Assembly (NCBI RefSeq): GCF_004300825.1
Contig: NZ_CP036250.1
Span: 1,488,001-1,552,000 of the forward strand
Source of the DNA: Egicoccus halophilus
GTDB taxonomy: Bacteria; Actinomycetota; Nitriliruptoria; Nitriliruptorales; Nitriliruptoraceae
Direction: 5' to 3'
Length of the DNA: 64,000 nt
This document shows positions 1-64,000 of the stretch, piece by piece. Position 1 is the stretch's first letter. Each line of letters begins with the position of its first letter. The notes under the pieces are model-generated. The model was not told the origin of the DNA and did no database searches. It was given only the letters and a program-made list of their open reading frames with translations. Position numbers and translations under genes: made by a program.

Positions 1-377
1 GCGACGCGGTGGTGCGCCTGCGCAGCCTCATCGCCTCGTATCTGCCGGAGTCGCCGGTGACGGTCGAGGCGTGGAAGGTGTGGGCCGAGTTGTGGGTGGG
101 GGCGCTGCACGACCCGGACCTGCGGGAGCTCAACGACGTGGTCTACGGCGCGTGGCGCAGCCGCGTGGCCGAGATCATCGCGGAGGGGCAGCGCGACGGC
201 ACGATGCAGCCGGGTGATCCGCAGGTCCTGGCCAACGCGGTCATCGGCCTGATCGACGGGCTGTCGATCCAGGTGCTGCTCGAGTCGAGGAGCCTCGACG
301 TCCTGCACGTGCACGAGGTCTGTGACCTGATCCTGCGGAGCGCCGTCCTCGTCCCCGGCGCCGAGGCGTCCCGCTGA
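1..377 (+). CDS. TetR-family regulator, C-terminal part (5' end outside window)
   Basis: The reading frame is open from the first bases of the window and stops with TGA at 375-377, so only the ligand-binding C-terminal part (about 125 residues) is present. The helical, Trp- and Leu-rich sequence (for example 'WKVWAELWVGAL' followed by a 'VLANAVIGLIDGLSIQ' helix) is typical of the C-terminal dimerisation domain of TetR/BetI-type repressors, in which a flexible all-alpha pocket binds a small inducer. The DNA-binding helix-turn-helix would lie upstream. The gene converges on the glutamate dehydrogenase gene with only about 43 bp between stops. Target genes cannot be inferred from this fragment. 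Confidence 0.75.
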   Translation, partial: DAVVRLRSLIASYLPESPVTVEAWKVWAELWVGALHDPDLRELNDVVYGAWRSRVAEIIAEGQRDGTMQPGDPQVLANAVIGLIDGLSIQVLLESRSLDVLHVHEVCDLILRSAVLVPGAEASR

Positions 378-420
378 GAGCGTGGCCGCGGATCACCTCG
401 CTCCTCGTGGTCCCGGTGAC

Positions 421-1704
421 TCAGATGTAGCCGCGGAGGGTCGCTGCCTCCGCGACGCGCTCGACCGCGAGTGCGAACGCCGCCTCGCGGAGCGTCAACC
501 GGTCGCCGCCCCATGCCTTGGCCTCGCCGGCCCGCTCGGCCTGGAACCGTCGACACTGCTGGTAGGCGGTCTGCAGCTTGGTGTCGAGGCGACGGTTGAC
601 GTCCTCGAGTTCCCAGCGCAGGTCCTGGCTGTTCTGCACCCACTCGAAGTAGCTGACCGTCACGCCGCCCGCGTTGGCCAGGATGTCGGGCACGACCACC
701 ACACCCCGCTCGGCGAGCATCTCGTCCGCAGCTGGTGTCACGGGGTGGTTCGCCCCCTCGACGACGATGCGGGCCCGGATGCGGTCGGCGTTGTCGTGGG
801 TGACGACCTCGCCGAGCGCGGCCGGGATCAGCACGTCGACGTCCAACTCGAGCAGCTCGTCGTTGCTGATCGGCTCGGTGCCCGGCAGGTCGGCGACCGT
901 GCCGTGCTCGGCGAGGTGGACACGGACGGCCTCGATGTCCAGACCGCCGGGCGCGTGGATGCCGCCACCGACGTCGGAGACGGCGACGACCCGGTAGCCA
1001 CGCTCGGCCGCCGTGACCGCCGCCCACGACCCGACGTTGCCGAAGCCCTGGATCGCCACCGACACCTCGGACGGCACCCCGAGGCCGAGGTCACGGACCG
1101 CCTCGTCGAGCACCACGACCGTGCCCCGGCCGGTCGCCTGCTCCCGGCCGAGTGACCCACCCAGCACCACCGGCTTGCCGGTGACGATGCCCAGTGTGTG
1201 CCCGTAGCGGCGGCCGTACTGGTCGAGGATCCAGCTCATGGTCTGCGCGTTGGTGTTCATGTCCGGCGCCGGGATGTCCCGCGTCGGCCCGATGATGTGG
1301 CCGATCTGCTCGGTGTAGCGGCGGGTGATCCGCTCGAGGTCGACCGTGCTCAGCTTGATCGGGTCGACCTGGACGCCGCCTTTGGCGCCCCCGAAGGGGA
1401 CGTCGACCAGTGCCGTCTTCCAGGTCATCAGCGATGCCAGGGCCCGCACCTCCTCGAGATCGGCGTCCGGATGGAAACGGATGCCGCCCTTGTAGGGGCC
1501 GCGGGCGGCGTTGTGCTGGACGCGATAGCCGTAGAAGACGTTGCGGCTGCCACTCTCGCAGCGCACCGCGATCTGCACGCGCAACTCCCGGAAGGTGCCG
1601 GACAGCACGTCGATCGCCTCGTCGCTCAGGCGGTCGATCGCGGCCGCCCGTTGGAAGAAGTGGTTGACCGCTTCGAACGGCGTCATCGAGGTGGTGGCGT
1701 GCAC
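421..1704 (-). CDS. gdhA: Glutamate dehydrogenase (Glu/Leu/Phe/Val dehydrogenase family)
   Basis: A 427-residue cytoplasmic enzyme, expected to interconvert glutamate with 2-oxoglutarate and ammonium using NAD(P). The N-terminal substrate domain has the glycine-rich patch 'RGPYKGGIRFHP' at about 68-79 and the family signature 'VPFGGAKGG' at 102-110, whose Lys108 together with Lys96 ('MTWKTALVD') matches the conserved substrate-binding and catalytic lysines. The Rossmann domain follows with 'IQGFGNVG' near residue 217, and 'VVEGANHPVT' and 'ILANAGGVTVSYFEW' complete the family pattern. The length matches the roughly 420-residue hexameric bacterial class. Other members of the superfamily use leucine or phenylalanine, but the motif set fits glutamate best. 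It is transcribed alone, facing a degenerate ORF region upstream. Confidence 0.9.
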   Translation of the reverse strand: MHATTSMTPFEAVNHFFQRAAAIDRLSDEAIDVLSGTFRELRVQIAVRCESGSRNVFYGYRVQHNAARGPYKGGIRFHPDADLEEVRALASLMTWKTALVDVPFGGAKGGVQVDPIKLSTVDLERITRRYTEQIGHIIGPTRDIPAPDMNTNAQTMSWILDQYGRRYGHTLGIVTGKPVVLGGSLGREQATGRGTVVVLDEAVRDLGLGVPSEVSVAIQGFGNVGSWAAVTAAERGYRVVAVSDVGGGIHAPGGLDIEAVRVHLAEHGTVADLPGTEPISNDELLELDVDVLIPAALGEVVTHDNADRIRARIVVEGANHPVTPAADEMLAERGVVVVPDILANAGGVTVSYFEWVQNSQDLRWELEDVNRRLDTKLQTAYQQCRRFQAERAGEAKAWGGDRLTLREAAFALAVERVAEAATLRGYI

Positions 1705-2056
1705 GGCATTCCCTTGGGTCGATGCGGAGGTGGGGCGGCGGTCGACGCCGGACGCCGGCCGTCCCCCCCGCGGACCTCACCCAAGCAAGCCGACGGTGGT
1801 CGGCACCATGGCCGTCGGCCGAGGTGGCTGTCCACAGGCGGGGCACGGTCCGAGGGGCCCGCGTACCGATCGTGGGCAAAGCTGCACCGACGTGAACCGA
1901 GGGGAGCGGCATGGGATGCCCGCCACGCTGGGACGATCCGATCGGGAGCGCCCGCGCTGAGGCTGCGGTGCCGGTAGGGCGCGGCCTGCCGGTGCGTCCG
2001 ACGCTGTACGGCTTCGAAAACGGCCGCCCGACGTTGCGGTGCAGGCCGGGCTCGGG
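1705..2056. other. Spacer upstream of glutamate dehydrogenase; possible short ORF
   Basis: No convincing full gene. A plus-strand ORF (1911-2096) starts with ATG behind a GGGGAG box and reads about 40 plausible residues before turning into an Arg/Cys-rich low-quality tail. It runs into the start of the frameshifted ORF at 2057, so it could be the true 5' end of that gene with one further frameshift near 2035, or simply noise. The promoter of the minus-strand dehydrogenase should lie near 1705-1800; no clear -10/-35 is visible. Confidence 0.4.
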
Positions 2057-2621
2057 ATGCTCCAGGACCGGCACCACGAGCTGCCGCGCCTGTTGAGCGC
2101 GCTCGTGCCCGAGCTCGGCATCCGCCAGTTGCTGGTGTTCAGCCAGGCCCGGACGACCGACCCGAGGGTCGCCGACCCGGACCTGCGTGCCGCGCTGGCG
2201 ACCTACGGCATCGTGGTCGAGGTCGCCGAACGCCTGGGCGACGAGGTCACCGTGACGGCCCACCTGCTCGAGCGGGAGATCGAGGACGACGGCGCCGTGC
2301 GTTGGCAGCGCCGGGAGTCGGGCGACGACGGGATCTGGAGGGCGATGCTGCGCCACGCGCTGTCCAGTTCCGTCCCCGACGGTGACGGCCCGGGTCCGCT
2401 CGGGCTCGCCTACGCGCTGTCGCGGTGGGGCATGGTCGTGGAGGTCGCGGCCCGGCTGGCAGGACCGCTACGGCTTCACCCCGGTCGCGGCACGCGTCGA
2501 GCGACAGGTCCGTCCGGTCCACCGGCGTCGTGTCCGCGAACTCGCCCGCGACGCGGTCCGCCGCCGGCGGCCGCCGCACACGCGACCCTCGCCGTCGACG
2601 GCACGTCAGGAGTCGCGATGA
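2057..2621 (+). pseudogene. Unrecognised gene with a probable single-base frameshift near 2460
   Basis: I do not recognise the family. One frame reads protein-like sequence from ATG 2057 (an Arg/Leu-rich start, then 'LGIRQLLVFSQART' and 'VVEVAERLGDEVTVTAHLL') as far as 'WGMVVEVAARLA' near 2460. After that this frame becomes Arg/Pro noise, while the next frame takes over with 'DRYGFTPVAARVERQV' and 'VHRRRVRELARDAV'. That second frame ends in TGA 2619-2621, which overlaps the ATG at 2618 of the following ORF, the coupling pattern seen throughout this window. The simplest reading is one gene of about 188 codons that lost a base near 2455-2465. The uninterrupted 2039-2803 frame would be called as one 254-residue ORF by a gene finder, but its second half does not look like protein until 2618. 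It could be a sequencing error rather than decay. Confidence 0.5.
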
Positions 2622-2803
2622 CGACGCCGATCACCTGGGCGGACCACGAGTCGTGGCTGACGGGCTTCCTCGGAACGCTCGGTGGGGAGCGGCGACCGGC
2701 ACCGCTGCTGGTCTGTTTCACCGACGGCACGGCCGACATCGTGGTCGACAGCCGGCGCGAGCGCCACGGCGAGAAGGTCACCCACTCACCGAGCTCGCGG
2801 TGA
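2618..2803 (+). pseudogene. Unrecognised ORF, 5' part, coupled to its neighbours
   Basis: It starts with ATG 2618, overlapping the TGA of the preceding frame, and reads 61 residues with normal composition ('TWADHESWLTGFLGTL', 'PLLVCFTDGTADIVVDSRR') before a Ser/Pro/Arg end at TGA 2801-2803. The frame one base away continues with convincing protein directly across the stop (see the ORF at 2800). This can be read in two ways: one gene of about 187 codons (2618-3180) with a single inserted base near 2780, or two separate translationally coupled ORFs joined by a GTGA overlap. Given the other frameshift 160 bp upstream, the first is more likely. Function unknown. Confidence 0.4.
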
Positions 2804-3180
2804 TCACCGGGGAACTCGCCTCGGATGCTGCCGTGCTCGCCCTGCCCGTACGCGTGCGCGAGCTGCAGCAGCCGGGCCGTCCGACGGTCGCACATGCGTG
2901 GGTGCTCACCTCGGCGGTCCGCGACGGCACCCGGGCGCGTCTCCGGGTTCGGCAGCTCGCCGTCGGCGGTGTCGGAGCGAACTCGGACGACGTGCCGGTG
3001 GTCGGTGTGGACGTCCGACGCGTCGGTGCGCGTGCCGCGGCCGAACGGCACCGGCTGCAGCAGCACGCGGAGGAACTCGCCGCACGGCACCGTCCGCTCG
3101 GCGGCTGGCGTCAGGCGTTCGACCGGCCGGCGATCCACGCCGACACGCCGGACGGCTTCGTACCCGCGTGCCCGTGGTGA
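2800..3180 (+). CDS. Hypothetical protein, or C-terminal part of the preceding ORF
   Basis: This 126-residue frame begins at GTG 2800, whose last two bases form the TGA of the upstream ORF. The protein is well-behaved: 'VITGELASDAAVLALPVRV', 'RLRVRQLAVGGVGANSDD' and 'VPVVGVDVRRVGARAAAE', with an amphipathic helix near the end ('RHRLQQHAEELAARH') and a Trp-containing tail. No catalytic motif, signal peptide or membrane segment is visible. It may be the C-terminal two-thirds of a protein starting at 2618 that is split by a frameshift. A 75-bp gap follows before the convergent FAD protein at 3256. I do not recognise the family. Confidence 0.5.
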   Translation: MITGELASDAAVLALPVRVRELQQPGRPTVAHAWVLTSAVRDGTRARLRVRQLAVGGVGANSDDVPVVGVDVRRVGARAAAERHRLQQHAEELAARHRPLGGWRQAFDRPAIHADTPDGFVPACPW

Positions 3181-3255
3181 AGGCCACGACGGCGTCGACC
3201 GGGCCATCCGCCGCGGTCCGGGCCACGAGCGCGACCGGGGCCCTCCAGCCCTTCG

Positions 3256-3810
3256 TCACTGCTCGGGCGGGCTGTCCCAGTCGTGGACGTCCTTGCCCGC
3301 TTCCCGGGAGAGGATGTCGAGCGCGACCGTTGCGCCCGCGCCGGCGGAGATGATCGCTTGGCTGCGTTCGGGACGGACCAGCCGTCCGACGGCGTAGAGA
3401 CGGTCGACGTCCGTGCGGTACTCCACGTCGACCGACACCCGCCCGTCCTCGACCGTCGCGCCCGCCTGGGCGGCCAGCGACTGCGCCGACTTCCCGCCGG
3501 CCAGGACCAGGTAGTTGGCCTCGACCGTGGTGCCGCCGTCGAGCGTGATTACGAAGCGGTCGTCGCGACGCTCGACCGACTCCACCTCGGTCTCGTCAAG
3601 CGAGGCGCCGGCCGCCGTCACCTGGCGCCGGGCGATCTGCTGGAACTCGCTGCCGCCGAGTTCCTCGATGCCCAGGTAGTTGTGCAGGTGTGCGTGGTGC
3701 ATCGCCGTCTTGTCCGTGCCGTACACGCGTGTGTCGTGCTCCGCACGAGCCAGGAACAGGGCCGCGCCGAGCCCACCCGGTCCGTCACCGACGATGACCA
3801 CCGTTGCCAT
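3256..3810 (-). CDS. Short FAD-binding thioredoxin-reductase-like protein
   Basis: At 184 residues this is much shorter than true thioredoxin reductase (about 310). The N-terminus carries a dinucleotide-binding motif 'VIVGDGPGG' (residues 5-13) and the C-terminus a second FAD contact, 'LYAVGRLVRPERSQAIISAG', which resembles the end of thioredoxin reductases. The NADPH-binding domain and the redox-active CxxC are absent, and the protein contains no cysteine pair at all. It is therefore probably a single-domain flavoprotein of the NAD(P)/FAD-dependent oxidoreductase superfamily rather than a disulfide reductase. Substrate is unknown. It stands alone, with an intergenic gap on both sides. Confidence 0.7.
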   Translation of the reverse strand: MATVVIVGDGPGGLGAALFLARAEHDTRVYGTDKTAMHHAHLHNYLGIEELGGSEFQQIARRQVTAAGASLDETEVESVERRDDRFVITLDGGTTVEANYLVLAGGKSAQSLAAQAGATVEDGRVSVDVEYRTDVDRLYAVGRLVRPERSQAIISAGAGATVALDILSREAGKDVHDWDSPPEQ

Positions 3811-3908
3811 GCCACACCTTCTTCGCAGGGGACGCCGACCCTACGTTCGCGGCGGCCGCACGGCACGTCCGGCCGGGCCGTACGGAGTTTCCGACCGTGC
3901 GATGGCGG

Positions 3909-4097
3909 TCAGCGTCCGACCGCTCCGGTGGCCAGGGCGGCCCGACCGAGGACGGCGAGCTGTTCAGCGGTGTACAGCCCGGCGTCGGGAACCTCCGTCA
4001 GCTGCTGGCCGTCCGCGGTGCGCCGGAAGTGGCGGTAGTCGCAACCCGGGCAGCCGTACTCGGCGCAGGTCAGCAGTTCGATGCTGTGGGTAACCAT
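3909..4097 (-). CDS. Small Cys-containing hypothetical protein
   Basis: A 62-residue ORF from ATG 4097 to TGA at 3909-3911 (a longer version from a GTG at 4145 is possible). The centre has 'LTCAEYGCPGCDYRHF', with three cysteines and a histidine that could hold a metal or be redox active, followed by 'GQQLTEVPDAGLYTAEQLAVL', which looks like a folded tail. No ribosome-binding site is obvious before either start, which lowers confidence. No membrane segment. It lies between the FAD protein and the small acidic protein at 4239, all on the minus strand but with gaps of about 100-140 bp. Family not recognised. Confidence 0.4.
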   Translation of the reverse strand: MVTHSIELLTCAEYGCPGCDYRHFRRTADGQQLTEVPDAGLYTAEQLAVLGRAALATGAVGR

Positions 4098-4238
4098 GCA
4101 CACTCGTTTGTTCGGGGCCGGGAGCGAGCGGAACAGGTACCCCACGTGCCTCCCGGTGTCGAGGCGATGTCGCCGCGGTGGCGGACCGCAGCGGTGGCGG
4201 ACCGCAACGGCCCGCCACCCGGATCGCGGCGTGCGGGC

Positions 4239-4439
4239 TCACATGCCCGGGATGCCCTTGCCGCCGAGGAACTGCTTGGCGAGCGCCTGCGGGTCGATGC
4301 CGAACTTCTGCAGCAGGTTCTGGTCCTGCTCGTCCTCGGTGTCGACCTGCTGCGGCAGTTCCTTGTCGGCCTGCTGCGCCTGCTGGTCGTCACCTCGCTG
4401 CTTGAGCATGTCGGTGATCTGGTCCTTGTCGATCTTCAT
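4239..4439 (-). CDS. Small charged hypothetical protein (66 aa)
   Basis: ATG 4439 is preceded by a good GGAG box nine bases upstream, which favours this start over the in-frame upstream extension to 4622 (Arg/Pro-rich and unlikely to be protein). The 66-residue product is hydrophilic and rich in Gln, Asp and Lys ('LKQRGDDQQAQQADKELP'), then has a short conserved-looking block 'LLQKFGIDPQALAKQFLGG'. It has no signal peptide, cysteine or membrane segment. Predicted to be a cytosolic helical protein; function unknown. It is divergent from the SDR gene at 4763. Confidence 0.6.
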   Translation of the reverse strand: MKIDKDQITDMLKQRGDDQQAQQADKELPQQVDTEDEQDQNLLQKFGIDPQALAKQFLGGKGIPGM

Positions 4440-4762
4440 CAGGCAGTTCTCCGGTCGAGGACGGGCGAGATCGCGGTAGCCGCCCGCGGGAGAGGATCCG
4501 CCCGTGGCGATCCCATGACGGCCCGCCGGCCGCGCACTTCGGTCACCGACCGTGCCGCCTTCGATGCGGACCGGCACGGACGGCCACCGACCAACGCTGC
4601 GCGAGTCGCCGGCGTCGTCCACGGGCAGGGTGATGTCGGTCCGGTCCCTCCGTCGGCGTCGACCGCGCGGCCGACCGCGACGTGGTTCGTCGCGGTCGAC
4701 GGCGACGGATCCGATGCCCTCGCCTAGGGTCGTCGGGCCACGTGTCGCGATCGGAGCCAGCT
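4440..4762. other. Divergent spacer between small protein and SDR gene
   Basis: This region separates the minus-strand small protein (start 4439) from the plus-strand SDR gene (start 4763) and must hold both promoters. Open frames exist on both strands but are Arg/Pro/Gly-rich and have no start signals. I see no hairpin, repeat or recognisable operator. Confidence 0.4.
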
Positions 4763-5524
4763 GTGGACGTCCTCTCCCGTTTCGCCCTCGACGACAAGGT
4801 CGCGATCGTGACCGGTGCGTCGTCCGGACTCGGCGTGTCCGCCGCGGCGGGCCTCGCGGCGGCAGGCGCCGACCTGGTGCTCGTCGCCCGCCGGGCCGAG
4901 AAGCTGGCTGACACCCAACGCCAGGTCGAGGCCCTCGGCCGCCGCTGCGTGGTCGTCCCCGGTGACGTCGCCGACCCGGCGACGGCCGAGCGCGCCGTGG
5001 GCACCGCGACCGAGACCTTCGGCAAGGTCGACGTCCTGCTCAACAACGCCGGCATCGGCACCGCCGTTCCGGCCACCCGTGAGACCCCCGAGCAGTTCCG
5101 GCAGGTCACTGACATCAACCTGCACGGCAGCTACTGGATGGCCCAGGCCTGCGGCCGCGTCATGCAGCCGGGCGCGTCCATCATCAACGTCGGCAGTGTG
5201 CTCGGCTTCACCACCGCCGGGTTGCCACAGGCCGCGTACGCGTCGTCGAAGGCCGCCATCATCGGCCTGACCCGGGACCTCGCCGCCCAGTGGACCGGCC
5301 GCAAGGGCATCCGGGTCAACGCGATCGCACCCGGCTTCTTCGCCTCGGAGATGACCGACCAGTACCCCGACGGCTACCTGGAGCAGATGATCGGGCGCGT
5401 CCCCGCCGGACGCAAGGGCGAACCCGAGGAGTTCGTCGCGGCGGTCGTCTTCCTCGCCTCGGACGCGTCGAGCTACGTGACCGGGATCACCCTGCCCGTC
5501 GACGGCGGCCTGCTGACGAACTGA
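4763..5524 (+). CDS. Short-chain dehydrogenase/reductase (SDR)
   Basis: GTG 4763 follows a GGAG box by six bases and gives a 253-residue protein, the standard length for classical SDRs; the longer frame from 4682 is Arg-rich and unlikely. The cofactor motif 'TGASSGLG' (17-24), the 'LLNNAG' motif, the active-site Ser near 'INVGSVLG', and Tyr159/Lys163 in 'YASSKAAIIGL' are all present, as is the C-terminal 'YVTGITLPVDGG' substrate loop. It should be an NAD(P)-dependent, cytosolic oxidoreductase of the FabG/gluconate-dehydrogenase type. The substrate cannot be inferred: the following flavin monooxygenase is 59 bp away and could be cotranscribed, which hints at a catabolic aromatic or ketone pathway. 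Confidence 0.85.
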   Translation: MDVLSRFALDDKVAIVTGASSGLGVSAAAGLAAAGADLVLVARRAEKLADTQRQVEALGRRCVVVPGDVADPATAERAVGTATETFGKVDVLLNNAGIGTAVPATRETPEQFRQVTDINLHGSYWMAQACGRVMQPGASIINVGSVLGFTTAGLPQAAYASSKAAIIGLTRDLAAQWTGRKGIRVNAIAPGFFASEMTDQYPDGYLEQMIGRVPAGRKGEPEEFVAAVVFLASDASSYVTGITLPVDGGLLTN

Positions 5525-5583
5525 CGCTGGGAATCGCCCCGGCGGACTCGTAGGGTGGGCGGGCCACGTCGCCGAAGGTCCGA

Positions 5584-7248
5584 ATGTCCTCGCCAGCAGC
5601 CGTCCCCGCCACGACGTCCGTGGCGATCGTCGGTGCCGGTCCCGTCGGGCTCGCCCTGGCGCTCGGGCTGGCCCGGCACGGCGTCGACAGCGTCGTGCTC
5701 GAACGCGCGAACCGGCTGAGCGAGCACTCGAAGGCGGCCGGCATCCACGTCCGCACCCGCGACGCGCTGCGCCGTTGGGGGATCGAGCAGCGCTTCCTCG
5801 ACGCTGGTCATCTGATCGACCAGGTGACGCTCACCGACGTCGCCGCAGACGCTCGACCGTTGCTGCACGCCGACCTCACCCGGCTCGACGACGAGGTCGA
5901 CCGGCCGGGTCTGCTGCTGCTCGAGCAGTCCGGCACCGAACGGCTGCTGCTCGACGCGCTCCGCGAGTCCGGTCGCAGCGACGTGGTCTTCGACGCCGAG
6001 GTGACCGGCCTCGAGCAGGAGGGGGCGTCGGCCACGCTGGTTTACCGTCGCGACGGGAGGTCGCGGACGCTGGACGCCGACTGGGTCGTCGGATGCGACG
6101 GAGCGGGCAGCTTCGTCCGCCGGGCTCTCGGCCTGTCCTTCGACGGGTCGACCTACCGCCTGCGACCGGTGCTCGCCGACATCGCCATCGACGACCACCG
6201 CGACCGACTGCCGTGGCCGCGTCTGCACGATCGCGACGGCGGCCTCACGGTCGCCGTCCGGTTCCGACCGGGGCGGTGGCGACTCATCCACCTCGACCCC
6301 CGTGACCGCAGCGAGGTCGACGCGGTCACCGACGCCGAGGTACGGCGCCTGACCGACCTCGTACTCGGTCCGGGTGGCGGCGAGGTCGTCTGGAGCAGCC
6401 GCTTCCACATCCACCGCCGCGCCAGCCCCCGGTTCCGTCAAGGACGGGTGCTCCTGGCCGGTGACGCGGCCCACGTGCACAGCCCGGTCGGGGGCCAGGG
6501 CATGAACGCCGGTGTCCAGGACGCGTTCACGCTGTCGTGGCTGCTGGCCGGCGCACTCGCCGACGGCGACGCCGAGCGCCTGCTCGGCGCCTACGAGACC
6601 GAGCGGCGCGACGTCGTGGTCGGCGACGTGTCGCGGTTCACCGACGTCGTGACGCGGCTGTTCCTGCTCTCACCGAGGCGGCTGCGGCGCACCCTGTTCG
6701 CGCTGCAGCGGCTGGCGCTGCGTGTCCCGCCGCTGGAGCGGGCGGCACTGCGACGTCTCACGATGACGGACCTGCGCCCGTCGACGTCCCCGTTGCTGCC
6801 ACGGTCCGGACGTGCGCCGGGGATCCGGCTCCCCGACCCACGGGTGCGCACACCCGAAGGTCGCGAGTGTCGCCTCTCCGATCTGCTGCCGATCGGGCCG
6901 GTGCTGCTGCGCGTGACCGGCGCGCCGGACGGAGCCCGCTACGGCCGCGGCGACCGCGTTGCCCGCGTTGACCGCGTTGACCGCGTTGACCGCGTTGACC
7001 GCGTTGACCGCGTTGACCGCGTTGACCGCGTTGACCGCGTTGACCGCGAGGTTGCCAGCGGGCGCTCGGGGACGGCGGTGCTGCACGTCGGCCCCGGCGG
7101 CCACACCGACCCGTCCGGGCGGCTGCGCGCCCTGCTCGGCGGCAGCGACGGCTGGATCCTGGTCCGCCCGGACAACACGGTCGCCTGGGCCCGGCCCACC
7201 TCGGTCGGTCTCGCCGTCGCGGTCGCGCACGCGCTGGGTCGCGGCTGA
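5584..7248 (+). CDS. FAD-dependent aromatic-ring monooxygenase
   Basis: A 554-residue flavoprotein of the PheA/TfdB-type hydroxylase family, which uses NAD(P)H and O2 to hydroxylate an aromatic or polyketide substrate. The FAD-binding 'GAGPVG' is at 17-22, the second FAD motif 'LLAGDAAHVHSPVGGQGMN' is near 288-306, and the conserved 'DADWVVGCDGAGS' lies between. The C-terminal ~100 residues resemble the thioredoxin-like domain of phenol hydroxylases. Within that domain residues 462-488 are nine Val-Asp-Arg triplets encoded by a perfect 9-bp tandem repeat. It starts 59 bp after the SDR gene and may share its transcript. The substrate is unknown. Confidence 0.85.
   Translation: MSSPAAVPATTSVAIVGAGPVGLALALGLARHGVDSVVLERANRLSEHSKAAGIHVRTRDALRRWGIEQRFLDAGHLIDQVTLTDVAADARPLLHADLTRLDDEVDRPGLLLLEQSGTERLLLDALRESGRSDVVFDAEVTGLEQEGASATLVYRRDGRSRTLDADWVVGCDGAGSFVRRALGLSFDGSTYRLRPVLADIAIDDHRDRLPWPRLHDRDGGLTVAVRFRPGRWRLIHLDPRDRSEVDAVTDAEVRRLTDLVLGPGGGEVVWSSRFHIHRRASPRFRQGRVLLAGDAAHVHSPVGGQGMNAGVQDAFTLSWLLAGALADGDAERLLGAYETERRDVVVGDVSRFTDVVTRLFLLSPRRLRRTLFALQRLALRVPPLERAALRRLTMTDLRPSTSPLLPRSGRAPGIRLPDPRVRTPEGRECRLSDLLPIGPVLLRVTGAPDGARYGRGDRVARVDRVDRVDRVDRVDRVDRVDRVDRVDREVASGRSGTAVLHVGPGGHTDPSGRLRALLGGSDGWILVRPDNTVAWARPTSVGLAVAVAHALGRG
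6967..7047 (+). repeat. Nine perfect 9-bp tandem repeats in the monooxygenase gene
   Basis: The unit gttgaccgc is repeated nine times without a single mismatch, after one degenerate copy. In frame it gives Val-Asp-Arg x9. Perfect identity of all copies suggests recent expansion by replication slippage; because the unit is a multiple of three, copy-number change keeps the frame. Confidence 0.95.
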
Positions 7249-7288
7249 AGCAAGCCGTCGGCGCCCCGTCCCCGGATCGCCGTCGGGG

Positions 7289-8329
7289 TCAGCGCTCGGT
7301 CGTCACCTCGCGCCGGCGCGCCAGCGCCGCTGCCCGTGCGGCACGCAGGCGACCGGCGACCGCTTCCTCGTCGGCGGGCGCCACGACGTGCAACTCGCCG
7401 GTGGGCACGTCGATCCAGCCGAGGGTGCGCCCCTCGGAGGTGTTGGCGTAGTAGCGGTGCCTGCCGTAGCGCTGCCACTCCCGTACGGCGAACACGGGCG
7501 ACGCGACCGCAGCGATCGGCGCGTGGCTCGCGTCCCGGCTCACTGGGGGTGGTGGTGGCTTGGTGGCCGCCGCCGCCCGCAGCGGTGGTGTCGGCGTCGG
7601 TGGTGTCGGCGTCGTCGCAGGTGTCGGGGTCGGCAAGTGCCGAGGCAATCCTGACGGCGTGCGCGCCGGTGCTTGCCGCGGGCGTGCCGGCGTCCACGTC
7701 TGGGGCCAGCGGGCGAGCCGTTCGAGCTCGGCGATCTGCGCTGGTGGCCACGCGGTCGCTCGCTGCCGAACGAACCAGCGCGGGAGCGAACGCCGCCCGA
7801 CGACGGAGAAGTCCGAGGGACGCCGCCGAATCTCGAGTTCGCAGCCCATCACCACCAGTACCGCCCAGACGTTGACGTCCTGGCCGGCCGCGGCCGTCAG
7901 GCGCTTCTGCACCAAGGCCGCCTCGCGAAGCAGCTTCGGTACGACGTCCGTCTTGCGGCCGTTCACCAGGACCGCCCGGTCGTAGACGGTCACCCGCCCG
8001 GAGAGGTGCTTGGTGTTGAGCGAGAAGACGCCAGACGGGCCGAGCACCAGATGATCGAGGTTCGCGCCACGCGTGCCGATCGGCAGGTCGTGCACGACCG
8101 CCCACGGTTCGGGCAGGCGAGCGAGGCGTCGGCCGACCGCTTCCTCGCCGGCCGCCCCCTTGGCCCAGGCCCGCTCCGGCGTCTTGACGTCGAAGAGCCG
8201 CTCGGCGAAGCGTCGGAAGCCGCTCTTGCCGGCGGCGAGCTCGGCCGCCATCGCTCGCGCACTGCTCCCGGCGGCGGAGTCCGCGTCAGCAGGGTCGAGT
8301 TGGACCTTCCATCCCGCCCGGTCGACCAT
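7289..8329 (-). CDS. NERD-domain protein
   Basis: GTG/ATG choice: ATG 8329 has a GGAG box seven bases upstream and gives 346 residues; the longer ORF to 8425 adds 32 unlikely residues. A nuclease-related domain (NERD) spans about 55-160, with 'GAAGEEAVGRRLARL', then 'GANLDHLVLGPSGVFSLNTK', which match the NERD pattern of Glu, the Asp-His pair and the 'xxTK' catalytic-like core of the restriction-endonuclease fold. A Pro/Thr-rich linker ('PTPTPATTPTPPTPTPP') leads to a small C-terminal domain with 'RYYANTSEGRTLGWIDVPTG'. NERD proteins are thought to act on nucleic acid, but few are characterised. It converges on the monooxygenase gene; a role here cannot be assigned. Confidence 0.8.
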   Translation of the reverse strand: MVDRAGWKVQLDPADADSAAGSSARAMAAELAAGKSGFRRFAERLFDVKTPERAWAKGAAGEEAVGRRLARLPEPWAVVHDLPIGTRGANLDHLVLGPSGVFSLNTKHLSGRVTVYDRAVLVNGRKTDVVPKLLREAALVQKRLTAAAGQDVNVWAVLVVMGCELEIRRRPSDFSVVGRRSLPRWFVRQRATAWPPAQIAELERLARWPQTWTPARPRQAPARTPSGLPRHLPTPTPATTPTPPTPTPPLRAAAATKPPPPPVSRDASHAPIAAVASPVFAVREWQRYGRHRYYANTSEGRTLGWIDVPTGELHVVAPADEEAVAGRLRAARAAALARRREVTTER

Positions 8330-8524
8330 CCCGTTGCTCCGTACCCGCGTACCGATCAGGCTCGCAGCGTCGCACGGGCGCAGGTCCGCAACGCCGCGTC
8401 CGGCCGGCGGCTTCGCGCAGCGCACGACCGGTCGTGCTTCGCCACGCCCGTTCGTCGTCGCCGGCGTGCGGTCGGGCGCGCCCGGGCACCGACCCAGCCG
8501 TCCGGCCGGCGCCGTGCGGGCCGT

Positions 8525-8692
8525 TCAAGGCCACGAACCGGCGCAGTTGTCGGGTGGATGCCAGTCGCTGCAGAACTCGCAGAAGACGGTGTGGGGGCCG
8601 ACCGGATGCTGGAAGGTCGACGTGTCGGTGAGGGGGCGTCGCCACCAGGCGAGCACCGCATTGACCACGGAGGCGAGGATCGAGAGTTCCAT
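8525..8692 (-). CDS. Small protein with possible zinc-binding Cys/His cluster (55 aa)
   Basis: An ORF from ATG 8692 to TGA at 8525-8527. The first 20 residues are hydrophobic ('LSILASVVNAVLAWW') and could be a membrane or signal anchor. The C-terminal half contains 'FCEFCSDWHPPDNC', that is Cys-x2-Cys-x3-His-x4-Cys, a plausible metal-binding or disulfide arrangement. Codon third positions are mostly G/C as in neighbouring genes. The ribosome-binding site is weak (a GGA only). It could be the first gene of a short minus-strand transcript leading into the NERD gene, 195 bp downstream. Function unknown; a random ORF is still possible. Confidence 0.4.
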   Translation of the reverse strand: MELSILASVVNAVLAWWRRPLTDTSTFQHPVGPHTVFCEFCSDWHPPDNCAGSWP

Positions 8693-8916
8693 GCGTCCAG
8701 TGTCACGGCTGCCAGTGACGTCGCCGCCAGTCCATCAGGAAGTCGTCGGCGACGACCCCGAGAGACGACGCCTCGGCCACGTCGAGCGCATGCGAGACAC
8801 CGGACGGCGTCGCACCCCGCACATCGACGGCGCCGCACCGCAGCGACGGGGGGAGAGCCTCGTCGGAGGGCCTCGCGGCTCGGGCCTCCTCGACGGTGGC
8901 CTCGCACGAAACGCAA

Positions 8917-8945
8917 GCCGGCCGCCCCCAGGGGGGACGACCGGC
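8917..8945 (-). terminator. Probable terminator downstream of the 45-aa membrane protein
   Basis: An imperfect inverted repeat: outer arms gccgg/ccggc and inner arms of four C/G pairs around a short loop, about 40 bp after the stop at 8986. There is no U-tract, as is common for GC-rich actinobacterial terminators. Confidence 0.4.
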
Positions 8946-8985
8946 GACATCGTACGGCCGGTGTGGCTGCCGGCTGCGGCTGCGG

Positions 8986-9123
8986 TCAGGCCGGGGCGAG
9001 TCCGGCAGCCTCACGCTGACGGGTCTCGCGACGCACCCAGGCGGCGAAGCCCTCCTCGACGGCGCGGAACGCGGCCCAGATACCGACCACGGCGGCGGCA
9101 GCGAGCTTGAACAGGTGGAGCAT
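8986..9123 (-). CDS. Small membrane protein (45 aa)
   Basis: ATG 9123 is preceded by a strong AGGAAGGA ribosome-binding site at optimal spacing, so this is very likely a real short gene. The 45-residue product has one hydrophobic segment (residues 5-20, 'FKLAAAAVVGIWAAFR') followed by a charged amphipathic tail with Glu and Arg ('WVRRETRQREAAG'). It probably sits in the cytoplasmic membrane with a cytosolic C-terminus. It is transcribed away from the palindrome array at 9272-9354 and divergently from the small lipoprotein gene at 9424. No family recognised. Confidence 0.6.
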   Translation of the reverse strand: MLHLFKLAAAAVVGIWAAFRAVEEGFAAWVRRETRQREAAGLAPA

Positions 9124-9271
9124 CGAGGTTCCTTCCTCGTCCGTTTGACCACCAGCGTGACGTGCCGGAGGCACATCGGCAAGATGGCAGCCGGCGACGG
9201 GCGCGGTGCGGTCCGGAGCATTCGCCGTGCGTCCCTCCCCACGCCCGGCGCCAGGGGGTCGCCCGGCGACG

Positions 9272-9354
9272 GGGCGACGCGTCGGTCGAGCCTGGGCGAC
9301 GCGTCGGTCCAGCCTGGGCGACGCGTCGGTCCAGCCTGGGCGACGCGTCGGTCG
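9272..9354. promoter_or_regulatory. Four phased palindromes (22-bp direct repeats) between divergent genes
   Basis: The 10-bp perfect palindrome cgacgcgtcg occurs at 9275, 9297, 9319 and 9341, each inside a 22-bp direct repeat that is almost identical in all copies (only g/c exchanges near the end of the unit). The spacing of 22 bp is close to two helical turns, so all sites face the same side of the helix. The array lies in the 300-bp region between the divergent genes at 9123 (minus) and 9424 (plus). This arrangement suits cooperative binding of a dimeric regulator; that role is inference. Confidence 0.6.
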
Positions 9355-9423
9355 ACGGCCGGCCGGGGAGGGGCGGTGGTGTGGGCGCCTACCGTGCGGC
9401 ACCCGCGAGCCTGGAGTCGTCCC

Positions 9424-9561
9424 ATGCGTGTCCGTGCGTCCTTGACCGCCCTGACGTTCGCCGTCGTGCTGTTCGGGTGCGACGACGCGGGCACCGAGGG
9501 CGGCCCCGTCCCGCTCGACGAGACCACCGAGTCGCCCGACGACGGCGCCGGCGACAACTGA
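9424..9561 (+). CDS. Small acidic lipoprotein (45 aa)
   Basis: ATG 9424 lies seven bases after a GGAG box. The N-terminus has basic residues, a hydrophobic stretch and a lipobox 'VLFGC' with Cys19, so the mature part would be a lipid-anchored peptide of only 27 residues, almost entirely Asp, Glu, Gly, Pro and Thr ('DDAGTEGGPVPLDETTES'). Such tiny acidic lipoproteins recur in this window (see 35384). Function unknown; it could be a surface spacer or simply a degenerate lipoprotein. It is just downstream of the phased palindromes, which may control it, and 27 bp upstream of the YgiN-like gene, with which it may be cotranscribed. Confidence 0.55.
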   Translation: MRVRASLTALTFAVVLFGCDDAGTEGGPVPLDETTESPDDGAGDN

Positions 9562-9588
9562 CCGTTCCGATTCGCGAAGGCTGCATCC

Positions 9589-9912
9589 GTGATCTTCATC
9601 ACCGCCAAGTTCCAGGTGAAGCCCGAGTCCGCCGACCGTTGGCCCGAGATCGCCTCGGCGTTCACCGCCGCGACCCGCGCCGAAGAGGGCTGTTTGTGGT
9701 TCGACTGGTCACGCTCGCTCGAGGACCCGCACGAGTACGTCCTCGTGGAGGCGTTCCGCGACGACGAGGCCGGCGCCGCCCACGTCAACTCCGACCATTT
9801 CCAGCAGGCCCGACGTGATCTGCCCCCGCACCTGCTCCACACCCCGAAGGTCGTGAACGTCACGCTCGACCAGAACGGGTGGTCGGAGCTGGGCGAGATG
9901 GCGGTCGACTGA
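9589..9912 (+). CDS. Antibiotic biosynthesis monooxygenase (ABM) domain protein, YgiN-like
   Basis: A 107-residue single-domain protein from GTG 9589. It fits the dimeric alpha+beta-barrel fold: 'IFITAKFQVKPESADRW' as first strand and helix, 'TRAEEGCLWFDWSRSLEDP' as the family's EPGC-like core, 'YVLVEAFRDDEAGAAHVNSDHF' with the conserved His-x3-Asp-H-F end. Members such as YgiN are quinol monooxygenases; others are heme-degrading or of unknown role, and the catalysis needs no cofactor. It is cytosolic. It probably shares a transcript with the lipoprotein gene upstream. The precise substrate is not predictable. Confidence 0.8.
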   Translation: MIFITAKFQVKPESADRWPEIASAFTAATRAEEGCLWFDWSRSLEDPHEYVLVEAFRDDEAGAAHVNSDHFQQARRDLPPHLLHTPKVVNVTLDQNGWSELGEMAVD

Positions 9913-10125
9913 GCGCGGTCCCGACGTCGCGTCGACGTCCGGCGGTCCGGACGCGGTTCGGCGTGATGTTCGTGTCACACCGCCGTGGTCGACTTCGGTT
10001 CGCGTGGGCACGGCCGGGGCGGCCGAGCGGCGTCGGGGAAGCGGTCGGTGAAGGCCACTTCTCCGACGCCGAGCCGACCAGGGGACGCGGTGCTCGCGGA
10101 CCGCGGGAGAGGGCAGGACACCGGC

Positions 10126-11091
10126 GTGGCCTCGTACACGACGTTCAGCTTCGAGGCGGCCGTCGTCGGTGACGGTGATGACGGCTACCCGGACGAGCTG
10201 GCACGCCTGGCCGCGGCGCTGTCGCAGGACGACGCCGAGGTGGTCCGGGAGGCCAGCGACGCCGTTCGCATCCGGCGTTGGCCGCTACCACCGCTGCCGT
10301 TGCATCGTCCGCCGGTCGCGAGCCGCGGGCGCAGCGGTGACGCGAGCCCGGTGACCATCGCCGCGATGTTCGCCCGTGACGGCTACCGGTGCCGCTACTG
10401 CGGCACCCGCACCGTCGCCCGTGAGGCGCTCGAGGCGATGGCCGCCGCCGCGATGCGCTTCGGTCCGGACGTCTTCCCGCGTGCCCCCGGCTGGCGCATG
10501 GACGGCACGCATCCGGCGTTCTACTGGCAGTACGCCACGGACGACCACCTGCTCGCCGCCTCGGTCGGTGGTCCGGCCGACGACCTCGACAACCTCGTCA
10601 GCGCCTGCTGGCCCTGCAACGTGCGCAAGGGCAACGCGACGCTCGAACAACTCGGTTGGGGGCCGCCGTTGCCGCCGCGGCACGACCTCGACGGTTGGGA
10701 CGGCCTGGTCTCGCGGGTCGACGGGCTGAGCCGGCGCGCCGCTGAACGCCGGGCCGTCGCCGCCGACGTGCTCTCGAGCATCGCTGACCGACGTCGCTCG
10801 GTTCGGACCGCCGTCTCTGGCGACGTCTGGCGGCGCAACACCCGAGGCGCGTACGCGACCCGTCGGATCGACGGCTCGCCGCCGTCCTGGGAAGCGCGCA
10901 ACGGCCGCTGGCGGGTGGTCCGCGTCGCCGAGGACCCCCGGACCTATGACCTCGAACGGCGCACCGACGACCGGTGGGTGTACTTCGGCGTGTTCCGCTC
11001 GTCGGACCGGGCACTGCGGATCGCCGCCGAGGTCGACATCGCCGACGGGATCCGGCCCGAGGTGCTGCCCGGCGACTTCCGACCGCGCTGA
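10126..11091 (+). CDS. HNH endonuclease-domain protein
   Basis: GTG 10126 follows an AGGA box by seven bases, giving 321 residues. The HNH/zinc pattern is complete: first Cys pair 'YRCRYCG' near residue 86-92, the catalytic 'TDDHLLAAS' near 139-146, then 'DNLVSACWPCNVRKGN' with the Asn and second Cys pair near 155-170. The gap between Cys pairs is unusually long (about 70 residues) and contains a Trp/Phe-rich insert ('GWRMDGTHPAFYWQYA'). The C-terminal ~140 residues have Trp-rich beta elements of unknown role. It should be a metal-dependent nuclease acting on DNA. No methylase or toxin partner is adjacent, so a restriction role is not supported. Confidence 0.8.
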   Translation: MASYTTFSFEAAVVGDGDDGYPDELARLAAALSQDDAEVVREASDAVRIRRWPLPPLPLHRPPVASRGRSGDASPVTIAAMFARDGYRCRYCGTRTVAREALEAMAAAAMRFGPDVFPRAPGWRMDGTHPAFYWQYATDDHLLAASVGGPADDLDNLVSACWPCNVRKGNATLEQLGWGPPLPPRHDLDGWDGLVSRVDGLSRRAAERRAVAADVLSSIADRRRSVRTAVSGDVWRRNTRGAYATRRIDGSPPSWEARNGRWRVVRVAEDPRTYDLERRTDDRWVYFGVFRSSDRALRIAAEVDIADGIRPEVLPGDFRPR

Positions 11092-11367
11092 ACCGTCGTC
11101 GTCGGTCCTCGCCGGCGGCACGCGAGCGGGTTCCGACGTTGCACACCCGCCGGATCCGTCGGCTGGGCAGGTCAGGGCCCTCGTTTCGGCCGCGCCCCCA
11201 TGTACCCGTGCGTACCCGGCTGCGTACCCGGCTGCGCCCGGCGTGGGCTGGGACGGCGTCTCACGGACCGGTGTCGTGGTGCTCTGTTAGCGTCCCGGAC
11301 GGTCGCGTCCGCGCCGGTCGGGAGCCCGGTGACCAGCGGCGGCCATGCCTGGGAGAGGGAGAGCACC

Positions 11368-13497
11368 GTGCAATGTCGTACGCGACGGTGGCGCCGAGGC
11401 GCCACCATCCTGGCCGTCGCGGGTCTGTTCGCCGCGACCCTGCCAGTCGCCGCCAGCGCCAGTCCGGAACGGGGTCCCGATGGGAACGGACCACCGGGGC
11501 AGGACCGGGCGTTCACCGTCGAGGCGCTGTCGACCCGGGCCGACATGGTCACCGGCGGTGACGTGCTCGTCGGCATCGACGTGCCCCGGAACGTGCCCCA
11601 GCACCAGGTCCGGGTGCTGGCCGCCGGACGCGACGTCTCGGACGCCTTCACCCCCGATCCGTCCGACCCTCGCCGGCTCGTCGGGCTCGTGGAGGGCCTG
11701 CGTCCCGGCACGAACACCATCCGGGTCAGCGGCACCGGCAACGGCCAGGGGCGGCCCACCGCTGCCCTCGAGGTCGTCAACCACCCGAGCAGCGGCCCGG
11801 TGTTCTCCGGCCCGCACCAGACGCCGTTCTCCTGCACCACCGAGCAGGCCGGTCTGGGTACACCGACCGACCCGGCGACCTGCGCGGTGCCGGCCCAGGT
11901 GGTCTGGTACTACCGCACGACGGGTGGCAGCTTCCAACCGCTGGCCGACCCGCAGGACCGCCCGTCCGACCTGGCCACGACCACGACCCGCGACGGACGC
12001 ACCGTCGACTACGTCGTGCGGGTCGAGAGTGGCGTCATCAACCGTTCGATCTACCGCTTCGCCGTGCTCGCCGAGGGCGGTGAGGTCGGTGCCGGCTGGA
12101 ACGGTGGGCTGGTCTACAACTTCGGCGGCGGGTGCGGCACCGGATTCCATCAGGGTTCGCTCAGCCTGGGCACCGTGCTCAGCGACGCGGAACTCTCGCG
12201 CGGCCTCGCCGTCGCCTCCGGCAGCCTCAACGTGCACGGCACCGCCTGCAACGCGGTGCTGTCGGCCGAGACCGCGATGATGGTCAAGGAGCACGTGACC
12301 GAAGAACTGCGCACCGTCCCGCGCTGGACGATGGGCACCGGTGGCTCCGGCGGTGCCATCCAGCAGCACCTCATCGCCAACGACTATCCGGGCATCCTCG
12401 ACGGGCTGGTGCCGCAGCTGACCTTCCAGGACTCGCAGCTCAGCGAACCGGCCGACTGCCGCCTGCTGCGCCGCGCCTTCGCCGGCAGCGGCCTGAGCCC
12501 CGCCCAACAGAACGCGGTGACCGGCTACCACACCGCCACGTCGTGTCTGCTGTGGGACCTCGCCTTCGCCGACGTGCTGGTCGCGCCCACCGGGTGCTCG
12601 TCCAACGTGCCCGTCGCGGAGCGCTACCACCCGGTGACCAACCCGGACGGGGTGCGTTGCACCACCTTCGACTCGATGATCAACGTCTGGGGCGCCGATC
12701 CCGAGACCGGCTTCGCCCGACGTGTGTTCGACAACGTCGGCGTCCAGTACGGGCTCGGGGCACTGCAGGCGGGCACCATCGGCGTCGAGCAGTTCCTCGC
12801 CGTCAACGAACGCGTCGGCGGCTTCGACCAGGACGGCAACGTCGTCGGCGAGCGGTCGGTCGCGGACCGCGACGCGCTCGAGATCGCGTACGCGACCGGC
12901 CAGATGGCACTCGGCGGCGCGCTGTCCGACGTCCCGATCCTCGACGTGCGCCCGTACACCGATCCAGCCGACTTCCACACCTACAGCCACACGTTCACCG
13001 TGCGTGAACGGTTGGAGGACGCCTTCGGCCACGCCGACAACCAGGTGATGTGGCGGGCGCCGTCGGGCAGCGTCGGCAACGCCGCCATGCAGGGCCGCTG
13101 GTTGGACACCATGGCGGACTGGTTGGATGCGATCGCCGCCGACGCCTCGGGTCGCCCGTTGGCCGAGGTGGTCGTCGACCGCCGGCCCGACGATGCCGTC
13201 GACAGCTGTTGGACCCGTGAAGGGGAGCGCATCCTCGAGGTCGCCGAGTACGGCGTGTTCGGTCAGTGCGAGACGCTGATGCCGCCGGCGGCGACGCCGC
13301 GGATCGTGGCCGGCTCCTCGGTCGCCTCCGACGTCATCGCCTGCACGCTGCGACCGGTCGACCTCGAGGAGTACGGGGTCGAGTTCACCCCGACGCAGCA
13401 CGAGCGCCTGCACTCGCTGTTCCCCGACGGGGTGTGCGACTGGGAGGCGCCCAGTGTCGGACAGGTGCCGTTCGCCGGGACCTGGCCCCGCTACTGA
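11368..13497 (+). CDS. Secreted DUF6351 protein (putative hydrolase)
   Basis: GTG 11368 with a GGGAGAGGGAG box gives 709 residues. An N-terminal signal peptide (Arg-rich, then 'ATILAVAGLFAATLPVAASA') predicts export. The mature N-terminus 'FTVEALSTRADMVTGGDVLVGI' and the following 'GRDVSDAFTPDP' are hallmarks of DUF6351 proteins. Around 320-335, 'WTMGTGGSGGAIQQHLIAND' resembles a nucleophile elbow of an alpha/beta-hydrolase (tannase/feruloyl-esterase-like), Ser near 327. Many Cys pairs probably form disulfides outside the cell. The family has no firm biochemical function as far as I know; an esterase role is inference. It stands alone, preceded by a repeat-rich leader with two copies of cgtacccggctg. 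Confidence 0.75.
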   Translation: MQCRTRRWRRGATILAVAGLFAATLPVAASASPERGPDGNGPPGQDRAFTVEALSTRADMVTGGDVLVGIDVPRNVPQHQVRVLAAGRDVSDAFTPDPSDPRRLVGLVEGLRPGTNTIRVSGTGNGQGRPTAALEVVNHPSSGPVFSGPHQTPFSCTTEQAGLGTPTDPATCAVPAQVVWYYRTTGGSFQPLADPQDRPSDLATTTTRDGRTVDYVVRVESGVINRSIYRFAVLAEGGEVGAGWNGGLVYNFGGGCGTGFHQGSLSLGTVLSDAELSRGLAVASGSLNVHGTACNAVLSAETAMMVKEHVTEELRTVPRWTMGTGGSGGAIQQHLIANDYPGILDGLVPQLTFQDSQLSEPADCRLLRRAFAGSGLSPAQQNAVTGYHTATSCLLWDLAFADVLVAPTGCSSNVPVAERYHPVTNPDGVRCTTFDSMINVWGADPETGFARRVFDNVGVQYGLGALQAGTIGVEQFLAVNERVGGFDQDGNVVGERSVADRDALEIAYATGQMALGGALSDVPILDVRPYTDPADFHTYSHTFTVRERLEDAFGHADNQVMWRAPSGSVGNAAMQGRWLDTMADWLDAIAADASGRPLAEVVVDRRPDDAVDSCWTREGERILEVAEYGVFGQCETLMPPAATPRIVAGSSVASDVIACTLRPVDLEEYGVEFTPTQHERLHSLFPDGVCDWEAPSVGQVPFAGTWPRY

Positions 13498-13698
13498 CCG
13501 CTCGTCGTCCTGTTGCCCGCCCGCGCCGGACGCCCGCGCCGGACGCCCGTGCGTGCGTCCGACGCGGCCGGTGGCGTCGCCCACCGCCTCGTTCGGCCAC
13601 CGGTGCGGCGACGGACCACCTCCGACCGTCGGACCCGACGGTCGAGCCGGGTAGGGGGGTGGCCGTACCGTGCCCGCGACATCCCACTCGGAGCATGC

Positions 13699-14523
13699 AT
13701 GGGTCCCACGATCTCACTCGACAACGGTCTCACCGTCCCGCGGCTCGGGTTCGGCACGTTCGAACTCGACGGTGAGGACGCCTACCGGTCGACCCGTACC
13801 GCACTGGAGGTCGGCTACCGCCACGTCGACACGGCGCAGGGCTACGACAACGAGGAGGAGGTGGGTCGGGCCATCGCCGACAGCGAGGTCGATCGCGGCG
13901 ACGTGTGGTTGACCACCAAGATCAAGCCGTCGAACGCCAAGCCCGAGGACGTGCGTGCCTCCAGCGAGCAGAGCCTGCGCAAGCTCGGCGTCGAGCAGGT
14001 CGACCTCATCCTGCTGCACTGGCCGGCCGAGCACGTCGCGCCGCTCGAGGCGACCCTCGAGGCGATGACCGCGCTCGTCGACGACGGGCTGACCCGTTCG
14101 ATCGGCGTGTCGAACTTCCCGTCCAGGCTGCTCGCCCGTGCCTACGAGCTTTCGCCCGGGATCATCACCGACCAGGTGGAGCACCACCCCTACCTGGGGG
14201 TCGACGCGATCGAACGGGTGCTCGAGGAGCACGGTGGTTTCCTCACCGCCTATTCGCCGCTCGCCCGTGGCAACGTCAGTGACGATGCCACGTTGACCGA
14301 GATCGGCGAGGCACACGGCGTGTCGGCCGCCCAGGTCACCCTGCGTTGGATGCTGCAGAAGCCGGACACGGTCGCCATCCCCAAGTCTGGCAACCCCGAC
14401 CGGATCCGGACCAACTTCGCCGTCTTCGACTTCGAGCTGGACGACGACGAGCTCCAGCGCATCGGGGAACTCGAGCGTCAGGAGCGGCTCATCGACCCCG
14501 AGGGTGGTCCCGACTGGGACTGA
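13699..14523 (+). CDS. Aldo/keto reductase
   Basis: ATG 13699, five bases after GGAG, gives 274 residues, the normal AKR size. The tetrad Asp44, Tyr49 ('HVDTAQGYDNEEEVG'), Lys74 ('LTTKIKP') and His107 ('ILLHWP') is complete, and the NADPH-binding 'IPKSGNPDRIRTN' is present near the C-terminus. It resembles the 2,5-diketo-D-gluconate reductase/DkgA group, which reduce small carbonyl compounds with NADPH in the cytosol. It is monocistronic, with a strong hairpin 26 bp after its stop. Physiological substrate unknown; two more AKRs occur in this window (31586 and 47789), from different subfamilies. Confidence 0.9.
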   Translation: MGPTISLDNGLTVPRLGFGTFELDGEDAYRSTRTALEVGYRHVDTAQGYDNEEEVGRAIADSEVDRGDVWLTTKIKPSNAKPEDVRASSEQSLRKLGVEQVDLILLHWPAEHVAPLEATLEAMTALVDDGLTRSIGVSNFPSRLLARAYELSPGIITDQVEHHPYLGVDAIERVLEEHGGFLTAYSPLARGNVSDDATLTEIGEAHGVSAAQVTLRWMLQKPDTVAIPKSGNPDRIRTNFAVFDFELDDDELQRIGELERQERLIDPEGGPDWD

Positions 14524-14548
14524 CACCCTGCGGAACCGGACGTGCAGA

Positions 14549-14579
14549 TGCAGCGGGCGGCCTTCGGCCGCCCGCTGCA
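14549..14579 (+). terminator. Strong terminator hairpin after the aldo/keto reductase
   Basis: A perfect 14-bp stem (left arm tgcagcgggcggcc, right arm its exact reverse complement) closes on a three-base ttc loop, 26 bp after the stop codon. No U-tract. Confidence 0.75.
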
Positions 14580-14708
14580 CCTGTTCCGCACGCACGACGC
14601 GAGCTCACGGCGTGACGGGCTTCCGGCGCGCGACGCTCGCTGGGGAGACGTTCCCTCGTGCCGTTGCCGGGTGTCCGCTGGCGCTGGCCCACGGATCGCC
14701 ACCTCATC

Positions 14709-14749
14709 CGTGGAGTCGTGGAAGCGATCGCTGCTTTCACGACTCCACG
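14709..14749. repeat. Long inverted repeat in the spacer before the lactate permease
   Basis: Arms cgtggagtcgtg (14709-14720) and cacgactccacg (14738-14749) are perfectly complementary, and the 17-base loop holds a second 4-bp stem (aagc/gctt). It could be a second terminator, a processed RNA structure or an operator. Confidence 0.65.
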
Positions 14750-14780
14750 CATGGGAGATCCGACGCCTGGGACGAATGGC

Positions 14781-14876
14781 GCGCGACCCGACGCCCGACC
14801 CGAGGCCCGACCCGAGGCGCGACCCGAGGCGCGACCCGAGGCGCGACCCGAGGCGCCACCCGAGGCGCGACCCGAC
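14781..14876. repeat. Eight 12-bp tandem repeats in a non-coding spacer
   Basis: Eight consecutive copies of gcgcgacccgag with one or two substitutions in four of them. They lie in the 551-bp gene-free spacer (14524-15074) before the lactate permease. One plus-strand frame through it reads Arg-Pro-Glu-Ala repeats, but without a start signal or protein-like flanks, so I treat it as non-coding. Confidence 0.85.
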
Positions 14877-15074
14877 GCACGGCTCGACGAGCGGCGGATG
14901 CAGGGGCCGGGCCCGTGCCAGCTTCGGCACGGATGGTGCTGGGCCGGCGGCCGAGTGTCACGCCGGCACGGGACCATCGGCTGCTGCCGCGGCCTCCCGT
15001 CCGGTCGATCCTGTCCGTAGGCATCGAGCGCACCGGGCTGCTTGGCTCGCGTGGCCGCGACGACTGGACGCACC

Positions 15075-16712
15075 ATGGCCGCACTCCTCGCCGGTATCCC
15101 GATCCTCGTGGTGCTGGTGTTGATGGTCGGTCGACGTTGGGCGGCATCCCGGGCCGGGCTCGTCGGTGCGGCACTCGCCCTGCTCATCGCGGTGACCGCG
15201 TTCGACTTCGGTCGCGGGACGCCGGCCGACGCGCCCGGCGCCGGCGCGTTCGTCGGCACGTTCAGCGAGGCGCTGTTCACCTCGGCGACCATCCTGTGGA
15301 TCGTCATCCCCGCCCTGGCGATCCACCACCTGCAGGTCGGTACGGGCGCGACCGACACGTTGCGCCGGGCGTTGGGCGGCCTGGCCGCCGATCCGCGGCT
15401 GTTCGCCCTGCTGATCGGCTGGTTCTTCGCGCTGTTCGTCGAGGGGGCCGCCGGGTTCGGGGCCTCGGTCGCGCTGGCCGCCCCCTTCCTGGTCGGGGTC
15501 GGGTACCGGGCGCTCGACGCGGTGCTGGTCGCGATGCTGGGCCACGCCATCGGCGTGTCGTTCGGGGCGATCGGTACGCCCATCGTGCCCCAGACCGCAG
15601 CGACCGGGCTGCCGGGGCTGGAGATCGCGGGAGCGACCGCCCAACTGCACCTGCTGGCCGGATGGGTGCTGCTGGTCGTCATGATGGTGGTCGCGTCGAA
15701 GGCCGTCGGCCAGCCGGCACGGGGCGCCATCTGGGGATGGACCGCCCTGGCAGGTGCGGCGTTCCTGGTGCCGTACTGGGCCATCGCGACGTACGTCGGC
15801 CCGGAGTTGCCGACGTTGGGCGGCTCACTGATCGGCATCGCCGTCTTCGTGGCGGCACTGAAACTGGCCGGCCGCCGGCGGGTGCGCACCAACGACGCCT
15901 CGGTCGTTCCGCCGCCGGTGGCCTCGCCGGCGCCACCGATCGAACGGCCGCGGCGTGGCGATCACGAGGCCCCCGAACTGGCACCCGAGCGCCCCGGCGG
16001 TACCGCCACCGTCGAGAACGCACCGGGCGCGGGCGAACTGCTGCGTGCCGCCGCCCCCTACCTCGCGCTCATCGTGCTGGTGCTGCTCACGCGACTGGTG
16101 CCACCGATCCGGGACCCGCTGCGTGCGATCGAACTGGCGTGGAGCCTGCCGGGCGGCTTCACCGGCTCGTTCCGACCGCTGGCGCATCCGGGCACGTTGC
16201 TCGCGCTGTCGTTCGTCGGGGCCGCGCTGCTCACCAGGGCGGCGCCGGTCGCCGTTCGTGGGGCCCTGCGAACCACGTTCGCGCAGCTCGGTGGCGTCAC
16301 GGTCGCGCTGGTCGCCATGTTGTCGTTGGCGCGCACCATGGTGCACGGCGGCATGACCCAGTCGTTGGCGGAGGCAGCCGCCGCCGCCGCCGGAGGCGCG
16401 TGGCCCGTGCTGGCACCGTTCGTGGGGGTGCTCGGCACGTTCGTCACCGGGTCCGCGACGGCGTCGAACGTGCTCTTCACCGACCTGCAGGCGGCCACCG
16501 CCGAGGCACTCGAACTGCCGTTGACGCCGATGGTCGCAGCACAGGGGTACGGCTCGGCGGTCGGCAACATCGTCTGTCCCCACAACATCGTGGCTGCCGG
16601 AGCCACGGTCGGCCTCACGGGGGCGGAGGGAGACGTGCTGCGACGCACCATGGCGCCGGCACTGGGCTACGCGCTCGTCGGTGGGTTCCTGCTGTTGCTG
16701 TTCTTCGTCTGA
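15075..16712 (+). CDS. lctP: L-lactate permease (LctP family)
   Basis: A 545-residue integral membrane protein, from ATG 15075 (a TTG at 15042 would add 11 residues; neither has a clear ribosome-binding site). About twelve hydrophobic segments are visible. Family hallmarks are 'GWFFALFVEGAAGFGASVALAAPFLVGVGY', represented by the 'EGAAGFG' signature near 130, 'GHAIGVSFGAIGTPI', and the second-half counterpart 'FVTGSATASNVLF' and 'GSAVGNIVCPHNIVAAGATVG'. A hydrophilic loop near 290-330 splits the protein into two halves. It should import L-lactate (or glycolate) with protons. No lactate dehydrogenase gene is adjacent in this window. Confidence 0.9.
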   Translation: MAALLAGIPILVVLVLMVGRRWAASRAGLVGAALALLIAVTAFDFGRGTPADAPGAGAFVGTFSEALFTSATILWIVIPALAIHHLQVGTGATDTLRRALGGLAADPRLFALLIGWFFALFVEGAAGFGASVALAAPFLVGVGYRALDAVLVAMLGHAIGVSFGAIGTPIVPQTAATGLPGLEIAGATAQLHLLAGWVLLVVMMVVASKAVGQPARGAIWGWTALAGAAFLVPYWAIATYVGPELPTLGGSLIGIAVFVAALKLAGRRRVRTNDASVVPPPVASPAPPIERPRRGDHEAPELAPERPGGTATVENAPGAGELLRAAAPYLALIVLVLLTRLVPPIRDPLRAIELAWSLPGGFTGSFRPLAHPGTLLALSFVGAALLTRAAPVAVRGALRTTFAQLGGVTVALVAMLSLARTMVHGGMTQSLAEAAAAAAGGAWPVLAPFVGVLGTFVTGSATASNVLFTDLQAATAEALELPLTPMVAAQGYGSAVGNIVCPHNIVAAGATVGLTGAEGDVLRRTMAPALGYALVGGFLLLLFFV

Positions 16713-16871
16713 CCCGTCGAGGTTTCGGCCCGTCCCGGACCGTCGGGGAGGAGGCGCGCCGAACGCGATGCGATGCGCGTGACTGTGGACGAACCCTGGC
16801 GTGACTAGTACCGCATGGGTATGGTCCAGCTGTCGTCCGGGAGGACGTGAGCGACCACGTGGGGGCACGGA

Positions 16872-17594
16872 ATGGGGGGTTCGCCAGTGGGGACGAAGCG
16901 GAGCGGGGGCCGCGCACGGCTCGCCGGAGCGGTGGCTGCGGCGGTGGTGTTGTCCTCGTGTACCGGCGCACCGCAAGAAGTCGAGGCTGGGGCCGAGACC
17001 GAACCGCTGCCCGAAGCGCAGCATGTCGAGACCCCCGAACCCGACGCATCAGCGGAGCCCGATCCGGGCGACGAGGCGGACCCGAATCCGGACCCGGTGA
17101 TCGAAGAAGGCGAGCCCCTCTACGCGCCACTGCCAGAATTGAAACCCGACCCCGACAACGACATCCACGACGAGCTCGAGCTAGAGCTCCTCACTGCGGC
17201 TGCTCGTGCGTATACGGCAGAACAAGACTCGTATACGAGCGGCCATGTTGATGAGGAAGTCTTGTCACTGACTCATGTTGGCGAGGCGTATGAAGACGTT
17301 GTAGGGACTGTTGCGCATCTTCGTGAGTCCGGTGGTCGTGAACTTTCGCCAGATTCTGAGGTGCTTCGGATGTACGTGCGAGATTTCAACGGTGGGTCTG
17401 CCGTTGTGCGCGAATGCGTTCGAACAGGACCACGGACCGGCTTGTATGAACAGTCATCCCTCGACTTAATTGAGTCCGCTGGCGTGAGGTTTATGGCACG
17501 AGAACGGCTCGTTGAGCTAGTGCGCTTAGAGGAAGATAAGCCACTTCAATACCGGGTGACTGAGATCGGTTTGGCGGAAGTGGAGAACTGCTGA
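16872..17594 (+). CDS. Putative lipoprotein of atypically low GC
   Basis: A 240-residue protein with a lipobox 'VVLSSC' (Cys30) after a hydrophobic stretch, then an acidic Pro/Glu/Asp linker to about residue 95, then a folded C-terminal domain ('AARAYTAEQDSYTSG', 'YVRDFNGGSAVVRECVRTGPRTG', 'YRVTEIGLAEVENC'). The second cysteine pair may form a disulfide. The linker part is GC-rich but from about 17,180 onwards GC falls to roughly 50% and two TTA leucine codons appear, very unlike the neighbours. Start: ATG 16872; GTG 16887 is an alternative. It ends one base before the next gene, so the two are an operon. Function unknown; horizontal acquisition of the domain is inferred from composition. Confidence 0.7.
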   Translation: MGGSPVGTKRSGGRARLAGAVAAAVVLSSCTGAPQEVEAGAETEPLPEAQHVETPEPDASAEPDPGDEADPNPDPVIEEGEPLYAPLPELKPDPDNDIHDELELELLTAAARAYTAEQDSYTSGHVDEEVLSLTHVGEAYEDVVGTVAHLRESGGRELSPDSEVLRMYVRDFNGGSAVVRECVRTGPRTGLYEQSSLDLIESAGVRFMARERLVELVRLEEDKPLQYRVTEIGLAEVENC

Positions 17595-17595
17595 C

Positions 17596-18594
17596 GTGGT
17601 GGCGGTGCTGGTTGCGAGGGCGTCGGTCAGAGGTCTGCTGCTGCGGCGGAGGCTGGGAATGCCGGTCGGACGGGCTCTCCAAGCCTGCTTCGCGTCGGGT
17701 GTGCTGATCCTGTGTGCCTTGGCGCCCGCCTCGGCGCAAGCCGACGGTGAAGAGGAGAGCGGCAGGGCTCAGAAGGAGCCACCTTGCAAATCGATTATCT
17801 GTAGCGGCGGCAGTGCGAAAACGGATGGATCGACGGTCGATATAGTGGCCGTTGACCGTCGACCGTCGTCTCCCGGATCCTCCCCCGAACGGGGGAAAGA
17901 GACAAGTGCAGTTTCTAGCCCTTGCCAGTACAAGTCGGTTGGGTCTTGGGATCCGTATGTCGACCAGATCGACACGTCCTACTTCCCGGCGGATGCGCGT
18001 TGGTACATCGTCAACTGCGATGGAGATGACCTGTACCGGTGGTACGTGCCGGGTGACGAGACCGACGACGTCGGCCCGCAGGCATTGCTGCGTGAGGTGA
18101 TCCAGACGGCGTTCGGGTCGGTGGAGGCCGGGACGGGGGAGCTCCGGTTGGCGCCGGCGCAACCGGCGCCGCACGTGACCGGCCTTCCCTCGTGGCTGGC
18201 CATCGAACCGCAGGCGTGGGAACCACGGTCGGCGACCGTCACCGCCGGGTCGATCTCGGTGACGGCCACGTTGGCGCCCTTGCGGGTCGACTGGTCCCTG
18301 GGCGACGGCGGTGCCGTGACGTGTGACGGACCCGGATCCATCTACGACACGTCCGTCGCCTTCGCGTCGCAGTCGACGGACTGTTCCTACACGTTCGCGG
18401 TGGCGTCCACGCTCGAGGGCCCGGCCGGCACCTACGCGGTGTCCGCGAACATCGTCTACGGAGCGTCGTACGTCGTCTCCTCGCCGCTGGAGGAACTCAA
18501 CGGCTCGTTCGAGCTGGGAGAGCTGCCGGGCCCGGCAACCACCGAACAGGTGTCGGTGCAGCAGATCCAGGCGGTGCGCACGTCCAGCGACTGA
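17596..18594 (+). CDS. Secreted hypothetical protein, cotranscribed with the lipoprotein
   Basis: A 332-residue protein; GTG 17596 lies one base after the upstream stop. The start may instead be ATG 17659, which would place the signal peptide ('ALQACFASGVLILCALAPASA') nearer the N-terminus. After a low-complexity stretch the mature protein has 'CQYKSVGSWDPYVDQID' and 'WYIVNCDGDDLYRWYVPG', with cysteines likely to be disulfide-bonded, then a beta-rich C-terminal half ('VTAGSISVTATLAPLRVDWSLGDG') that resembles PKD-like immunoglobulin folds. GC is low in the first 300 bp and returns to the local level afterwards. It probably works with the lipoprotein outside the cell; this is inference from the operon. 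Confidence 0.7.
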   Translation: MVAVLVARASVRGLLLRRRLGMPVGRALQACFASGVLILCALAPASAQADGEEESGRAQKEPPCKSIICSGGSAKTDGSTVDIVAVDRRPSSPGSSPERGKETSAVSSPCQYKSVGSWDPYVDQIDTSYFPADARWYIVNCDGDDLYRWYVPGDETDDVGPQALLREVIQTAFGSVEAGTGELRLAPAQPAPHVTGLPSWLAIEPQAWEPRSATVTAGSISVTATLAPLRVDWSLGDGGAVTCDGPGSIYDTSVAFASQSTDCSYTFAVASTLEGPAGTYAVSANIVYGASYVVSSPLEELNGSFELGELPGPATTEQVSVQQIQAVRTSSD

Positions 18595-18863
18595 CCGCCC
18601 CCGCTCACCCAGCCCGCCAGGTCCGGGACTCGCCAGACCACCAGTCCAGCGGGCCCCGACGTCCCCTCGAGCAGACGGCTGACGGGGTGGGCTTCCGGCT
18701 GCCAGTGCCCGGCGCGACGAGTAGCGTCTGGACCTCACCACGCGTCGCGGACGCGGCGTACAGAACGGCGACGGCCCGTGGGACGCCCCCATCCGGCAGG
18801 TCGCTGCCCGCCCCAACGTGACGACGCGAACGGTCCAGGCAGCACCCGAGAGGAAGAGGCGAC

Positions 18864-19739
18864 GTGACGACGCTCGGCATGGTCGGACTGGGACGTATGG
18901 GCGGCAACATGACCCGCCGACTGCGCGACCGCGGCATCGAGGTGGTCGCCTACGACCGCGATCCCGGACTGGCCGAGGTCGCCGACCTCGCCGCGCTCGT
19001 CGACGCGCTGCCGTCACCGCGCCTGGTCTGGCTCATGCTGCCTGCCGGCGCCCCCACCGACGACACCATCGACCAGCTCGTCGACCACCTCGACGACGGC
19101 GACACCATCGTCGACGGCGGCAACGCCAACTGGCGCACCACCGTCGCCCGGGCCGAGCGGCTGCGCGAACACGGCCTCGAACTCGTCGACGCCGGGGTCT
19201 CCGGGGGCGTCTGGGGCTACGACGAGGGATATGCGCTCATGGTCGGCGGCACCGATGCCGCCGTCGCCCGGCTGCAACCGGTGTTCGACGCGCTGCGTCC
19301 CGAGGAGGGCGGGTTCTCGCACGCCGGCCCCGTCGGTGCCGGTCACTACGCCAAGATGATCCACAACGGCATCGAGTACGGCATGATGCAGGCCTTCGCG
19401 GAGGGCATCGAACTGCTCGAGGCGGGCGGACCCGGTGATGTCGACGTCACCGAAGTCGTCCGTGGGTGGCAGCACGGCAGCGTGGTCCGTTCCTGGTTGC
19501 TCGACCTGCTGGTGCGGGCGCTGGAGGACGAGGAGAGCTTCGCGGCCATCCGCGGCTGGGCCGAGGACTCCGGCGAGGGCCGCTGGACCGTCGAGGAGGC
19601 AATCGCCACCGCGACGCCAGCACCGGTGATCACGGCCGCGCTCTACGCCCGTTTCGCCTCGCGTCAGGACGACCCGCTGGCGATGCGGGTCATCGCGGCC
19701 CTGCGTCAGCAGTTCGGCGGTCACGCCGTGCGGAGCTGA
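18864..19739 (+). CDS. gndA: 6-phosphogluconate dehydrogenase, decarboxylating (GndA/YqeC type)
   Basis: GTG 18864 behind a GAGGAAGAGG box; 291 residues, matching the short NAD-type class (about 300) rather than the 470-residue classical enzyme. It converts 6-phosphogluconate to ribulose 5-phosphate and CO2. The cofactor motif 'GLGRMG' is at 8-13, 'IVDGGNANW' is the substrate loop, 'DAGVSGGVWG' the signature, and 'GAGHYAKMIHNGIEYGMM' carries the catalytic Lys and His-Asn. It heads a tight operon: the small kinase starts two bases after its stop and the SMP-30 lactonase overlaps that, so gluconate or sugar-lactone flow into the pentose phosphate pathway is the likely purpose. Confidence 0.9.
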   Translation: MTTLGMVGLGRMGGNMTRRLRDRGIEVVAYDRDPGLAEVADLAALVDALPSPRLVWLMLPAGAPTDDTIDQLVDHLDDGDTIVDGGNANWRTTVARAERLREHGLELVDAGVSGGVWGYDEGYALMVGGTDAAVARLQPVFDALRPEEGGFSHAGPVGAGHYAKMIHNGIEYGMMQAFAEGIELLEAGGPGDVDVTEVVRGWQHGSVVRSWLLDLLVRALEDEESFAAIRGWAEDSGEGRWTVEEAIATATPAPVITAALYARFASRQDDPLAMRVIAALRQQFGGHAVRS

Positions 19740-19741
19740 CC

Positions 19742-20296
19742 GTGTCTGGCTCCGACGAGCGCGAACGCTCGGACCGGCACGTCGTCCTGGTGGGGATGAT
19801 GGGCGCCGGCAAGACCACCACCGGGGTGGCGCTCGCGGCACGCCTCGACCGACCGCTGCGTGACGGCGACGTCGACCTCGAGGCACGTACCGGCCATACC
19901 GGCGCCGAGATCGCCGCCGCCGACGGCATCGACCACCTCCACCACCTCGAGGAGGAGGTGCTCCTCGACGCGCTCGCGGACGAACGCCCCGCGGTCGTCG
20001 CCGCGGCGGGCTGGGTCGTGGAGGCGCCGCGATGTCGCGAGGCGCTGGCCGACCGCGCCACGGTGGTGTGGCTCGACGTGCCGGTCGGTGAGCTCGTCTC
20101 TCGCATGGCCACCGGTGCTCACCGGCGTCCGCTCGACCCGGACGCTGCCGACGCCTTGTTGGCCCGCCGCCAACGGTGCTTCGCCGAGGCCGCCGACCTG
20201 CGCCTCGACGCTCGTGCCCCCGTCGACGAGCTCGTCGCCTCCGTGCTCGACGCGCTCGACGAGGCCGACGACCGCTCGACCGAGGAAGCGCCGTGA
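19742..20296 (+). CDS. Shikimate-kinase-fold sugar-acid kinase (probable gluconokinase)
   Basis: A 184-residue P-loop kinase from GTG 19742. Walker A 'GMMGAGKTT' is at 18-26 and an Asp-x-Asp element 'RDGDVDLE' follows, as in AroK-type folds; 'RRPLDPDAADALLARRQ' resembles the LID region. The triple-glycine shikimate-binding element of real shikimate kinases is replaced by 'VAAAGWVVEAP', so shikimate is an unlikely substrate. Being wedged between 6-phosphogluconate dehydrogenase (2-bp gap) and a gluconolactonase-like gene (4-bp GTGA overlap), it is best read as a gluconate-phosphorylating kinase producing 6-phosphogluconate. That substrate is inferred from context, not from residues. Confidence 0.75.
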   Translation: MSGSDERERSDRHVVLVGMMGAGKTTTGVALAARLDRPLRDGDVDLEARTGHTGAEIAAADGIDHLHHLEEEVLLDALADERPAVVAAAGWVVEAPRCREALADRATVVWLDVPVGELVSRMATGAHRRPLDPDAADALLARRQRCFAEAADLRLDARAPVDELVASVLDALDEADDRSTEEAP

Positions 20297-21192
20297 CCCG
20301 CATCCTGTCCGCATCACCCGCCGACGAGCTCCGTTGCCAGCTCGGCGAGGGTCCACTGTGGGACGCCGCCTCCGGTCGCCTGCTGTACGTCGACATCGAG
20401 GCCGGGCGTGTTCTCGCCCACGACCCGGACGCCGGGAGCAGCCGGATCCTGCTCGACCACGACGACTTCGTCACCGCGGTGCTGCCGCACGCCGACGGGT
20501 CGCTCCTGGTCGGTCTGCGTGACGGCCTCGGCGTCCTCGATCCGACCGCGTCCGCTCACGCGCCTCGGCTCGTGACACCACTGCAGGCCGACGACGACCG
20601 GGTTCGTTGCAACGACGCCACCGTCGCCCCCGACGGTGCCGTGCTGATCGGCACGATGGACCTCGAGGAGGAGACCGGCCACGGTCAGCTGCACCGCGTC
20701 GACGAGCACGGCGCGGTGCAGCTCGTGCGCGACGGTCTGACGGTCAGCAACGGGCTCGGGTTCTCGCCCGACGGGCACCTGCTCTACCACGCCGACACGC
20801 CGAGCGGCCGGATCGACGCCTTGACGCTGGGCGCAGGCGGCGAGGTGACCGACCGACGGACGTTCGTCGACCTCGGCGACGAGGGCGGACTGCCCGACGG
20901 CTTGACCGTGGACGCCGAGGGAGCCGTCTGGACGGCGTTGTGGAGCGCCGGCGTCGTGCGTCGCTACCTGCCCGACGGCACCCTGGACGCCTTCGTCGAG
21001 TTCCCCGTCAGCCACCCGACCAGCTGTGCGTTCGGCGGCCCGGATCTCGACGTCCTCTACGTCACCACCGGCGGACCCGAGGTCGGCGGTGAGGGCGATC
21101 ACGCCGGTGCGCTGTTCCGCCTCACACCGGGGGTGCGGGGCCTGGCCGTGCCGCGCGCCGCCATCCCGCTCGACCCGGTGACCGGAAGCTGA
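20293..21192 (+). CDS. SMP-30/gluconolactonase family protein
   Basis: GTG 20293 overlaps the kinase stop by four bases; 299 residues. A six-bladed beta-propeller lactonase: metal ligands match Glu19 in 'QLGEGPLWD', Asn in 'VRCNDATVAPDG', Asn in 'TVSNGLGFSPDG', and Asp in 'GLPDGLTVDAEG', which are the four classic SMP-30 positions. It would hydrolyse a sugar lactone (such as glucono-1,5-lactone) to the acid, feeding the kinase and then the dehydrogenase encoded upstream. No signal peptide, so it acts in the cytosol. The three-gene order makes a coherent lactone-gluconate-pentose phosphate branch. It converges on the amidase gene with 16 bp between stops. Confidence 0.88.
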   Translation: MTRILSASPADELRCQLGEGPLWDAASGRLLYVDIEAGRVLAHDPDAGSSRILLDHDDFVTAVLPHADGSLLVGLRDGLGVLDPTASAHAPRLVTPLQADDDRVRCNDATVAPDGAVLIGTMDLEEETGHGQLHRVDEHGAVQLVRDGLTVSNGLGFSPDGHLLYHADTPSGRIDALTLGAGGEVTDRRTFVDLGDEGGLPDGLTVDAEGAVWTALWSAGVVRRYLPDGTLDAFVEFPVSHPTSCAFGGPDLDVLYVTTGGPEVGGEGDHAGALFRLTPGVRGLAVPRAAIPLDPVTGS

Positions 21193-21208
21193 CGGACGTG
21201 CTCCGGCG

Positions 21209-22693
21209 TCAGTAGCCGGGTGGTGGCTGGAACCCGCCGGTGAGCGACTCGAGCAGGGCGGACACCCGCAGGGTGGTCCGGTCGGCGTAGGGGCGCCCCA
21301 CGACCTGGATGCCGACCGGCAGGCCGTCGGGCGAAGGACCCATCGGAACGACCGTGGACGGCAACCGTGCCGCGCCGACCGCCGTGGTCCACACCAGCTG
21401 GTCGAGGTACGGACGCGGGTGGCCGTCGACCTCGATCACCTGCTCGGCGCGGTGGTCGAAGTCGTGTGCCCGTGTCGGGTCCGGATCGGCTGGATAGGCG
21501 ACCACCGGGACGACCGGGCACAACAGCACGTCGAAGCGCAGGAAGAACTCGTCCCAGGCGCGTTGCAGACGGCGCCGGCGAGCATCGAGGTGGAGCCAGT
21601 CGCGGTGGGTCATGCTGGCCGCACGCGCCCGACGGGCGATGCGGTCGTCGTCGTCGGGCCGTTCGGTGGCTCGTCGACGCTGCTCGTCGACCTCCTCGTC
21701 CGACAGCGACGCGCTCGACGCGGCCACCCACAGGTCGAAGCCGATCCGTTCCGCGTCCGTCAGGGAGAAGCCGGGGCGGGCCTGCTCGTCGACGCGCGCG
21801 CCGATGCCCGCCAGGCCCGCCGCAGCGCGCCGGAGCCCGTCGCGGACGGCGCGGTCGACCGGGAAGGCCTCGTCGTCGTCCCACACCGCGACCCGGAGCC
21901 CGCGTGCGCCCTCGTGCGCGGGCGGTGCCGGTAGCTGCAGGCGCCAGCCGCGTCCGCGGACGTCGTCAGCGCCGGCCAGCACGTCCAGCGCCAACGTGAG
22001 GTCGGCGGTCGAGCGGGCCATCGGACCGACGCCGAGCAGGTCCTCGGTCGCCTCGACGTCGTCGACCGGCAACGACGGCAGATGGCCGCGGGCCGGGACC
22101 AGGCCGTGGGTGGGGTAGTGGCCGAACACCCCGCAGAACGCCGCTGGCTGCCGGATCGACCCGCCGAGGTCGCTGCCGAGCTCGAGCGGGGTCAGGCCGG
22201 CCGCCAGTGCCGCCGCGGCCCCACCCGACGAGCCTCCGGTACTGCGCGCAGGATCCCACGGGTTGCGGGTCGTGCCGATCAGGGCGTTGCCGGTCTGCTG
22301 ACCGCTGACCTCCGGTGGGCAGGACGTCTTTCCCAGCACGACGGCACCTGCGGCACGCAGTCGCGCGACCGCGGCCGCATCGCGGGTCGGTAGGTGGTCG
22401 GCCAGTCCGGGCAACCCGGCCGTGGTGCGCAGGCCGGCCGTGGCGAACGCGTCCTTCAGCGTCATCGGCAGGCCGTGCAACGGTCCGCGGGCGAGGCCCC
22501 GCACCCGCTGGCCGTCGCACGCGGCCGCGCGGGTGCGTGCACGGTCGGCGTCCACGGTCACCAGCGCCTGCAACTCCGGATCGAGCCGTTCGATCCGCTC
22601 GAGGTGCAGGTCGACGAGTTCGCGGCTGCTGACCTCGCCGGCGACGAGCATGGCGAGCAGCTCCGTGGCGCGGGCGTGGTGCAGGTCGGTCAT
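21209..22693 (-). CDS. Amidase (amidase-signature family)
   Basis: A 494-residue cytosolic hydrolase. The Ser-Ser-Lys triad is intact: Lys80 in 'PMTLKDAF', cis-Ser155 in 'GGSSGG' (153-158) and nucleophile Ser179 in 'GSDLGGSIRQP'. The C-terminal 'PSTVVPMGPSPDGLPVGIQVVG' is also typical. It would hydrolyse a carboxamide to acid and ammonia. It lacks GatB or GatC neighbours, so a role as the GatA subunit of glutamyl-tRNA amidotransferase is unlikely; the sequence looks more like catabolic amidases of unspecified substrate. ATG 22693 is the only reasonable start. It is divergent from the oxidoreductase at 22908. Confidence 0.88.
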   Translation of the reverse strand: MTDLHHARATELLAMLVAGEVSSRELVDLHLERIERLDPELQALVTVDADRARTRAAACDGQRVRGLARGPLHGLPMTLKDAFATAGLRTTAGLPGLADHLPTRDAAAVARLRAAGAVVLGKTSCPPEVSGQQTGNALIGTTRNPWDPARSTGGSSGGAAAALAAGLTPLELGSDLGGSIRQPAAFCGVFGHYPTHGLVPARGHLPSLPVDDVEATEDLLGVGPMARSTADLTLALDVLAGADDVRGRGWRLQLPAPPAHEGARGLRVAVWDDDEAFPVDRAVRDGLRRAAAGLAGIGARVDEQARPGFSLTDAERIGFDLWVAASSASLSDEEVDEQRRRATERPDDDDRIARRARAASMTHRDWLHLDARRRRLQRAWDEFFLRFDVLLCPVVPVVAYPADPDPTRAHDFDHRAEQVIEVDGHPRPYLDQLVWTTAVGAARLPSTVVPMGPSPDGLPVGIQVVGRPYADRTTLRVSALLESLTGGFQPPPGY

Positions 22694-22907
22694 CGGCGCC
22701 TGTGTCGATCCGTCGGGGAAACCGCCTCCGTGCTGCCTCCGTGCTGCGGTGCACGCCGGACCGCCGGGCGCACCGTGCCCCCATGGAAGCAGTCGCCGCC
22801 GTCACCGTCGCGTGCAGCCATGGCCATGCGGGAGGGGCCGGGACGCGTCGTCGCGTGTGCGCTCGGCACGCTGCGGCCTCGCCACCGCCGAACCGGAGCA
22901 GGCATTC

Positions 22908-23837
22908 ATGCGCGCTGTCGTCGCCGACGAGTACGGAGGACCCGACGTCCTGCAGGTCCGGGAGCTCGACGATCCCCGCGTCGGCCCGGACGACGTCCTG
23001 GTCCGGGTCCGGGCCGCCAGCATCAACCCGGTCGACTACAAGATCGTCGAGGGTCATCTCGACGCGGCCTGGCCGGTGCTGTGGCCGCTCGTGCCGGGCT
23101 GGGACGTCGCCGGCGAGGTCGTCGGCGCGGGCCCGGCCGTCCGGCACGTCGAGGTCGGCCAACAGGTGTTCGGCTATGCCCGCAAGGACGTCGTCGGCAC
23201 CGGCACCTGGGCCGAGCTCGTCGCGGTGCCCGCCCGCGGTGTGGCCCCGGCACCCGCCTCCCTGGACGCCGTGGCGGCGGGCTGTCTGCCGTTGGCCGGC
23301 ATGACCGCCTGGCAGGCGCTGGTCGAGGACCTCGAGGTGAGCGAGGGGGACACGCTGCTGATCCACGCGGCGACCGGTGGCGTCGGTCACCTCGCCACCC
23401 AGATCGCCGTGGCTCGCGGTGCCCGCGTGATCGGGACCTGCAGCGAGCCCAACCACGACTTCCTGCGCGAGCTCGGCGGCGAGCCGGTCACCTACGGTGA
23501 CGGGCTCGCCGATCGGCTCCGCGAGCTGGCACCCGAGGGCGTGACCGCGGTGGCCGACTTCGTCGCCGACGGGGCGCTGGAGGCCAGCGACGAGGTGTTG
23601 ACGAAGCCGGGCCGGGTCGTGTCCATCCTCGACCCGCAGGCGGCCGCGGAGCGCGGCGGGAGCTACGTCTTCGTCCGGCCGGACGTGGCCCACCTCACGG
23701 CGCTCGCCGAACTGGCCGACGCCGGCAGACTCACCCCGCACGTGCAGTCGGTGCACGACCTCGACGCGGTGCGTGACGCGGTCGCCGAGGCCAGCGGCGG
23801 CAGCGTCCGCGGCAAGGTCGTCCTGCGCGTCCCCTGA
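22908..23837 (+). CDS. Quinone-reductase-like NADP-dependent oxidoreductase (MDR family)
   Basis: ATG 22908 is nine bases after GGAG; the much longer upstream frame is antisense noise over the amidase. 309 residues in two domains: a GroES-like N-terminal half ('VLVRVRAASINPVDYKIVEG') and a Rossmann half with 'LLIHAATGGVGHLATQIA', the pattern of zinc-free quinone oxidoreductases. The Cys and His zinc ligands of true alcohol dehydrogenases are absent. It probably reduces quinones or enones with NADPH in the cytosol. The product ends with 'GSVRGKVVLRV', normal for the family. It is monocistronic and followed by a 718-bp spacer containing repeated hairpins. Confidence 0.88.
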   Translation: MRAVVADEYGGPDVLQVRELDDPRVGPDDVLVRVRAASINPVDYKIVEGHLDAAWPVLWPLVPGWDVAGEVVGAGPAVRHVEVGQQVFGYARKDVVGTGTWAELVAVPARGVAPAPASLDAVAAGCLPLAGMTAWQALVEDLEVSEGDTLLIHAATGGVGHLATQIAVARGARVIGTCSEPNHDFLRELGGEPVTYGDGLADRLRELAPEGVTAVADFVADGALEASDEVLTKPGRVVSILDPQAAAERGGSYVFVRPDVAHLTALAELADAGRLTPHVQSVHDLDAVRDAVAEASGGSVRGKVVLRVP

Positions 23838-23933
23838 GCCGACCGCGGACGCGCACCGGGTCGGTCGAGCGACGGGCATCCCCGGCACCGGTGTCCGGCC
23901 CTCGCCCGTCGGTGGGGGGAGGTGGGGAAACAG

Positions 23934-23970
23934 CAGGCCGCCCCGGGAGAGAGGGAACCGGGGCGGCCTG
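23934..23970. repeat. Duplicated hairpin element, copy 1
   Basis: Arms caggccgccccgg and ccggggcggcctg form a perfect 13-bp stem around an 11-base purine-rich loop. The same arms recur 253 bp later with a related loop, and both copies continue with gggagcggg. It may terminate the plus-strand oxidoreductase transcript. Confidence 0.7.
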
Positions 23971-24186
23971 GGAGCGGGGCGCTTCTCGAGCGGTGGACGG
24001 GAGTTTCCGACCGCGGTCGCGGTGGCTGGGAGAGGTCCACCGCACGTCCCTGATGTTGGTCCCATCGGCGCCGGCCGCCCCGGTGCAAGCGCTCGGTCAG
24101 GCCTGAGCGGTGGTCGCACACCACGGGCTCGTTGCTCTCACACACTGCTCCGGAACGCCCACTTCGGTGCTCGGCCGGGAAGGGAG

Positions 24187-24221
24187 CAGGCCGCCCCGGA
24201 GGAGAGCGCCGGGGCGGCCTG
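24187..24221. repeat. Duplicated hairpin element, copy 2
   Basis: The same 13-bp stem as at 23934 (arms caggccgccccgg and ccggggcggcctg) with a nine-base loop. The flanks gggag before and gggagcggg after the stem are shared with copy 1, so the copies are related by duplication rather than chance. Confidence 0.7.
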
Positions 24222-24304
24222 GGAGCGGGCCGCACGCCTCGCGTGACACCAGAAGGTCACCGTGCGGCCCCGGCGCCTGTCCCCGAATCGGTGAGGCGCT
24301 CGGT

Positions 24305-24329
24305 GGTCGACGGTACGCCGCCGTCGACC
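24305..24329. repeat. Small inverted repeat in the convergent spacer
   Basis: Arms ggtcgacgg and ccgtcgacc give a 9-bp perfect stem with a seven-base loop, about 230 bp past the end of the MMPL gene on its transcribed strand; possibly part of a transcript end. Confidence 0.45.
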
Positions 24330-24555
24330 GGCCCCCCAGGGGCGTTGGGCCCGGTGCCGCACGGGACCAACGCCCCGAGGAGCCGCGCGTCAGGCGTTGG
24401 GGGTGACCACCGCACGGCCCTGCACTTCGCCGGCCATCCGCGGCATGACCGGTGGACAGGGCGCCGAGCTGGTGCTCCGTGGGCACGCGACCGAAAGGCA
24501 GGACCGGGGCGCACGCCCCTGCCCGGCTGCGAACGTCAGGCTGCTGCGACGAGCC

Positions 24556-27444
24556 TCAGGCCATGCCCGCCTCGGCGGGCCGCGGCGCGGGCGCCGAGTC
24601 GCGCTCCACCGGCGGTTCCCCGGGATCCGCGTGGTGGCGGCCCCACAGCACCAGCAGCGCCGGCTGCACGAACAGGCACGCCAGGACGGCGAAGACGATC
24701 ATCATGGTGCTGACGGCCCCGAACTGGCTGATCGGCGTCGACTCGGACAGCATCAGCACCGCGAACGCCAGTCCCGTCGTCACGGCCGACCCGATCAGCG
24801 CGGCACCGGTGTTGCGCAGCGTGTCGGTCACGGCATCGTCGGGGGCCAGACCTTCCTCGCGGGCCTCACGGAAGCGGTTGATCAGGTGGATGCCGTAGGG
24901 CACGCCGATGCCGACCGCGATCGAGGCGACGGTGGCGGTGAGCGCGTTGAACGCGAGCCCCAGCGGGTACATCGCCCCGAGCACCAGCACCAGCGCCACG
25001 GTGGAGGGCACGATGCCGATCAGGCCCAGCATCACGCTTCGCGAGCTGAACAGGGTCGCCGTCACCAGCAGCACCGCGGCGGCGGCGAGGCTGATGAGGA
25101 TCGCCCACAGCTGCGCGGCCGACAGCGACTCGATGATCTCGGCCTGCATCAGTGGATTGGAGACGACCGTGACCTCGCCACCGGCGTCCTGCATCGGCTC
25201 GGCGGCGTCGCGCAGGTCGTCGGCCAGTGCCTCGGCGCCCTCGGAACCGGCGGCGGTCGACACGATCAGGACCACGCCGTCGGCGTCCATCAGCCGGCCC
25301 AGGTCCTCGGGCTCGTAGGTGGCGACGACGTCGAGCTGGGACCGCAGCGACGGGCCGTCGACGGGACGTTCGCCTCCCGCGGGTGCCTCCCAGCCGGCGG
25401 CCTCGAGGTCTTCGAGCAGTTCGAGCTGTCGACGTTCGTCCGCGTCGAGGCGGTCCAGTGGGTAGCCGGCGTCGGCCAGCGCACCCAGGGTGAGCTCCGA
25501 CGCGTCCCGCTCGGCGAGCTCGGCCAGCGTCGCGTCGTCGAGCGCGTCGGGACGCTCCGCGGCGATGTCGTCGGCCAGGGCGTCGCGGATCTGCCGGCGC
25601 AGTTCGTCCTGGTCGGAGGTCGCGATCATCGCCGCGGTCGGGGCACGGTCGGCCGGCAGGCGCGGCCGCAGAGCGTCGATCAGGTCCTGGGGGAGCTCGA
25701 CCGCCGCATCGTCCTGGCCCTCGACGAGCTCGGGGTCGATGGTGTCGGGCAACTCGATGCGGGCGGCGGCAGCCTGTGGGTCGCGCCAGTCGTCGAGCTC
25801 GTCGGCGATCCGGTCGCGCGCCCCCTCGGCCTGCTCGCCGAGCTGGTCGACGAAGCGGAACGGTGACTGCACCTGGGCCCGGTTGCCGGCGGTGCGCACG
25901 TCGTCGACGTCCGCGAGTCGGTTCTCGAAGGCCGCAACCGTGGCGAGCAGCTCCGGATCGCTCGGATCACCGTCGACGAGCACGTAGGTGCGCTCGCTGA
26001 CGTCACCGCCGAACTGCGCCTCGAGCCGGTCGAGCACGACGATGACCGGGTCGCCCTCGGGCAGGAAGTCGCGGTCGTCGAACTCGGTCGACAGCCCCGT
26101 GGCGGCGACCCCACCGGCGACCAGCAGCACGGCCGTGACGGCGAGGACCGGCGTGATGTGCCGGGTGGCGAGGTGGGTGGTCAGCTGCACCCAGCGGGGG
26201 TCGGTGCCAGCGACGCGCTTGGCGGCGGCCCCGGTCTCGTCGGCCTCGCCGGCGGCGTCGTGGCGACGGTCGAGCAGCACCCGGGTCGCAGGGACGAACG
26301 CCCCGAGGATGACGAATGCGGACACGATGCCGACCGCGGCGAGCACGCCGAAATCGGCGATCGGCGGCAGCGGCGTGACGATGTTGGCCAGGAACCCGGC
26401 GACCGAGGCGACGGTGGCCAGCACCAGGGCGACCCCGACCGTGCGCAGCGCGACGCGGGCGGCGTCGTCGGGGCGGTCGCCATGGGCCCGCTGTTCGCGG
26501 TAGCGCGAGGTGAGGTGTACCGAGTAGTCGATGCCCAGCCCGACGAGCAGGACCGGCACGGCGATGGAGATCTGGTTCATCGGTCCGATGAGCCCGAGGA
26601 ACTCCGGGCCGAGCAGCGCGCCGAAGCCGGCCATCCACACGATGGACGCGATCAGGCCGGTGAACCCGACCACGACGTCGGACACCGACCGGAACAGCCA
26701 GGCGAGCACGCCCAGCACGAGCAGCAGCGAGGTGCCGAGCAGCACCGGCAGGTCGCGCTCGAGTGCGCCCGCGATGCCGTCCTCGATGGCGGTCATCGAC
26801 AGCACCGACACGCGCAGGTCGGCGGTGTCGGTCTCCGCGGCGACCCGCTCGATGGCACGCGACGCCTCCGCGCGGACCTCGTAGGGCGCGGCGGTGTCGA
26901 GTTCCACCTGTACCAGGCCGCTGCGTGCGCGGGCGGGATCGGTCTCGAGGTCGTCGCTGAGCAGTCCCTCGATCTGGTCGCCGGCCTGCTCGGCGACGGT
27001 GTCGACGAACACCTGCAGGGTGCCGTCGTCGAAGTCGTCGAGGTCGGACGCGCCGTTCTCGAGGCCGGCGAGGAACGGCAGGCCCCAGGTGATGACGGCC
27101 GGTTCGTCGGAGCGGGACGGGGCGAACGCCGCGGCCACGGTCGTGTCACCGGCGAGGGCGTCCTCGAGTCGCTGGGCGACCTGGAGGCCGGTGCGGTCCA
27201 GCACGTTGCCCTGCGGACCGTCGTCGACCAGCAGCTGGACGCTGGCGACCGTGCCGAAGCGTTCCTCGATCGCGTCGAGGGTGGCCGCGGCGCCGCCCTC
27301 CGGCGCGAACGAGTCCATGCCGGTGTCGACCTCGAGGGTCGCGGCAGCGGCCCCGAGGCCGACCGTGGCGGCGAGCAGGCCGAGCAGGGTGAGGGCCGGG
27401 ACGCGGATCGCGATCCGCGCCAGCAGGTCCAGGACACGACTCAC
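24556..27444 (-). CDS. MMPL/RND-family membrane transporter
   Basis: Start chosen at GTG 27444, which overlaps the TGA of the TetR gene (GTGA); the longer frame to 27771 is antisense noise. 962 residues in two similar halves, each with one leading transmembrane helix, a large extracellular domain and a block of five more helices ('LLLVLGVLAWLFRSVSDVV', 'VPVLLVGLGIDYSVHL', then 'IAVGIGVPYGIHLINRF' in the second half). The 'GIDY' motif is typical of proton-coupled RND/MMPL carriers, which export lipids or hydrophobic compounds. The last gene of a three-gene coupled operon with a heptad-repeat surface protein and TetR. Substrate unknown; envelope lipid is a reasonable guess. Confidence 0.88.
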   Translation of the reverse strand: MSRVLDLLARIAIRVPALTLLGLLAATVGLGAAAATLEVDTGMDSFAPEGGAAATLDAIEERFGTVASVQLLVDDGPQGNVLDRTGLQVAQRLEDALAGDTTVAAAFAPSRSDEPAVITWGLPFLAGLENGASDLDDFDDGTLQVFVDTVAEQAGDQIEGLLSDDLETDPARARSGLVQVELDTAAPYEVRAEASRAIERVAAETDTADLRVSVLSMTAIEDGIAGALERDLPVLLGTSLLLVLGVLAWLFRSVSDVVVGFTGLIASIVWMAGFGALLGPEFLGLIGPMNQISIAVPVLLVGLGIDYSVHLTSRYREQRAHGDRPDDAARVALRTVGVALVLATVASVAGFLANIVTPLPPIADFGVLAAVGIVSAFVILGAFVPATRVLLDRRHDAAGEADETGAAAKRVAGTDPRWVQLTTHLATRHITPVLAVTAVLLVAGGVAATGLSTEFDDRDFLPEGDPVIVVLDRLEAQFGGDVSERTYVLVDGDPSDPELLATVAAFENRLADVDDVRTAGNRAQVQSPFRFVDQLGEQAEGARDRIADELDDWRDPQAAAARIELPDTIDPELVEGQDDAAVELPQDLIDALRPRLPADRAPTAAMIATSDQDELRRQIRDALADDIAAERPDALDDATLAELAERDASELTLGALADAGYPLDRLDADERRQLELLEDLEAAGWEAPAGGERPVDGPSLRSQLDVVATYEPEDLGRLMDADGVVLIVSTAAGSEGAEALADDLRDAAEPMQDAGGEVTVVSNPLMQAEIIESLSAAQLWAILISLAAAAVLLVTATLFSSRSVMLGLIGIVPSTVALVLVLGAMYPLGLAFNALTATVASIAVGIGVPYGIHLINRFREAREEGLAPDDAVTDTLRNTGAALIGSAVTTGLAFAVLMLSESTPISQFGAVSTMMIVFAVLACLFVQPALLVLWGRHHADPGEPPVERDSAPAPRPAEAGMA

Positions 27445-28082
27445 GAGACGGTTTCCTCCGTGAGCACGGGGGACCGCAGTACCCCGGCCAACAACAGTTC
27501 CATGGTCCGCGCGTCCATCTCGACACCGAGGTGGCGCAGCAGCTGTGCGCCGGTGATGGCGGCGAGGATGGCCCGCGTCAGGCGCAGCCGGTCGTGCGCC
27601 GCCGGCGTGGCGAGCGTCTCGTCGGCCTCGTCGAGCACGTCGTCGACGAAGCCCAGGGTCGAGTCCGTCAGCCGGGCGAGCAGCTGCTGGGCGTCGGTGT
27701 GCTCGTCGCGCAACCGCGCGAGCTCGACCAGCAGCAGCACCTCGGTGTGCGGGGGCTGATCGGTGAGCCACCGGGCGGCCTCACCGATGCGGTCCTCGTC
27801 GGAGGCGGCGAGGATGTCGGGCAGCACGCGGGCGAAGTCGCCCATGCGGACCGCCGACAGCTCCAGCAACAGCTCCGCCTTGTCGGAGAAGTTGGAGTAG
27901 AACGCGCCCCGTGAGTAGCCGGCACGCTCGGTGATCAGGTCGATCGAGGCACCCTCGAAGCCGTGCGAGGCGAAGACCTCGGCGGCGGCCTCGATCAGGC
28001 GCGCGCGGGTCTCGGCCTGCTGCTCGGCACGGGTGCGGCGGCGACGGCCCGCGCCGTGGCCGTCGGTGGTGTCGGCGCTCAT
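27441..28082 (-). CDS. TetR-family regulator of the MMPL operon
   Basis: ATG 28082 overlaps the TGA of the upstream gene; 213 residues. The helix-turn-helix is clear at about 25-70: 'ARLIEAAAEVFASHGFEGAS' then 'ITERAGYSRGAFYSNFSDKA', the classic TetR recognition segment. The C-terminal ligand domain is all-helical. Its stop overlaps the MMPL start. Because it sits inside the operon it presumably autoregulates the three genes, released by a ligand such as the transporter's substrate; that is inference. The operator should lie upstream of 30133. Confidence 0.88.
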   Translation of the reverse strand: MSADTTDGHGAGRRRRTRAEQQAETRARLIEAAAEVFASHGFEGASIDLITERAGYSRGAFYSNFSDKAELLLELSAVRMGDFARVLPDILAASDEDRIGEAARWLTDQPPHTEVLLLVELARLRDEHTDAQQLLARLTDSTLGFVDDVLDEADETLATPAAHDRLRLTRAILAAITGAQLLRHLGVEMDARTMELLLAGVLRSPVLTEETVS

Positions 28083-30133
28083 GCCCGGCTCCTGCGCTGC
28101 CAGAACCAGGCGCCACCGGCACCGGCGGCCACCACGGCGGCCAGCAGCCCCCACCACCACGGTGATCCGGGACGCTCGCCCGCATGGGCCAGGGCGTAGG
28201 AGACGGCGTCGGCGTCGTCGCCGGTCAGGGCATCGGCCCGCAGGCGTCCCTCGACCAGCAGGGCGTTGGTCGCGGCGCTGCGCTGACCGGCGCGGTCGGC
28301 GGTGGCGACGATCTCGTCCACGGCCTCGGGCAGCTCCGCGGCACCGTCGGCGAACTCGCCCAGCCCGTCGGCGAACTCGCCCAGTCCGTCGGCGAACTCG
28401 CCGGCGCCGTCGGCGGCCCCGACCGCGCCGTCGGCGAGCTGCCCCGAGCCGTCGTTGAGGGCCCCGGTGCCGGCGGCGAAGCCGGCCAGGCCGTCGGCGA
28501 GTCCGGCACTGCCGGCCGCCAGTTGTCCGGCACCACCGGCGAGCTCGTCGACCCCGGCGGCGAGTTGTCCGGCGCCACCGGCGAGCTCGTCGATCCCGTC
28601 GGCGAGTTGTCCGGCGCCGTCGGCGAGCGCGCCGGTGCCCTGGGTCGCGGCGCCGAGCCCGGCGGCGAGTTCCCGGTTGCCGGTGGCCAGCGCATCGACG
28701 CCGTCGGCCACCGCGTCGGCGCCGGCGGCCAGCTCGGTGAAGTTGGCGACCAGTCCGTCGGCGAAGGCCAGGACGCCCTCCACGGCCGCGCCGGCGTGCT
28801 CGAGGCCGTCGAGCACCTCCGGCGGGAGTTCGGCCAGCAGCTCCGGCGGGAGTTCGGCGAGGACGTCGGCTGGCAGCTGCTTCCCGACCGCCTCGCGCAG
28901 GCCGTCGCGCAGTTCGACGGCGCCGGCAGCGAGTTCACCGGTGCCCTCGGCCAGCTGACGGGCGCCGACGGCCAGTTCCCGGCCCCCGTCGGCCAGGTCG
29001 TCGGCGCCCGCGGCCGCGGTGCCCAGCTGGTCGGCCAGCTCCCGGGTGCCGGCGGCGACCGCCTGTGCTCCCTGCGCGAGCTGCGGCAGTCCGGCGGCCA
29101 GCTGCGCGGTGCCGTCGGCCAGCTCGGCACTGCCGGCGGCGAGCTGGGCATTGCCGGCGGCCAGTTCCGCGCCGCCGCCGGCCAGTTCCTGCGAGCCGTC
29201 GGCGAGCTCGTCCAGGCCAGCGTCGAGCTGTCCGACCCCGTCGGCGAGCTCGTCCAGCCCGCCGGCCAGTTCGTCGGCCCCCTCGGCGAGGGCGTCGCCG
29301 CCCTCGGCCAGGCCGTCGGCGCCCTCGACCAGGGCCTCGGCGCCGTCGCCGGTGAGGCTGGACAGGGCGGCCAGCACGGCGGCGCTGTCGCGATCGAGCA
29401 ACTCCTCGCTGAGGTCGACCTCGGCGTCGTCGGACAGGGGCGTGGCCTCCACGCGCACGTCAGGGGTACCGGCGCCCGGCACCGCCCCGACCTGGAGGGC
29501 CAGCTCGGTGCCCGTCAACGGCGGGAACAGCAGGTCGGTGGTGCTGACCTCGATCTCCTGCTCGGTGACCCGCACGGCCACCCCGTTGGCCGACGGGGCG
29601 GTGACCTCCCACGAACCCGGGTAGCGCAGCGTGACCGTCACCAGCTGCGGCACCCCCAGGCGCACCGAGCGCTCCTCGAGACCCTGCGGGCCGTCGACGG
29701 GAACGGTGGCTCGCCGGGCGGTCGTGTCGCGCACGGCGACGAGCGTGGTGACCGGTTCGGTCTGCTGCTCGAGCTGGTTGGCCTCCAACGACGTGCCGTC
29801 GGCGGCCTGGTGCAGGACGCTGGCCGCGACCGACAGGTTCGGCTCGTCGGTGCCGTCGAGGTCGCAGGCGACGCCGTCGACGACGAGCTGGCGACTGGTC
29901 TCGAGCACCTCGCCGTCGTCGGCGAGGCGAGCGGTGACCAGGGCGGCCGCGGGACGGTCGCCAACGTCCTCGCAGGCGAAGGCGGGGAGCGCACGCGCGC
30001 CGACCGCCACCCCGGTCACCCCGGCGAGGGCGAGGGCACCGATGGTGGTGGCGGCCACGGACGTGCGCGTGGGGCGACGGCGTGATGCGCGGCGTGCGTG
30101 GGCACGGCCGCGCGGCATCTCGGCAGGAGGCAT
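28079..30133 (-). CDS. Heptad-repeat (YhgE/Pip-like) membrane-anchored surface protein
   Basis: 684 residues from ATG 30133 (TTG 30139 is another option; both have weak ribosome-binding sites). An N-terminal hydrophobic segment ('TIGALALAGVTGVAVGARAL') is followed by a ~230-residue beta-rich ectodomain, then about 330 residues of Ala/Gly/Leu-rich heptads of the type 'ELADGAGQLA', and a C-terminal transmembrane helix ('WWWGLLAAVVAAGAGGAW') with a short Arg-rich tail. These heptads match the YhgE/Pip repeat region, but the ABC-2-type membrane domain usual in those proteins is missing. It is translationally coupled (ATGA) to TetR and, through it, to MMPL. Likely an extracytoplasmic partner of the transporter; inferred from the operon. 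Confidence 0.75.
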   Translation of the reverse strand: MPPAEMPRGRAHARRASRRRPTRTSVAATTIGALALAGVTGVAVGARALPAFACEDVGDRPAAALVTARLADDGEVLETSRQLVVDGVACDLDGTDEPNLSVAASVLHQAADGTSLEANQLEQQTEPVTTLVAVRDTTARRATVPVDGPQGLEERSVRLGVPQLVTVTLRYPGSWEVTAPSANGVAVRVTEQEIEVSTTDLLFPPLTGTELALQVGAVPGAGTPDVRVEATPLSDDAEVDLSEELLDRDSAAVLAALSSLTGDGAEALVEGADGLAEGGDALAEGADELAGGLDELADGVGQLDAGLDELADGSQELAGGGAELAAGNAQLAAGSAELADGTAQLAAGLPQLAQGAQAVAAGTRELADQLGTAAAGADDLADGGRELAVGARQLAEGTGELAAGAVELRDGLREAVGKQLPADVLAELPPELLAELPPEVLDGLEHAGAAVEGVLAFADGLVANFTELAAGADAVADGVDALATGNRELAAGLGAATQGTGALADGAGQLADGIDELAGGAGQLAAGVDELAGGAGQLAAGSAGLADGLAGFAAGTGALNDGSGQLADGAVGAADGAGEFADGLGEFADGLGEFADGAAELPEAVDEIVATADRAGQRSAATNALLVEGRLRADALTGDDADAVSYALAHAGERPGSPWWWGLLAAVVAAGAGGAWFWQRRSRA

Positions 30134-30267
30134 GCGCAAGGAACCTGGAGGAGAGAGGAGGCAGCCGGCGAGTCGGCTTGGGATACGTCACTGTATCCCA
30201 GTTCGTCGGCGCCTTCGGTGCGGCGTCGAGCGTCGGCCGTCGAGGCGACCACCTGCCGCACGTCGCC

Positions 30268-30870
30268 TCAGCGCTGTCGCCACCCCTGGCGGTCGACACG
30301 GCCCCGCTGGGCGCCGGTCCACACCACGGCCCGCTCGTGCGGGGTCCATCGGTAGACCGCGTGCTGCCCGAACCGGTCGGCGAGGTCGAGGACCACCGCC
30401 TCGTCGACGTCCACGAGCGCGTAGGACGGCTCGCGCCAGGTCCCGTCGGGGGAGCGACCGAGCGCAGGATGGTGGTCGAGGCCGGCGGCGAGGAGGTCGC
30501 CGGCCAGGCGCCGGTTGCGAGCGGCGTTCTCGGCCGCCGGCAGGACCCGTGAGCGGGGGTTGTGTGCCGTCATCACGTGCAGGTGCGCGCAGCCGTCCGG
30601 GAACGAGCCCTCGACGGTGTCTGCCGGCGCCGGCTCGACCACGAGTCGACGACGGTCGAGGTCCACCTCGACGATTGCCGCGAGATAGGCGTCCACCAGT
30701 TCCTCTGGACCGTCCAGTGTCGTGTCTCCGATGCCGCGGGCGGTTTCCGTCCGGTACCCGGCGAGCCAGGGTGCCACGCCCCGTGGGAACCTCGCCGACG
30801 GTGACGACCGGTGGTCGGCTCCGACGTCGGCAGCGGCCACGAACGGCGCAGCAGCACCTGCGTCGGTCAC
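30268..30870 (-). CDS. DUF3293 protein
   Basis: A 200-residue protein from GTG 30870. The core 'LHVMTAHNPRSRVLPAAENA' followed by 'RRLAGDLLAAGLDHHPALGR' and 'WREPSYALVDVDEAVVLDLA' matches DUF3293, ending with 'FGQHAVYRWTPHERAVVW'. The family has no assigned biochemical role known to me; it is small, soluble and cytosolic. The GTG overlaps the TGA that ends the neighbouring DUF429 frame (GTGA), so the two are translationally coupled and probably function together. The 127-bp gap downstream separates it from the heptad-repeat gene. Confidence 0.75.
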   Translation of the reverse strand: MTDAGAAAPFVAAADVGADHRSSPSARFPRGVAPWLAGYRTETARGIGDTTLDGPEELVDAYLAAIVEVDLDRRRLVVEPAPADTVEGSFPDGCAHLHVMTAHNPRSRVLPAAENAARNRRLAGDLLAAGLDHHPALGRSPDGTWREPSYALVDVDEAVVLDLADRFGQHAVYRWTPHERAVVWTGAQRGRVDRQGWRQR

Positions 30871-31488
30871 CAGGGCGCGCCGGACACCAGGGCGCGCCGG
30901 TCGGCGGGACGACCAGGGGACCGAAACGTCGGGTGCCGGGCGCGTCGGCGAGACGGGCGGTCAGGGCCGCGGCGAGGGCATCGCACTCGTCCTGGTTGCC
31001 GGGCCGCTCGCCCCGCACCACCCCGGCGTCGTACAGCGCGGTGACGCCGGCGGCGGTCCAGGCTGCCCGGCTGCGCCCGTCCCGGGGGCCCAGCCAGCAC
31101 GTCCACGACGCGGTCGGGAACACCTCCACCGATTCGATCCCGTCCCGACGCAGTGCTTCCCACAGTTCCAGGCCGTGCTCGATCCAGGCGTAGTAGCCGT
31201 CGGTGCGGGCGGCCGCGGTGGCGGCGTCGGGCGTGAAGCGGATCGCGCACACCCCGGCCCGGGCGAAGGCGACCTCGTCGGGCCGGGCGGCTGCGCCACC
31301 CGGCGCCCACGCCGGCGGCGCGTCGACGCCGACCCGCGCGGGGCGCGCCCGGCGATCCAGGACCCGGCGTCGGTCACCGCCGCGGTACCCGACGCCCCCG
31401 CCAGCCACACGACCCCCTCGGCGTCCACGGCCGCGAGGTGGAAACCCTTGCGCCTCGCGCCGACGTCGACGCCCACCCACTGGTCCAC
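30867..31488 (-). pseudogene. DUF429 protein gene, frameshifted
   Basis: The N-terminal part, from GTG 31488 ('WVGVDVGARRKGFHLAAVD', 'VVWLAGASGTAAVTDAGSWI'), is in one frame as far as about 31335. There the frame degenerates, and the next frame continues exactly as DUF429 should: 'VGVDAPPAWAPGG', 'VCAIRFTPDAATAAARTDGY', 'YAWIEHGLELWEALRRDG', 'VEVFPTASWTCWLGPRDGR', 'NQDECDALAAALTARLADA', 'FGPLVVPPTGAPW'. DUF429 is a predicted RNase H-like nuclease fold. A 16-bp direct repeat (30868-30883 and 30885-30900, offset 17) at the 3' end adds a second shift; deleting one copy would restore a stop right after 'GAPW'. Real decay or assembly error cannot be separated here. Confidence 0.75.
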
Positions 31489-31585
31489 GCGGCGCTTCCG
31501 AGGTCTGCGGGCGGTTTTCGGTGGTGCGCGCGAACGGTAGCGTCGCGGTCTCGCTCCCGATCCCGCCCCCGCGACAGGAGTTCCC

Positions 31586-32644
31586 GTGGAGTACCGCACG
31601 CTCGGCCGCAGCGGCTGCGTCGTCTCGCACCTCGCCCTGGGCACCATGACCTTCGGGCAGGAGACCGACGAGACCGGTGCCCACGAACAGCTCGACCGTT
31701 ACGCGGACGCCGGCGGGAACCTGATCGACACCGCCGACGTCTACAGCGGCACGGTGTCGGAGGAGATCATCGGGCGCTGGCTCGCCGACCGACCCGCCCG
31801 CGTGCGCGACGCGATGGTCATCGCCTCCAAGGGCCGGTTCCCGACCGGTGAGGACGTCAACGACCTCGGTCTGTCGGCACGTCACCTCGGTCGAGCACTC
31901 GATGCCTCGCTGCACCGGCTGGGCGTGGACACCATCGACCTCTACCAGGTCCACAGCTTCGATCCGTTGACGCCGATCGAGGAGACCTTCCGCTTCCTCG
32001 ACGACGCGGTGCGCGCCGGCAAGATCCGCTACGTCGGGCTGTCGAACTACACCGGCTGGCAGCTGCAGAAGGTCGTCGACCGCTGCGAGTTCCGCGGCTG
32101 GTCCGTCCCGGTCACCCTGCAGCCGCAGTACAACCTGCTGGTCCGCGAGATCGAGTGGGAGATCGTGCCCGCCTGCGAGGACAACGGCCTCGGACTGCTG
32201 CCGTGGTCGCCGCTGGGCGGTGGATGGCTGACCGGCAAGTACTCCCGTGACGAGACGCCGTCGGGTGTCACCCGCCTCGGGGAGGACCCCGAACGCGGCA
32301 TGGAGGCCTACAGCCGTCGCTCGGCGCTCGATCGCACGTGGGACACCATCGACGTGGTCCGGGCCATTGCCGAGGACCGCGGGGTGAGCATGGCGCAGGT
32401 GGCGCTGGCCTGGGTCGCCCAGCGCCCGATGGTCACCTCCGTCATCCTCGGTGCCCGCACCACCGAGCAGCTCGACGACAACCTCGCGGCGGCCGGGCTG
32501 CGGCTCGACGACGACGAGATGGCGCGGCTCGACGGGGTCAGCGCACCGCCGGTCGCCGACTACCCCTACGGCGCTCCCGGCGTCGCCCAGCGCAGCCGCG
32601 CACTGCCCGCCTCCGCCGGGTCGGACGGCGACGGGCAGGACTGA
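31586..32644 (+). CDS. Aldo/keto reductase (Kv-beta/YghZ-like)
   Basis: GTG 31586 follows a GGAG box; 352 residues. The N-terminus 'YRTLGRSGCVVSHLALGTM' is typical of the YghZ/Kv-beta group. The catalytic set is present: 'IDTADVYSGTVSEE' (Asp and Tyr), 'MVIASKGRF' (Lys) and 'DLYQVHSFDP' (His). The 'VILGARTTEQLDDN' element contacts NADPH near the C-terminus. Cytosolic reductase of aldehydes or ketones; substrate unknown. It is divergent from the broken DUF429 gene. The CorA remnant starts seven bases after its stop in the same frame. Confidence 0.88.
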   Translation: MEYRTLGRSGCVVSHLALGTMTFGQETDETGAHEQLDRYADAGGNLIDTADVYSGTVSEEIIGRWLADRPARVRDAMVIASKGRFPTGEDVNDLGLSARHLGRALDASLHRLGVDTIDLYQVHSFDPLTPIEETFRFLDDAVRAGKIRYVGLSNYTGWQLQKVVDRCEFRGWSVPVTLQPQYNLLVREIEWEIVPACEDNGLGLLPWSPLGGGWLTGKYSRDETPSGVTRLGEDPERGMEAYSRRSALDRTWDTIDVVRAIAEDRGVSMAQVALAWVAQRPMVTSVILGARTTEQLDDNLAAAGLRLDDDEMARLDGVSAPPVADYPYGAPGVAQRSRALPASAGSDGDGQD

Positions 32645-32650
32645 CCTCCG

Positions 32651-32812
32651 GTGGGACTCGCCGTGGCCCGCTTCGTCGACGGCGTCTCCGGCAGGAACTT
32701 CGCGCACATGCCCGAACTCACCTGGAGGTACGGCGATCACGCCGTGCTGGTGGCCATGGCGACGATCTGCCTGGCCCTGTACCGCCTGTTCAAGCGCAGC
32801 GGCTGGCTGTAG
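32651..32812 (+). pseudogene. Remnant of a CorA magnesium transporter (C-terminal 53 residues)
   Basis: A 53-codon frame from GTG 32651 to TAG 32810-32812. It aligns with the extreme C-terminus of CorA: 'VSGRNFAHMPELTWRYGDHA' corresponds to the pore-mouth loop (normally Gly-Met-Asn-Phe then Met-Pro-Glu-Leu), followed by one hydrophobic helix and the typical end 'LYRLFKRSGWL'. The signature Gly-Met-Asn is changed to Gly-Arg-Asn. The large cytosolic domain and the first pore helix are missing, and the upstream DNA is the aldo/keto reductase, so this cannot be a working channel. Either a deletion remnant or a small membrane protein reusing the domain. Confidence 0.7.
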
Positions 32813-32946
32813 CGCCGTGTCGAGGCCCCGTGGCCGCGCTCCGGGCAGCCGGCTTGCGTCGTGGCGCACCGTCGCGCACGGTGGGGACCCGCCCGGCGGC
32901 GAGCCGGCGGGCGCCGGAGGACCAGCTCGCGAACGGGAGCAGAATC

Positions 32947-33609
32947 GTGCACTTCGCCGACCGGACCGACGCCGGCCACCGGCTGGCCGACCTCCTGCGC
33001 GCCCGGGAGCTCGACGACCCGGTCGTGCTGGCACTGCCGCGCGGCGGGGTGCCAATCGCTGCACCCGTCGCGGCCGCGCTCGACGCGCCGCTCGACGTCG
33101 TCGTCGTACGCAAGCTCGGTGCTCCCTCGCAGCCGGAGCTCGCCATCGGCGCCATCGCCGAACCGGACGTGCGTGTCCTGGACGCCACCATGGTCGAACG
33201 GCTGCGCCTCGACGAGGGCGCGCTCGCCGCGGTCGAGGCGACCGAGCGGCGGGAGCTCGAGCGGCGCGTCCACCGCTATCGACAGGGACGGCCGCTGCCA
33301 CCGTTGACCGGTCGGAGCGTGGTGGTGGTCGACGACGGGCTCGCGACCGGCGCGACCGCCGTCGCCGCCTGCCGAGCGGTGCGCGCCGGTCGACCGGCAC
33401 GGCTCGTCCTGGCCGTCCCGGTCGGCGCGGCCTCCGGTGTCCGTGCGCTGGCCGAGGAGGTCGACGAGGTGGTGTGTCCGGTCGTGCCCGACGCCTTCCG
33501 TGCGGTGGGGCAGTGGTACACCGACTTCGCCCAGACCAGCGACGAGGAAGTGCTCGCCCTGTTGGCGGCTCACCAGGCCGAGACGTCCGACACCGACGCG
33601 CCCAGGTAG
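32947..33609 (+). CDS. Phosphoribosyltransferase-domain protein
   Basis: GTG 32947 follows a GGGAG box; 220 residues. The PRPP-binding signature 'VVVVDDGLATGAT' is clear at about residues 118-130, with the upstream 'LALPRGGVPIAAPVA' and 'VVVRKLGAPSQPELAIGAIAE', a pattern shared by the erythromycin-esterase-linked and stand-alone PRT proteins of actinobacteria. It should bind PRPP in the cytosol, though its acceptor base is unknown and it lacks the specific hoods of Apt, Hpt or PyrE. The last 40 bp overlap the convergent SRPBCC gene. Confidence 0.85.
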   Translation: MHFADRTDAGHRLADLLRARELDDPVVLALPRGGVPIAAPVAAALDAPLDVVVVRKLGAPSQPELAIGAIAEPDVRVLDATMVERLRLDEGALAAVEATERRELERRVHRYRQGRPLPPLTGRSVVVVDDGLATGATAVAACRAVRAGRPARLVLAVPVGAASGVRALAEEVDEVVCPVVPDAFRAVGQWYTDFAQTSDEEVLALLAAHQAETSDTDAPR

Positions 33610-34049
33610 TCCGCCAGCGCGCAGGCGCCGGCCGACATCGCCCGGTCGTGGCTCCAGCGCAGCACCGGTCGGCCGATCGGCGCCAGCAGGTTCATCCACG
33701 CGGGCGTGGTGCGGACCTGCCACCGGAAGCGGATGGCGGTCTGCTCGCCGTCGTCCCACATGCGCCACAGGCCGTGCCCCTCGAGGTCACCGCGCGCCTC
33801 CCACTCCAGCAGGCAGGGCCACTCGGCCCGCACGGTGGTCATCTGCCAGGTGAGCGTGTAGGGCAGGGCGGCGCGAACGGTGCCGCGGTGCACGGCACCG
33901 ACACCGTCCACGTCACCGGCGACGAGCTGTTCGACGTCGGACACCCGGTCCCAGCCGGCCAGGAAGTCGTACGGCTCGACCAGGACGGCGAAGACCCGCT
34001 CGGAGGGCGCGTCGAGGGTGAAGGCGGTCTGCAGGTCGTACCAGGCCAT
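33570..34049 (-). CDS. SRPBCC-family (START-like) protein
   Basis: 159 residues from ATG 34049. The pattern of a helix-grip fold is visible: 'FTLDAPSERVFAVLVEP' as first strand and helix, central beta strands ('YTLTWQMTTVRAEWPCLLEW', 'GHGLWRMWDDGEQTAIRFRW'), then the long C-terminal helix 'RPVLRWSHDRAMSAGACALA'. Such proteins carry a hydrophobic pocket and act as cyclases, lipid or ligand binders. Ligand unknown, cytosolic. Its 3' end overlaps the phosphoribosyltransferase gene by 40 bp in convergent orientation, so antisense interference is possible. Confidence 0.8.
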   Translation of the reverse strand: MAWYDLQTAFTLDAPSERVFAVLVEPYDFLAGWDRVSDVEQLVAGDVDGVGAVHRGTVRAALPYTLTWQMTTVRAEWPCLLEWEARGDLEGHGLWRMWDDGEQTAIRFRWQVRTTPAWMNLLAPIGRPVLRWSHDRAMSAGACALADYLGASVSDVSAW

Positions 34050-34274
34050 CGACGTCCTGTTCGGTCTCGGCGGAGCTGTCGTCCTGGCGGCACACGCTGC
34101 CCACGGCGCCCCAGGGCAGCACGTCGGTGCCCCGGCTGTCTGTCGGCCGGCTCCGGTCGAAGGGGACCGCCCTGGCCGTGGTGTGCCCGTCCGGCCGGGC
34201 CACCCGGGCACCAGCAACCGCGGGTGCTGGCCGATCCTGGCCGGACCGTCGACGACGAGCGCCTCGGAGGTCCC

Positions 34275-35312
34275 GTGTCTTCTGCTCGACCCGTGCTCGA
34301 GGTCCCCGATCCAGGACTGGTGGTCCTGGCCGGCCCGGCCGGCTGCGGCAAGTCGAGCTTCGCCGCCCGCCACTTCGCCGCCGCCGACGTCGTCTCGTCC
34401 GATCACGCCCGCGAGCTCGTCTCCGGTGACGCCGACGACCAGGGAGCGACGGCCGACGCGTTCGGTCTGCTCCGGTTCCTGCTCGACAAGCGGGCGCGCC
34501 GACGCCGCTTCACCGTGGTCGACGCGACCAACACGACCCGACGGGAGCGGGCCCGTCTGCTCGGCACGGCGCGGCGGCACGACCTGCCGGCCGCGCTCAT
34601 CGCCCTCGACCTGCCACTGGAGATCTGCCGGCGACGTGCGGCGGCACGTCGGGAGCGCCCGGTCGCCGCCGACGTGGTCGAACGCCAGCACGCCACCTTC
34701 GCGCGGCAGGTGCCGGGGCTCACCGACGAGGCGTTCGCCGTCGTGCACGTGCTGTCGTCGGCCGACGCCGTCGATGCCGCCACCGTGGTCCGTCGAGTGC
34801 CCGTCGCGCTCCCGGCACCACCAGCGAACGTCGCGGCGGACCACCGTGCCGGCCGGCCTCCCGCCGTCGTCGTCGACCTCGACGGCACGCTGACCTCCGC
34901 GGCCTGGCGCGAGCACCACCTGGCGGGGCCGGGACGCAAGGACTGGCCGGCGTTCTTCGCCGGCATGTCCCGTGACGCGCCGGTGCGAGCGCTGGTCGAC
35001 CTCGTCGGCTGGGTCGCCAATCATGCGGCGGTCGTGCTGCTCACCGGGCGCCCTGACGAGCACGAGGCCGTGATCCGGCGCTGGCTCGCGGACCACGACG
35101 TGCCCTACGACCGGTTGCTGATGCGCCGCCGAGGTGACCGTCGCCCCGACACGGTGGTGAAGCGGGAGTGCTACCGCGATCGGATCGCCCCGGTCTACGA
35201 CGTCCGTCTCGCCGTCGACGACCGGCCCGGCGTGATCGCGATGTGGCGCGAGGAGGGAATCTACGTCCTCACGGCGCTCGATCCACGGCTCGATCCCGCG
35301 CCGTCACGGTAG
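34275..35312 (+). CDS. Polynucleotide kinase-phosphatase-like protein
   Basis: GTG 34275, preceded by GGAGG; 345 residues in two domains. The N-terminal P-loop kinase has Walker A 'GPAGCGKS' (20-27), the Asp in 'VVDATNTTRRERARLLGTAR' and a LID-like Arg-rich helix, as in T4 Pnkp. The C-terminal HAD phosphatase has 'VVVDLDGTLT' with Asp201 and Asp203, 'VVLLTGRPDEHEAVIRRWL' as motif II, and 'LAVDDRPGVIAMW' as motif IV. Kinase-then-phosphatase order resembles T4 polynucleotide kinase, which heals 5'-OH and 3'-phosphate RNA or DNA ends. No ligase is adjacent; repair of tRNA or DNA ends is inferred. Confidence 0.85.
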   Translation: MSSARPVLEVPDPGLVVLAGPAGCGKSSFAARHFAAADVVSSDHARELVSGDADDQGATADAFGLLRFLLDKRARRRRFTVVDATNTTRRERARLLGTARRHDLPAALIALDLPLEICRRRAAARRERPVAADVVERQHATFARQVPGLTDEAFAVVHVLSSADAVDAATVVRRVPVALPAPPANVAADHRAGRPPAVVVDLDGTLTSAAWREHHLAGPGRKDWPAFFAGMSRDAPVRALVDLVGWVANHAAVVLLTGRPDEHEAVIRRWLADHDVPYDRLLMRRRGDRRPDTVVKRECYRDRIAPVYDVRLAVDDRPGVIAMWREEGIYVLTALDPRLDPAPSR

Positions 35313-35333
35313 GGAGAGCAACCGGATACACCA

Positions 35334-35362
35334 CCGGCCGCTCCGAGGTGCGGAGCGGCCGG
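35334..35362. terminator. Bidirectional terminator hairpin
   Basis: Arms ccggccgctccg and cggagcggccgg form a perfect 12-bp stem around a five-base loop. It sits 21 bp after the polynucleotide kinase stop and 21 bp after the stop of the convergent lipoprotein, so it may serve both. Confidence 0.75.
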
Positions 35363-35383
35363 GATGGCGATGCGGGGAGCGAC

Positions 35384-35767
35384 TCAGCCGTTGTCGTCGG
35401 TGAGGCCGTTGTCGTCACCGTTGTCGGTGAGGCCGTTGTCGTCGGTCAGGCCGTTGTCGTCACCGTTGTCGGTGAGACCGTCGTCACCGTTGTCGTCGGT
35501 GAGGCCGTTGTCGTCACCGTTGTCGGTGAGGCCGTCGTCACCGTTGTCGTCGGTGAGGCCGTTGTCGTCACCGTTGTCGGTGAGACCGTCGTCACCGTTG
35601 TCGGTGAGACCGTCGTCGCCGTTGTCGGTGAGACCGTCGTCGGTGGTGTCGGTCGTGGTGTCGGTCGTGGTGTCGGTGGTGTCCGTGCCGGTGTCGTCCT
35701 CACAGGCGACGGCACCGAAGGCCAGGGCACCAGCCGCGGCGATCGCAGTCAGTCGTCGGATCTGCAT
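35384..35767 (-). CDS. Repetitive Asp/Asn/Gly/Thr lipoprotein
   Basis: 127 residues from ATG 35767. A lipobox 'FGAVAC' with Cys22 predicts a lipid-anchored extracellular protein. After a short Thr/Asp-rich stretch ('DDTGTDTTDTTTDTTTDTTD') the rest is built of repeats of 'DDGLTDNG' and 'DDNGLTDDNG', encoded by near-identical DNA in units of 15-24 bp. It is strongly acidic and has no folded domain. Such sequences can bind divalent cations loosely or act as spacers in the wall; neither can be shown here. Expansion of the DNA repeat by slippage is likely and copy number may vary between strains. Confidence 0.65.
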   Translation of the reverse strand: MQIRRLTAIAAAGALAFGAVACEDDTGTDTTDTTTDTTTDTTDDGLTDNGDDGLTDNGDDGLTDNGDDNGLTDDNGDDGLTDNGDDNGLTDDNGDDGLTDNGDDNGLTDDNGLTDNGDDNGLTDDNG

Positions 35768-36064
35768 GAAGCGGTTCCATCCGTGTTCGAGGTCTTGGTA
35801 TGGCTCCAAGCTACGGTGCCGCGGGAGGGGGCCCGGGCCGCGGGTGGGGTCGAAGGACGGGGCGGTCACGACGCCCGACCGGGGCACCTCGCGCGCCCGT
35901 ACGGGGCGGCCACCGCCGTCGGGAGGGAAGGCGACTCAGGCCGAATTCAGGCACTCAGGAGCCCTTCAGCGCCGAAGGCGCCCCGGCGCGCGCGACGCCG
36001 GTCCTGACGCACGCACCCGTAGAGTGCACCGCCTCCCAGGCGGCCGACGCGACAGGTGAGCGGC

Positions 36065-36853
36065 ATGAACGGTTTCGCGGTCCTGCGCCCGGACGTGGCA
36101 GTCACGCCGGTGGTCGTCCACGTCCCGCACGCCGGCACCGAGCTCCCGGCCGACGTCCGCGACGAGCTGCTGCTCGACGACGCCGCCCTCGTCGAGGAAG
36201 TGCGCCGCATGACCGATCACCGCACCGACGTCCTGGCGGCCGGGACGGCCTCGGTCGGCGCCACCCGGTTCGTCAACCGCTGCTCCCGACTGGTCGTCGA
36301 TCCCGAACGCTTCCTCGATCCGGATCTCGAGGAGATGGAGGCGGTGGGCATGGGCGCCGTCTACACCGCCACCAGCGATCTCCGGCCGCTGCGGTGGCCC
36401 GACGCCGCGCGCCGCGAATTGCTGCTCGACCGCTGGTTCCGTCCGTACCACGTGGCGCTGACCGCGCTCGTCGACGCGACGTTGGCCGCCTTCGGGCGCT
36501 GCGTGATCGTCGACGTGCACTCGTACCCTTCCGTGGCGTTGCCCTACGAGCGGCACGGGGAGGCCGCCCGACCGCCGCTGTGCGTGGGGACGACACCGGA
36601 CCACACACCACCCGACGTCCGTGGCACGGTCGAGGACCTGGCGGCGGCGGCCGGGCTCGCGACCACCGCCGACGAGCCCTTCGCGGGCACGTTCGTTCCC
36701 ACGGCGCACCTGGGCGACCCCCGGATCGTGTCGGTGATGCTCGAGATTCGCCGCGACACCTACCTCGACGAGGCGACCTCCCGGCCGCACGCCGGCGAGG
36801 AGGTCGTCGCCGGCCTGGTCACCGACGTCGCCGCCGCCCTCGCCGTCCGGTGA
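36065..36853 (+). CDS. N-formylglutamate amidohydrolase family protein
   Basis: 262 residues from ATG 36065 (GTG 36056 possible; the AGGTGAG box favours ATG). Family signatures are 'VVHVPHAGTELPADVRDELL' at the N-terminus, 'DHRTDVLAAG', 'VNRCSRLVVDPERFLDP', 'VIVDVHSYPS' (metal His and Asp) and 'RIVSVMLEIRRDTYLDE' near the end. These zinc hydrolases release formate from N-formylglutamate in histidine degradation; close relatives act on other N-acyl compounds. No hut genes are adjacent, so the histidine link is not supported by context. Cytosolic, monocistronic. Confidence 0.85.
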   Translation: MNGFAVLRPDVAVTPVVVHVPHAGTELPADVRDELLLDDAALVEEVRRMTDHRTDVLAAGTASVGATRFVNRCSRLVVDPERFLDPDLEEMEAVGMGAVYTATSDLRPLRWPDAARRELLLDRWFRPYHVALTALVDATLAAFGRCVIVDVHSYPSVALPYERHGEAARPPLCVGTTPDHTPPDVRGTVEDLAAAAGLATTADEPFAGTFVPTAHLGDPRIVSVMLEIRRDTYLDEATSRPHAGEEVVAGLVTDVAAALAVR

Positions 36854-36880
36854 GCGTGGTGTCGTCCGTCGTGCCGGACG

Positions 36881-38494
36881 TCAGCCGGCCGTGTCGAACA
36901 GGGTGCGACGGTCGAGGCGGAGCAGACCGGGCGAGCCGTGCAGCAGCAGGGGGTCGGTGGCGGCGACCTCGACGGTTCCGGGCAGCTCGACCGACCCGGC
37001 CGTCCCCAGGACCCGGGTCACGCCCGCATGCCGGACCAGCGTCACGCCGTCGTGCCAGGCGACCTGCGCGCCGGTGGGGAGCTCCCGCCGATCCACCGCG
37101 ACCACCTCGAGCGGGTCGACGGACAGCCGTACGAGGACGCGCCCGCCGCCGAGGACGACGTCGACCACGTCCGAGGGGGCGTCGGGGACCTGCAGGACGT
37201 GATCCTCGACCCGCGAGCGCGCATCGAGGTCGTCGCCGGCGACGAGCAGCTCGCTGGCGCCACCACCGTCGCGGTCCGCCGCCACCACGGCCAGGTCGCC
37301 GCCGGCGGTCACCTCGGCGAACACCACCCGGTCCTGCACCGCGACCGCGGCGCCCGGGGTACGGCGGGGTGCCGGCGGGAGCCGCACCGGTTCGCTGCCG
37401 GCGCGTGGGTCGACCAACGTGCGACCCTCGTCGGTGCGCACCAGCAGCCAGTCGTCGAGTGGCTCCGGCCGGTCGTGGCCCTCGACGCCGGTCGTGGCGA
37501 GCTGCGCACCGGTGGCACGATCCACGGAAGTCACCGCACCGTCGTCGTCGATCGCGTGCACGACCGTCGCACCCACCGTGGCCCACACGGACCGGCCCGC
37601 CGACTCCCAGCGCACGGCACCGTCGGACGCCCCCCGAAGACGCAGCCGCTGCCGGTCCCCGTCGAGGGTCAGCAGCGTGTCCTCGTCGAGCAACGCGACA
37701 CCGTCGAGGCCTTCCTCGGCGTGCTGCAAGGTCGCGTCCGCGGACACGAACAGCAACACGTCCGGGCCGGCCGCCTGCCATCCACCGCCGGTGACCTGCA
37801 ACACCCCTTCGCTCCAACGCAGGTCGTGGAGTCGCTCGAAGGGCAGCACCAGCTCGCCGCGGGGACGACCGTCGAGCGGGTCGTGGACCCGCAGCACCCT
37901 GTCGTCGACCACGGCGACGCCGTCCCGGTCCACGGCTGCCTGCACGGCGTAGTGCCAGGGGAATGCCGCCGTGGCGTCGCCACCCGGCCGTCGCCAACGG
38001 ACCGCTCCGGTGTCGAGGTCGATGCCGAGCAGTCCGCTCCTGCCGGCGTGCACGGCCAGGTCGTCGCCGACCCAGACGTTGCGGTGGTCGACCTCGTCGG
38101 CCACCCACACGGGACAGCCGCCCGGGAAGCACGGGGTCGGCGCCCGGTCGCCGTCCCCGGTCGTACCGTCCGACCCGTTCCCGCCGCCAGCGTCGTCGTC
38201 GGTCGTGGGTCCCGGGCGGGCATCGGCGGGCAGCTCCACATCGAGGTCCCGTGCGGACCCGGGCGGCGTGAGGTCCGGGGCCGGGAGCCGGGCCAGCGTG
38301 GCCAGGCCTGCCGCGACCACTGCGACGGCGAGCACGGCCAGCACCGCAGGGCCTGCGGGCCGGGGCCGGCGGGCCTGCCTCCGGTCGCCCCGGTCGGCGC
38401 TGGCCACGGCCGGCAGGGGGGTACCGCAGTGCCCGCACCAGCGGCTGCGGCGCGGCCAGCTCGCCGCACACTGCGCACAGGTCTGCGCTGCCAC
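36881..38494 (-). CDS. Zinc-ribbon, membrane-anchored PQQ-type beta-propeller protein
   Basis: 537 residues. The first 25 carry two CxxC knuckles ('CAQCAASWPRRSRWCGHCG'), a cytosolic zinc ribbon. One transmembrane helix follows ('AVLAVLAVAVVAAGLATLA', about 48-66), then an acidic/Gly-rich linker, and an extracytoplasmic beta-propeller made of PQQ-like strands with repeats such as 'GLLGIDLDTGAVRWRRPGG' and 'VVHAIDDDGAVTSVDRATG'. The combination of inside ribbon and outside propeller suggests sensing or scaffold assembly rather than PQQ enzyme activity; no quinoprotein catalytic residues are seen. Function unknown. It ends 27 bp before the convergent N-formylglutamate amidohydrolase stop. Confidence 0.75.
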   Translation of the reverse strand: MAAQTCAQCAASWPRRSRWCGHCGTPLPAVASADRGDRRQARRPRPAGPAVLAVLAVAVVAAGLATLARLPAPDLTPPGSARDLDVELPADARPGPTTDDDAGGGNGSDGTTGDGDRAPTPCFPGGCPVWVADEVDHRNVWVGDDLAVHAGRSGLLGIDLDTGAVRWRRPGGDATAAFPWHYAVQAAVDRDGVAVVDDRVLRVHDPLDGRPRGELVLPFERLHDLRWSEGVLQVTGGGWQAAGPDVLLFVSADATLQHAEEGLDGVALLDEDTLLTLDGDRQRLRLRGASDGAVRWESAGRSVWATVGATVVHAIDDDGAVTSVDRATGAQLATTGVEGHDRPEPLDDWLLVRTDEGRTLVDPRAGSEPVRLPPAPRRTPGAAVAVQDRVVFAEVTAGGDLAVVAADRDGGGASELLVAGDDLDARSRVEDHVLQVPDAPSDVVDVVLGGGRVLVRLSVDPLEVVAVDRRELPTGAQVAWHDGVTLVRHAGVTRVLGTAGSVELPGTVEVAATDPLLLHGSPGLLRLDRRTLFDTAG

Positions 38495-38552
38495 GGCAAG
38501 GCCCCCGGGCGGTCGACGTCGGAACGCGACCGTACCCGGGGGCGTGCGCGAC

Positions 38553-41021
38553 TCAACGGGGCCGGGTGTGACCGTGGTCGACGAGGTAGGCCACGGTGCG
38601 GGCGAGGAACGATCCCATCTGGCCGCGGGTCACCTGGCCGGCGGGGAGGTACTGGCCGGTGTTGCTGCCGCCGGTGAGCCCGGCCGCCGCCGCCTTGTCG
38701 ACGTTGGACTGGTGGGCGCCCGTCACGTCGGAGAAGTACCCGGCCTCGGCCACCGTCAGCGTCCGGTCCGTGCGGTACTCCAGCGCCTTGACCAGGAACG
38801 TCGCCATCTGTGCCCGCGTGACGGAGGCATTCGGGCGGTAGCTGTCGTCGGCGTAGCCGGAGACGATCCCGGCCGAGGCGAGCTTGCGGATCGACGCCTC
38901 GTGGGCGTGCCCGGCGATGTCCGTGAGCGGCAACGGCCGTGTGGGCAGCGTGCCGCCGCTCTGCTCGATGGTGTTGACGACGAACGTCGCCATCTGTCCG
39001 CGGGTGACCGCGGCACCCGGGCGGTAGTCACCGTCCCGGTAGCCGCCGGCGATGCCGTAATGGGCGACGCAGTCGACCCCACGGGCGTGCGTGGAGGTCG
39101 GGGCGACGTCGGGGAACCGACCGGCGGCCGCGTTGCGGCAGGTCGCCGTGATGTCGCGCACGCTGGCCACCGGGCGGGCACGGGTGGTGGTGAGCAACTT
39201 CTCGACGTCGAGCAGGCCGAACCCGTACTCGGGGTCGCGCCCGCGGGCGCCGCGATCCGACGCGGTGGCGCCGAGGTTCGTGCGCAGGTCCGCGACGCGG
39301 TGGTTGCTGGCCTGCAGGTACAGCGCGGCGGCACCGGACACGACCGGCGCCGCGAACGACGTGCCGTTCTCGACCCCGTAGTCACCGCGTTCGCCGAGCC
39401 CGAGGATGCCGCTCGCCTCGGTCGTGCCGTTGCCGCCCGGCGCCACCAGATCGAGCCACGAGGCACGGTTGGAGTAGGGCGTGCGCACGCCCGACGCGTC
39501 GGTCGCACCGACGGCGATCGTGGACGCGTGCTCGGCCGGGTAGGCGGGGCGGTCGACCAACCCGTCGTTGCCCGCCGCAGCGATCACGACGGTGGCGGCC
39601 TGCTGCGCCCGGACCAGCGCCTCGGCGATCGGGGGCGGGGTGCGGCCGAGCCCACCGAGCGACAGGTTGAGCACGTGCACGCCGTCGCGGACGGCGGCGT
39701 CGATCCCGGCGGCGACCGCGGTCGGGCTCGCGCAGCCGGCGAAGTCGAACACCTGATACGGACGGATGCGGGCACCCGGCGCGATGCCGGTCACCCGCGC
39801 GGTCGGCGAGGCGGCGGCGACCCCGGCCACGAACGTGCCGTGCCCACCGCGGTCGGAGTTGGCGTTCGCGGCGAGGGGACGGCCGGCCACCAGGTCGCGG
39901 CCGACGTCGACCCGGCCACCGAACTCGGGGCGTGAGCCGTCGACACCGTCGTCGATGACGCCGATCGTGACCCCGGCACCGGTGACGGCGCCGGTGGGCG
40001 AGGGGGCACGCACCTGCGCGCGCCACCAGGCACCGGCGTCGGCGGCCGTGACGGTGCCCGCGTCCGCGCCGGCGTCGAACGCCGCCTGTTCGAGCAGCTC
40101 GGTCGCCTCGACGTCGGCGACCCCGGGCAACGTCCGCAGCGCCGCGTCGGTCCCGTCGACGTCGAGGACCACGTCGAAGCGGCCCGACGCCTCGTGCACC
40201 GAGGTGGGGACGAGGCCGGCGGCCTCCGCGGCGGCCAGCGCCAACGGCAGCGCGCCGGGTTCGGCGACGACGGTCCGGGTCGCGAAGTCGACGAACTGGC
40301 AGGATTCCACGGGCCAGAGGCCGACGCGTTCGCCCTCCTCCGGCATCCAGTCGAGTTCGACCGTGGCGTCGTCGAAGGCGACGACCTCGAACGCGATCGC
40401 GCTCGGCGATCCCAGGCGCGCTCCCGGGAACGCGAATTCGGCCCCATGGCCATCGCTGGATAGGTGGGCGTCGCCACGGAAGACCACCTGGCCGAGGTCC
40501 AGGTCCACCACGACCCCGACAAGTCGGCCCTCGAACTCGAGGACGTCGACGAAGAAGTCCCGGCCGGCCGAGGTCGTCAGGAACAGGGTCACGCCGCCGG
40601 TCAGGTCGGCGCGGGAGATCGCACGGCAGGTGGTGAAGGCGAAGCCGAGCAACCCCGGCACGGACACCCCGTAGTCACGGATCTCCGCCGTGCGCAGGTC
40701 CATCCGTGACGACGCGGAGTCACCGCAGTAGTCGTTGTACACGTGCGCCCGGCCGCGGAGGTTGGCCGCGGACGCGTCGGTCGGGTCCGGCGCCTGCGCC
40801 GTCGCGTGGCGGGTGGTCGAAGCCGACGCGCGCAGCTCGCGCAGGCGTGCGGCCGACGGGCGCTCGGGGAGCTCGATGCCGAGCTTCGGGACGTCGCCGA
40901 CGCCGGAGGCGCCGTCGACGTCGGGCTGCGCCAGCACCGGCGAGGCGAAGCTCGTCACCGCGAGAGCAGCGGCGAGGAGGGCGGCGATACCACGCCGGCG
41001 GACACGAGGAGGAAGGAGCAT
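38553..41021 (-). CDS. Subtilisin-like serine protease with three SLH domains
   Basis: 822 residues with a signal peptide ('IAALLAAALAVTSFASPVLA'). After a ~310-residue N-terminal region, the S8 catalytic triad is: Asp near 357 ('TIGVIDDGVDGSRPEF'), His near 394 ('RGGHGTFVAGVAAA') and Ser near 553 ('NGTSFAAPVVSGAAA'), with the oxyanion Asn in 'VIAAAGNDGLVDRPAYPAEH'. The C-terminal ~180 residues are three S-layer-homology repeats ('FPDVAPTSTHARGVDCVAHY', 'LTDIAGHAHEASIRKLASAG', 'FSDVTGAHQSNVDKAAAAG'), each with the 'VTRGQMA' end. SLH domains bind pyruvylated wall polysaccharide, so it should be a cell-wall-bound protease. Role in S-layer maturation or protein feeding is inference. Confidence 0.9.
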   Translation of the reverse strand: MLLPPRVRRRGIAALLAAALAVTSFASPVLAQPDVDGASGVGDVPKLGIELPERPSAARLRELRASASTTRHATAQAPDPTDASAANLRGRAHVYNDYCGDSASSRMDLRTAEIRDYGVSVPGLLGFAFTTCRAISRADLTGGVTLFLTTSAGRDFFVDVLEFEGRLVGVVVDLDLGQVVFRGDAHLSSDGHGAEFAFPGARLGSPSAIAFEVVAFDDATVELDWMPEEGERVGLWPVESCQFVDFATRTVVAEPGALPLALAAAEAAGLVPTSVHEASGRFDVVLDVDGTDAALRTLPGVADVEATELLEQAAFDAGADAGTVTAADAGAWWRAQVRAPSPTGAVTGAGVTIGVIDDGVDGSRPEFGGRVDVGRDLVAGRPLAANANSDRGGHGTFVAGVAAASPTARVTGIAPGARIRPYQVFDFAGCASPTAVAAGIDAAVRDGVHVLNLSLGGLGRTPPPIAEALVRAQQAATVVIAAAGNDGLVDRPAYPAEHASTIAVGATDASGVRTPYSNRASWLDLVAPGGNGTTEASGILGLGERGDYGVENGTSFAAPVVSGAAALYLQASNHRVADLRTNLGATASDRGARGRDPEYGFGLLDVEKLLTTTRARPVASVRDITATCRNAAAGRFPDVAPTSTHARGVDCVAHYGIAGGYRDGDYRPGAAVTRGQMATFVVNTIEQSGGTLPTRPLPLTDIAGHAHEASIRKLASAGIVSGYADDSYRPNASVTRAQMATFLVKALEYRTDRTLTVAEAGYFSDVTGAHQSNVDKAAAAGLTGGSNTGQYLPAGQVTRGQMGSFLARTVAYLVDHGHTRPR

Positions 41022-41144
41022 GGCGCGGCCCCACGGGGTCGTGGCCGCACCACCGAGGTCCGGCCGTCGATCCGGAGTGTCGACGCCGCCGGCCGCCGAC
41101 CTGAGCTTCTGGACGCAAGCGTGCTGTCAGCGCCCAGGGGCCGG

Positions 41145-41603
41145 TCAGTCCTCGTCGTCCTCGACGAGGCCGTCCGGGTCGATCAGGCCGCCGGCCGCGG
41201 CCAGGGCACCGGCGGTGGCGACCGCCCGGTCGTAGACCACCGCGAAGTAGTTGGCCGCGATCTGCTCGTGGCCGGGGAGGGGCGGCGTGCCCAGCGAACG
41301 CGGCACCGCAGCCGGGTCGTCGGTGATGTGCACGCCGGTCTCGGTCTCCGGCAGTTGCGCCGGGTCCCCCCACAGCGCGACCGGGTCGGGCTGGTTGCGG
41401 CTGCGTCCCCGGTTGCGCCGGTTGCTGCCACGGCTCGACTTGTTCCCGCCCGGGTTGCCGCCGCTGCCGCTGCTCTGACCGCCGCGTTGGCCGGAACGGC
41501 GCTCGTCCTTCGCGGCCGGCGGATTGCTCCCGCGGTTGCGGCCGCGTCGGTTGCGCGACGAGCGGCGACCGGAGCCCTCGGGATTGTTGCGGGCCGCACT
41601 CAT
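41145..41603 (-). CDS. Basic, disordered partner of the SNF2 helicase
   Basis: 152 residues from ATG 41603, overlapping the helicase TGA (ATGA). The first 75 residues are Arg/Gly/Asn/Ser-rich and probably disordered ('SSRNRRGRNRGSNPPAAK', 'GGNPGGNKSSRGSNRRNR'), fitting nucleic-acid binding. The C-terminal half is folded-looking: 'ALWGDPAQLPETETGVHI' and 'GHEQIAANYFAVVYDRAVAT', ending in acidic residues. There are no Cys/His clusters, so it is not the SWIM zinc-finger protein that often accompanies bacterial SNF2 helicases. Coupling implies stoichiometric synthesis with the helicase; a nucleic-acid-tethering role is inference. Confidence 0.65.
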   Translation of the reverse strand: MSAARNNPEGSGRRSSRNRRGRNRGSNPPAAKDERRSGQRGGQSSGSGGNPGGNKSSRGSNRRNRGRSRNQPDPVALWGDPAQLPETETGVHITDDPAAVPRSLGTPPLPGHEQIAANYFAVVYDRAVATAGALAAAGGLIDPDGLVEDDED

Positions 41604-44600
41604 GCCTGTCCTCCTGCGTCGGTGGTCACCAGCGCGGTGGTCTCGTCGGTGAGCACCGCGGCGGTGTCCAGTCCCAGCGCCCGGCGCAGCTGCTCGGAGT
41701 CGAGGTCGTCGACCGAACTGGACTTCGGCAGCACGAGGTCGGCGATCTGGCGCTTGCCGGACACGACCTCCTCGACCCGCTCGTCGACGGTGCCCGGACA
41801 CACCAGGCGGTGGGCCACCACGGTGCGGGTCTGGCCGATGCGCCACACCCGGTCACGGGCCTGGTCCTCGACCGCCGGGTTCCACCAGCGGTCGTAGAGC
41901 ACCACGTGGCTCGCGGCGGTGAGGTTCAGTCCGGTGCCGCCGGCCTTGAGCGAGAGCACCATCGCGCCCGGGCCGGTCTCGGCCTGGAACTCGGTGACCA
42001 ACCGGTCGCGCCGGCCGCGGGCGAGCCCACCGTGGTAACAGGCGATCGGCACGCCCGTGCGGGCCGTCAGGTGCGCGGCGAGACGCTCGCCCCAGCTGGC
42101 GAAGTGGGTGAAGATCAGCATCCGTTCGCCGGCCTCGAAGACGTTGTCGACGATCTCCTCGAGCCGGGTGAGCTTGCCGGAGCGTCCCGCGAGCTCGCCC
42201 TCGTCACCGGTGTAGGCGGCCGGGTGGTTGCAGATCTGCTTCAGCGCGGTGATGGCGGCCAGCACCGCACCCTTCTTCTTGGGCGCGCCGGGCTCTGTCT
42301 CGGCGGTCTCGGCCACCAGCTCGTCGAGCACCGCCTGGTACAGGCCGATCTGCTCCGGCGTCATCGGGCAGTGGTCGAGTGCGTCGATGCGGTCGGGCAG
42401 CTCCTGGGCGATGACCGGTTCTGCCTTGGTGCGACGGAACACCAGCACGCCGTTGAGCGTCTTGAGCGCCGACTCGGCGGTCGAGCCGGCCTCGGACGCC
42501 CTCTGCATCTGCGCCACGAACGTCGCCCGGTCACCGAGCAGCCCCGGGTTGATGAAGTCCATCAGCGCCCACAGGTCGCCCAGGCCGTTCTCGATCGGCG
42601 TACCGGTGAGCACGACCCGGTTGCGGGCCTCGAGCCGGCGCAACTGCTGCGCGGTCTCCGAGGTCGGGTTCTTGATGACCTGGGCCTCGTCGAGCACGAC
42701 CTTGTTCCACGCGATGGCGGCCAGCGCCTCGACGTCGCGCAGGGCGGTGCCGTAGGTGGTCAGCAGCACGTCGGTGTCGGCGACGACCTCGGCGAGCTTC
42801 GCTCCCTCGGTGCGGTCGACGCCGTGGTGCACCTGCACCTGCAGTTCGGGGACGAACTTGGCCGCTTCGGAGGCCCAGTTGCCGACGACGGCCGGCGGGG
42901 CGATGACCAGCACGGGGCCCTCACCGCGGGACAGCCGGAGATGGGCGAGCAGCGTCGGCGTCTTGCCCAGCCCCATGTCCAGGGCGAGGCACCCGCCGAG
43001 CCCCGCTTCGTCGAGGAACTCGAGCCACGCGAGCGCGTTGGCCTGGTAGCTGCGCAGCTCGCCCTCGAACCCCTCGGGCGAGGTCGGCGGCTGCGCCGGG
43101 ATGTTGCGGGCGCTGTGCAGCAGATCGGCCGCCCAACCCTCGCCGCCGACCGACACCGGCCGGCCCAGTGCCGTGCCGTCGAGCCCGAGCGCGTAGCGCA
43201 GCATGTCCGCGCCGGTGAGCCGGGTCTGGTTCTGCCGCTCGGCGAGCGCGGCGGCGGCCGCCTCGAGGTCGGCGTGGTCGACCTCGACCCACTGGCCGTG
43301 CGACTTGACCAGCGGGCGCGACTCCTTGGCGAGCCGCTGGATGTCGTCGGCCGTCAGCTCGACGTCGTCGAACACCGCCGACCAGCGCACACTGGACAGC
43401 TGCTGGGCGCCGACGGCGGTCTCGTGCTCACCGGTGGAGGTCACCCGCAGCGACGGGGTCGCCTTCTTCTTGGCCAGCGGCGGGACCCGCACCTCGAAGC
43501 CGGCCGCGACCAGCACCGGACCGGTGTGGGCCATCAGGTCCCAGGCCTCGTCCTGCGACAGGATCACCTGGCCGCGACGGGTGTCCTTGCCCCGGGCCAG
43601 CGGCTCGTAGAGACCCTCGAGGCGCTCGAGCTCGCGCTTGATGGTCTCCTTGCGTTCGTGCTTGGCCCGCGACATGGCCGCTTCGACCGGCTCCTCCTTG
43701 CGGCCGGCCGCCGAGGTCAACGTTCGCAGCAGCCACGCGTCGCCCTCGTCGGGCGGGTCGAGCTGGACGGTCAGACCGACCTTCGGGGCGCCGGTGACAC
43801 CCTCGGCCCAGGTCTTGAGGCCCTTGGCGATCTCGCTGCCCTGCTGGTGCAACGCCTCGAACGTCGAGCCGTCGAGCCGTCCCAGGACGGCCTCGGCGAC
43901 CTCGGAGGCGCTGCGCGGTTGGGGCGGCGGTGCGGGCACCTCGACCCGCGAGGCGGCCTCCCGACAGATCGCGTCGACGAAGGTCGCGACGATCGAGCGG
44001 GTGATCGCGCGCGGGTCGCGACGGTCGAGCGCCGCCACGACGCCCGGCATCGAGCGGGCCAGCGCGGTGAGCTCGTCGTGGTCGATGAGCGTCGCGTCCC
44101 AGCGAACGGCGAAGAACGACCGGTTGGCGGGTGCGTCACCGACCTTCTGCAGCTGGGGGACCATGCGTCCGTGGGCGACCAGACGCACCGCCAGCGCGGC
44201 GGCCAGCCCCATCCACGTCACCGACGCACCCAGGGCCTCGTCGTCGTGGGTGCCGTTGAGCGCGACCAGCCAGCCCAGGGAGCTGCGCACCGGCGCGGCC
44301 ACGGCGTCGACCCGGTCACCGGTCGGGAGCTTGAGCGGCTCGTGGTCCCCCCACACGTCGCTGCCGGCTCCGACCTGCTTGAGCCGGGTGCGCAGCGACT
44401 CGGTGTCGTCGCTGTCGGCCTCGAACCCGCCTGCCCAGGCCACCACGTCGCCGCGGTCCCAGGTCAGTTGCAGCTGCGCCACCCCGACGACCGGCGGGCG
44501 GACGGGCGCGGGCGGCTCCTGCTGGCGTTCGGGGTCCTCGCGCCGGGCCGGGCGGCGCGGATCGCGTCCGGTGAGCTCGACGAGCATGTCGTCGACCCGC

Positions 44601-44875
44601 TCACGCTCGTCCTCGAAGTCGGCGAGCACCAGCGCCCGCTCGGGACCGTGCAGTTCCTTGCGCAGGCGGTCGATCGTGGCCTGGACGTCCTGGCGGAGCG
44701 ACTGCAGGGCTTCGACCCACTCGTCGTGGTGGGCCTGCAGGACCGCGGTCTCCGACGCGTCGGCGAGGCCGTCGAGGTGGGCCTGAGCGAGGTCGCGGTA
44801 GTCACCGAGCGTGACCGGCCGGGGTGCTGTCGTCGTGCTGATGGTCGTCTCTTTCGTGCCTGTACGCCCGCACAC
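41600..44875 (-). CDS. SNF2-family DEAD/DEAH-box helicase
   Basis: 1091 residues from GTG 44875 (the start is uncertain because no strong ribosome-binding site is seen). A ~580-residue N-terminal region typical of bacterial SNF2 proteins precedes the motor. Motif I 'LDMGLGKTPTLL' is near 635, motif II 'DEAQ' near 728, motif III 'VLTGTPIENGLGDLWALMDF', and the second RecA lobe has 'LIFTHFASWGERLA', 'LSLKAGGTGLNLTAA' and motif VI 'RVWRIGQTR' near 1012. It is an ATP-driven double-strand DNA translocase that remodels protein-DNA complexes; bacterial versions are linked to transcription or repair (RapA-like). It is coupled to the basic protein at 41145. Confidence 0.9.
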   Translation of the reverse strand: MCGRTGTKETTISTTTAPRPVTLGDYRDLAQAHLDGLADASETAVLQAHHDEWVEALQSLRQDVQATIDRLRKELHGPERALVLADFEDERERVDDMLVELTGRDPRRPARREDPERQQEPPAPVRPPVVGVAQLQLTWDRGDVVAWAGGFEADSDDTESLRTRLKQVGAGSDVWGDHEPLKLPTGDRVDAVAAPVRSSLGWLVALNGTHDDEALGASVTWMGLAAALAVRLVAHGRMVPQLQKVGDAPANRSFFAVRWDATLIDHDELTALARSMPGVVAALDRRDPRAITRSIVATFVDAICREAASRVEVPAPPPQPRSASEVAEAVLGRLDGSTFEALHQQGSEIAKGLKTWAEGVTGAPKVGLTVQLDPPDEGDAWLLRTLTSAAGRKEEPVEAAMSRAKHERKETIKRELERLEGLYEPLARGKDTRRGQVILSQDEAWDLMAHTGPVLVAAGFEVRVPPLAKKKATPSLRVTSTGEHETAVGAQQLSSVRWSAVFDDVELTADDIQRLAKESRPLVKSHGQWVEVDHADLEAAAAALAERQNQTRLTGADMLRYALGLDGTALGRPVSVGGEGWAADLLHSARNIPAQPPTSPEGFEGELRSYQANALAWLEFLDEAGLGGCLALDMGLGKTPTLLAHLRLSRGEGPVLVIAPPAVVGNWASEAAKFVPELQVQVHHGVDRTEGAKLAEVVADTDVLLTTYGTALRDVEALAAIAWNKVVLDEAQVIKNPTSETAQQLRRLEARNRVVLTGTPIENGLGDLWALMDFINPGLLGDRATFVAQMQRASEAGSTAESALKTLNGVLVFRRTKAEPVIAQELPDRIDALDHCPMTPEQIGLYQAVLDELVAETAETEPGAPKKKGAVLAAITALKQICNHPAAYTGDEGELAGRSGKLTRLEEIVDNVFEAGERMLIFTHFASWGERLAAHLTARTGVPIACYHGGLARGRRDRLVTEFQAETGPGAMVLSLKAGGTGLNLTAASHVVLYDRWWNPAVEDQARDRVWRIGQTRTVVAHRLVCPGTVDERVEEVVSGKRQIADLVLPKSSSVDDLDSEQLRRALGLDTAAVLTDETTALVTTDAGGQA

Positions 44876-45392
44876 GCCCTGGGCGGGCGCGTCGTGCGAC
44901 GTCGGAACGCACGTCGTCTCGTCCCCGTCGAGCTCCCGGTCCGGAGCGCCGGAGCTCGTCGGCGGAGCGGTCGGAGACGGCCGCCCCGTCGGGTCGGGTG
45001 CCGGCCGTGGAGGCCGGCGATGCCACCATGTCAGGCGTCCCCTGGCGGGGACGCGGTGACCGGATCCACGCTGCTGCTGTTCGGCGTTCCTGCGCTCGTG
45101 GCGCGGAGAGATCCAGCCCCAGTCGTACCGGTGCGGTGGCGTGCCACCGCACCACCACGTGTCGACAGCCTACCGGCACCCTCACCGGGAGTCCCGCATC
45201 CGGGAACTGCCCGTTCGACCTGCGTCGCGTCGGGGGTGGCGGGTCGTGTCGGTGGTGCAGGCAGGAGGGCCGGTGGCGGATGCCACCGGCCCTCGTGCGA
45301 CCCCACCCCTGCGGAGCTTGCCGATCTGGGGAGCTTGCCGATCTGGGGAGCTTGCCGATCCGTCGTGTGCGGAGACGTCGGGTGGTGCGGTG
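44876..45392. other. Spacer upstream of the SNF2 helicase, with a direct repeat
   Basis: 517 bp without a convincing gene, between the helicase start and the end of the membrane-protein gene (both minus). Frames on both strands are Arg/Pro/Gly-rich and lack start signals. It contains the 17-bp direct repeat listed at 45314. The helicase promoter is expected near 44880-45000 but is not recognisable. Confidence 0.4.
45314..45360. repeat. Three tandem copies of a 17-bp repeat
   Basis: gagcttgccgatctggg occurs twice without mismatch and a third time truncated after 13 bases. On the minus strand it lies about 30 bp past the stop of the membrane protein gene, so it belongs to that gene's 3' region rather than to a promoter. 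Confidence 0.8.
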
Positions 45393-45944
45393 TCAGGCGA
45401 AGGCGACCGCGTCGCGGCGCAGCTTGAGCACGACCAGCCCGAGCCCGACCAGGGTCAGCCCGACCACGAACGCGAAGGCCGAGAAGGCGTAGGACAGGAT
45501 TCCCAGGGCCAGCACGCTGGTCAGGCTGGTCGCGGTGATCCAGGACATCCGGGCCTCGTTTGGCACCATGACCGGCTCGCCGGCCTCGTCGAGCACGACC
45601 TCACCGGTGGCCTCGTCGATCTGGGGGACGACCCGTTCCATCTCGGCGTAGCGCAGCCCGTCGGTGCCCGCGAGCTGGTGGGAGGTGATGATGTCGGACT
45701 GGACCCACATCGAGATCGGGCCACGCACGTCGATGCCGGGGATGACCGCGTCGTCGGGGGTGACGATGTTCTCCACCGCGGCGGTCTGGTAGGTGTAGAT
45801 CGCCCCGCCGATGCCGCCCAGCGCGGAGAACGCGCCGACCACGATCGCGCCGATCGCGACGATGGTGAACAGCAGGTTCGGACGCAGCTTCAGCTCGACC
45901 TGTGGGGCGGTGCCGGTACGGGGTTCGGTGACCTGGGTGCTCAT
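45393..45944 (-). CDS. Membrane protein with two transmembrane helices
   Basis: 183 residues from ATG 45944, preceded by an AAAGAG box. A hydrophobic helix at about 24-50 ('LLFTIVAIGAIVVGAFSALG'), a ~85-residue extracytoplasmic segment ('VENIVTPDDAVIPGIDVRGP', 'SDIITSHQLAGTDGLRYAEM'), and one or two C-terminal helices ('SLTSVLALGILSYAFSAFAF' then 'VVGLTLVGLGLVVLKLRR'). The family is not recognised by me; the design resembles small integral membrane proteins of signalling or envelope maintenance. It stands between the helicase and the diguanylate cyclase genes and is separately terminated from the latter by the hairpin at 46059. Confidence 0.6.
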   Translation of the reverse strand: MSTQVTEPRTGTAPQVELKLRPNLLFTIVAIGAIVVGAFSALGGIGGAIYTYQTAAVENIVTPDDAVIPGIDVRGPISMWVQSDIITSHQLAGTDGLRYAEMERVVPQIDEATGEVVLDEAGEPVMVPNEARMSWITATSLTSVLALGILSYAFSAFAFVVGLTLVGLGLVVLKLRRDAVAFA

Positions 45945-46058
45945 CGTGGGCTCTTTCGGTGGCCGTGGCACCGTTTCTGGTGGGGTGCCGTTGACAGCAA
46001 GTGTCGACCACCCCCGGGTGTGCCGCTCCAGGCACACGACCCGTGCCTGCCCGCCGCA

Positions 46059-46105
46059 GGTCCCGACCTGACCGGGACCCTCGACCCGACGTCCCGGTCG
46101 GGACC
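46059..46105 (-). terminator. Nested inverted repeat after the diguanylate cyclase gene
   Basis: Outer arms ggtcccgacc and ggtcgggacc are perfectly complementary; inner arms gggac/gtccc form a second stem with a five-base bulge. It lies 85 bp past the cyclase stop on the transcribed strand. Confidence 0.55.
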
Positions 46106-46189
46106 AGGCGGCGGAGAGGCGACCGTGAGGCGGTGAACCGCCCCGGAGGCGGGAGGCGACCGCGGAACGGGGCGACGGGCCACGCGAGG

Positions 46190-47611
46190 TCAGCGTCGGC
46201 GCTTGACCTCGTACATCCTGGCGTCGGCCGCGCGGATCAGCTCGTGCGACGCGTCGCCGTCGGAGGGCCAGCGTGCCCACCCGAGGCTGATGCCGACCTG
46301 CAGGGTCAGCGCGCCGACCTCGATCGGCTGCTCGACGGCGGCGCCGGCATGGTCGATGGCGGCCAGGACGTCGGACTCCCGTTCGGCCGCGTGCAGCAGC
46401 AGGACGAACTCGTCTCCGCCGATGCGGGCGACGGCATCACCCTCGCGGGTCTCCTCCGATAGCCGTCGGGCGACCACCCGCAGCACCTCGTCACCGACCT
46501 GGTGGCCGTGGGCGTCGTTGATGGGTTTGAAGCCGTCGAGGTCGCCGTAGGCGATGGCGAAGCCGCGGCCGTCGCGGCGGGCGCGGGCGATCGCCGCCTG
46601 CAGCTGGTCGTCGAACGCGGTGCGGTTGAGCACGCCGGTGAGCGGGTCGCGTCGGGACTCGGCGCGCAGCTCGGACTCGAACTCGAGCCGTTCGAGCGCG
46701 TTCTCGGCCACGCGGGCGACCGTCTGCAACGCCCGGCGGTCGGCGTCGAGCTCCCGTCGCAGGTTGCTGATCGTCGACGTCGGCACCAGCCACCGGGCAC
46801 GTCCGCGGACCGTCAGCGCCGCGGACACCACCGAGGTGGGCGGCGCCTGCTGATGCAACTCGACGTCCTCGACACTGAGCAGTTCGGCGGCCAGGACCCG
46901 GACCCGCCGCTCGATCGCGGCCGGTGTCACCAGTGTCGGCAGCTCCGCCGCCAGCTGGAAGAGCAGGTCCGTCCGGGTGCGGGCGGCCACCATGTTGCGG
47001 TACTGCCAGTACAACAGGTGGAACGCGCTCGCCGTGGCGACGGCGAGGCCGAAGGCGAGCGGACCGATCGTGCCGACCTCGGCGATCGCGGCCCCCACCA
47101 GGGCCGACACGGCATAGACGCCGAAGGCGGGGAACAGGAACGGCAACAGACCGTGGTGCGCGGGGGGGCGCTGGCCCCGCAGCCGCAGCAGCACCAGCAT
47201 CCCGGCGTGGTAGAGCCCGAGGCTGGCGAACGCGAGCACCAGGGCGAGCGGCACCCGGAGCCAGTCCGTGCCGACGAATCGATCGAACGCGGCGAAGAGC
47301 GCCACCGTGACGGCGTTCGACACCGCGGTGCCGGACGCGAAGTACAGCCGTCGGCGCAGTCCACGGCGTCGGGCCGCGAGCTCGTAGCCGGCCGTCGGCA
47401 GCGTCATGGCCAAAAACGCCTGTGGTGGGGGGAGCAGCAGGACGGCCAGGACGAACACCGTGCCGTCGAGCACGTAGGCGGCACGGTGCCGGCCGAGGCC
47501 GAGCACGAGGGGGAACGCCGTCACCACGACCCCGACCACGACCACGCCGAGGACGTACCAGTCCGCGAGGGGGCGCGGATCCCGCCAGGCCACGACCAGG
47601 GCGAGACACAC
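46190..47611 (-). CDS. Diguanylate cyclase (membrane, GGDEF)
   Basis: 473 residues from GTG 47611. Several transmembrane helices in the first ~200 residues ('WYVLGVVVVGVVVTAFPLVL', 'AVLLLPPPQAFLAMTLPTAG') form a membrane sensor; a linker with a GAF-like region follows, then a GGDEF domain with 'RRDPLTGVLNRTAFD' and an intact 'RIGGDEFVLLL' near 395-405, so it should make cyclic di-GMP. An inhibitory RxxD site is not obvious. The first transmembrane helix is cut by the GTG: the frame stays open upstream and a CTG at 47668, seven bases after GGAGG, would restore the whole helix. I keep GTG as the boundary but consider CTG likely. Orphan gene, no EAL partner here. Confidence 0.85.
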   Translation of the reverse strand: MCLALVVAWRDPRPLADWYVLGVVVVGVVVTAFPLVLGLGRHRAAYVLDGTVFVLAVLLLPPPQAFLAMTLPTAGYELAARRRGLRRRLYFASGTAVSNAVTVALFAAFDRFVGTDWLRVPLALVLAFASLGLYHAGMLVLLRLRGQRPPAHHGLLPFLFPAFGVYAVSALVGAAIAEVGTIGPLAFGLAVATASAFHLLYWQYRNMVAARTRTDLLFQLAAELPTLVTPAAIERRVRVLAAELLSVEDVELHQQAPPTSVVSAALTVRGRARWLVPTSTISNLRRELDADRRALQTVARVAENALERLEFESELRAESRRDPLTGVLNRTAFDDQLQAAIARARRDGRGFAIAYGDLDGFKPINDAHGHQVGDEVLRVVARRLSEETREGDAVARIGGDEFVLLLHAAERESDVLAAIDHAGAAVEQPIEVGALTLQVGISLGWARWPSDGDASHELIRAADARMYEVKRRR

Positions 47612-47788
47612 GGCGACGCTCGCGACGACCGTGCATGCCGCGAGGAACCGGCGCGCGCGCTGATCCAGTGCTCGTCCTCCTCGCTCGGCGTCCCCGTCGG
47701 TCAGCGTCCGGTCACCGGCGCGGACGTCGGTCGTCCGCGGCTGCGGCCGTCGCGACCGGGGTCGTCGCAGGCCGCGCCCGACGCCCGC

Positions 47789-48736
47789 TCACGCCGAGCG
47801 GGGGGTCGGTGCCAGGCGGTCGAGCTCCTCGAGGTCCTCCTCGGTCGGTGTCCAGGCAGCGGCGGCGACGTTCGCGACGACCTGGTCGGCAGCGGTGGCC
47901 CCGGCGATGACCGACCCGACGGCGGGCTGGGCGGCGAGCCCACCGACGGCGACGTCCAGCAACCCGATGCCGCGGGCGTCGGCGAAGTCCTGCAGCGCCT
48001 CCACCACGTCGAAGCGCTCGTCGTTCAGCCATCGCTGCGCTCGCTGCGAACCGTGCAGCCGGGTGCCCTCGGGGGCCGGCTCGCCGCGGCGGTACTTGCC
48101 GGTGAGCAGCCCGCTGGCGAGCGGGAAGTAGGGCAGCAGGCCGATGCCGAGGTGTTCGCAGGCCGGGACGACCTCGGCCTCGACGTCGCGCTCGAGCAGG
48201 CTGTAGTGGTTCTGCGCACTGACGAAGCGCTCGAGTCCCGACGACGTGGCGGTCCAGTCGGCATCGACGATCTGCCAGCCGGCGAGGTTCGACGAACCGA
48301 GGTAGCGGACCTTGCCCTCGTGGACCAGCTCGGTCATCGCGCCGAGGGTCTCCTCGATCGGCGTCGCCGGATCGGGGGCATGCAACTGGTAGAGATCGAT
48401 GTGGTCGGTACGCAGCCGACGCAGCGACGACTCGACGGCGCGGCGGACATAGGCGCGCGAGCCCCGGGCCTGCCAGGACGGACCGTTGTGGTCGACCGCC
48501 ATGCCGAACTTGGTCGCGAGGACCACCTCGTCGCGGCGCCCGGTCAGGATCTTGCCGAGATACTCCTCCGAGTCGCCGTACACGTCGGCGGTGTCGATCA
48601 GGGTGATGCCCGCGTCGAGCGCGGCCTCGACCACCGCCCGGGAACCCGGGAGATCCAGGCGGCGTCCGAAGTTGTTGCCACCGAGCCCGACCGCGGACAC
48701 CACCAGTCCGGAGTCGCCCAACCGCCGGTACTCCAC
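47789..48736 (-). CDS. Aldo/keto reductase (Kv-beta-like)
   Basis: GTG 48736 lies five bases after AGGAG and gives 315 residues, better than the ORF start at 48808, whose extra 24 residues do not look like protein. 'YRRLGDSGLVVSAVGLGGNNF' opens the typical barrel; 'TLIDTADVYGDSEEYLG' has the catalytic Asp and Tyr, 'VVLATKFGMAV' the Lys, 'DLYQLHAPDP' the His. The 'SVIAGATAADQVVANVAAA' element contacts NADPH. Cytosolic, substrate unknown. The third AKR of the window, of the same broad group as the one at 31586. Confidence 0.88.
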   Translation of the reverse strand: MEYRRLGDSGLVVSAVGLGGNNFGRRLDLPGSRAVVEAALDAGITLIDTADVYGDSEEYLGKILTGRRDEVVLATKFGMAVDHNGPSWQARGSRAYVRRAVESSLRRLRTDHIDLYQLHAPDPATPIEETLGAMTELVHEGKVRYLGSSNLAGWQIVDADWTATSSGLERFVSAQNHYSLLERDVEAEVVPACEHLGIGLLPYFPLASGLLTGKYRRGEPAPEGTRLHGSQRAQRWLNDERFDVVEALQDFADARGIGLLDVAVGGLAAQPAVGSVIAGATAADQVVANVAAAAWTPTEEDLEELDRLAPTPRSA

Positions 48737-49021
48737 CCGTGCTCCTGTTCCTCGCGTCCCTGGCACCCGTCCGGGGCCCTCGGTGACCCGCGCCCGTCGC
48801 AGCGGCACCCGTGCCCCGCGTCAGCCTGCCGTGGCCGAAGGTGCGTCGCGACGCGGCACGGCGGGCCGTGCGCGCGTCCCTCGGCCGGGCCACCTCGACC
48901 CTAGCCGTGTCGCGCCCGTTCGCGACCGGAGCGCCCGGCGGCTTGGATGTGGCCGGAGGCCGTACAGCCCGTGCGGCGGGTACGGACCCGATGGTGGTCG
49001 AGCGGCGCGAGGAGCGGCACG

Positions 49022-49948
49022 GTGCGACGGAACCTCATGATCGAAGGCCAGGAGAGCGTGAGCTGGGAGCAGTGGGTGGCGCTCGCCCACGCCGTGGAGG
49101 AGGCTGGACTCGAGGGCCTGTTCCGCTCGGACCACTACCAATCGGTGGAGAGCATCACCGAACGCAGCTCGTTGGACGCCTGGGGGACGATCACGGCGCT
49201 CGGTGCGGTCACGACCGGCATCCGGCTCGGGACCATGGTCTCGCCGGCGTCGTTCCGCCACCCGTCGGTGTTGGCCAAGGGCGTGGTGACGGCGGACCAC
49301 GTGTCGGGCGGCCGCGTCGAACTGGGCTTCGGTGCCGGCTGGCACGACCTCGAGCACCGCACCTACGGGTTCCCGTTCCACGACCTCGGCACCCGCTACG
49401 ACGTCTTCGCCGAGCAGCTCGAGATCGTCCGCCGGCAGTTCGAGGAGGAACGGTTCGACTTCGCCGGCGAGCACTACCGGCTCGAGGGCTGCGAAGCACG
49501 TCCGAAGCCGGTGCAGTCGCGGTTGCCGATCATCCTCGGGGGCAAGGCCGGTCCACGTGCGGCGGCACTCGCCGCCCGGTGGGCCGACGAGTACAACACC
49601 GTCTACGCGACGCTCGAGGAGGTCCGCGAACGACGCGGCAACATCCTGCGTGCCTGTGACGAGGCCGGACGTGAGCCGCTGCGCTTCTCGTTGATGACCG
49701 GCTGCGTCCTGGGGGAGGACGAGGCCGACTTCCGGGACCGGGCCGGCCGGCTGCACGCGCTGGGCGGCAGCGAGCAGCCGCTCGACGACTGGCTCGACGC
49801 CCGCCGCGACGTGTGGGTGCTCGGCACGCTCGACCAGGCGGGGCAACGCCTGGCCGAGCTCGACGACGCCGGCGTCGAGCGGGTCTTCCTCCAGCACCTG
49901 CTCCACGACGACCTCGAGGGCGTCGCCCTGATGGGCCGGCTCGACTGA
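49022..49948 (+). CDS. LLM-class F420-dependent oxidoreductase
   Basis: GTG 49022 (GGAG eight bases upstream) gives 308 residues; the start is supported by 'RNLMIEGQESVSWEQWVAL', the usual first strand of the family. Luciferase-like TIM barrel: 'EGLFRSDHYQS', 'LGTMVSPASFRHPSVLAKG' and 'VELGFGAGWHDLEHRTYGF' are signature segments, and 'LPIILGGKAGPRAAALAARW' is the phosphate-binding end. Such actinobacterial proteins use coenzyme F420 for hydride transfer to diverse substrates; F420 use is inferred from the family, not from residues. Divergent from the aldo/keto reductase, whose start is 285 bp away. Confidence 0.85.
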   Translation: MRRNLMIEGQESVSWEQWVALAHAVEEAGLEGLFRSDHYQSVESITERSSLDAWGTITALGAVTTGIRLGTMVSPASFRHPSVLAKGVVTADHVSGGRVELGFGAGWHDLEHRTYGFPFHDLGTRYDVFAEQLEIVRRQFEEERFDFAGEHYRLEGCEARPKPVQSRLPIILGGKAGPRAAALAARWADEYNTVYATLEEVRERRGNILRACDEAGREPLRFSLMTGCVLGEDEADFRDRAGRLHALGGSEQPLDDWLDARRDVWVLGTLDQAGQRLAELDDAGVERVFLQHLLHDDLEGVALMGRLD

Positions 49949-50158
49949 GTGGTCCCGCCGGCGCGCGCGTCCCGCCGGCGTGCGCGATGCCGTCGTCCGT
50001 CGCGCGCCTGTCGCGCTCCGCGTCGATGGTGACACGGCCGCTGCGCGTCGGGGGACGCCCCGGCGGTCGCGCGGAGAAGTGACGGCAACCGTCAGCCAGG
50101 CCGGTCTCCGCGCCAGTTCCTGGCCCGAGCGGACCGCGGTGGGCCCGAGGTGGAAAAT

Positions 50159-50199
50159 CTTGCAGCAATTCTCTACTTGTCATGCAACATCACTGCAAG
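50159..50199. promoter_or_regulatory. MalR-like operator and promoter region of the amylopullulanase
   Basis: Inverted half-sites CTTGCAG (50159-50165) and CTGCAAG (50193-50199), with a third half-site TGCAA at 50183. They lie in a short AT-rich stretch within the 310-bp spacer (49949-50258), 60 bp before the start codon. CTTGCAG repeats are the known operator elements of amylase genes controlled by LacI-family MalR/Reg1 in streptomycetes. Repression without maltodextrin is therefore likely; -10/-35 boxes are not certain. Confidence 0.7.
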
Positions 50200-50258
50200 C
50201 TTGAGTGGCGGGCACGGGCCCGGGACGGTCCGTGGACCGGGAGAGAGGGAGAACTGCC

Positions 50259-53200
50259 GTGCGACGTCTGTCGGCGGGCCTGCTGGCCTGCGCCCTGTTG
50301 CTCACCGCCCTACCGGCCGTCGCGGGGGCGCAACCCGTGTCGCCCGACTCGGCGGCGCGGCTCGATTCGCCCGGTGCGGGATCGGCCGAGGCCCAACCCG
50401 CCCCCGACTGGGCCCGAACGGCCTCGATCTACCAGGTGTTCGTCGACCGTTTCCGCGACGGCGACCCGGGCAACCCCGACGTCGACCCCTCGCTCGACTT
50501 CAGCGAGGCGCTCAAGGACTGGATGGGCGGTGACGTCGACGGGGTCCGCGCGGGCCTCGACCACATCGAGGAACTCGGGTTCGACACCATCTGGCTCGGG
50601 CCGATCTACGACAACAAGTACTTCCACGGCTACCACCCGACCGACTTCCTCGCGGTCGACCCGAACTTCGGCGACGTCGAGGCGGTCCGTGCCCTGGTCG
50701 ACGAGGTGCACGACCGCGGCCTGCGCATCGTCTACGACTTCGTGCCCAACCACACCAGCGACGAGCACCCGTTCTTCGTCGACGCACGCACGCGCTGCCA
50801 GGACAGCCCCTACGTCGACTGGTACCGGTTCAACGAGGACTGCTCCGACTACCAGAAGTTCTTCGGCATCGACGAGCTGCCCGAACTCGACCTGCTGACC
50901 CCCGACACGCCGGCCTCGCGCCACCTGCTCGACGAGGTGGTGCCGTTCTGGCTCGAGGACCTCGGCTTCGACGGGTTCCGCATCGACCACGCGAAGGGAC
51001 CCGGTTCGGTCGACTCCGAGGGCACCGACGACAACCAGCGCTTCCTCGCCGCGCTGCGCGACCGGGTCGCCGACATGGAGGGCGACAAGTACCTGTTCGG
51101 GGAGATCTGGTCGCCGCGCGACGCGATCGCGAGCTACCAGGACACCCTGCACGGTGCGGTGAACTTCCCACTGCACGACGCGTTCACGTCGACGTTGGCG
51201 GGCAACGCCTCGCTCGCCGGCCTCGACGGCGCCGTGCGCGCCGACCTGGCCGCCTACGACGACAGCTTCGTGACGCCGAGCTTCCTCGACAACCACGACG
51301 TCCAGCGGTTCGTGTTCCGCGCCGGCAACGACGCGGCGGCACGCGAGCGTCTGCAGCTCGCGATCACGACCCAGTTCACCCTGCCCGGCTCGGTGATCGT
51401 CTACCAGGGCACCGAGCTCGGCATGGGCCAGACCGCCAACACCGAGGCCGCCGAGGGCGGCTGGGTGGACCGCTGGTACCGCGAGCCGATGCCGTGGGAC
51501 GACGCGACCTGGCCCCATGCCGACAGCGACGGCTTCGTGCTGCAGCGCCCCGACGAGGACGTCGCGGCGCTGGTGCAGGATCTCAACGCCCTTCGCGACA
51601 CCGAGCCCGCGTTGGCCGACGGCGAGTACCGCACCGTCCACGCCGCCGGGGACCTCTACCTGTTCGAACGCGTCTCCGACGCCCAGCGCCTGCTGACCGT
51701 GATCAACCGCGGTGGCGCGCGCGCGGTCGACCTCGCCGAGCTGTACGGCGCCGAGGTGCCCGCCGGCGTGGCACTCGCCGGGCTGCTCGAGGGCGGCACG
51801 GCCACCAGCAGCGACGGCGGCCTCGAGCTCGCGCTCGACACGCGCGACGCCGAGGTGTTCGAGGTCACCGGTGCGCTGCCGCCGGCCCCCGGTCCCGACG
51901 ACACCCCGCCGGCCGACGTGCCGGACCTGGTCGTGCTGCCCGGCGAGTTCCAGTCCGAGCTCGGCTGTACCGGCGACTGGCAGCCCGACTGCGAGGCCAC
52001 GGCACTGACCTATGACACGACCGGCGACGTGTGGCGTGGCAGCTTCGACCTGCCGGCCGGCACCTGGCAGTACAAGGTCGCGCTCGACGGCTCGTGGGAG
52101 CGCAACCACGGCGCCGGCGGGGTGCTCGACGGCCCGAACCTGAGCCTGACGCTGGCCGAGCCGACCACGGTCACGTTCCGCTTCAGCCACCGCACCGGCT
52201 GGGTCGCGAACTCGGTCCAGCACGTGTTCGCGACCGTCCCGGGCGACGTCCAGAGCGAGGTCGGCTGCCCCGGTGACTGGCAGCCGGACTGCTTCCGCAC
52301 CTGGCTGCAGGACCTCGACGGCGACGGCACCTACACCTGGACCTCGACGGGGCTGCCGGCCGGCAGCTACGAGTTCAAGGTCGCCCTCGACGGCGGCTGG
52401 GACGTCAACTACGGCGAGGGCGGCATCCGCGGCGGCGACAACCTGCGGGCCGAGCTGACCGAGGGGCAGCGGCTGCGTGTGCACTTCACGCCGCCGACCG
52501 ACGGTGGGGACGCCGACCTGCGCTTCGAGGTGCTCGCCGGCGACGACCCGGTCGAGCCGCCGCCGGGCGTGGAGCGCGACCACGCGGTCGTGCACTACCA
52601 GCGCGCCGCAGGTGACGAGGACCAGTGGGGCGTGCACCCCTGGGGTGACCTCGACCCGTCCGAGCAGCGCGAGTGGCCCGACCACAAGCCCTTCACGGGT
52701 GAGACCGAGTACGGCCGCTTCACCTGGCTCGAGCTCGCGCCGGGTGCCGAGGAGGTCGGTCTGGTCGTCGGACGCATCGGCACCGACACCAAGGACCCGG
52801 ACGCCGACCTCGTCTTCGACCCGCGCCGCACCCCCGAGGTGTGGGTGAAGCAGGGCGATCCGACGCTGTACACCTCCCAGGCGGCGGCGCAGGGCCACGT
52901 CACCATCCGCTACGAACTCGCCGACGGGGACGCGGGCAGCGGTCTCGGGCTGCACCTGTGGGGCGACGCGCTCGCCGACGGTGCGGGCACCGACTGGGAC
53001 GCGCCACGCCCACCCGACGGACGCGACGGCTACGGCGTCTGGTGGGAGGTCCCCGTCGACGACGTCGACGCCCAACTGGGCTTCATCCTCCGTCGCGGCG
53101 CCGACAAGGAGCTCGAGCCCGACCTGTTCCTGACGCCGGCGGACACGCCGAGCGCCTGGCTGCGTGCCGGCGACCCGACCGTGCACGCGTCACGCGCCGC

Positions 53201-56200
53201 GGCGCTGAACCTCGCCGTGCTGCACTACCACCGGCCCGACGGGGACTACGGCGACGCGACCAGCGACGACTACACCGACTTCTGGGGCCTGCACACCTGG
53301 AACGGTGCGCCCGACCCCGGGTGGACCACGCCACGTCGTCCGGCCGGCGCGGACGGCTTCGGCCCGGTGTTCGAGGTGCCGCTCGACGCCGGCGCCGAAT
53401 CGCTCAACTACCTCCTGCACCGGGGCGACACCAAGGACCTTCCGCAGGACCAGACCCTGGACCTGCAACGCTACGGCCACGAGGTGTGGATCCTGTCGGG
53501 TGTCGAGGAGTACCTGTTGCCCGTGGTGAGGAACGGACCGGCCGGCGGCAGCACCGACCTGCGGCAGGCCCGGGCCTCCTTCGTCACGAGTGGCCTGATC
53601 GCCTGGCCCTTCGACACCCCGGCCGGGGCGACCTACCGGCTGCACCACGCGGCCGAGGGCGGCCTGGCCGTCGTCGACGGCGGGGTGAGCGGCGGCGACG
53701 CGGTGGAGCTCGAGGTCCTCGACGGTGGGCTGCCGGACGCGGTCACACAGCGCGACGGGTTCCGCCACCTCGCCGGACGCGCCGCGCTGTCGGTCCCCGA
53801 GGAGGTCGACCTCGACGCGTGGCTCACCGGGCAGCTCGCCGTGTCGGCGACCACCGCGGACGGCACGCTGTTCGCGGCCACCTCGCTGCAGCTGCCGGGG
53901 GTGCTCGACGAGCGCTACGCCACCGACGCCGACCTCGGGCTGACCTGGCAGGACCGGCGGCCGAGCCTCCACCTGTGGGCACCGACCGCCAAGCGCGTCG
54001 CCGTGCACGTGTTCGACACCTCGACCGCGACCGAGCCGCGACAGGTCGTCGAGGCGACCCGCGACGGCGGCGTGTGGTCGGTGGCCGGCTCGCCGACCTG
54101 GAACCGCAGGTACTACCTCTACGAGGTCGAGGTCTACGTGCCCGAGACCGGCCGGGTCGAGACCAACCTCGTCACCGACCCGTACTCGGTGTCGCTGGCG
54201 ATGGACTCGACGCGCTCACAGTTCGTCCGGCTCTCGGACGCCGACCTCCGACCGCGCGGCTGGGACGCGCTGACCAAGCCCGCGTTCGCCGGTCAGCACG
54301 AGCTGAGCGTCTACGAACTGCACGTCCGTGACTTCTCGATCTCCGACCGCACCGTCCCGGCACCGCACCGGGGCACCTACCGGGCCTTCACCTCCCCCGA
54401 CACCGACGGGATGCGCCACCTCGCCGCCCTGGCCGGGGCCGGGCTGTCCCACCTGCACCTGCTGCCGACCTTCGACCTCGCCACCATCCCCGAGGACCCG
54501 GCCGACCGCGTCGAGCCGGACATCGCCTTCGACGGCGACCCGGCCTCGGAGGGACCGCAGGCCGCGGTCGCCGCGGTGCGGGACCGGGACGGGTTCAACT
54601 GGGGTTACGACCCGTTCCACTACACCACGCCCGAGGGGAGCTACAGCACCGACCCCGACGGTCCCCGGCGGATCCGCGAGTACCGCGAGATGGTCGCGGC
54701 GATCAACCGCACCGGGCTGCGCGTCGTCAACGACGTGGTCTACAACCACACGCACGCGGCGGGGCAGGACTCCCGCGGCGTCCTCGACAAGATCGTGCCC
54801 GGCTACTACCACCGCCTGTCCGACACCGGCGTCATCGAGACCTCCACGTGCTGCCCCAACACGGCGACCGAGCACGCCATGATGGAGAAGCTGATGATCG
54901 ACTCGGTGCTCACCTGGGCCACCGAGTATCAGGTCGACGGGTTCCGCTTCGATCTGATGGGTCACCACCCGAAGGCGCAGATGCTGCGTCTGCGGGAGGC
55001 GCTGGACGGGCTGACGATCGCCGAGCACGGCGTCGACGGGGCGAAGATCGTGCTCTACGGCGAGGGTTGGAACTTCGGCGAGGTCGAGAACGACGCCCGC
55101 TTCGTACAGGCCACGCAGCACAACCTCGCCGGGACCGGCATCGGCACCTTCAACGACCGGTTGCGTGACGGGGCCCGGGGCGGCAGCCCGTTCGGCGGGC
55201 TGCGCGAACAGGGGTTCGTCACCGGCCTGGCCGTCGACCCCAACGCGACCGACCAGGGCACGGCCGCCCAGCAGGCGACCCGGGCCCGGCAGCTCGCCGA
55301 CCTGGTGCGCATCGGGCTGGCCGGCAACCTGGCCGACTACCGGTTCGAGGCGGCCGACGGCACGGTGAAGGCCGGGCGGGAGCTCGACTACGGCGGCTCG
55401 CCCGCCGGCTACGCCGAGGTGCCGACCGACAACGTCGTCTACGTCTCCAAGCACGACAACGAGACGCTGTTCGACGCCATCCAGTACAAGCTGCCGACCG
55501 ACGCGCCGATGGCGGAGCGGGTGCGGGCGCAGAACCTCGGCCTGTCGGTCGTGGCGCTCGCCCAGGGCACGCCGTTCTTCCACGCCGGCAGCGACCTGCT
55601 GCGCAGCAAGTCGCTGGACCGCGACAGCTACGACTCCGGGGACTGGTTCAACCGGCTCGACTTCAGCCGGCAGACCAACAACTGGGGGGTCGGGCTGCCG
55701 CCCGCCGAGAAGAACCGCGACAACTGGGACGTGATGCGGCCGCTGCTGCGTGGGCTGCCGGCACCGGCGCCCGCCGACATCGACCGCAACGCCGAGCACT
55801 TCCGGGAGCTGCTCGCGATACGGGACTCCTCGGCGCTGTTCCGCCTGCGCACCGCCGAGCAGGTGCAGGAACAGTTGCGCTTCCACGACACCGGTGACGA
55901 CGCCACCCTCGGCGTCATCGCGATGTCGCTGACGGGCGGCGAGGACGCCTACGCCGACCTGGTCGTGGTCTTCAACGCCTCGGCCGACCCGTACGTGCTC
56001 GACGACGCCGAGGTGGCGGACGGCGACTGGCGCCTGCACCCGGTGCAGGCGGCGTCGACCGATCCGGTCGTGCGCTCGTCCGCCTACGACGCGGCCACGC
56101 GCACCTTCTCGGTGCCGGCGCGGACCACGGCGGTGTTCGTCGTCGGTGACCAGGACCCGGGGACCGACCCCGAGCCGTGTCCGGACCGTCCGGGCAACGG

Positions 56201-56309
56201 CCAGGGCAAGGGCTGCCCGCCGCCGCACGCCGGCCAGCCGGGCCGCCCGCCCCACGCGGGGCAGCCCGGGCCACCACCGCACGCCGGTGGCCCGAAGAAG
56301 GGGCGCTGA
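50259..56309 (+). CDS. Secreted amylopullulanase (two GH13 catalytic domains)
   Basis: 2016 residues from GTG 50259, with a signal peptide. Order: an alpha-amylase GH13 domain (about 45-545; 'DGFRIDHAK' Asp near 243, 'LFGEIW' Glu near 282, 'FLDNHD' Asp near 347), two similar X25-type starch modules near 557-650 and 657-750 ('GTWQYKVALDGSWERN', 'GSYEFKVALDGGWDVN'), three CBM41/PUD starch-binding modules near 770-1088, then a pullulanase (GH13_13-like) with its N-domains near 1095-1330 and catalytic 'DGFRFDLMGHHPK' (near 1564), 'YGEGWNFGEV' (near 1601), 'SKHDNETLFD' (near 1733). The tail is a Gly/Pro/His repeat ('PPHAGQPG'). It cleaves alpha-1,4 and alpha-1,6 bonds of starch outside the cell. 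The family is well known; this size and double design are uncommon. Confidence 0.92.
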   Translation: MRRLSAGLLACALLLTALPAVAGAQPVSPDSAARLDSPGAGSAEAQPAPDWARTASIYQVFVDRFRDGDPGNPDVDPSLDFSEALKDWMGGDVDGVRAGLDHIEELGFDTIWLGPIYDNKYFHGYHPTDFLAVDPNFGDVEAVRALVDEVHDRGLRIVYDFVPNHTSDEHPFFVDARTRCQDSPYVDWYRFNEDCSDYQKFFGIDELPELDLLTPDTPASRHLLDEVVPFWLEDLGFDGFRIDHAKGPGSVDSEGTDDNQRFLAALRDRVADMEGDKYLFGEIWSPRDAIASYQDTLHGAVNFPLHDAFTSTLAGNASLAGLDGAVRADLAAYDDSFVTPSFLDNHDVQRFVFRAGNDAAARERLQLAITTQFTLPGSVIVYQGTELGMGQTANTEAAEGGWVDRWYREPMPWDDATWPHADSDGFVLQRPDEDVAALVQDLNALRDTEPALADGEYRTVHAAGDLYLFERVSDAQRLLTVINRGGARAVDLAELYGAEVPAGVALAGLLEGGTATSSDGGLELALDTRDAEVFEVTGALPPAPGPDDTPPADVPDLVVLPGEFQSELGCTGDWQPDCEATALTYDTTGDVWRGSFDLPAGTWQYKVALDGSWERNHGAGGVLDGPNLSLTLAEPTTVTFRFSHRTGWVANSVQHVFATVPGDVQSEVGCPGDWQPDCFRTWLQDLDGDGTYTWTSTGLPAGSYEFKVALDGGWDVNYGEGGIRGGDNLRAELTEGQRLRVHFTPPTDGGDADLRFEVLAGDDPVEPPPGVERDHAVVHYQRAAGDEDQWGVHPWGDLDPSEQREWPDHKPFTGETEYGRFTWLELAPGAEEVGLVVGRIGTDTKDPDADLVFDPRRTPEVWVKQGDPTLYTSQAAAQGHVTIRYELADGDAGSGLGLHLWGDALADGAGTDWDAPRPPDGRDGYGVWWEVPVDDVDAQLGFILRRGADKELEPDLFLTPADTPSAWLRAGDPTVHASRAAALNLAVLHYHRPDGDYGDATSDDYTDFWGLHTWNGAPDPGWTTPRRPAGADGFGPVFEVPLDAGAESLNYLLHRGDTKDLPQDQTLDLQRYGHEVWILSGVEEYLLPVVRNGPAGGSTDLRQARASFVTSGLIAWPFDTPAGATYRLHHAAEGGLAVVDGGVSGGDAVELEVLDGGLPDAVTQRDGFRHLAGRAALSVPEEVDLDAWLTGQLAVSATTADGTLFAATSLQLPGVLDERYATDADLGLTWQDRRPSLHLWAPTAKRVAVHVFDTSTATEPRQVVEATRDGGVWSVAGSPTWNRRYYLYEVEVYVPETGRVETNLVTDPYSVSLAMDSTRSQFVRLSDADLRPRGWDALTKPAFAGQHELSVYELHVRDFSISDRTVPAPHRGTYRAFTSPDTDGMRHLAALAGAGLSHLHLLPTFDLATIPEDPADRVEPDIAFDGDPASEGPQAAVAAVRDRDGFNWGYDPFHYTTPEGSYSTDPDGPRRIREYREMVAAINRTGLRVVNDVVYNHTHAAGQDSRGVLDKIVPGYYHRLSDTGVIETSTCCPNTATEHAMMEKLMIDSVLTWATEYQVDGFRFDLMGHHPKAQMLRLREALDGLTIAEHGVDGAKIVLYGEGWNFGEVENDARFVQATQHNLAGTGIGTFNDRLRDGARGGSPFGGLREQGFVTGLAVDPNATDQGTAAQQATRARQLADLVRIGLAGNLADYRFEAADGTVKAGRELDYGGSPAGYAEVPTDNVVYVSKHDNETLFDAIQYKLPTDAPMAERVRAQNLGLSVVALAQGTPFFHAGSDLLRSKSLDRDSYDSGDWFNRLDFSRQTNNWGVGLPPAEKNRDNWDVMRPLLRGLPAPAPADIDRNAEHFRELLAIRDSSALFRLRTAEQVQEQLRFHDTGDDATLGVIAMSLTGGEDAYADLVVVFNASADPYVLDDAEVADGDWRLHPVQAASTDPVVRSSAYDAATRTFSVPARTTAVFVVGDQDPGTDPEPCPDRPGNGQGKGCPPPHAGQPGRPPHAGQPGPPPHAGGPKKGR

Positions 56310-56457
56310 CGCCGGCGCGGGCGCGAGCTCCACGCAGGCTCCGGGGCGAGGTGGCCAGGACGGCCACCTTGCCCCGCTCGCGTGTGGCGGCTAATCAGCA
56401 CGCCAGACCGACGGAGACCACGTGGACGTTCCCCCTGCGCCCGGAGCACGACGCGAC

Positions 56458-58689
56458 ATGAACCGACCCGACAGCATCGGCGTCCTCACCAGCGGAGGCG
56501 ACGCGCCCGGCATGAACGCCGCCGTGCGCGCCGTGGTGCGCACCGCGCTGGCCGAAGGCGTGGACGTCTACGCGATCTACGAGGGCTTCCGCGGGATGGT
56601 CGAGGGCGGGGACGCCATCCGGCCGATGGGATCGCACGACGTCGGCGGGATCCTGCACCGCGGCGGCACCGTGATCGGCACCGCGCGCTCGGACCGCTTC
56701 CGCACCCGCGACGGCCGGCGGCAGGCCGCCGCCAACCTGCTGGCGCACGGGATCGACGCGCTGGTGGTCATCGGCGGCGACGGCAGCCTCACCGGCGCCA
56801 ACCTGTTCCGTTCCGAGTGGCCCGAGCTGCTCGAGGAGCTCGTGGAAGCTGGTGAGCTCGACGCGGACGTCGCCGCCGCGCACCCGCACCTGCGGCTGAC
56901 CGGCATGGTCGGCTCGATCGACAACGACATGTTCGGCACCGACATGACCATCGGTGCCGACACGGCCCTGCACCGCATCACCGAGGCGATCGACGCGATC
57001 CACGCGACCGCGGCGAGCCACCAGCGCTCGTTCGTCGTCGAGGTGATGGGGCGCAACTGTGGCTACCTCGCCCTGATGTCGGCGCTCGCGACCGGCGCGA
57101 ACTGGGCGTTCATCCCGGAGAACCCGCCGCAGATCGACGACTGGGAGGCCTCGCTGCAGTCGATGGTGCGCGCCGGCCGCCGCATCGGCCGCCGGTCCAA
57201 CCTCGTGGTCGTCGCCGAGGGCGCCCGCGACCTCCACGGTGAGCCGATCACCGCCGACCGGGTGCAGAAGATCCTCGAGGAAGGCCTGGGGGAGGACACC
57301 CGGGTCACGATCCTCGGGCACGTCCAGCGCGGCGGGGCGACCTCCGCGTTCGACCGCAACCTGTCGACGCAGTGCGGCTACCACGCGGTGCAGGAGCTGC
57401 TGCGGCTCGGGCCGGACGAGGAACCGAAGCTCATCGGCATCCGGCGCAACCGGATCACCTCGTCGCCGCTGATGGAGGCGGTGGAGCGCACGCACGCGGT
57501 CGCCGACCACCTCCAGCGGCAGGAGTACGACGAGGCCATGCTGCTGCGCGGCGGCAGCTTCGCCGAGTCGTTCGAGACCCTGCGGACCCTCGTGCGTGCG
57601 CAACCGAGCCCGCCCATCGACAGCGAGCCCTCGTTGCGACTCGCGGTGCTGCATGCCGGCGGCCCGGCGCCGGGGATGAACACCGCTGCCCGTGCCGCCG
57701 TGCGGGTGGGGCTCGACCGCGGGCACACCATGCTGGGCGTGCAGCGGGGCTTCAAGGGGCTGCGCGACGGGGACGTGGCGCAACTCGACTGGATGAGCGT
57801 CAGTGGCTGGGTCTCGCGGGGAGGAGCGGAGCTCGGGACCAGCCGCCTGGTGCTCGGGGCCGACGAACTGGCGGCGATCGCCCGCACGGTCGAGGAGCAG
57901 CGCATCGACGGGCTGCTGATGATCGGGGGCCTGTCCGGCTACGAGGCGGCGCACGCGCTGCTCACCGCCCGCGACGAGCACCCGGCCCTCGACCTGCCGA
58001 TCGTGTGCCTGCCGGCGACCATCAACAACGACGTCCCGGGCACCGAGTTGTCCATCGGCGTCGACACGGCGCTCAACTCGATCGTCAGTGACGTCGACAA
58101 GATCAAGCAGTCGGCCGTCGCCTCCCGGCGCTGCTTCGTGGTGGAGGTGATGGGCAAGTCGTCGGGCTATCTGGCGCTGACCAGCGGCATGGCCACCGGT
58201 GCCGAGCGCATCTACACCCCCGAGGAGGGCATCACCCTCGACGCGCTGCAGGACCACGTTCGCGGGCTGACCGAGAGCTTCCGCAACGGGCAGAGCCTGG
58301 GGCTGGTGATCCGGGCCGAGGAAGCGGACGAGGTCTACACCACGCCGTTTTTGTGGGCACTGTTCGAGAAGGAGGGCGGCAACCTCTTCGACGTCCGTCA
58401 GGCGATCCTCGGCCACGTCCAGACCGGTGGCAACCCGTCGCCCTTCGATCGCATCCAGGCCACGCGGCTGGCGGTCCGTGGCGTCGACTACCTCGTCGAG
58501 GCCGCGGTCGACCGTGGCCTGGCGAGCGCCGTCGGCGGGCTCGTGGCCGGGAAGGTGGCGTTCACCCCGCTCCAGGAGGTGCCGGCGCTGCTGCGCGAAC
58601 GCGAGGAGCGGCCGACGGACGTGCCGTGGTTCTCGCTGCGGCCGATCGCGGACGTGATGGCACGGCCGGCACCACCGCCGACGGCATGA
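56458..58689 (+). CDS. Tandem-domain 6-phosphofructokinase (eukaryote-like)
   Basis: 743 residues from ATG 56458 (GTG 56422 would add 12). Two PFK domains are joined. The N-half is catalytic: 'GVLTSGGDAPGMNAAVRAV', 'VIGGDGSLTGANLF' (ATP-type GGDGS), 'GSIDNDMFGTDMTIGADTAL' with the catalytic Asp, and 'LGHVQRGGATSAFDR'. The C-half has lost key residues: 'LMIGGLSGYEAAHALL' instead of GGDGS, 'ATINNDVPGTELSIGVDTAL' with Asn for the catalytic Asp, and 'HVQTGG' for 'HVQRGG'. This matches animal and fungal PFK, in which the second half became allosteric. It phosphorylates fructose 6-phosphate in glycolysis. It directly follows the amylopullulanase by 148 bp, which suits starch use. Confidence 0.88.
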   Translation: MNRPDSIGVLTSGGDAPGMNAAVRAVVRTALAEGVDVYAIYEGFRGMVEGGDAIRPMGSHDVGGILHRGGTVIGTARSDRFRTRDGRRQAAANLLAHGIDALVVIGGDGSLTGANLFRSEWPELLEELVEAGELDADVAAAHPHLRLTGMVGSIDNDMFGTDMTIGADTALHRITEAIDAIHATAASHQRSFVVEVMGRNCGYLALMSALATGANWAFIPENPPQIDDWEASLQSMVRAGRRIGRRSNLVVVAEGARDLHGEPITADRVQKILEEGLGEDTRVTILGHVQRGGATSAFDRNLSTQCGYHAVQELLRLGPDEEPKLIGIRRNRITSSPLMEAVERTHAVADHLQRQEYDEAMLLRGGSFAESFETLRTLVRAQPSPPIDSEPSLRLAVLHAGGPAPGMNTAARAAVRVGLDRGHTMLGVQRGFKGLRDGDVAQLDWMSVSGWVSRGGAELGTSRLVLGADELAAIARTVEEQRIDGLLMIGGLSGYEAAHALLTARDEHPALDLPIVCLPATINNDVPGTELSIGVDTALNSIVSDVDKIKQSAVASRRCFVVEVMGKSSGYLALTSGMATGAERIYTPEEGITLDALQDHVRGLTESFRNGQSLGLVIRAEEADEVYTTPFLWALFEKEGGNLFDVRQAILGHVQTGGNPSPFDRIQATRLAVRGVDYLVEAAVDRGLASAVGGLVAGKVAFTPLQEVPALLREREERPTDVPWFSLRPIADVMARPAPPPTA

Positions 58690-58702
58690 GTCGCCCGGCC
58701 GG

Positions 58703-59170
58703 TCATTCCTCGGCCTCCACGGTGGTGACGGGGACGTCGACGACACGGGCGATGCGACTGGGCAGGTCCAGGCGCAGCCAGCGCGACAGGCCGGGCGGCA
58801 GGGTCGAGACCAGGACCTCGTCGACCCGCACGTGTTGCAGGGCCTGACGGACCGCTTCGGCGCCGTCGGGATCGCCGAGTTCGCCCTCGGCGCGGCCACC
58901 GGCGTCCCGCAACCGCTCGAGCATGCGCTGCAAGCGCAGTTCGCACCGACGTCGCGCCTCGGCACGGGCGTCGTTGACGTCCTCCATCGGCACCGCCGGC
59001 AACGCGAAGAACGGGTCCGGCGGGGACCACACCGCCACCTCGTAGCCGAGTTCGGTCAACGGGACGACGACGTGGAAGTCCCGGACCCCGGCGTCGATCC
59101 GTTCCCGCACGGCCGCGTCGAGCTTCGCCCCGCCCAGGGTCTGGTTGGCCACGATCAGGCAGCGTCCCAC
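58703..59170 (-). CDS. Universal-stress-like small protein
   Basis: 155 residues from GTG 59170, with an excellent AGGAGG box seven bases upstream; longer frames over the superoxide dismutase gene are antisense. The sequence 'RCLIVANQTLGGAKLDAAVR' begins a Rossmann-like Usp fold, 'DFHVVVPLTE' is the second strand, and 'VLVSTLPPGLSRWLRLDLPS' followed by 'VDVPVTTVEAE' is the conserved end seen in many actinobacterial proteins of this type. A nucleotide-binding Usp glycine pattern is not clear. Function unknown, cytosolic, perhaps stress-related. It ends 13 bp from the convergent phosphofructokinase stop. Confidence 0.75.
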   Translation of the reverse strand: MGRCLIVANQTLGGAKLDAAVRERIDAGVRDFHVVVPLTELGYEVAVWSPPDPFFALPAVPMEDVNDARAEARRRCELRLQRMLERLRDAGGRAEGELGDPDGAEAVRQALQHVRVDEVLVSTLPPGLSRWLRLDLPSRIARVVDVPVTTVEAEE

Positions 59171-59341
59171 GGTGGTTCCTCCTCGTCCCGGACCACAGCC
59201 TGCCCGGTCGGCGCCCGGCGGCCAAGCTCCACCGACCGCAGGACCTTGGCCCGACGGCCGGGTCGGCCGGCGCACGGGCGACGCCGGCCTGCCAGGGTGC
59301 CCCACGGCGCCCGCGTGGGGTGCCCGACGACGGGGGTAGTC

Positions 59342-60190
59342 ATGCGCTCCACACGACGTACGGTCGCCGGACTGCTGCTGGCACCGGCGCTGGTCCTGGC
59401 GGCGTGCGAGGACGGTGAGTCCCCGACGGCGGACCAGACCGACGGGGTCGAGGGCACCGCGGACGTCGGCGACGTCGAGGGCGAGGAACTCTCGCCCGGT
59501 GAGGACACGGGCCCGGCGACCACGACCGACGACCAGCGGGTCAGCGGTGAGTTCGTCGACGTGGACGGTCAGACCGTCGGCACGGTGTCGATGTCCGAGA
59601 CCAGCGACGGCGTGCTCGTCGAGGCACAGGTCGACGGGCTCGACGAGTCCGGTTGGCGCGGTTTCCACCTGCACGAGAACCCGACCTGCGATCCGGACGA
59701 CCCCGAGGGGCCCTTCCAGGGTGCCGGCGGGCACTGGGCCCCTGCGGACACCGACCACGGTGAGCACCCGGGCGACTTCCCGCCACTGCTCGTCAACGAC
59801 ACCGGTGCCTACGTCACCTTCCTCACGACCGCGTTCCGGTTCGCCGACCTGCCGCCGGACGGGCTGGCGGTGATGATCCACGCCGACCCCGACAACCTGG
59901 GTCACATCCCGGACCGTTACCAGTCCGACGACGCGGACGAACCGGGTCCCGACCAGGCCACCCGCGACACCGGCGACGGGGGCGACCGTGCGGCCTGTGC
60001 CGTCGTCGCACCCGACGGCGACATGGACCAGGACGCCCAGGCGGACGCGGACGGGCTCGACGAGGACGAGGCGGCGGACGACGGGGCCGCGGACGACGAG
60101 GACGCCGACGACGTGGGCGCCGACGCGGACGACGAGGGCGGCGGCGAGGTCGACGACAGCCTCGGCAACGGGGAGGAGGCCGAGGACTGA
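59342..60190 (+). CDS. sodC: Cu/Zn superoxide dismutase, lipoprotein with acidic tail
   Basis: 282 residues from ATG 59342. A lipobox 'LVLAAC' (Cys22) anchors it outside the membrane. Residues from about 60-220 are the SodC fold: 'GFHLHENPTCDP' with copper His and the disulfide Cys, 'GAGGHWAPADTDHGEHPGDF' with bridging and zinc His, 'VMIHADPDNLGHIPDRY' with the last His, and a C-terminal Cys in 'RAACAVV'. It converts superoxide to peroxide and O2 in the wall space. The last ~60 residues are an Asp/Glu-rich tail ('DEDEAADDGAADDEDADD'), not usual for SodC. Monocistronic, divergent from the Usp-like gene. Confidence 0.88.
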   Translation: MRSTRRTVAGLLLAPALVLAACEDGESPTADQTDGVEGTADVGDVEGEELSPGEDTGPATTTDDQRVSGEFVDVDGQTVGTVSMSETSDGVLVEAQVDGLDESGWRGFHLHENPTCDPDDPEGPFQGAGGHWAPADTDHGEHPGDFPPLLVNDTGAYVTFLTTAFRFADLPPDGLAVMIHADPDNLGHIPDRYQSDDADEPGPDQATRDTGDGGDRAACAVVAPDGDMDQDAQADADGLDEDEAADDGAADDEDADDVGADADDEGGGEVDDSLGNGEEAED

Positions 60191-60401
60191 TCCTGCCGCC
60201 GGCGACGTCGGCGCAGCGACGCTCGGCGCCGGACTGGTCGGACGGCCACCGGCGAAAGATGGCGTCGACTGGCCAGGCGGTCGCTGCCATTCGTCCGGGC
60301 CGGTAGGTCAGACTCGGCGCACACCGCGAAGTGTGGAGTTTCGCGGTTCCCAGTTCGACGGAACGAAGCCGGTCGAACGTGACACGACGCGAGGAGTCGC
60401 C

Positions 60402-60992
60402 GTGCAGCCCATGCAAGCCCAGGCCCCCAAGGCCCAGAAGATCGTCCCGGTTCCCACACTGCGGTTCGACGACCCCATCCTGGCCGGACTCCGGCTGCGG
60501 GTGGACAAGGACGTCGCCACGCTCGGGCGCCGCGAGGACAACGGCTACGTGCTGCCCGACCCACGCGTCTCGCGCGTCCACGCGGAGATCCGCAAGGACG
60601 GCAACGTGCTCATCGTCACCGACCTCGGTTCGAGCTCGGGCACGAAGGTCAACAACGAGGCCATCGCCGGGCCGACCGTCGTCCGTCACGGCGACCGGAT
60701 CAGCTTCGGCCCGCTGACCGCCACCCTCGAGGACCCCGCCGCTGCCATGCAGCGCGAGGACGCCACGATGGTGTTCGAGATGCCGAAGGTCGAGACCGGG
60801 CCGCACCTCTCGCCGCGCCAGCAGCAGGTGCTGGAGGGCATGGCCGAGGGGATGACCAATTCTGAGATCGGTGAACAGCTCGGCGTGACCGAGCGCACCG
60901 TCAAGGCCTACGCGCAGGAGCTCTACGACAAGCTCGGCGTGCGCAACCGCGCCGGTGCCGTGTCGCAGGGCGTCAAGCTCGGGCTGCTCTGA
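60402..60992 (+). CDS. FHA-domain LuxR-type transcriptional regulator
   Basis: 196 residues. GTG 60402 is five bases after GAGGAG, better than ATG 60411. An FHA domain at about 22-105 ('DVATLGRREDNGYVLPDPRV', 'SRVHAEIRKDGNVLIVTDLG', 'SSSGTKVNNEAIAGPTVVRH') shows the Gly-Arg, Ser-Arg-x-His and Asn residues that bind phosphothreonine. The C-terminal ~60 residues are a LuxR/GerE helix-turn-helix ('LSPRQQQVLEGMAEGMTNSE', 'VTERTVKAYAQELYDKLGV'). It probably links a Ser/Thr protein kinase to gene expression without a receiver domain. Its targets are unknown. Followed by a strong terminator, so monocistronic. Confidence 0.88.
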   Translation: MQPMQAQAPKAQKIVPVPTLRFDDPILAGLRLRVDKDVATLGRREDNGYVLPDPRVSRVHAEIRKDGNVLIVTDLGSSSGTKVNNEAIAGPTVVRHGDRISFGPLTATLEDPAAAMQREDATMVFEMPKVETGPHLSPRQQQVLEGMAEGMTNSEIGEQLGVTERTVKAYAQELYDKLGVRNRAGAVSQGVKLGLL

Positions 60993-61031
60993 CCGCTGGC
61001 GCCCGACGGGCGCCGTGCGGCGGGAAGTCTC

Positions 61032-61065
61032 CGACGGGCCGGGCAGGCGACTGCCCGGCCCGTCG
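61032..61065 (+). terminator. Strong terminator of the FHA-LuxR gene
   Basis: Arms cgacgggccgggcag and ctgcccggcccgtcg form a perfect 15-bp stem on a four-base gcga loop, 40 bp after the stop codon. Confidence 0.8.
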
Positions 61066-61339
61066 CCTGCGTGCCCGGGCTCGCCCCGGACGCCGGTGCC
61101 GAGGTCGGGGGGAAGGGTGGCTCCACCCACGCGTGGTCGTCCGCCAGGGGACCGAACGGCCGGCGCCCCCGTCGGTTCGACCGGTGGGCAGGCGCCTCGC
61201 GTGCGCGCACACTCGTCGTGCGTCCCGAGCGGCCCCCCGAGCAGCCCCAGCGAGACTGGTGGCCGGTTCGGGACCGGCGGATCCCCACGATCTCCCTCCG
61301 TCAGCAGCACCCGCTCCATCTGCACCACCTCTCCCACGA

Positions 61340-61370
61340 GAACGAGCCGGGCCCCGTGCCCGGCTCGTTC
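61340..61370 (-). terminator. Hairpin downstream of the AzlCD operon
   Basis: Arms gaacgagccgggc and gcccggctcgttc form a perfect 13-bp stem with a five-base loop, 48 bp past the AzlD stop on the minus strand; probably its terminator. Confidence 0.7.
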
Positions 61371-61417
61371 GCGTCGTGCCACGGTTCCGGCCTGCTGCCG
61401 GCGGCCGCGCACAGCGG

Positions 61418-61726
61418 TCACAGGCGCAGCAGCGCCGTGCTGAGCATGGCTGCGAGCACGACGACGAGGAACGGGGCGCGCAGGGCGACGGCGAGCACGG
61501 CGACGCCCACCCCGGCGAGACGGGCGTCGAGCACCAGACGGGTGCCGTCGGCGACGGTCTGCACGGCCACCAGGGCGGCCAGCAGGGCGACGGGCAGCAT
61601 GGCGGCGACGCGGCGCACCCGTGGATCCTCGAGCACACGATCGGGCACGGACAGACCAGCCAGCTTGACGAGGTAGCAGCCGAGCGAGCCGGCGACGACC
61701 GCCGTCCACAGGGCGGCCGCGCTCAC
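61418..61726 (-). CDS. azlD: AzlD-type branched-chain amino acid exporter subunit
   Basis: 102 residues from GTG 61726, overlapping the AzlC stop by GTGA. Four hydrophobic segments ('WTAVVAGSLGCYLVKLAG', 'VAAMLPVALLAALVAVQTV', 'AGVGVAVLAVALRAPFLVVV', 'LAAMLSTALLRL') and the length of about 100 match AzlD. Together with AzlC it forms an exporter of branched-chain amino acids (as BrnFE/AzlCD). The pair is a two-gene operon ending at the hairpin at 61340. Confidence 0.85.
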   Translation of the reverse strand: MSAAALWTAVVAGSLGCYLVKLAGLSVPDRVLEDPRVRRVAAMLPVALLAALVAVQTVADGTRLVLDARLAGVGVAVLAVALRAPFLVVVLAAMLSTALLRL

Positions 61727-62460
61727 GACTCGCCCTCGTCGGGGGGCTCGGCAGCGGTTCCGACCACCGGGCGCTCGCGGCCGAACAGCGCGATGACCGC
61801 CGCCACGGCGGCCGCCACCAGGACCGGCATGCCGGCCGGCACGAACGGCACCACGGCGATGGCCGTGAGCGCGGCCACCACCGCCACCACCCATGCCGGC
61901 ACGTCGCGCAGGCGAGGGGCGAGCAGGGCGACGAACGCGGCCGGCCCGGCGACGTCCAGACCGAACGCGGCCGGGTCCTCGAGCAGGTCGGCGCCGACCG
62001 CACCGATCACGGTGCCGAGGTTCCACAGCACGAAGACGGCCACGCCCGTGGCCCAGAAGCCGACGCGCGAGCGTGCCGCGTCCGGCTGCGCCACGGCCAT
62101 CGCGGCGCTCTCGTCGATGACCAGCTGCGAGGCGAGCAGCCGTCGCGGACCACGGGTGTGCAACAGCGAGCTCAACCGCAGGCCGTACAGCGCGTTGCGG
62201 GTGCCCAACAGCACGGCGGTCGCCGCGGACGCCAGCGGACCACCACCCGCGCCCACGACCCCGACCAGGGCGAACTGCGAGGCACCGGTGAACATCAGCA
62301 GCGACAGTGCCACGGTCTGCGGCAGGCTCAGCCCGGCGGCGACCGCGATGGCACCGTAGGACAGCCCGAAGGTCCCGGTCGCCACGCCGATGCCGACCGC
62401 GTCGCGCACGATCGCGCGGCGGTCGGCGGCAGGGACGGTGGACGTGGACAAGGGCACCAC
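61723..62460 (-). CDS. azlC: AzlC-type branched-chain amino acid exporter subunit
   Basis: 245 residues from GTG 62460 (GTG 62457 also possible). A multi-spanning membrane protein of the LIV-E family: 'VGIGVATGTFGLSYGAIAV', 'LLMFTGASQFALVGVVGAG', 'LLGTRNALYGLRLSSLLH' and 'LVIDESAAMAVAQ' are typical blocks. It should be the large subunit that exports leucine, isoleucine or valine, preventing their accumulation during peptide use, for which the window also encodes a secreted protease. It is coupled to AzlD and divergent from the proteasome-like gene at 62577. Confidence 0.88.
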   Translation of the reverse strand: MVPLSTSTVPAADRRAIVRDAVGIGVATGTFGLSYGAIAVAAGLSLPQTVALSLLMFTGASQFALVGVVGAGGGPLASAATAVLLGTRNALYGLRLSSLLHTRGPRRLLASQLVIDESAAMAVAQPDAARSRVGFWATGVAVFVLWNLGTVIGAVGADLLEDPAAFGLDVAGPAAFVALLAPRLRDVPAWVVAVVAALTAIAVVPFVPAGMPVLVAAAVAAVIALFGRERPVVGTAAEPPDEGES

Positions 62461-62576
62461 CAGCGTTGGTCGGACGGCGGCGCACGGTATCGGTCACGGT
62501 CCGACGGCCGCGCCCGTCGGGCGGCAGCGAGCCGACCGGCGGCTTGGCTGAGGACCCCGAGCGGAGGAGAGGCCAC

Positions 62577-63272
62577 GTGACCGTCGTACTCGCGCTGCGT
62601 TGCACGGACGGGCTCGTCATCGGAGCCGACACCCAGATCACCGAGAACGACCGCGGCATGAGCTATCCGGCGCAGAAGCTGCACGCGCTGGGCTCGCACG
62701 CCGCCTGGGGTGGCAGTGGCGCCCGCGGCGTGCTCAACGACCTCGCCGCCGACCTGCACGAGTCCTCGGGAACGGTGCTCGAGGCCACGGACGTCGGCCG
62801 GGCACTGCAGGCACGGACCCTGCCGATCCTGCGCCACCACTACGACAACTTCATCGAGGACGTCCCGGGCGAATCGCTCGGCGCCACGCCGTCGGCCTAC
62901 GTCCTGGCCGCCGGCTACACCCGCGACGAGCCCTGGATGGTGGAGATCAACCCGACCGGCCTGGTGAGCCGGTACGAGGACATCGGCTTCCACGCCATCG
63001 GCAGTGGGGCGCCCATGGCGCAGCAGGCGGGTGCCCTGCTGGCGCACTTCCGCATGGTCAAGCGTCCGGTCCGCTACGGCCTGATGGGGATCGTGCGGGT
63101 GATCGACGCCCTGACCGTCACCTCGCCGAGTGTCGGCGGCCCGATCGACGTGTGTCGCGTGACGCCTGACGGTGCGCACCACCTCGATGACGACGAGATC
63201 GCCGAGGCCCACGACGACGTCGCGCACTGGCAGCAACGCGAACAGGAGACCCTCGACGGTCTGTTCGACTGA
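62577..63272 (+). CDS. Proteasome beta-subunit-like Ntn hydrolase
   Basis: 231 residues from GTG 62577, behind GGAGGAGAGG. After removal of the initiator Met the N-terminus would be Thr1, and the spacing is exactly that of active proteasome beta subunits: Thr1 ('TVVLALRCTDGLVIGADTQ'), Asp17, Lys33 ('YPAQKLHAL') and Gly47 ('AAWGGSGARG'). There is no propeptide, as in HslV. No PrcA, Pup or AAA ATPase gene is adjacent. It is thus probably a self-compartmentalising protease or amidase of the Anbu/HslV-like branch. Activity is inferred from residue spacing only. Confidence 0.8.
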   Translation: MTVVLALRCTDGLVIGADTQITENDRGMSYPAQKLHALGSHAAWGGSGARGVLNDLAADLHESSGTVLEATDVGRALQARTLPILRHHYDNFIEDVPGESLGATPSAYVLAAGYTRDEPWMVEINPTGLVSRYEDIGFHAIGSGAPMAQQAGALLAHFRMVKRPVRYGLMGIVRVIDALTVTSPSVGGPIDVCRVTPDGAHHLDDDEIAEAHDDVAHWQQREQETLDGLFD

Positions 63273-63338
63273 GGCGTCGGAGGTCCGCCTCGACGGCCCG
63301 CTACGGTCGGCGCCCGGCGAGCGGCGAGGAGCACCGCC

Positions 63339-64000
63339 CTGGACACGCTGGAGTTGTTGGACGCGCTGGTCGGAATGGACACGACCGCCCGGCACCCGAA
63401 CCTGCACCTGCTCGGGTTCATCGAGGCGCTGCTCGACGACCACGGTGTTCCGCACGAGCGCGTGTGGAGCCCCGACGGCACCTGCGCCAACCTGATCGCC
63501 CGCATCGGCCCGGCGGTCGAGGGCGGGGTCGTGCTGTCGGGCCACACCGACTGCGTCCCGGTCGCCGGCCAGCCCTGGAGCCGGGACCCGTTCGCGATGC
63601 ATGCCGCCGACGACGGCCGTCTGTACGGCCGTGGCGTCGCGGACATGAAGGGCTTCCTCGCCGTGGTGCTGGCGGCGCTGCCGAGCATGCTGGCGGCCGA
63701 TCTGCGGCGACCGGTGATCCTCGCGTTCTCGTACGACGAGGAGGTCGGCACGGTGGGGGCGCCGAGCCTCGTCGAACGGCTCGTGGCCACTCAGCCGCGC
63801 CCCGAGTCGGTCGTCATCGGTGAGCCGACCTCGATGGAGGTGGTCACCGCCCACAAGGGCGTGCGGGCCTTCACCACGGTCGTCGACGGCCGCGACGCCC
63901 ATTCGAGCCAACCCCAGCGGGCCGCGAACGCGGTCGCGGCCGCGGCGCGCATCGCGACGTTCCTCGACGACCTCGCGATCCGGCTCGAGACGGCTGCCGC
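63339..64000 (+). CDS. argE: ArgE-type acetylornithine deacetylase (M20), 3' end outside window
   Basis: The frame is open from CTG 63339, eight bases after GAGGAG, to the end of the window (220 codons). An in-frame TTG at 63354 or ATG at 63375 could also start it, but both have poorer signals. M20 metal ligands are present: His69 in 'SGHTDCVPVAGQPWSRDPF', Asp102 in 'RGVADMKGF', and catalytic Glu134/metal Glu135 in 'AFSYDEEVGTVGAPSL'; 'VIGEPTSMEVVTAHKG' is ArgE-like. It would cleave N-acetylornithine to ornithine and acetate, though related deacylases cannot be excluded while the C-terminus is missing. Confidence 0.82.
   Translation, partial: MDTLELLDALVGMDTTARHPNLHLLGFIEALLDDHGVPHERVWSPDGTCANLIARIGPAVEGGVVLSGHTDCVPVAGQPWSRDPFAMHAADDGRLYGRGVADMKGFLAVVLAALPSMLAADLRRPVILAFSYDEEVGTVGAPSLVERLVATQPRPESVVIGEPTSMEVVTAHKGVRAFTTVVDGRDAHSSQPQRAANAVAAAARIATFLDDLAIRLETAA

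Follow-up and report, generated by a model that had tools for sequence, protein, structure and literature searches.

How RND/MMPL pumps deliver their cargo past a thick wall, when there is no outer membrane, is an open question. The closest described case is mycobacterial, in which MmpL5 carries a coiled-coil hairpin that is predicted to form a tube of 13 nm and is required for efflux, with MmpS acting as the adaptor (PMC12501195; PMC12346298). We have analysed a window of 64,000 nucleotides of DNA from a member of the Nitriliruptoraceae (Actinomycetota), whose genome is assembled as one contig of 3,980,161 bases, and in which the gene of an MMPL transporter shares an operon with those of a TetR-family regulator and of a protein with long heptad repeats (heptad protein). 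This conserved and unnamed partner, with its predicted wall-scale hairpin, makes the question testable beyond mycobacteria, and the analysis gives an architecture to a family that curated libraries recognise only by the heptad repeat or miss entirely.

The operon and its conservation

The initial annotation described a three-gene operon joined by ATGA and GTGA overlaps. Reading the junctions confirmed it: the genes all lie on the minus strand, and the letters are GGC-ATGA-GCG between the heptad gene and tetR, and CTC-GTGA-GTC between tetR and the MMPL gene. The features are as follows.

28079..30133 (-), heptad protein gene, 684 aa (686 aa from an alternative TTG start 6 bases upstream)
27441..28082 (-), TetR-family regulator gene, 213 aa, with an ATGA overlap with the heptad gene
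24556..27444 (-), MMPL/RND transporter gene, 962 aa, with a GTGA overlap with tetR
30180-30201 (no strand), palindrome TGGGATAC-GTCACT-GTATCCCA, candidate TetR operator/autoregulatory promoter

Heptad protein, TetR and MMPL are genetically coupled in this soda-lake actinobacterial group. Their order is intact in 17 of 17 readable loci of Nitriliruptoraceae, i.e., those in which the contig reaches far enough, that of the window included; the remaining N-terminal heptad fragments stop at contig edges within the repeats and stand outside the 17. The named relatives are Nitriliruptoraceae MAGs. The stop/start overlaps were also preserved in all 11 operons checked. The coupled operon with its own regulator that had been claimed is therefore borne out by its relatives, and the situation that would have spoken against it, heptad orthologues always away from MMPL genes, was not seen.

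The MMPL orthologue (at least 57% identity) was found in 18 genomes of the family, every one of which also has the heptad orthologue. The other genomes of the family lack both, except for one fragmented assembly with a heptad gene and no MMPL detected. In the MMPL tree the operon-type MMPLs form a single clade (SH-aLRT 100) and the heptad gene adjoins in 16 of 16 rows; one row labelled "no" begins at a contig edge and counts as neighbour unknown. Not all related MMPLs adjoin a heptad gene.

The regulator matched the TetR_N helix-turn-helix (PF00440) at 4.8e-15. The palindrome, conserved and overlooked in the initial annotation, is located in the interval that separates the heptad gene from its upstream neighbour. 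The upstream DNA could be placed for 14 orthologues, and every one of them carries the pattern GGATAC-N6-GTATCC, with small changes allowed, ahead of the heptad gene, even though most of the corresponding heptad proteins are only ~42% identical to this one. The exact match occurs once in the whole genome. This points to the palindrome as very probably the TetR operator, with a single promoter shared by all three genes; it is the phylogenetic footprint of a putative operator. Scans for sigma-70 promoters and terminators detected none, and an Rfam search gave no match. Elsewhere in the window there is an amidase gene (PF01425; 21212-22693, minus strand), on the same strand as the operon and ~1.9 kb downstream of it, and an ORF at 32451-35309 (plus strand) with a polynucleotide kinase-like AAA domain (PF13671) and a PNKP-type phosphatase domain (PF25109).

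The pump and the architecture of its partner

The MMPL protein matched PF03176 in two stretches, corresponding to two MMPL domains (4.1e-44; 151 bits against a cut-off of 20.5). Its TM segments fall in two groups, 230-455 and 770-937, with a further one close to the N-terminus. HAE3 (TIGR00921) was the best among the subfamily models with 245 bits, below the NCBI cut-off of 351.9 bits. The structural model (5 sequences) was of low confidence, pLDDT 44, and its fold search was uninformative, so that the one feature we take from it is that the better-scored insert 492-722 (the second periplasmic insert) has no long helix and contains short helices only. The MMPL seems to be devoid of a long hairpin of its own, the predicted hairpin being that of the partner. 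In the genomes inspected in passing, none of them from Bacillota, we came across no MMPL-heptad fusion.

The heptad repeats that had been noted in the partner are real and far above chance: the Leu lag-7 autocorrelation over residues 255-620 is 0.43, compared to a maximum of 0.23 in 10,000 shuffles, and TIGR03057 (xxxLxxG) matched in 10 stretches with 2.3e-35. The parts of the protein are given below.

Residues about 25-53, signal peptide (hydrophobic segment)
Residues 63-232, 29438..29947 (-), beta-sandwich domain, found across Actinomycetota
Residues 303-568, 28430..29227 (-), predicted long alpha hairpin (arms 303-419 and 438-568, tip 420-437)
Residues 643-650, closing beta strand
Residues 659-683, C-terminal TM helix

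AlphaFold2 (9 sequences) gave an N-terminal hydrophobic helix, the beta domain, two long helices, the late strand and the C-terminal TM helix, with a pLDDT of 65 overall and a pTM of 0.35. The ten-residue blocks of the beta domain, which no Pfam or NCBIfam model covers, were mostly between 60 and 90, and confidence in the predicted hairpin fold was moderate. The antiparallel arms would have ~120-130 residues each, equivalent to ~17.5 and 19.6 nm (0.15 nm per residue), and Gly amounts to 19% of the hairpin region. In the structure comparison, residues 61-232 together with the late strand aligned to mu2 adaptin, whose beta sandwich has two lobes (Z ~12, rmsd 3.6, 147 residues), from which the hairpin appears to be inserted into the beta domain. 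The best fold matches of the hairpin itself were SMC and chemoreceptor coiled coils, and MmpL5 matched weakly. As far as the models go, all these matches, mu2 adaptin among them, are a common shape with no implied relationship.

The ectodomain had been described as "coiled or beta-helical". The coiled part of this description stands, in the form of a predicted alpha hairpin on a beta sandwich, and the beta-helical part does not. We prefer helices to a beta-helix or beta-roll because AlphaFold predicts them and because in homologues the Gly heptads give way to a coiled-coil sequence of the ordinary kind, which matches SMC models. Searched against PDB sequences, the repeat matched, among others, a designed antiparallel coiled coil (8qae, 1.6e-11) and trimeric autotransporters. 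Anchoring at both ends, as proposed initially, is unlikely: the hydrophobic N-terminal segment closes with A-F-A, a good A-x-A signal-peptidase site directly before Cys54 that suits signal-peptide cleavage, and for this reason the mature protein may be held solely by its C-terminal TM helix. Within the family Cys54 and Cys90 do not vary, and the two could form a disulphide.

The wider family and the role of the heptad protein

With a profile of the beta domain we searched 396 genomes from across the phylum Actinomycetota and found relatives in 50 of them, and the closing C-terminal strand is common to the whole family. In five distant families each of 14 genomes has an MMPL next to a beta/coiled-coil protein; these carry only a few MMPL genes each, and chance adjacency in every case is therefore negligible. 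The MMPL of these 14 loci is short (~700 aa) and lies directly upstream of the beta/coiled-coil protein, and the MMPL-linked members in other families have no C-terminal TM helix. Most MMPL-linked partners have a helical span of 310-412 residues, with three longer exceptions (and disregarding a few spans spoilt by domain matches inside the repeats), as expected if length matters.

The host genome itself contains a second pair at 3.734-3.741 Mb, a beta/hairpin protein gene and an MMPL gene in divergent orientation (locus L065, 6226-9555 on the minus and 8874-12617 on the plus strand). A third beta/heptad paralogue, at ~385 kb (locus L047, 7085-10093, plus strand), is found upstream of tyrS without an MMPL, and the proteins like it at three loci of related genomes have no MMPL neighbour either. 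In addition, a large branch comprising four families pairs with DUF1097 instead of MMPL. At seven loci the beta-domain protein comes directly after a gene with 5-6 TM segments, which is DUF1097 (PF06496) where tested, and one of them has two tandem copies of the arrangement. The beta/hairpin module is therefore not committed to MMPL.

Our main reading, to which we give a probability of roughly 0.6, is that the TetR-autoregulated unit is a two-component exporter, in which the heptad protein is the pump's dedicated envelope-side accessory subunit. What supports it is the order kept in 17/17 loci with the overlaps in 11/11, the co-occurrence of both genes and the single MMPL clade (16/16 rows beside the heptad gene), the second pair in the genome with the 14/14 pairings in five distant families, the palindrome in 14/14 upstream regions and once in the genome, the hairpin modelled as an insert in a beta domain with a conserved closing strand, and the precedent of MmpL5 next to an MMPL model without a long hairpin. 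It is weakened by the paralogues without MMPL, the DUF1097 pairing and the MMPLs with no heptad neighbour, as well as by the moderate confidence of the hairpin, its Gly content and the missing C-terminal TM helix in members from other families. In such an exporter the MMPL protein would be a proton-driven RND pump, and the heptad protein would be exported via its signal peptide and then held by the C-terminal TM helix. We infer physical contact between them, in which the two-lobed beta domain would probably seat on the periplasmic domains of the pump, and a conduit, in which the antiparallel alpha hairpin of 17-20 nm, as an oligomer, would prolong the exit path across the wall zone. TetR, bound at the palindrome, would keep the three genes repressed until released by an inducer, perhaps the exported substrate, which could be an amphiphile or lipid.

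The same partner could instead be an envelope sensor or scaffold, co-regulated with the pump under wall or membrane stress and standing outside the transport path. That related beta/hairpin proteins stand alone or beside DUF1097, and that the best fold matches of the hairpin include chemoreceptors besides SMC, would suit this role, which we regard as unlikely all the same given that the heptad gene strictly co-occurs with, and adjoins, one MMPL clade and that five other families pair with a different, short MMPL subfamily. Much more improbable is a role of the heptad protein as substrate or as surface filament, exported or assembled by the neighbouring pump. It is exported, large and rich in repeats, and the MMPL-linked members of other families have no TM anchor; however, it has an ordinary Sec-type signal peptide and a TM helix of its own, with its conserved beta domain and closing strand it looks like a folded fixture, and known MMPL cargo consists of lipids and small molecules, not of 70-kDa proteins.

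Descent from YhgE/Pip by loss of the membrane domain is the least credible of all. The label "YhgE/Pip-type" holds for the shared xxxLxxG repeat (TIGR03057) and fails for membership of the family, the N- and C-terminal domains of which are absent: neither TIGR03061 and TIGR03062 nor ABC-2 matched the heptad protein at E<=1 (the absence of an ABC-2 membrane domain had been claimed correctly), whereas a true YhgE used as positive control matched all of these models. Besides, the N-terminal domain belongs to a separate family spread across the phylum.

Comparison with known systems

The locus is best placed among RND/MMPL export systems, with a pump of a known kind and a heptad partner that is new. 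We found no description of this pairing in the open-access papers that were searched, in keeping with the claim that it was undescribed. The heptad protein resembles YhgE/Pip and EsaA/YueB in that it has a long extracytoplasmic region with xxxLxxG heptads, and differs in having an unrelated beta domain and an MMPL neighbour instead of their N- and C-terminal domains. The likeness to HAE3/HpnN/MmpL3-type transporters is that of the MMPL gene product itself, and we know of no description of one with such a heptad partner.

AcrA-type periplasmic adaptors of Gram negative RND systems are likewise built as a beta-rich body with an inserted alpha hairpin, and are co-transcribed with the pump. The moderate-confidence model has this adaptor-like feature, with the strands of 63-232 and 643-650 around the hairpin 303-568. 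However, the heptad protein has no Pfam match to the HlyD/AcrA-type family, no outer membrane to reach and a C-terminal TM anchor, and the hairpin of AcrA is much shorter than the one predicted here. The fold list was made up of coiled coils and mu2-adaptin-like sandwiches and had no AcrA-type adaptor in it, an absence that excludes nothing.

The mycobacterial systems (MmpS5-MmpL5, MmpL4, MmpL10) resemble this one in combining an RND/MMPL pump with a coiled-coil hairpin rising from the membrane and with a partner from the operon that has a TM helix and a beta-sandwich domain, under the control of a transcriptional repressor. The MMPL described here is of another subfamily, its host is not mycobacterial, and the MmpS models of Pfam and NCBIfam gave no match to the heptad protein at E<=1. 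The main difference is in the distribution of the parts: in MmpL5 the hairpin is within the pump and MmpS has the beta domain only, whereas here hairpin and beta domain are apparently both on the separate partner. Tentatively, and with the odds somewhat against it, monoderm actinobacteria might have a third RND solution, a dedicated subunit that unites beta sandwich and alpha hairpin in a single chain and has no relation to AcrA-type adaptors or MmpS, drawn from a widespread unnamed family that would also dock on DUF1097, and supplying in trans the coiled-coil tube that is built into MmpL4/5.
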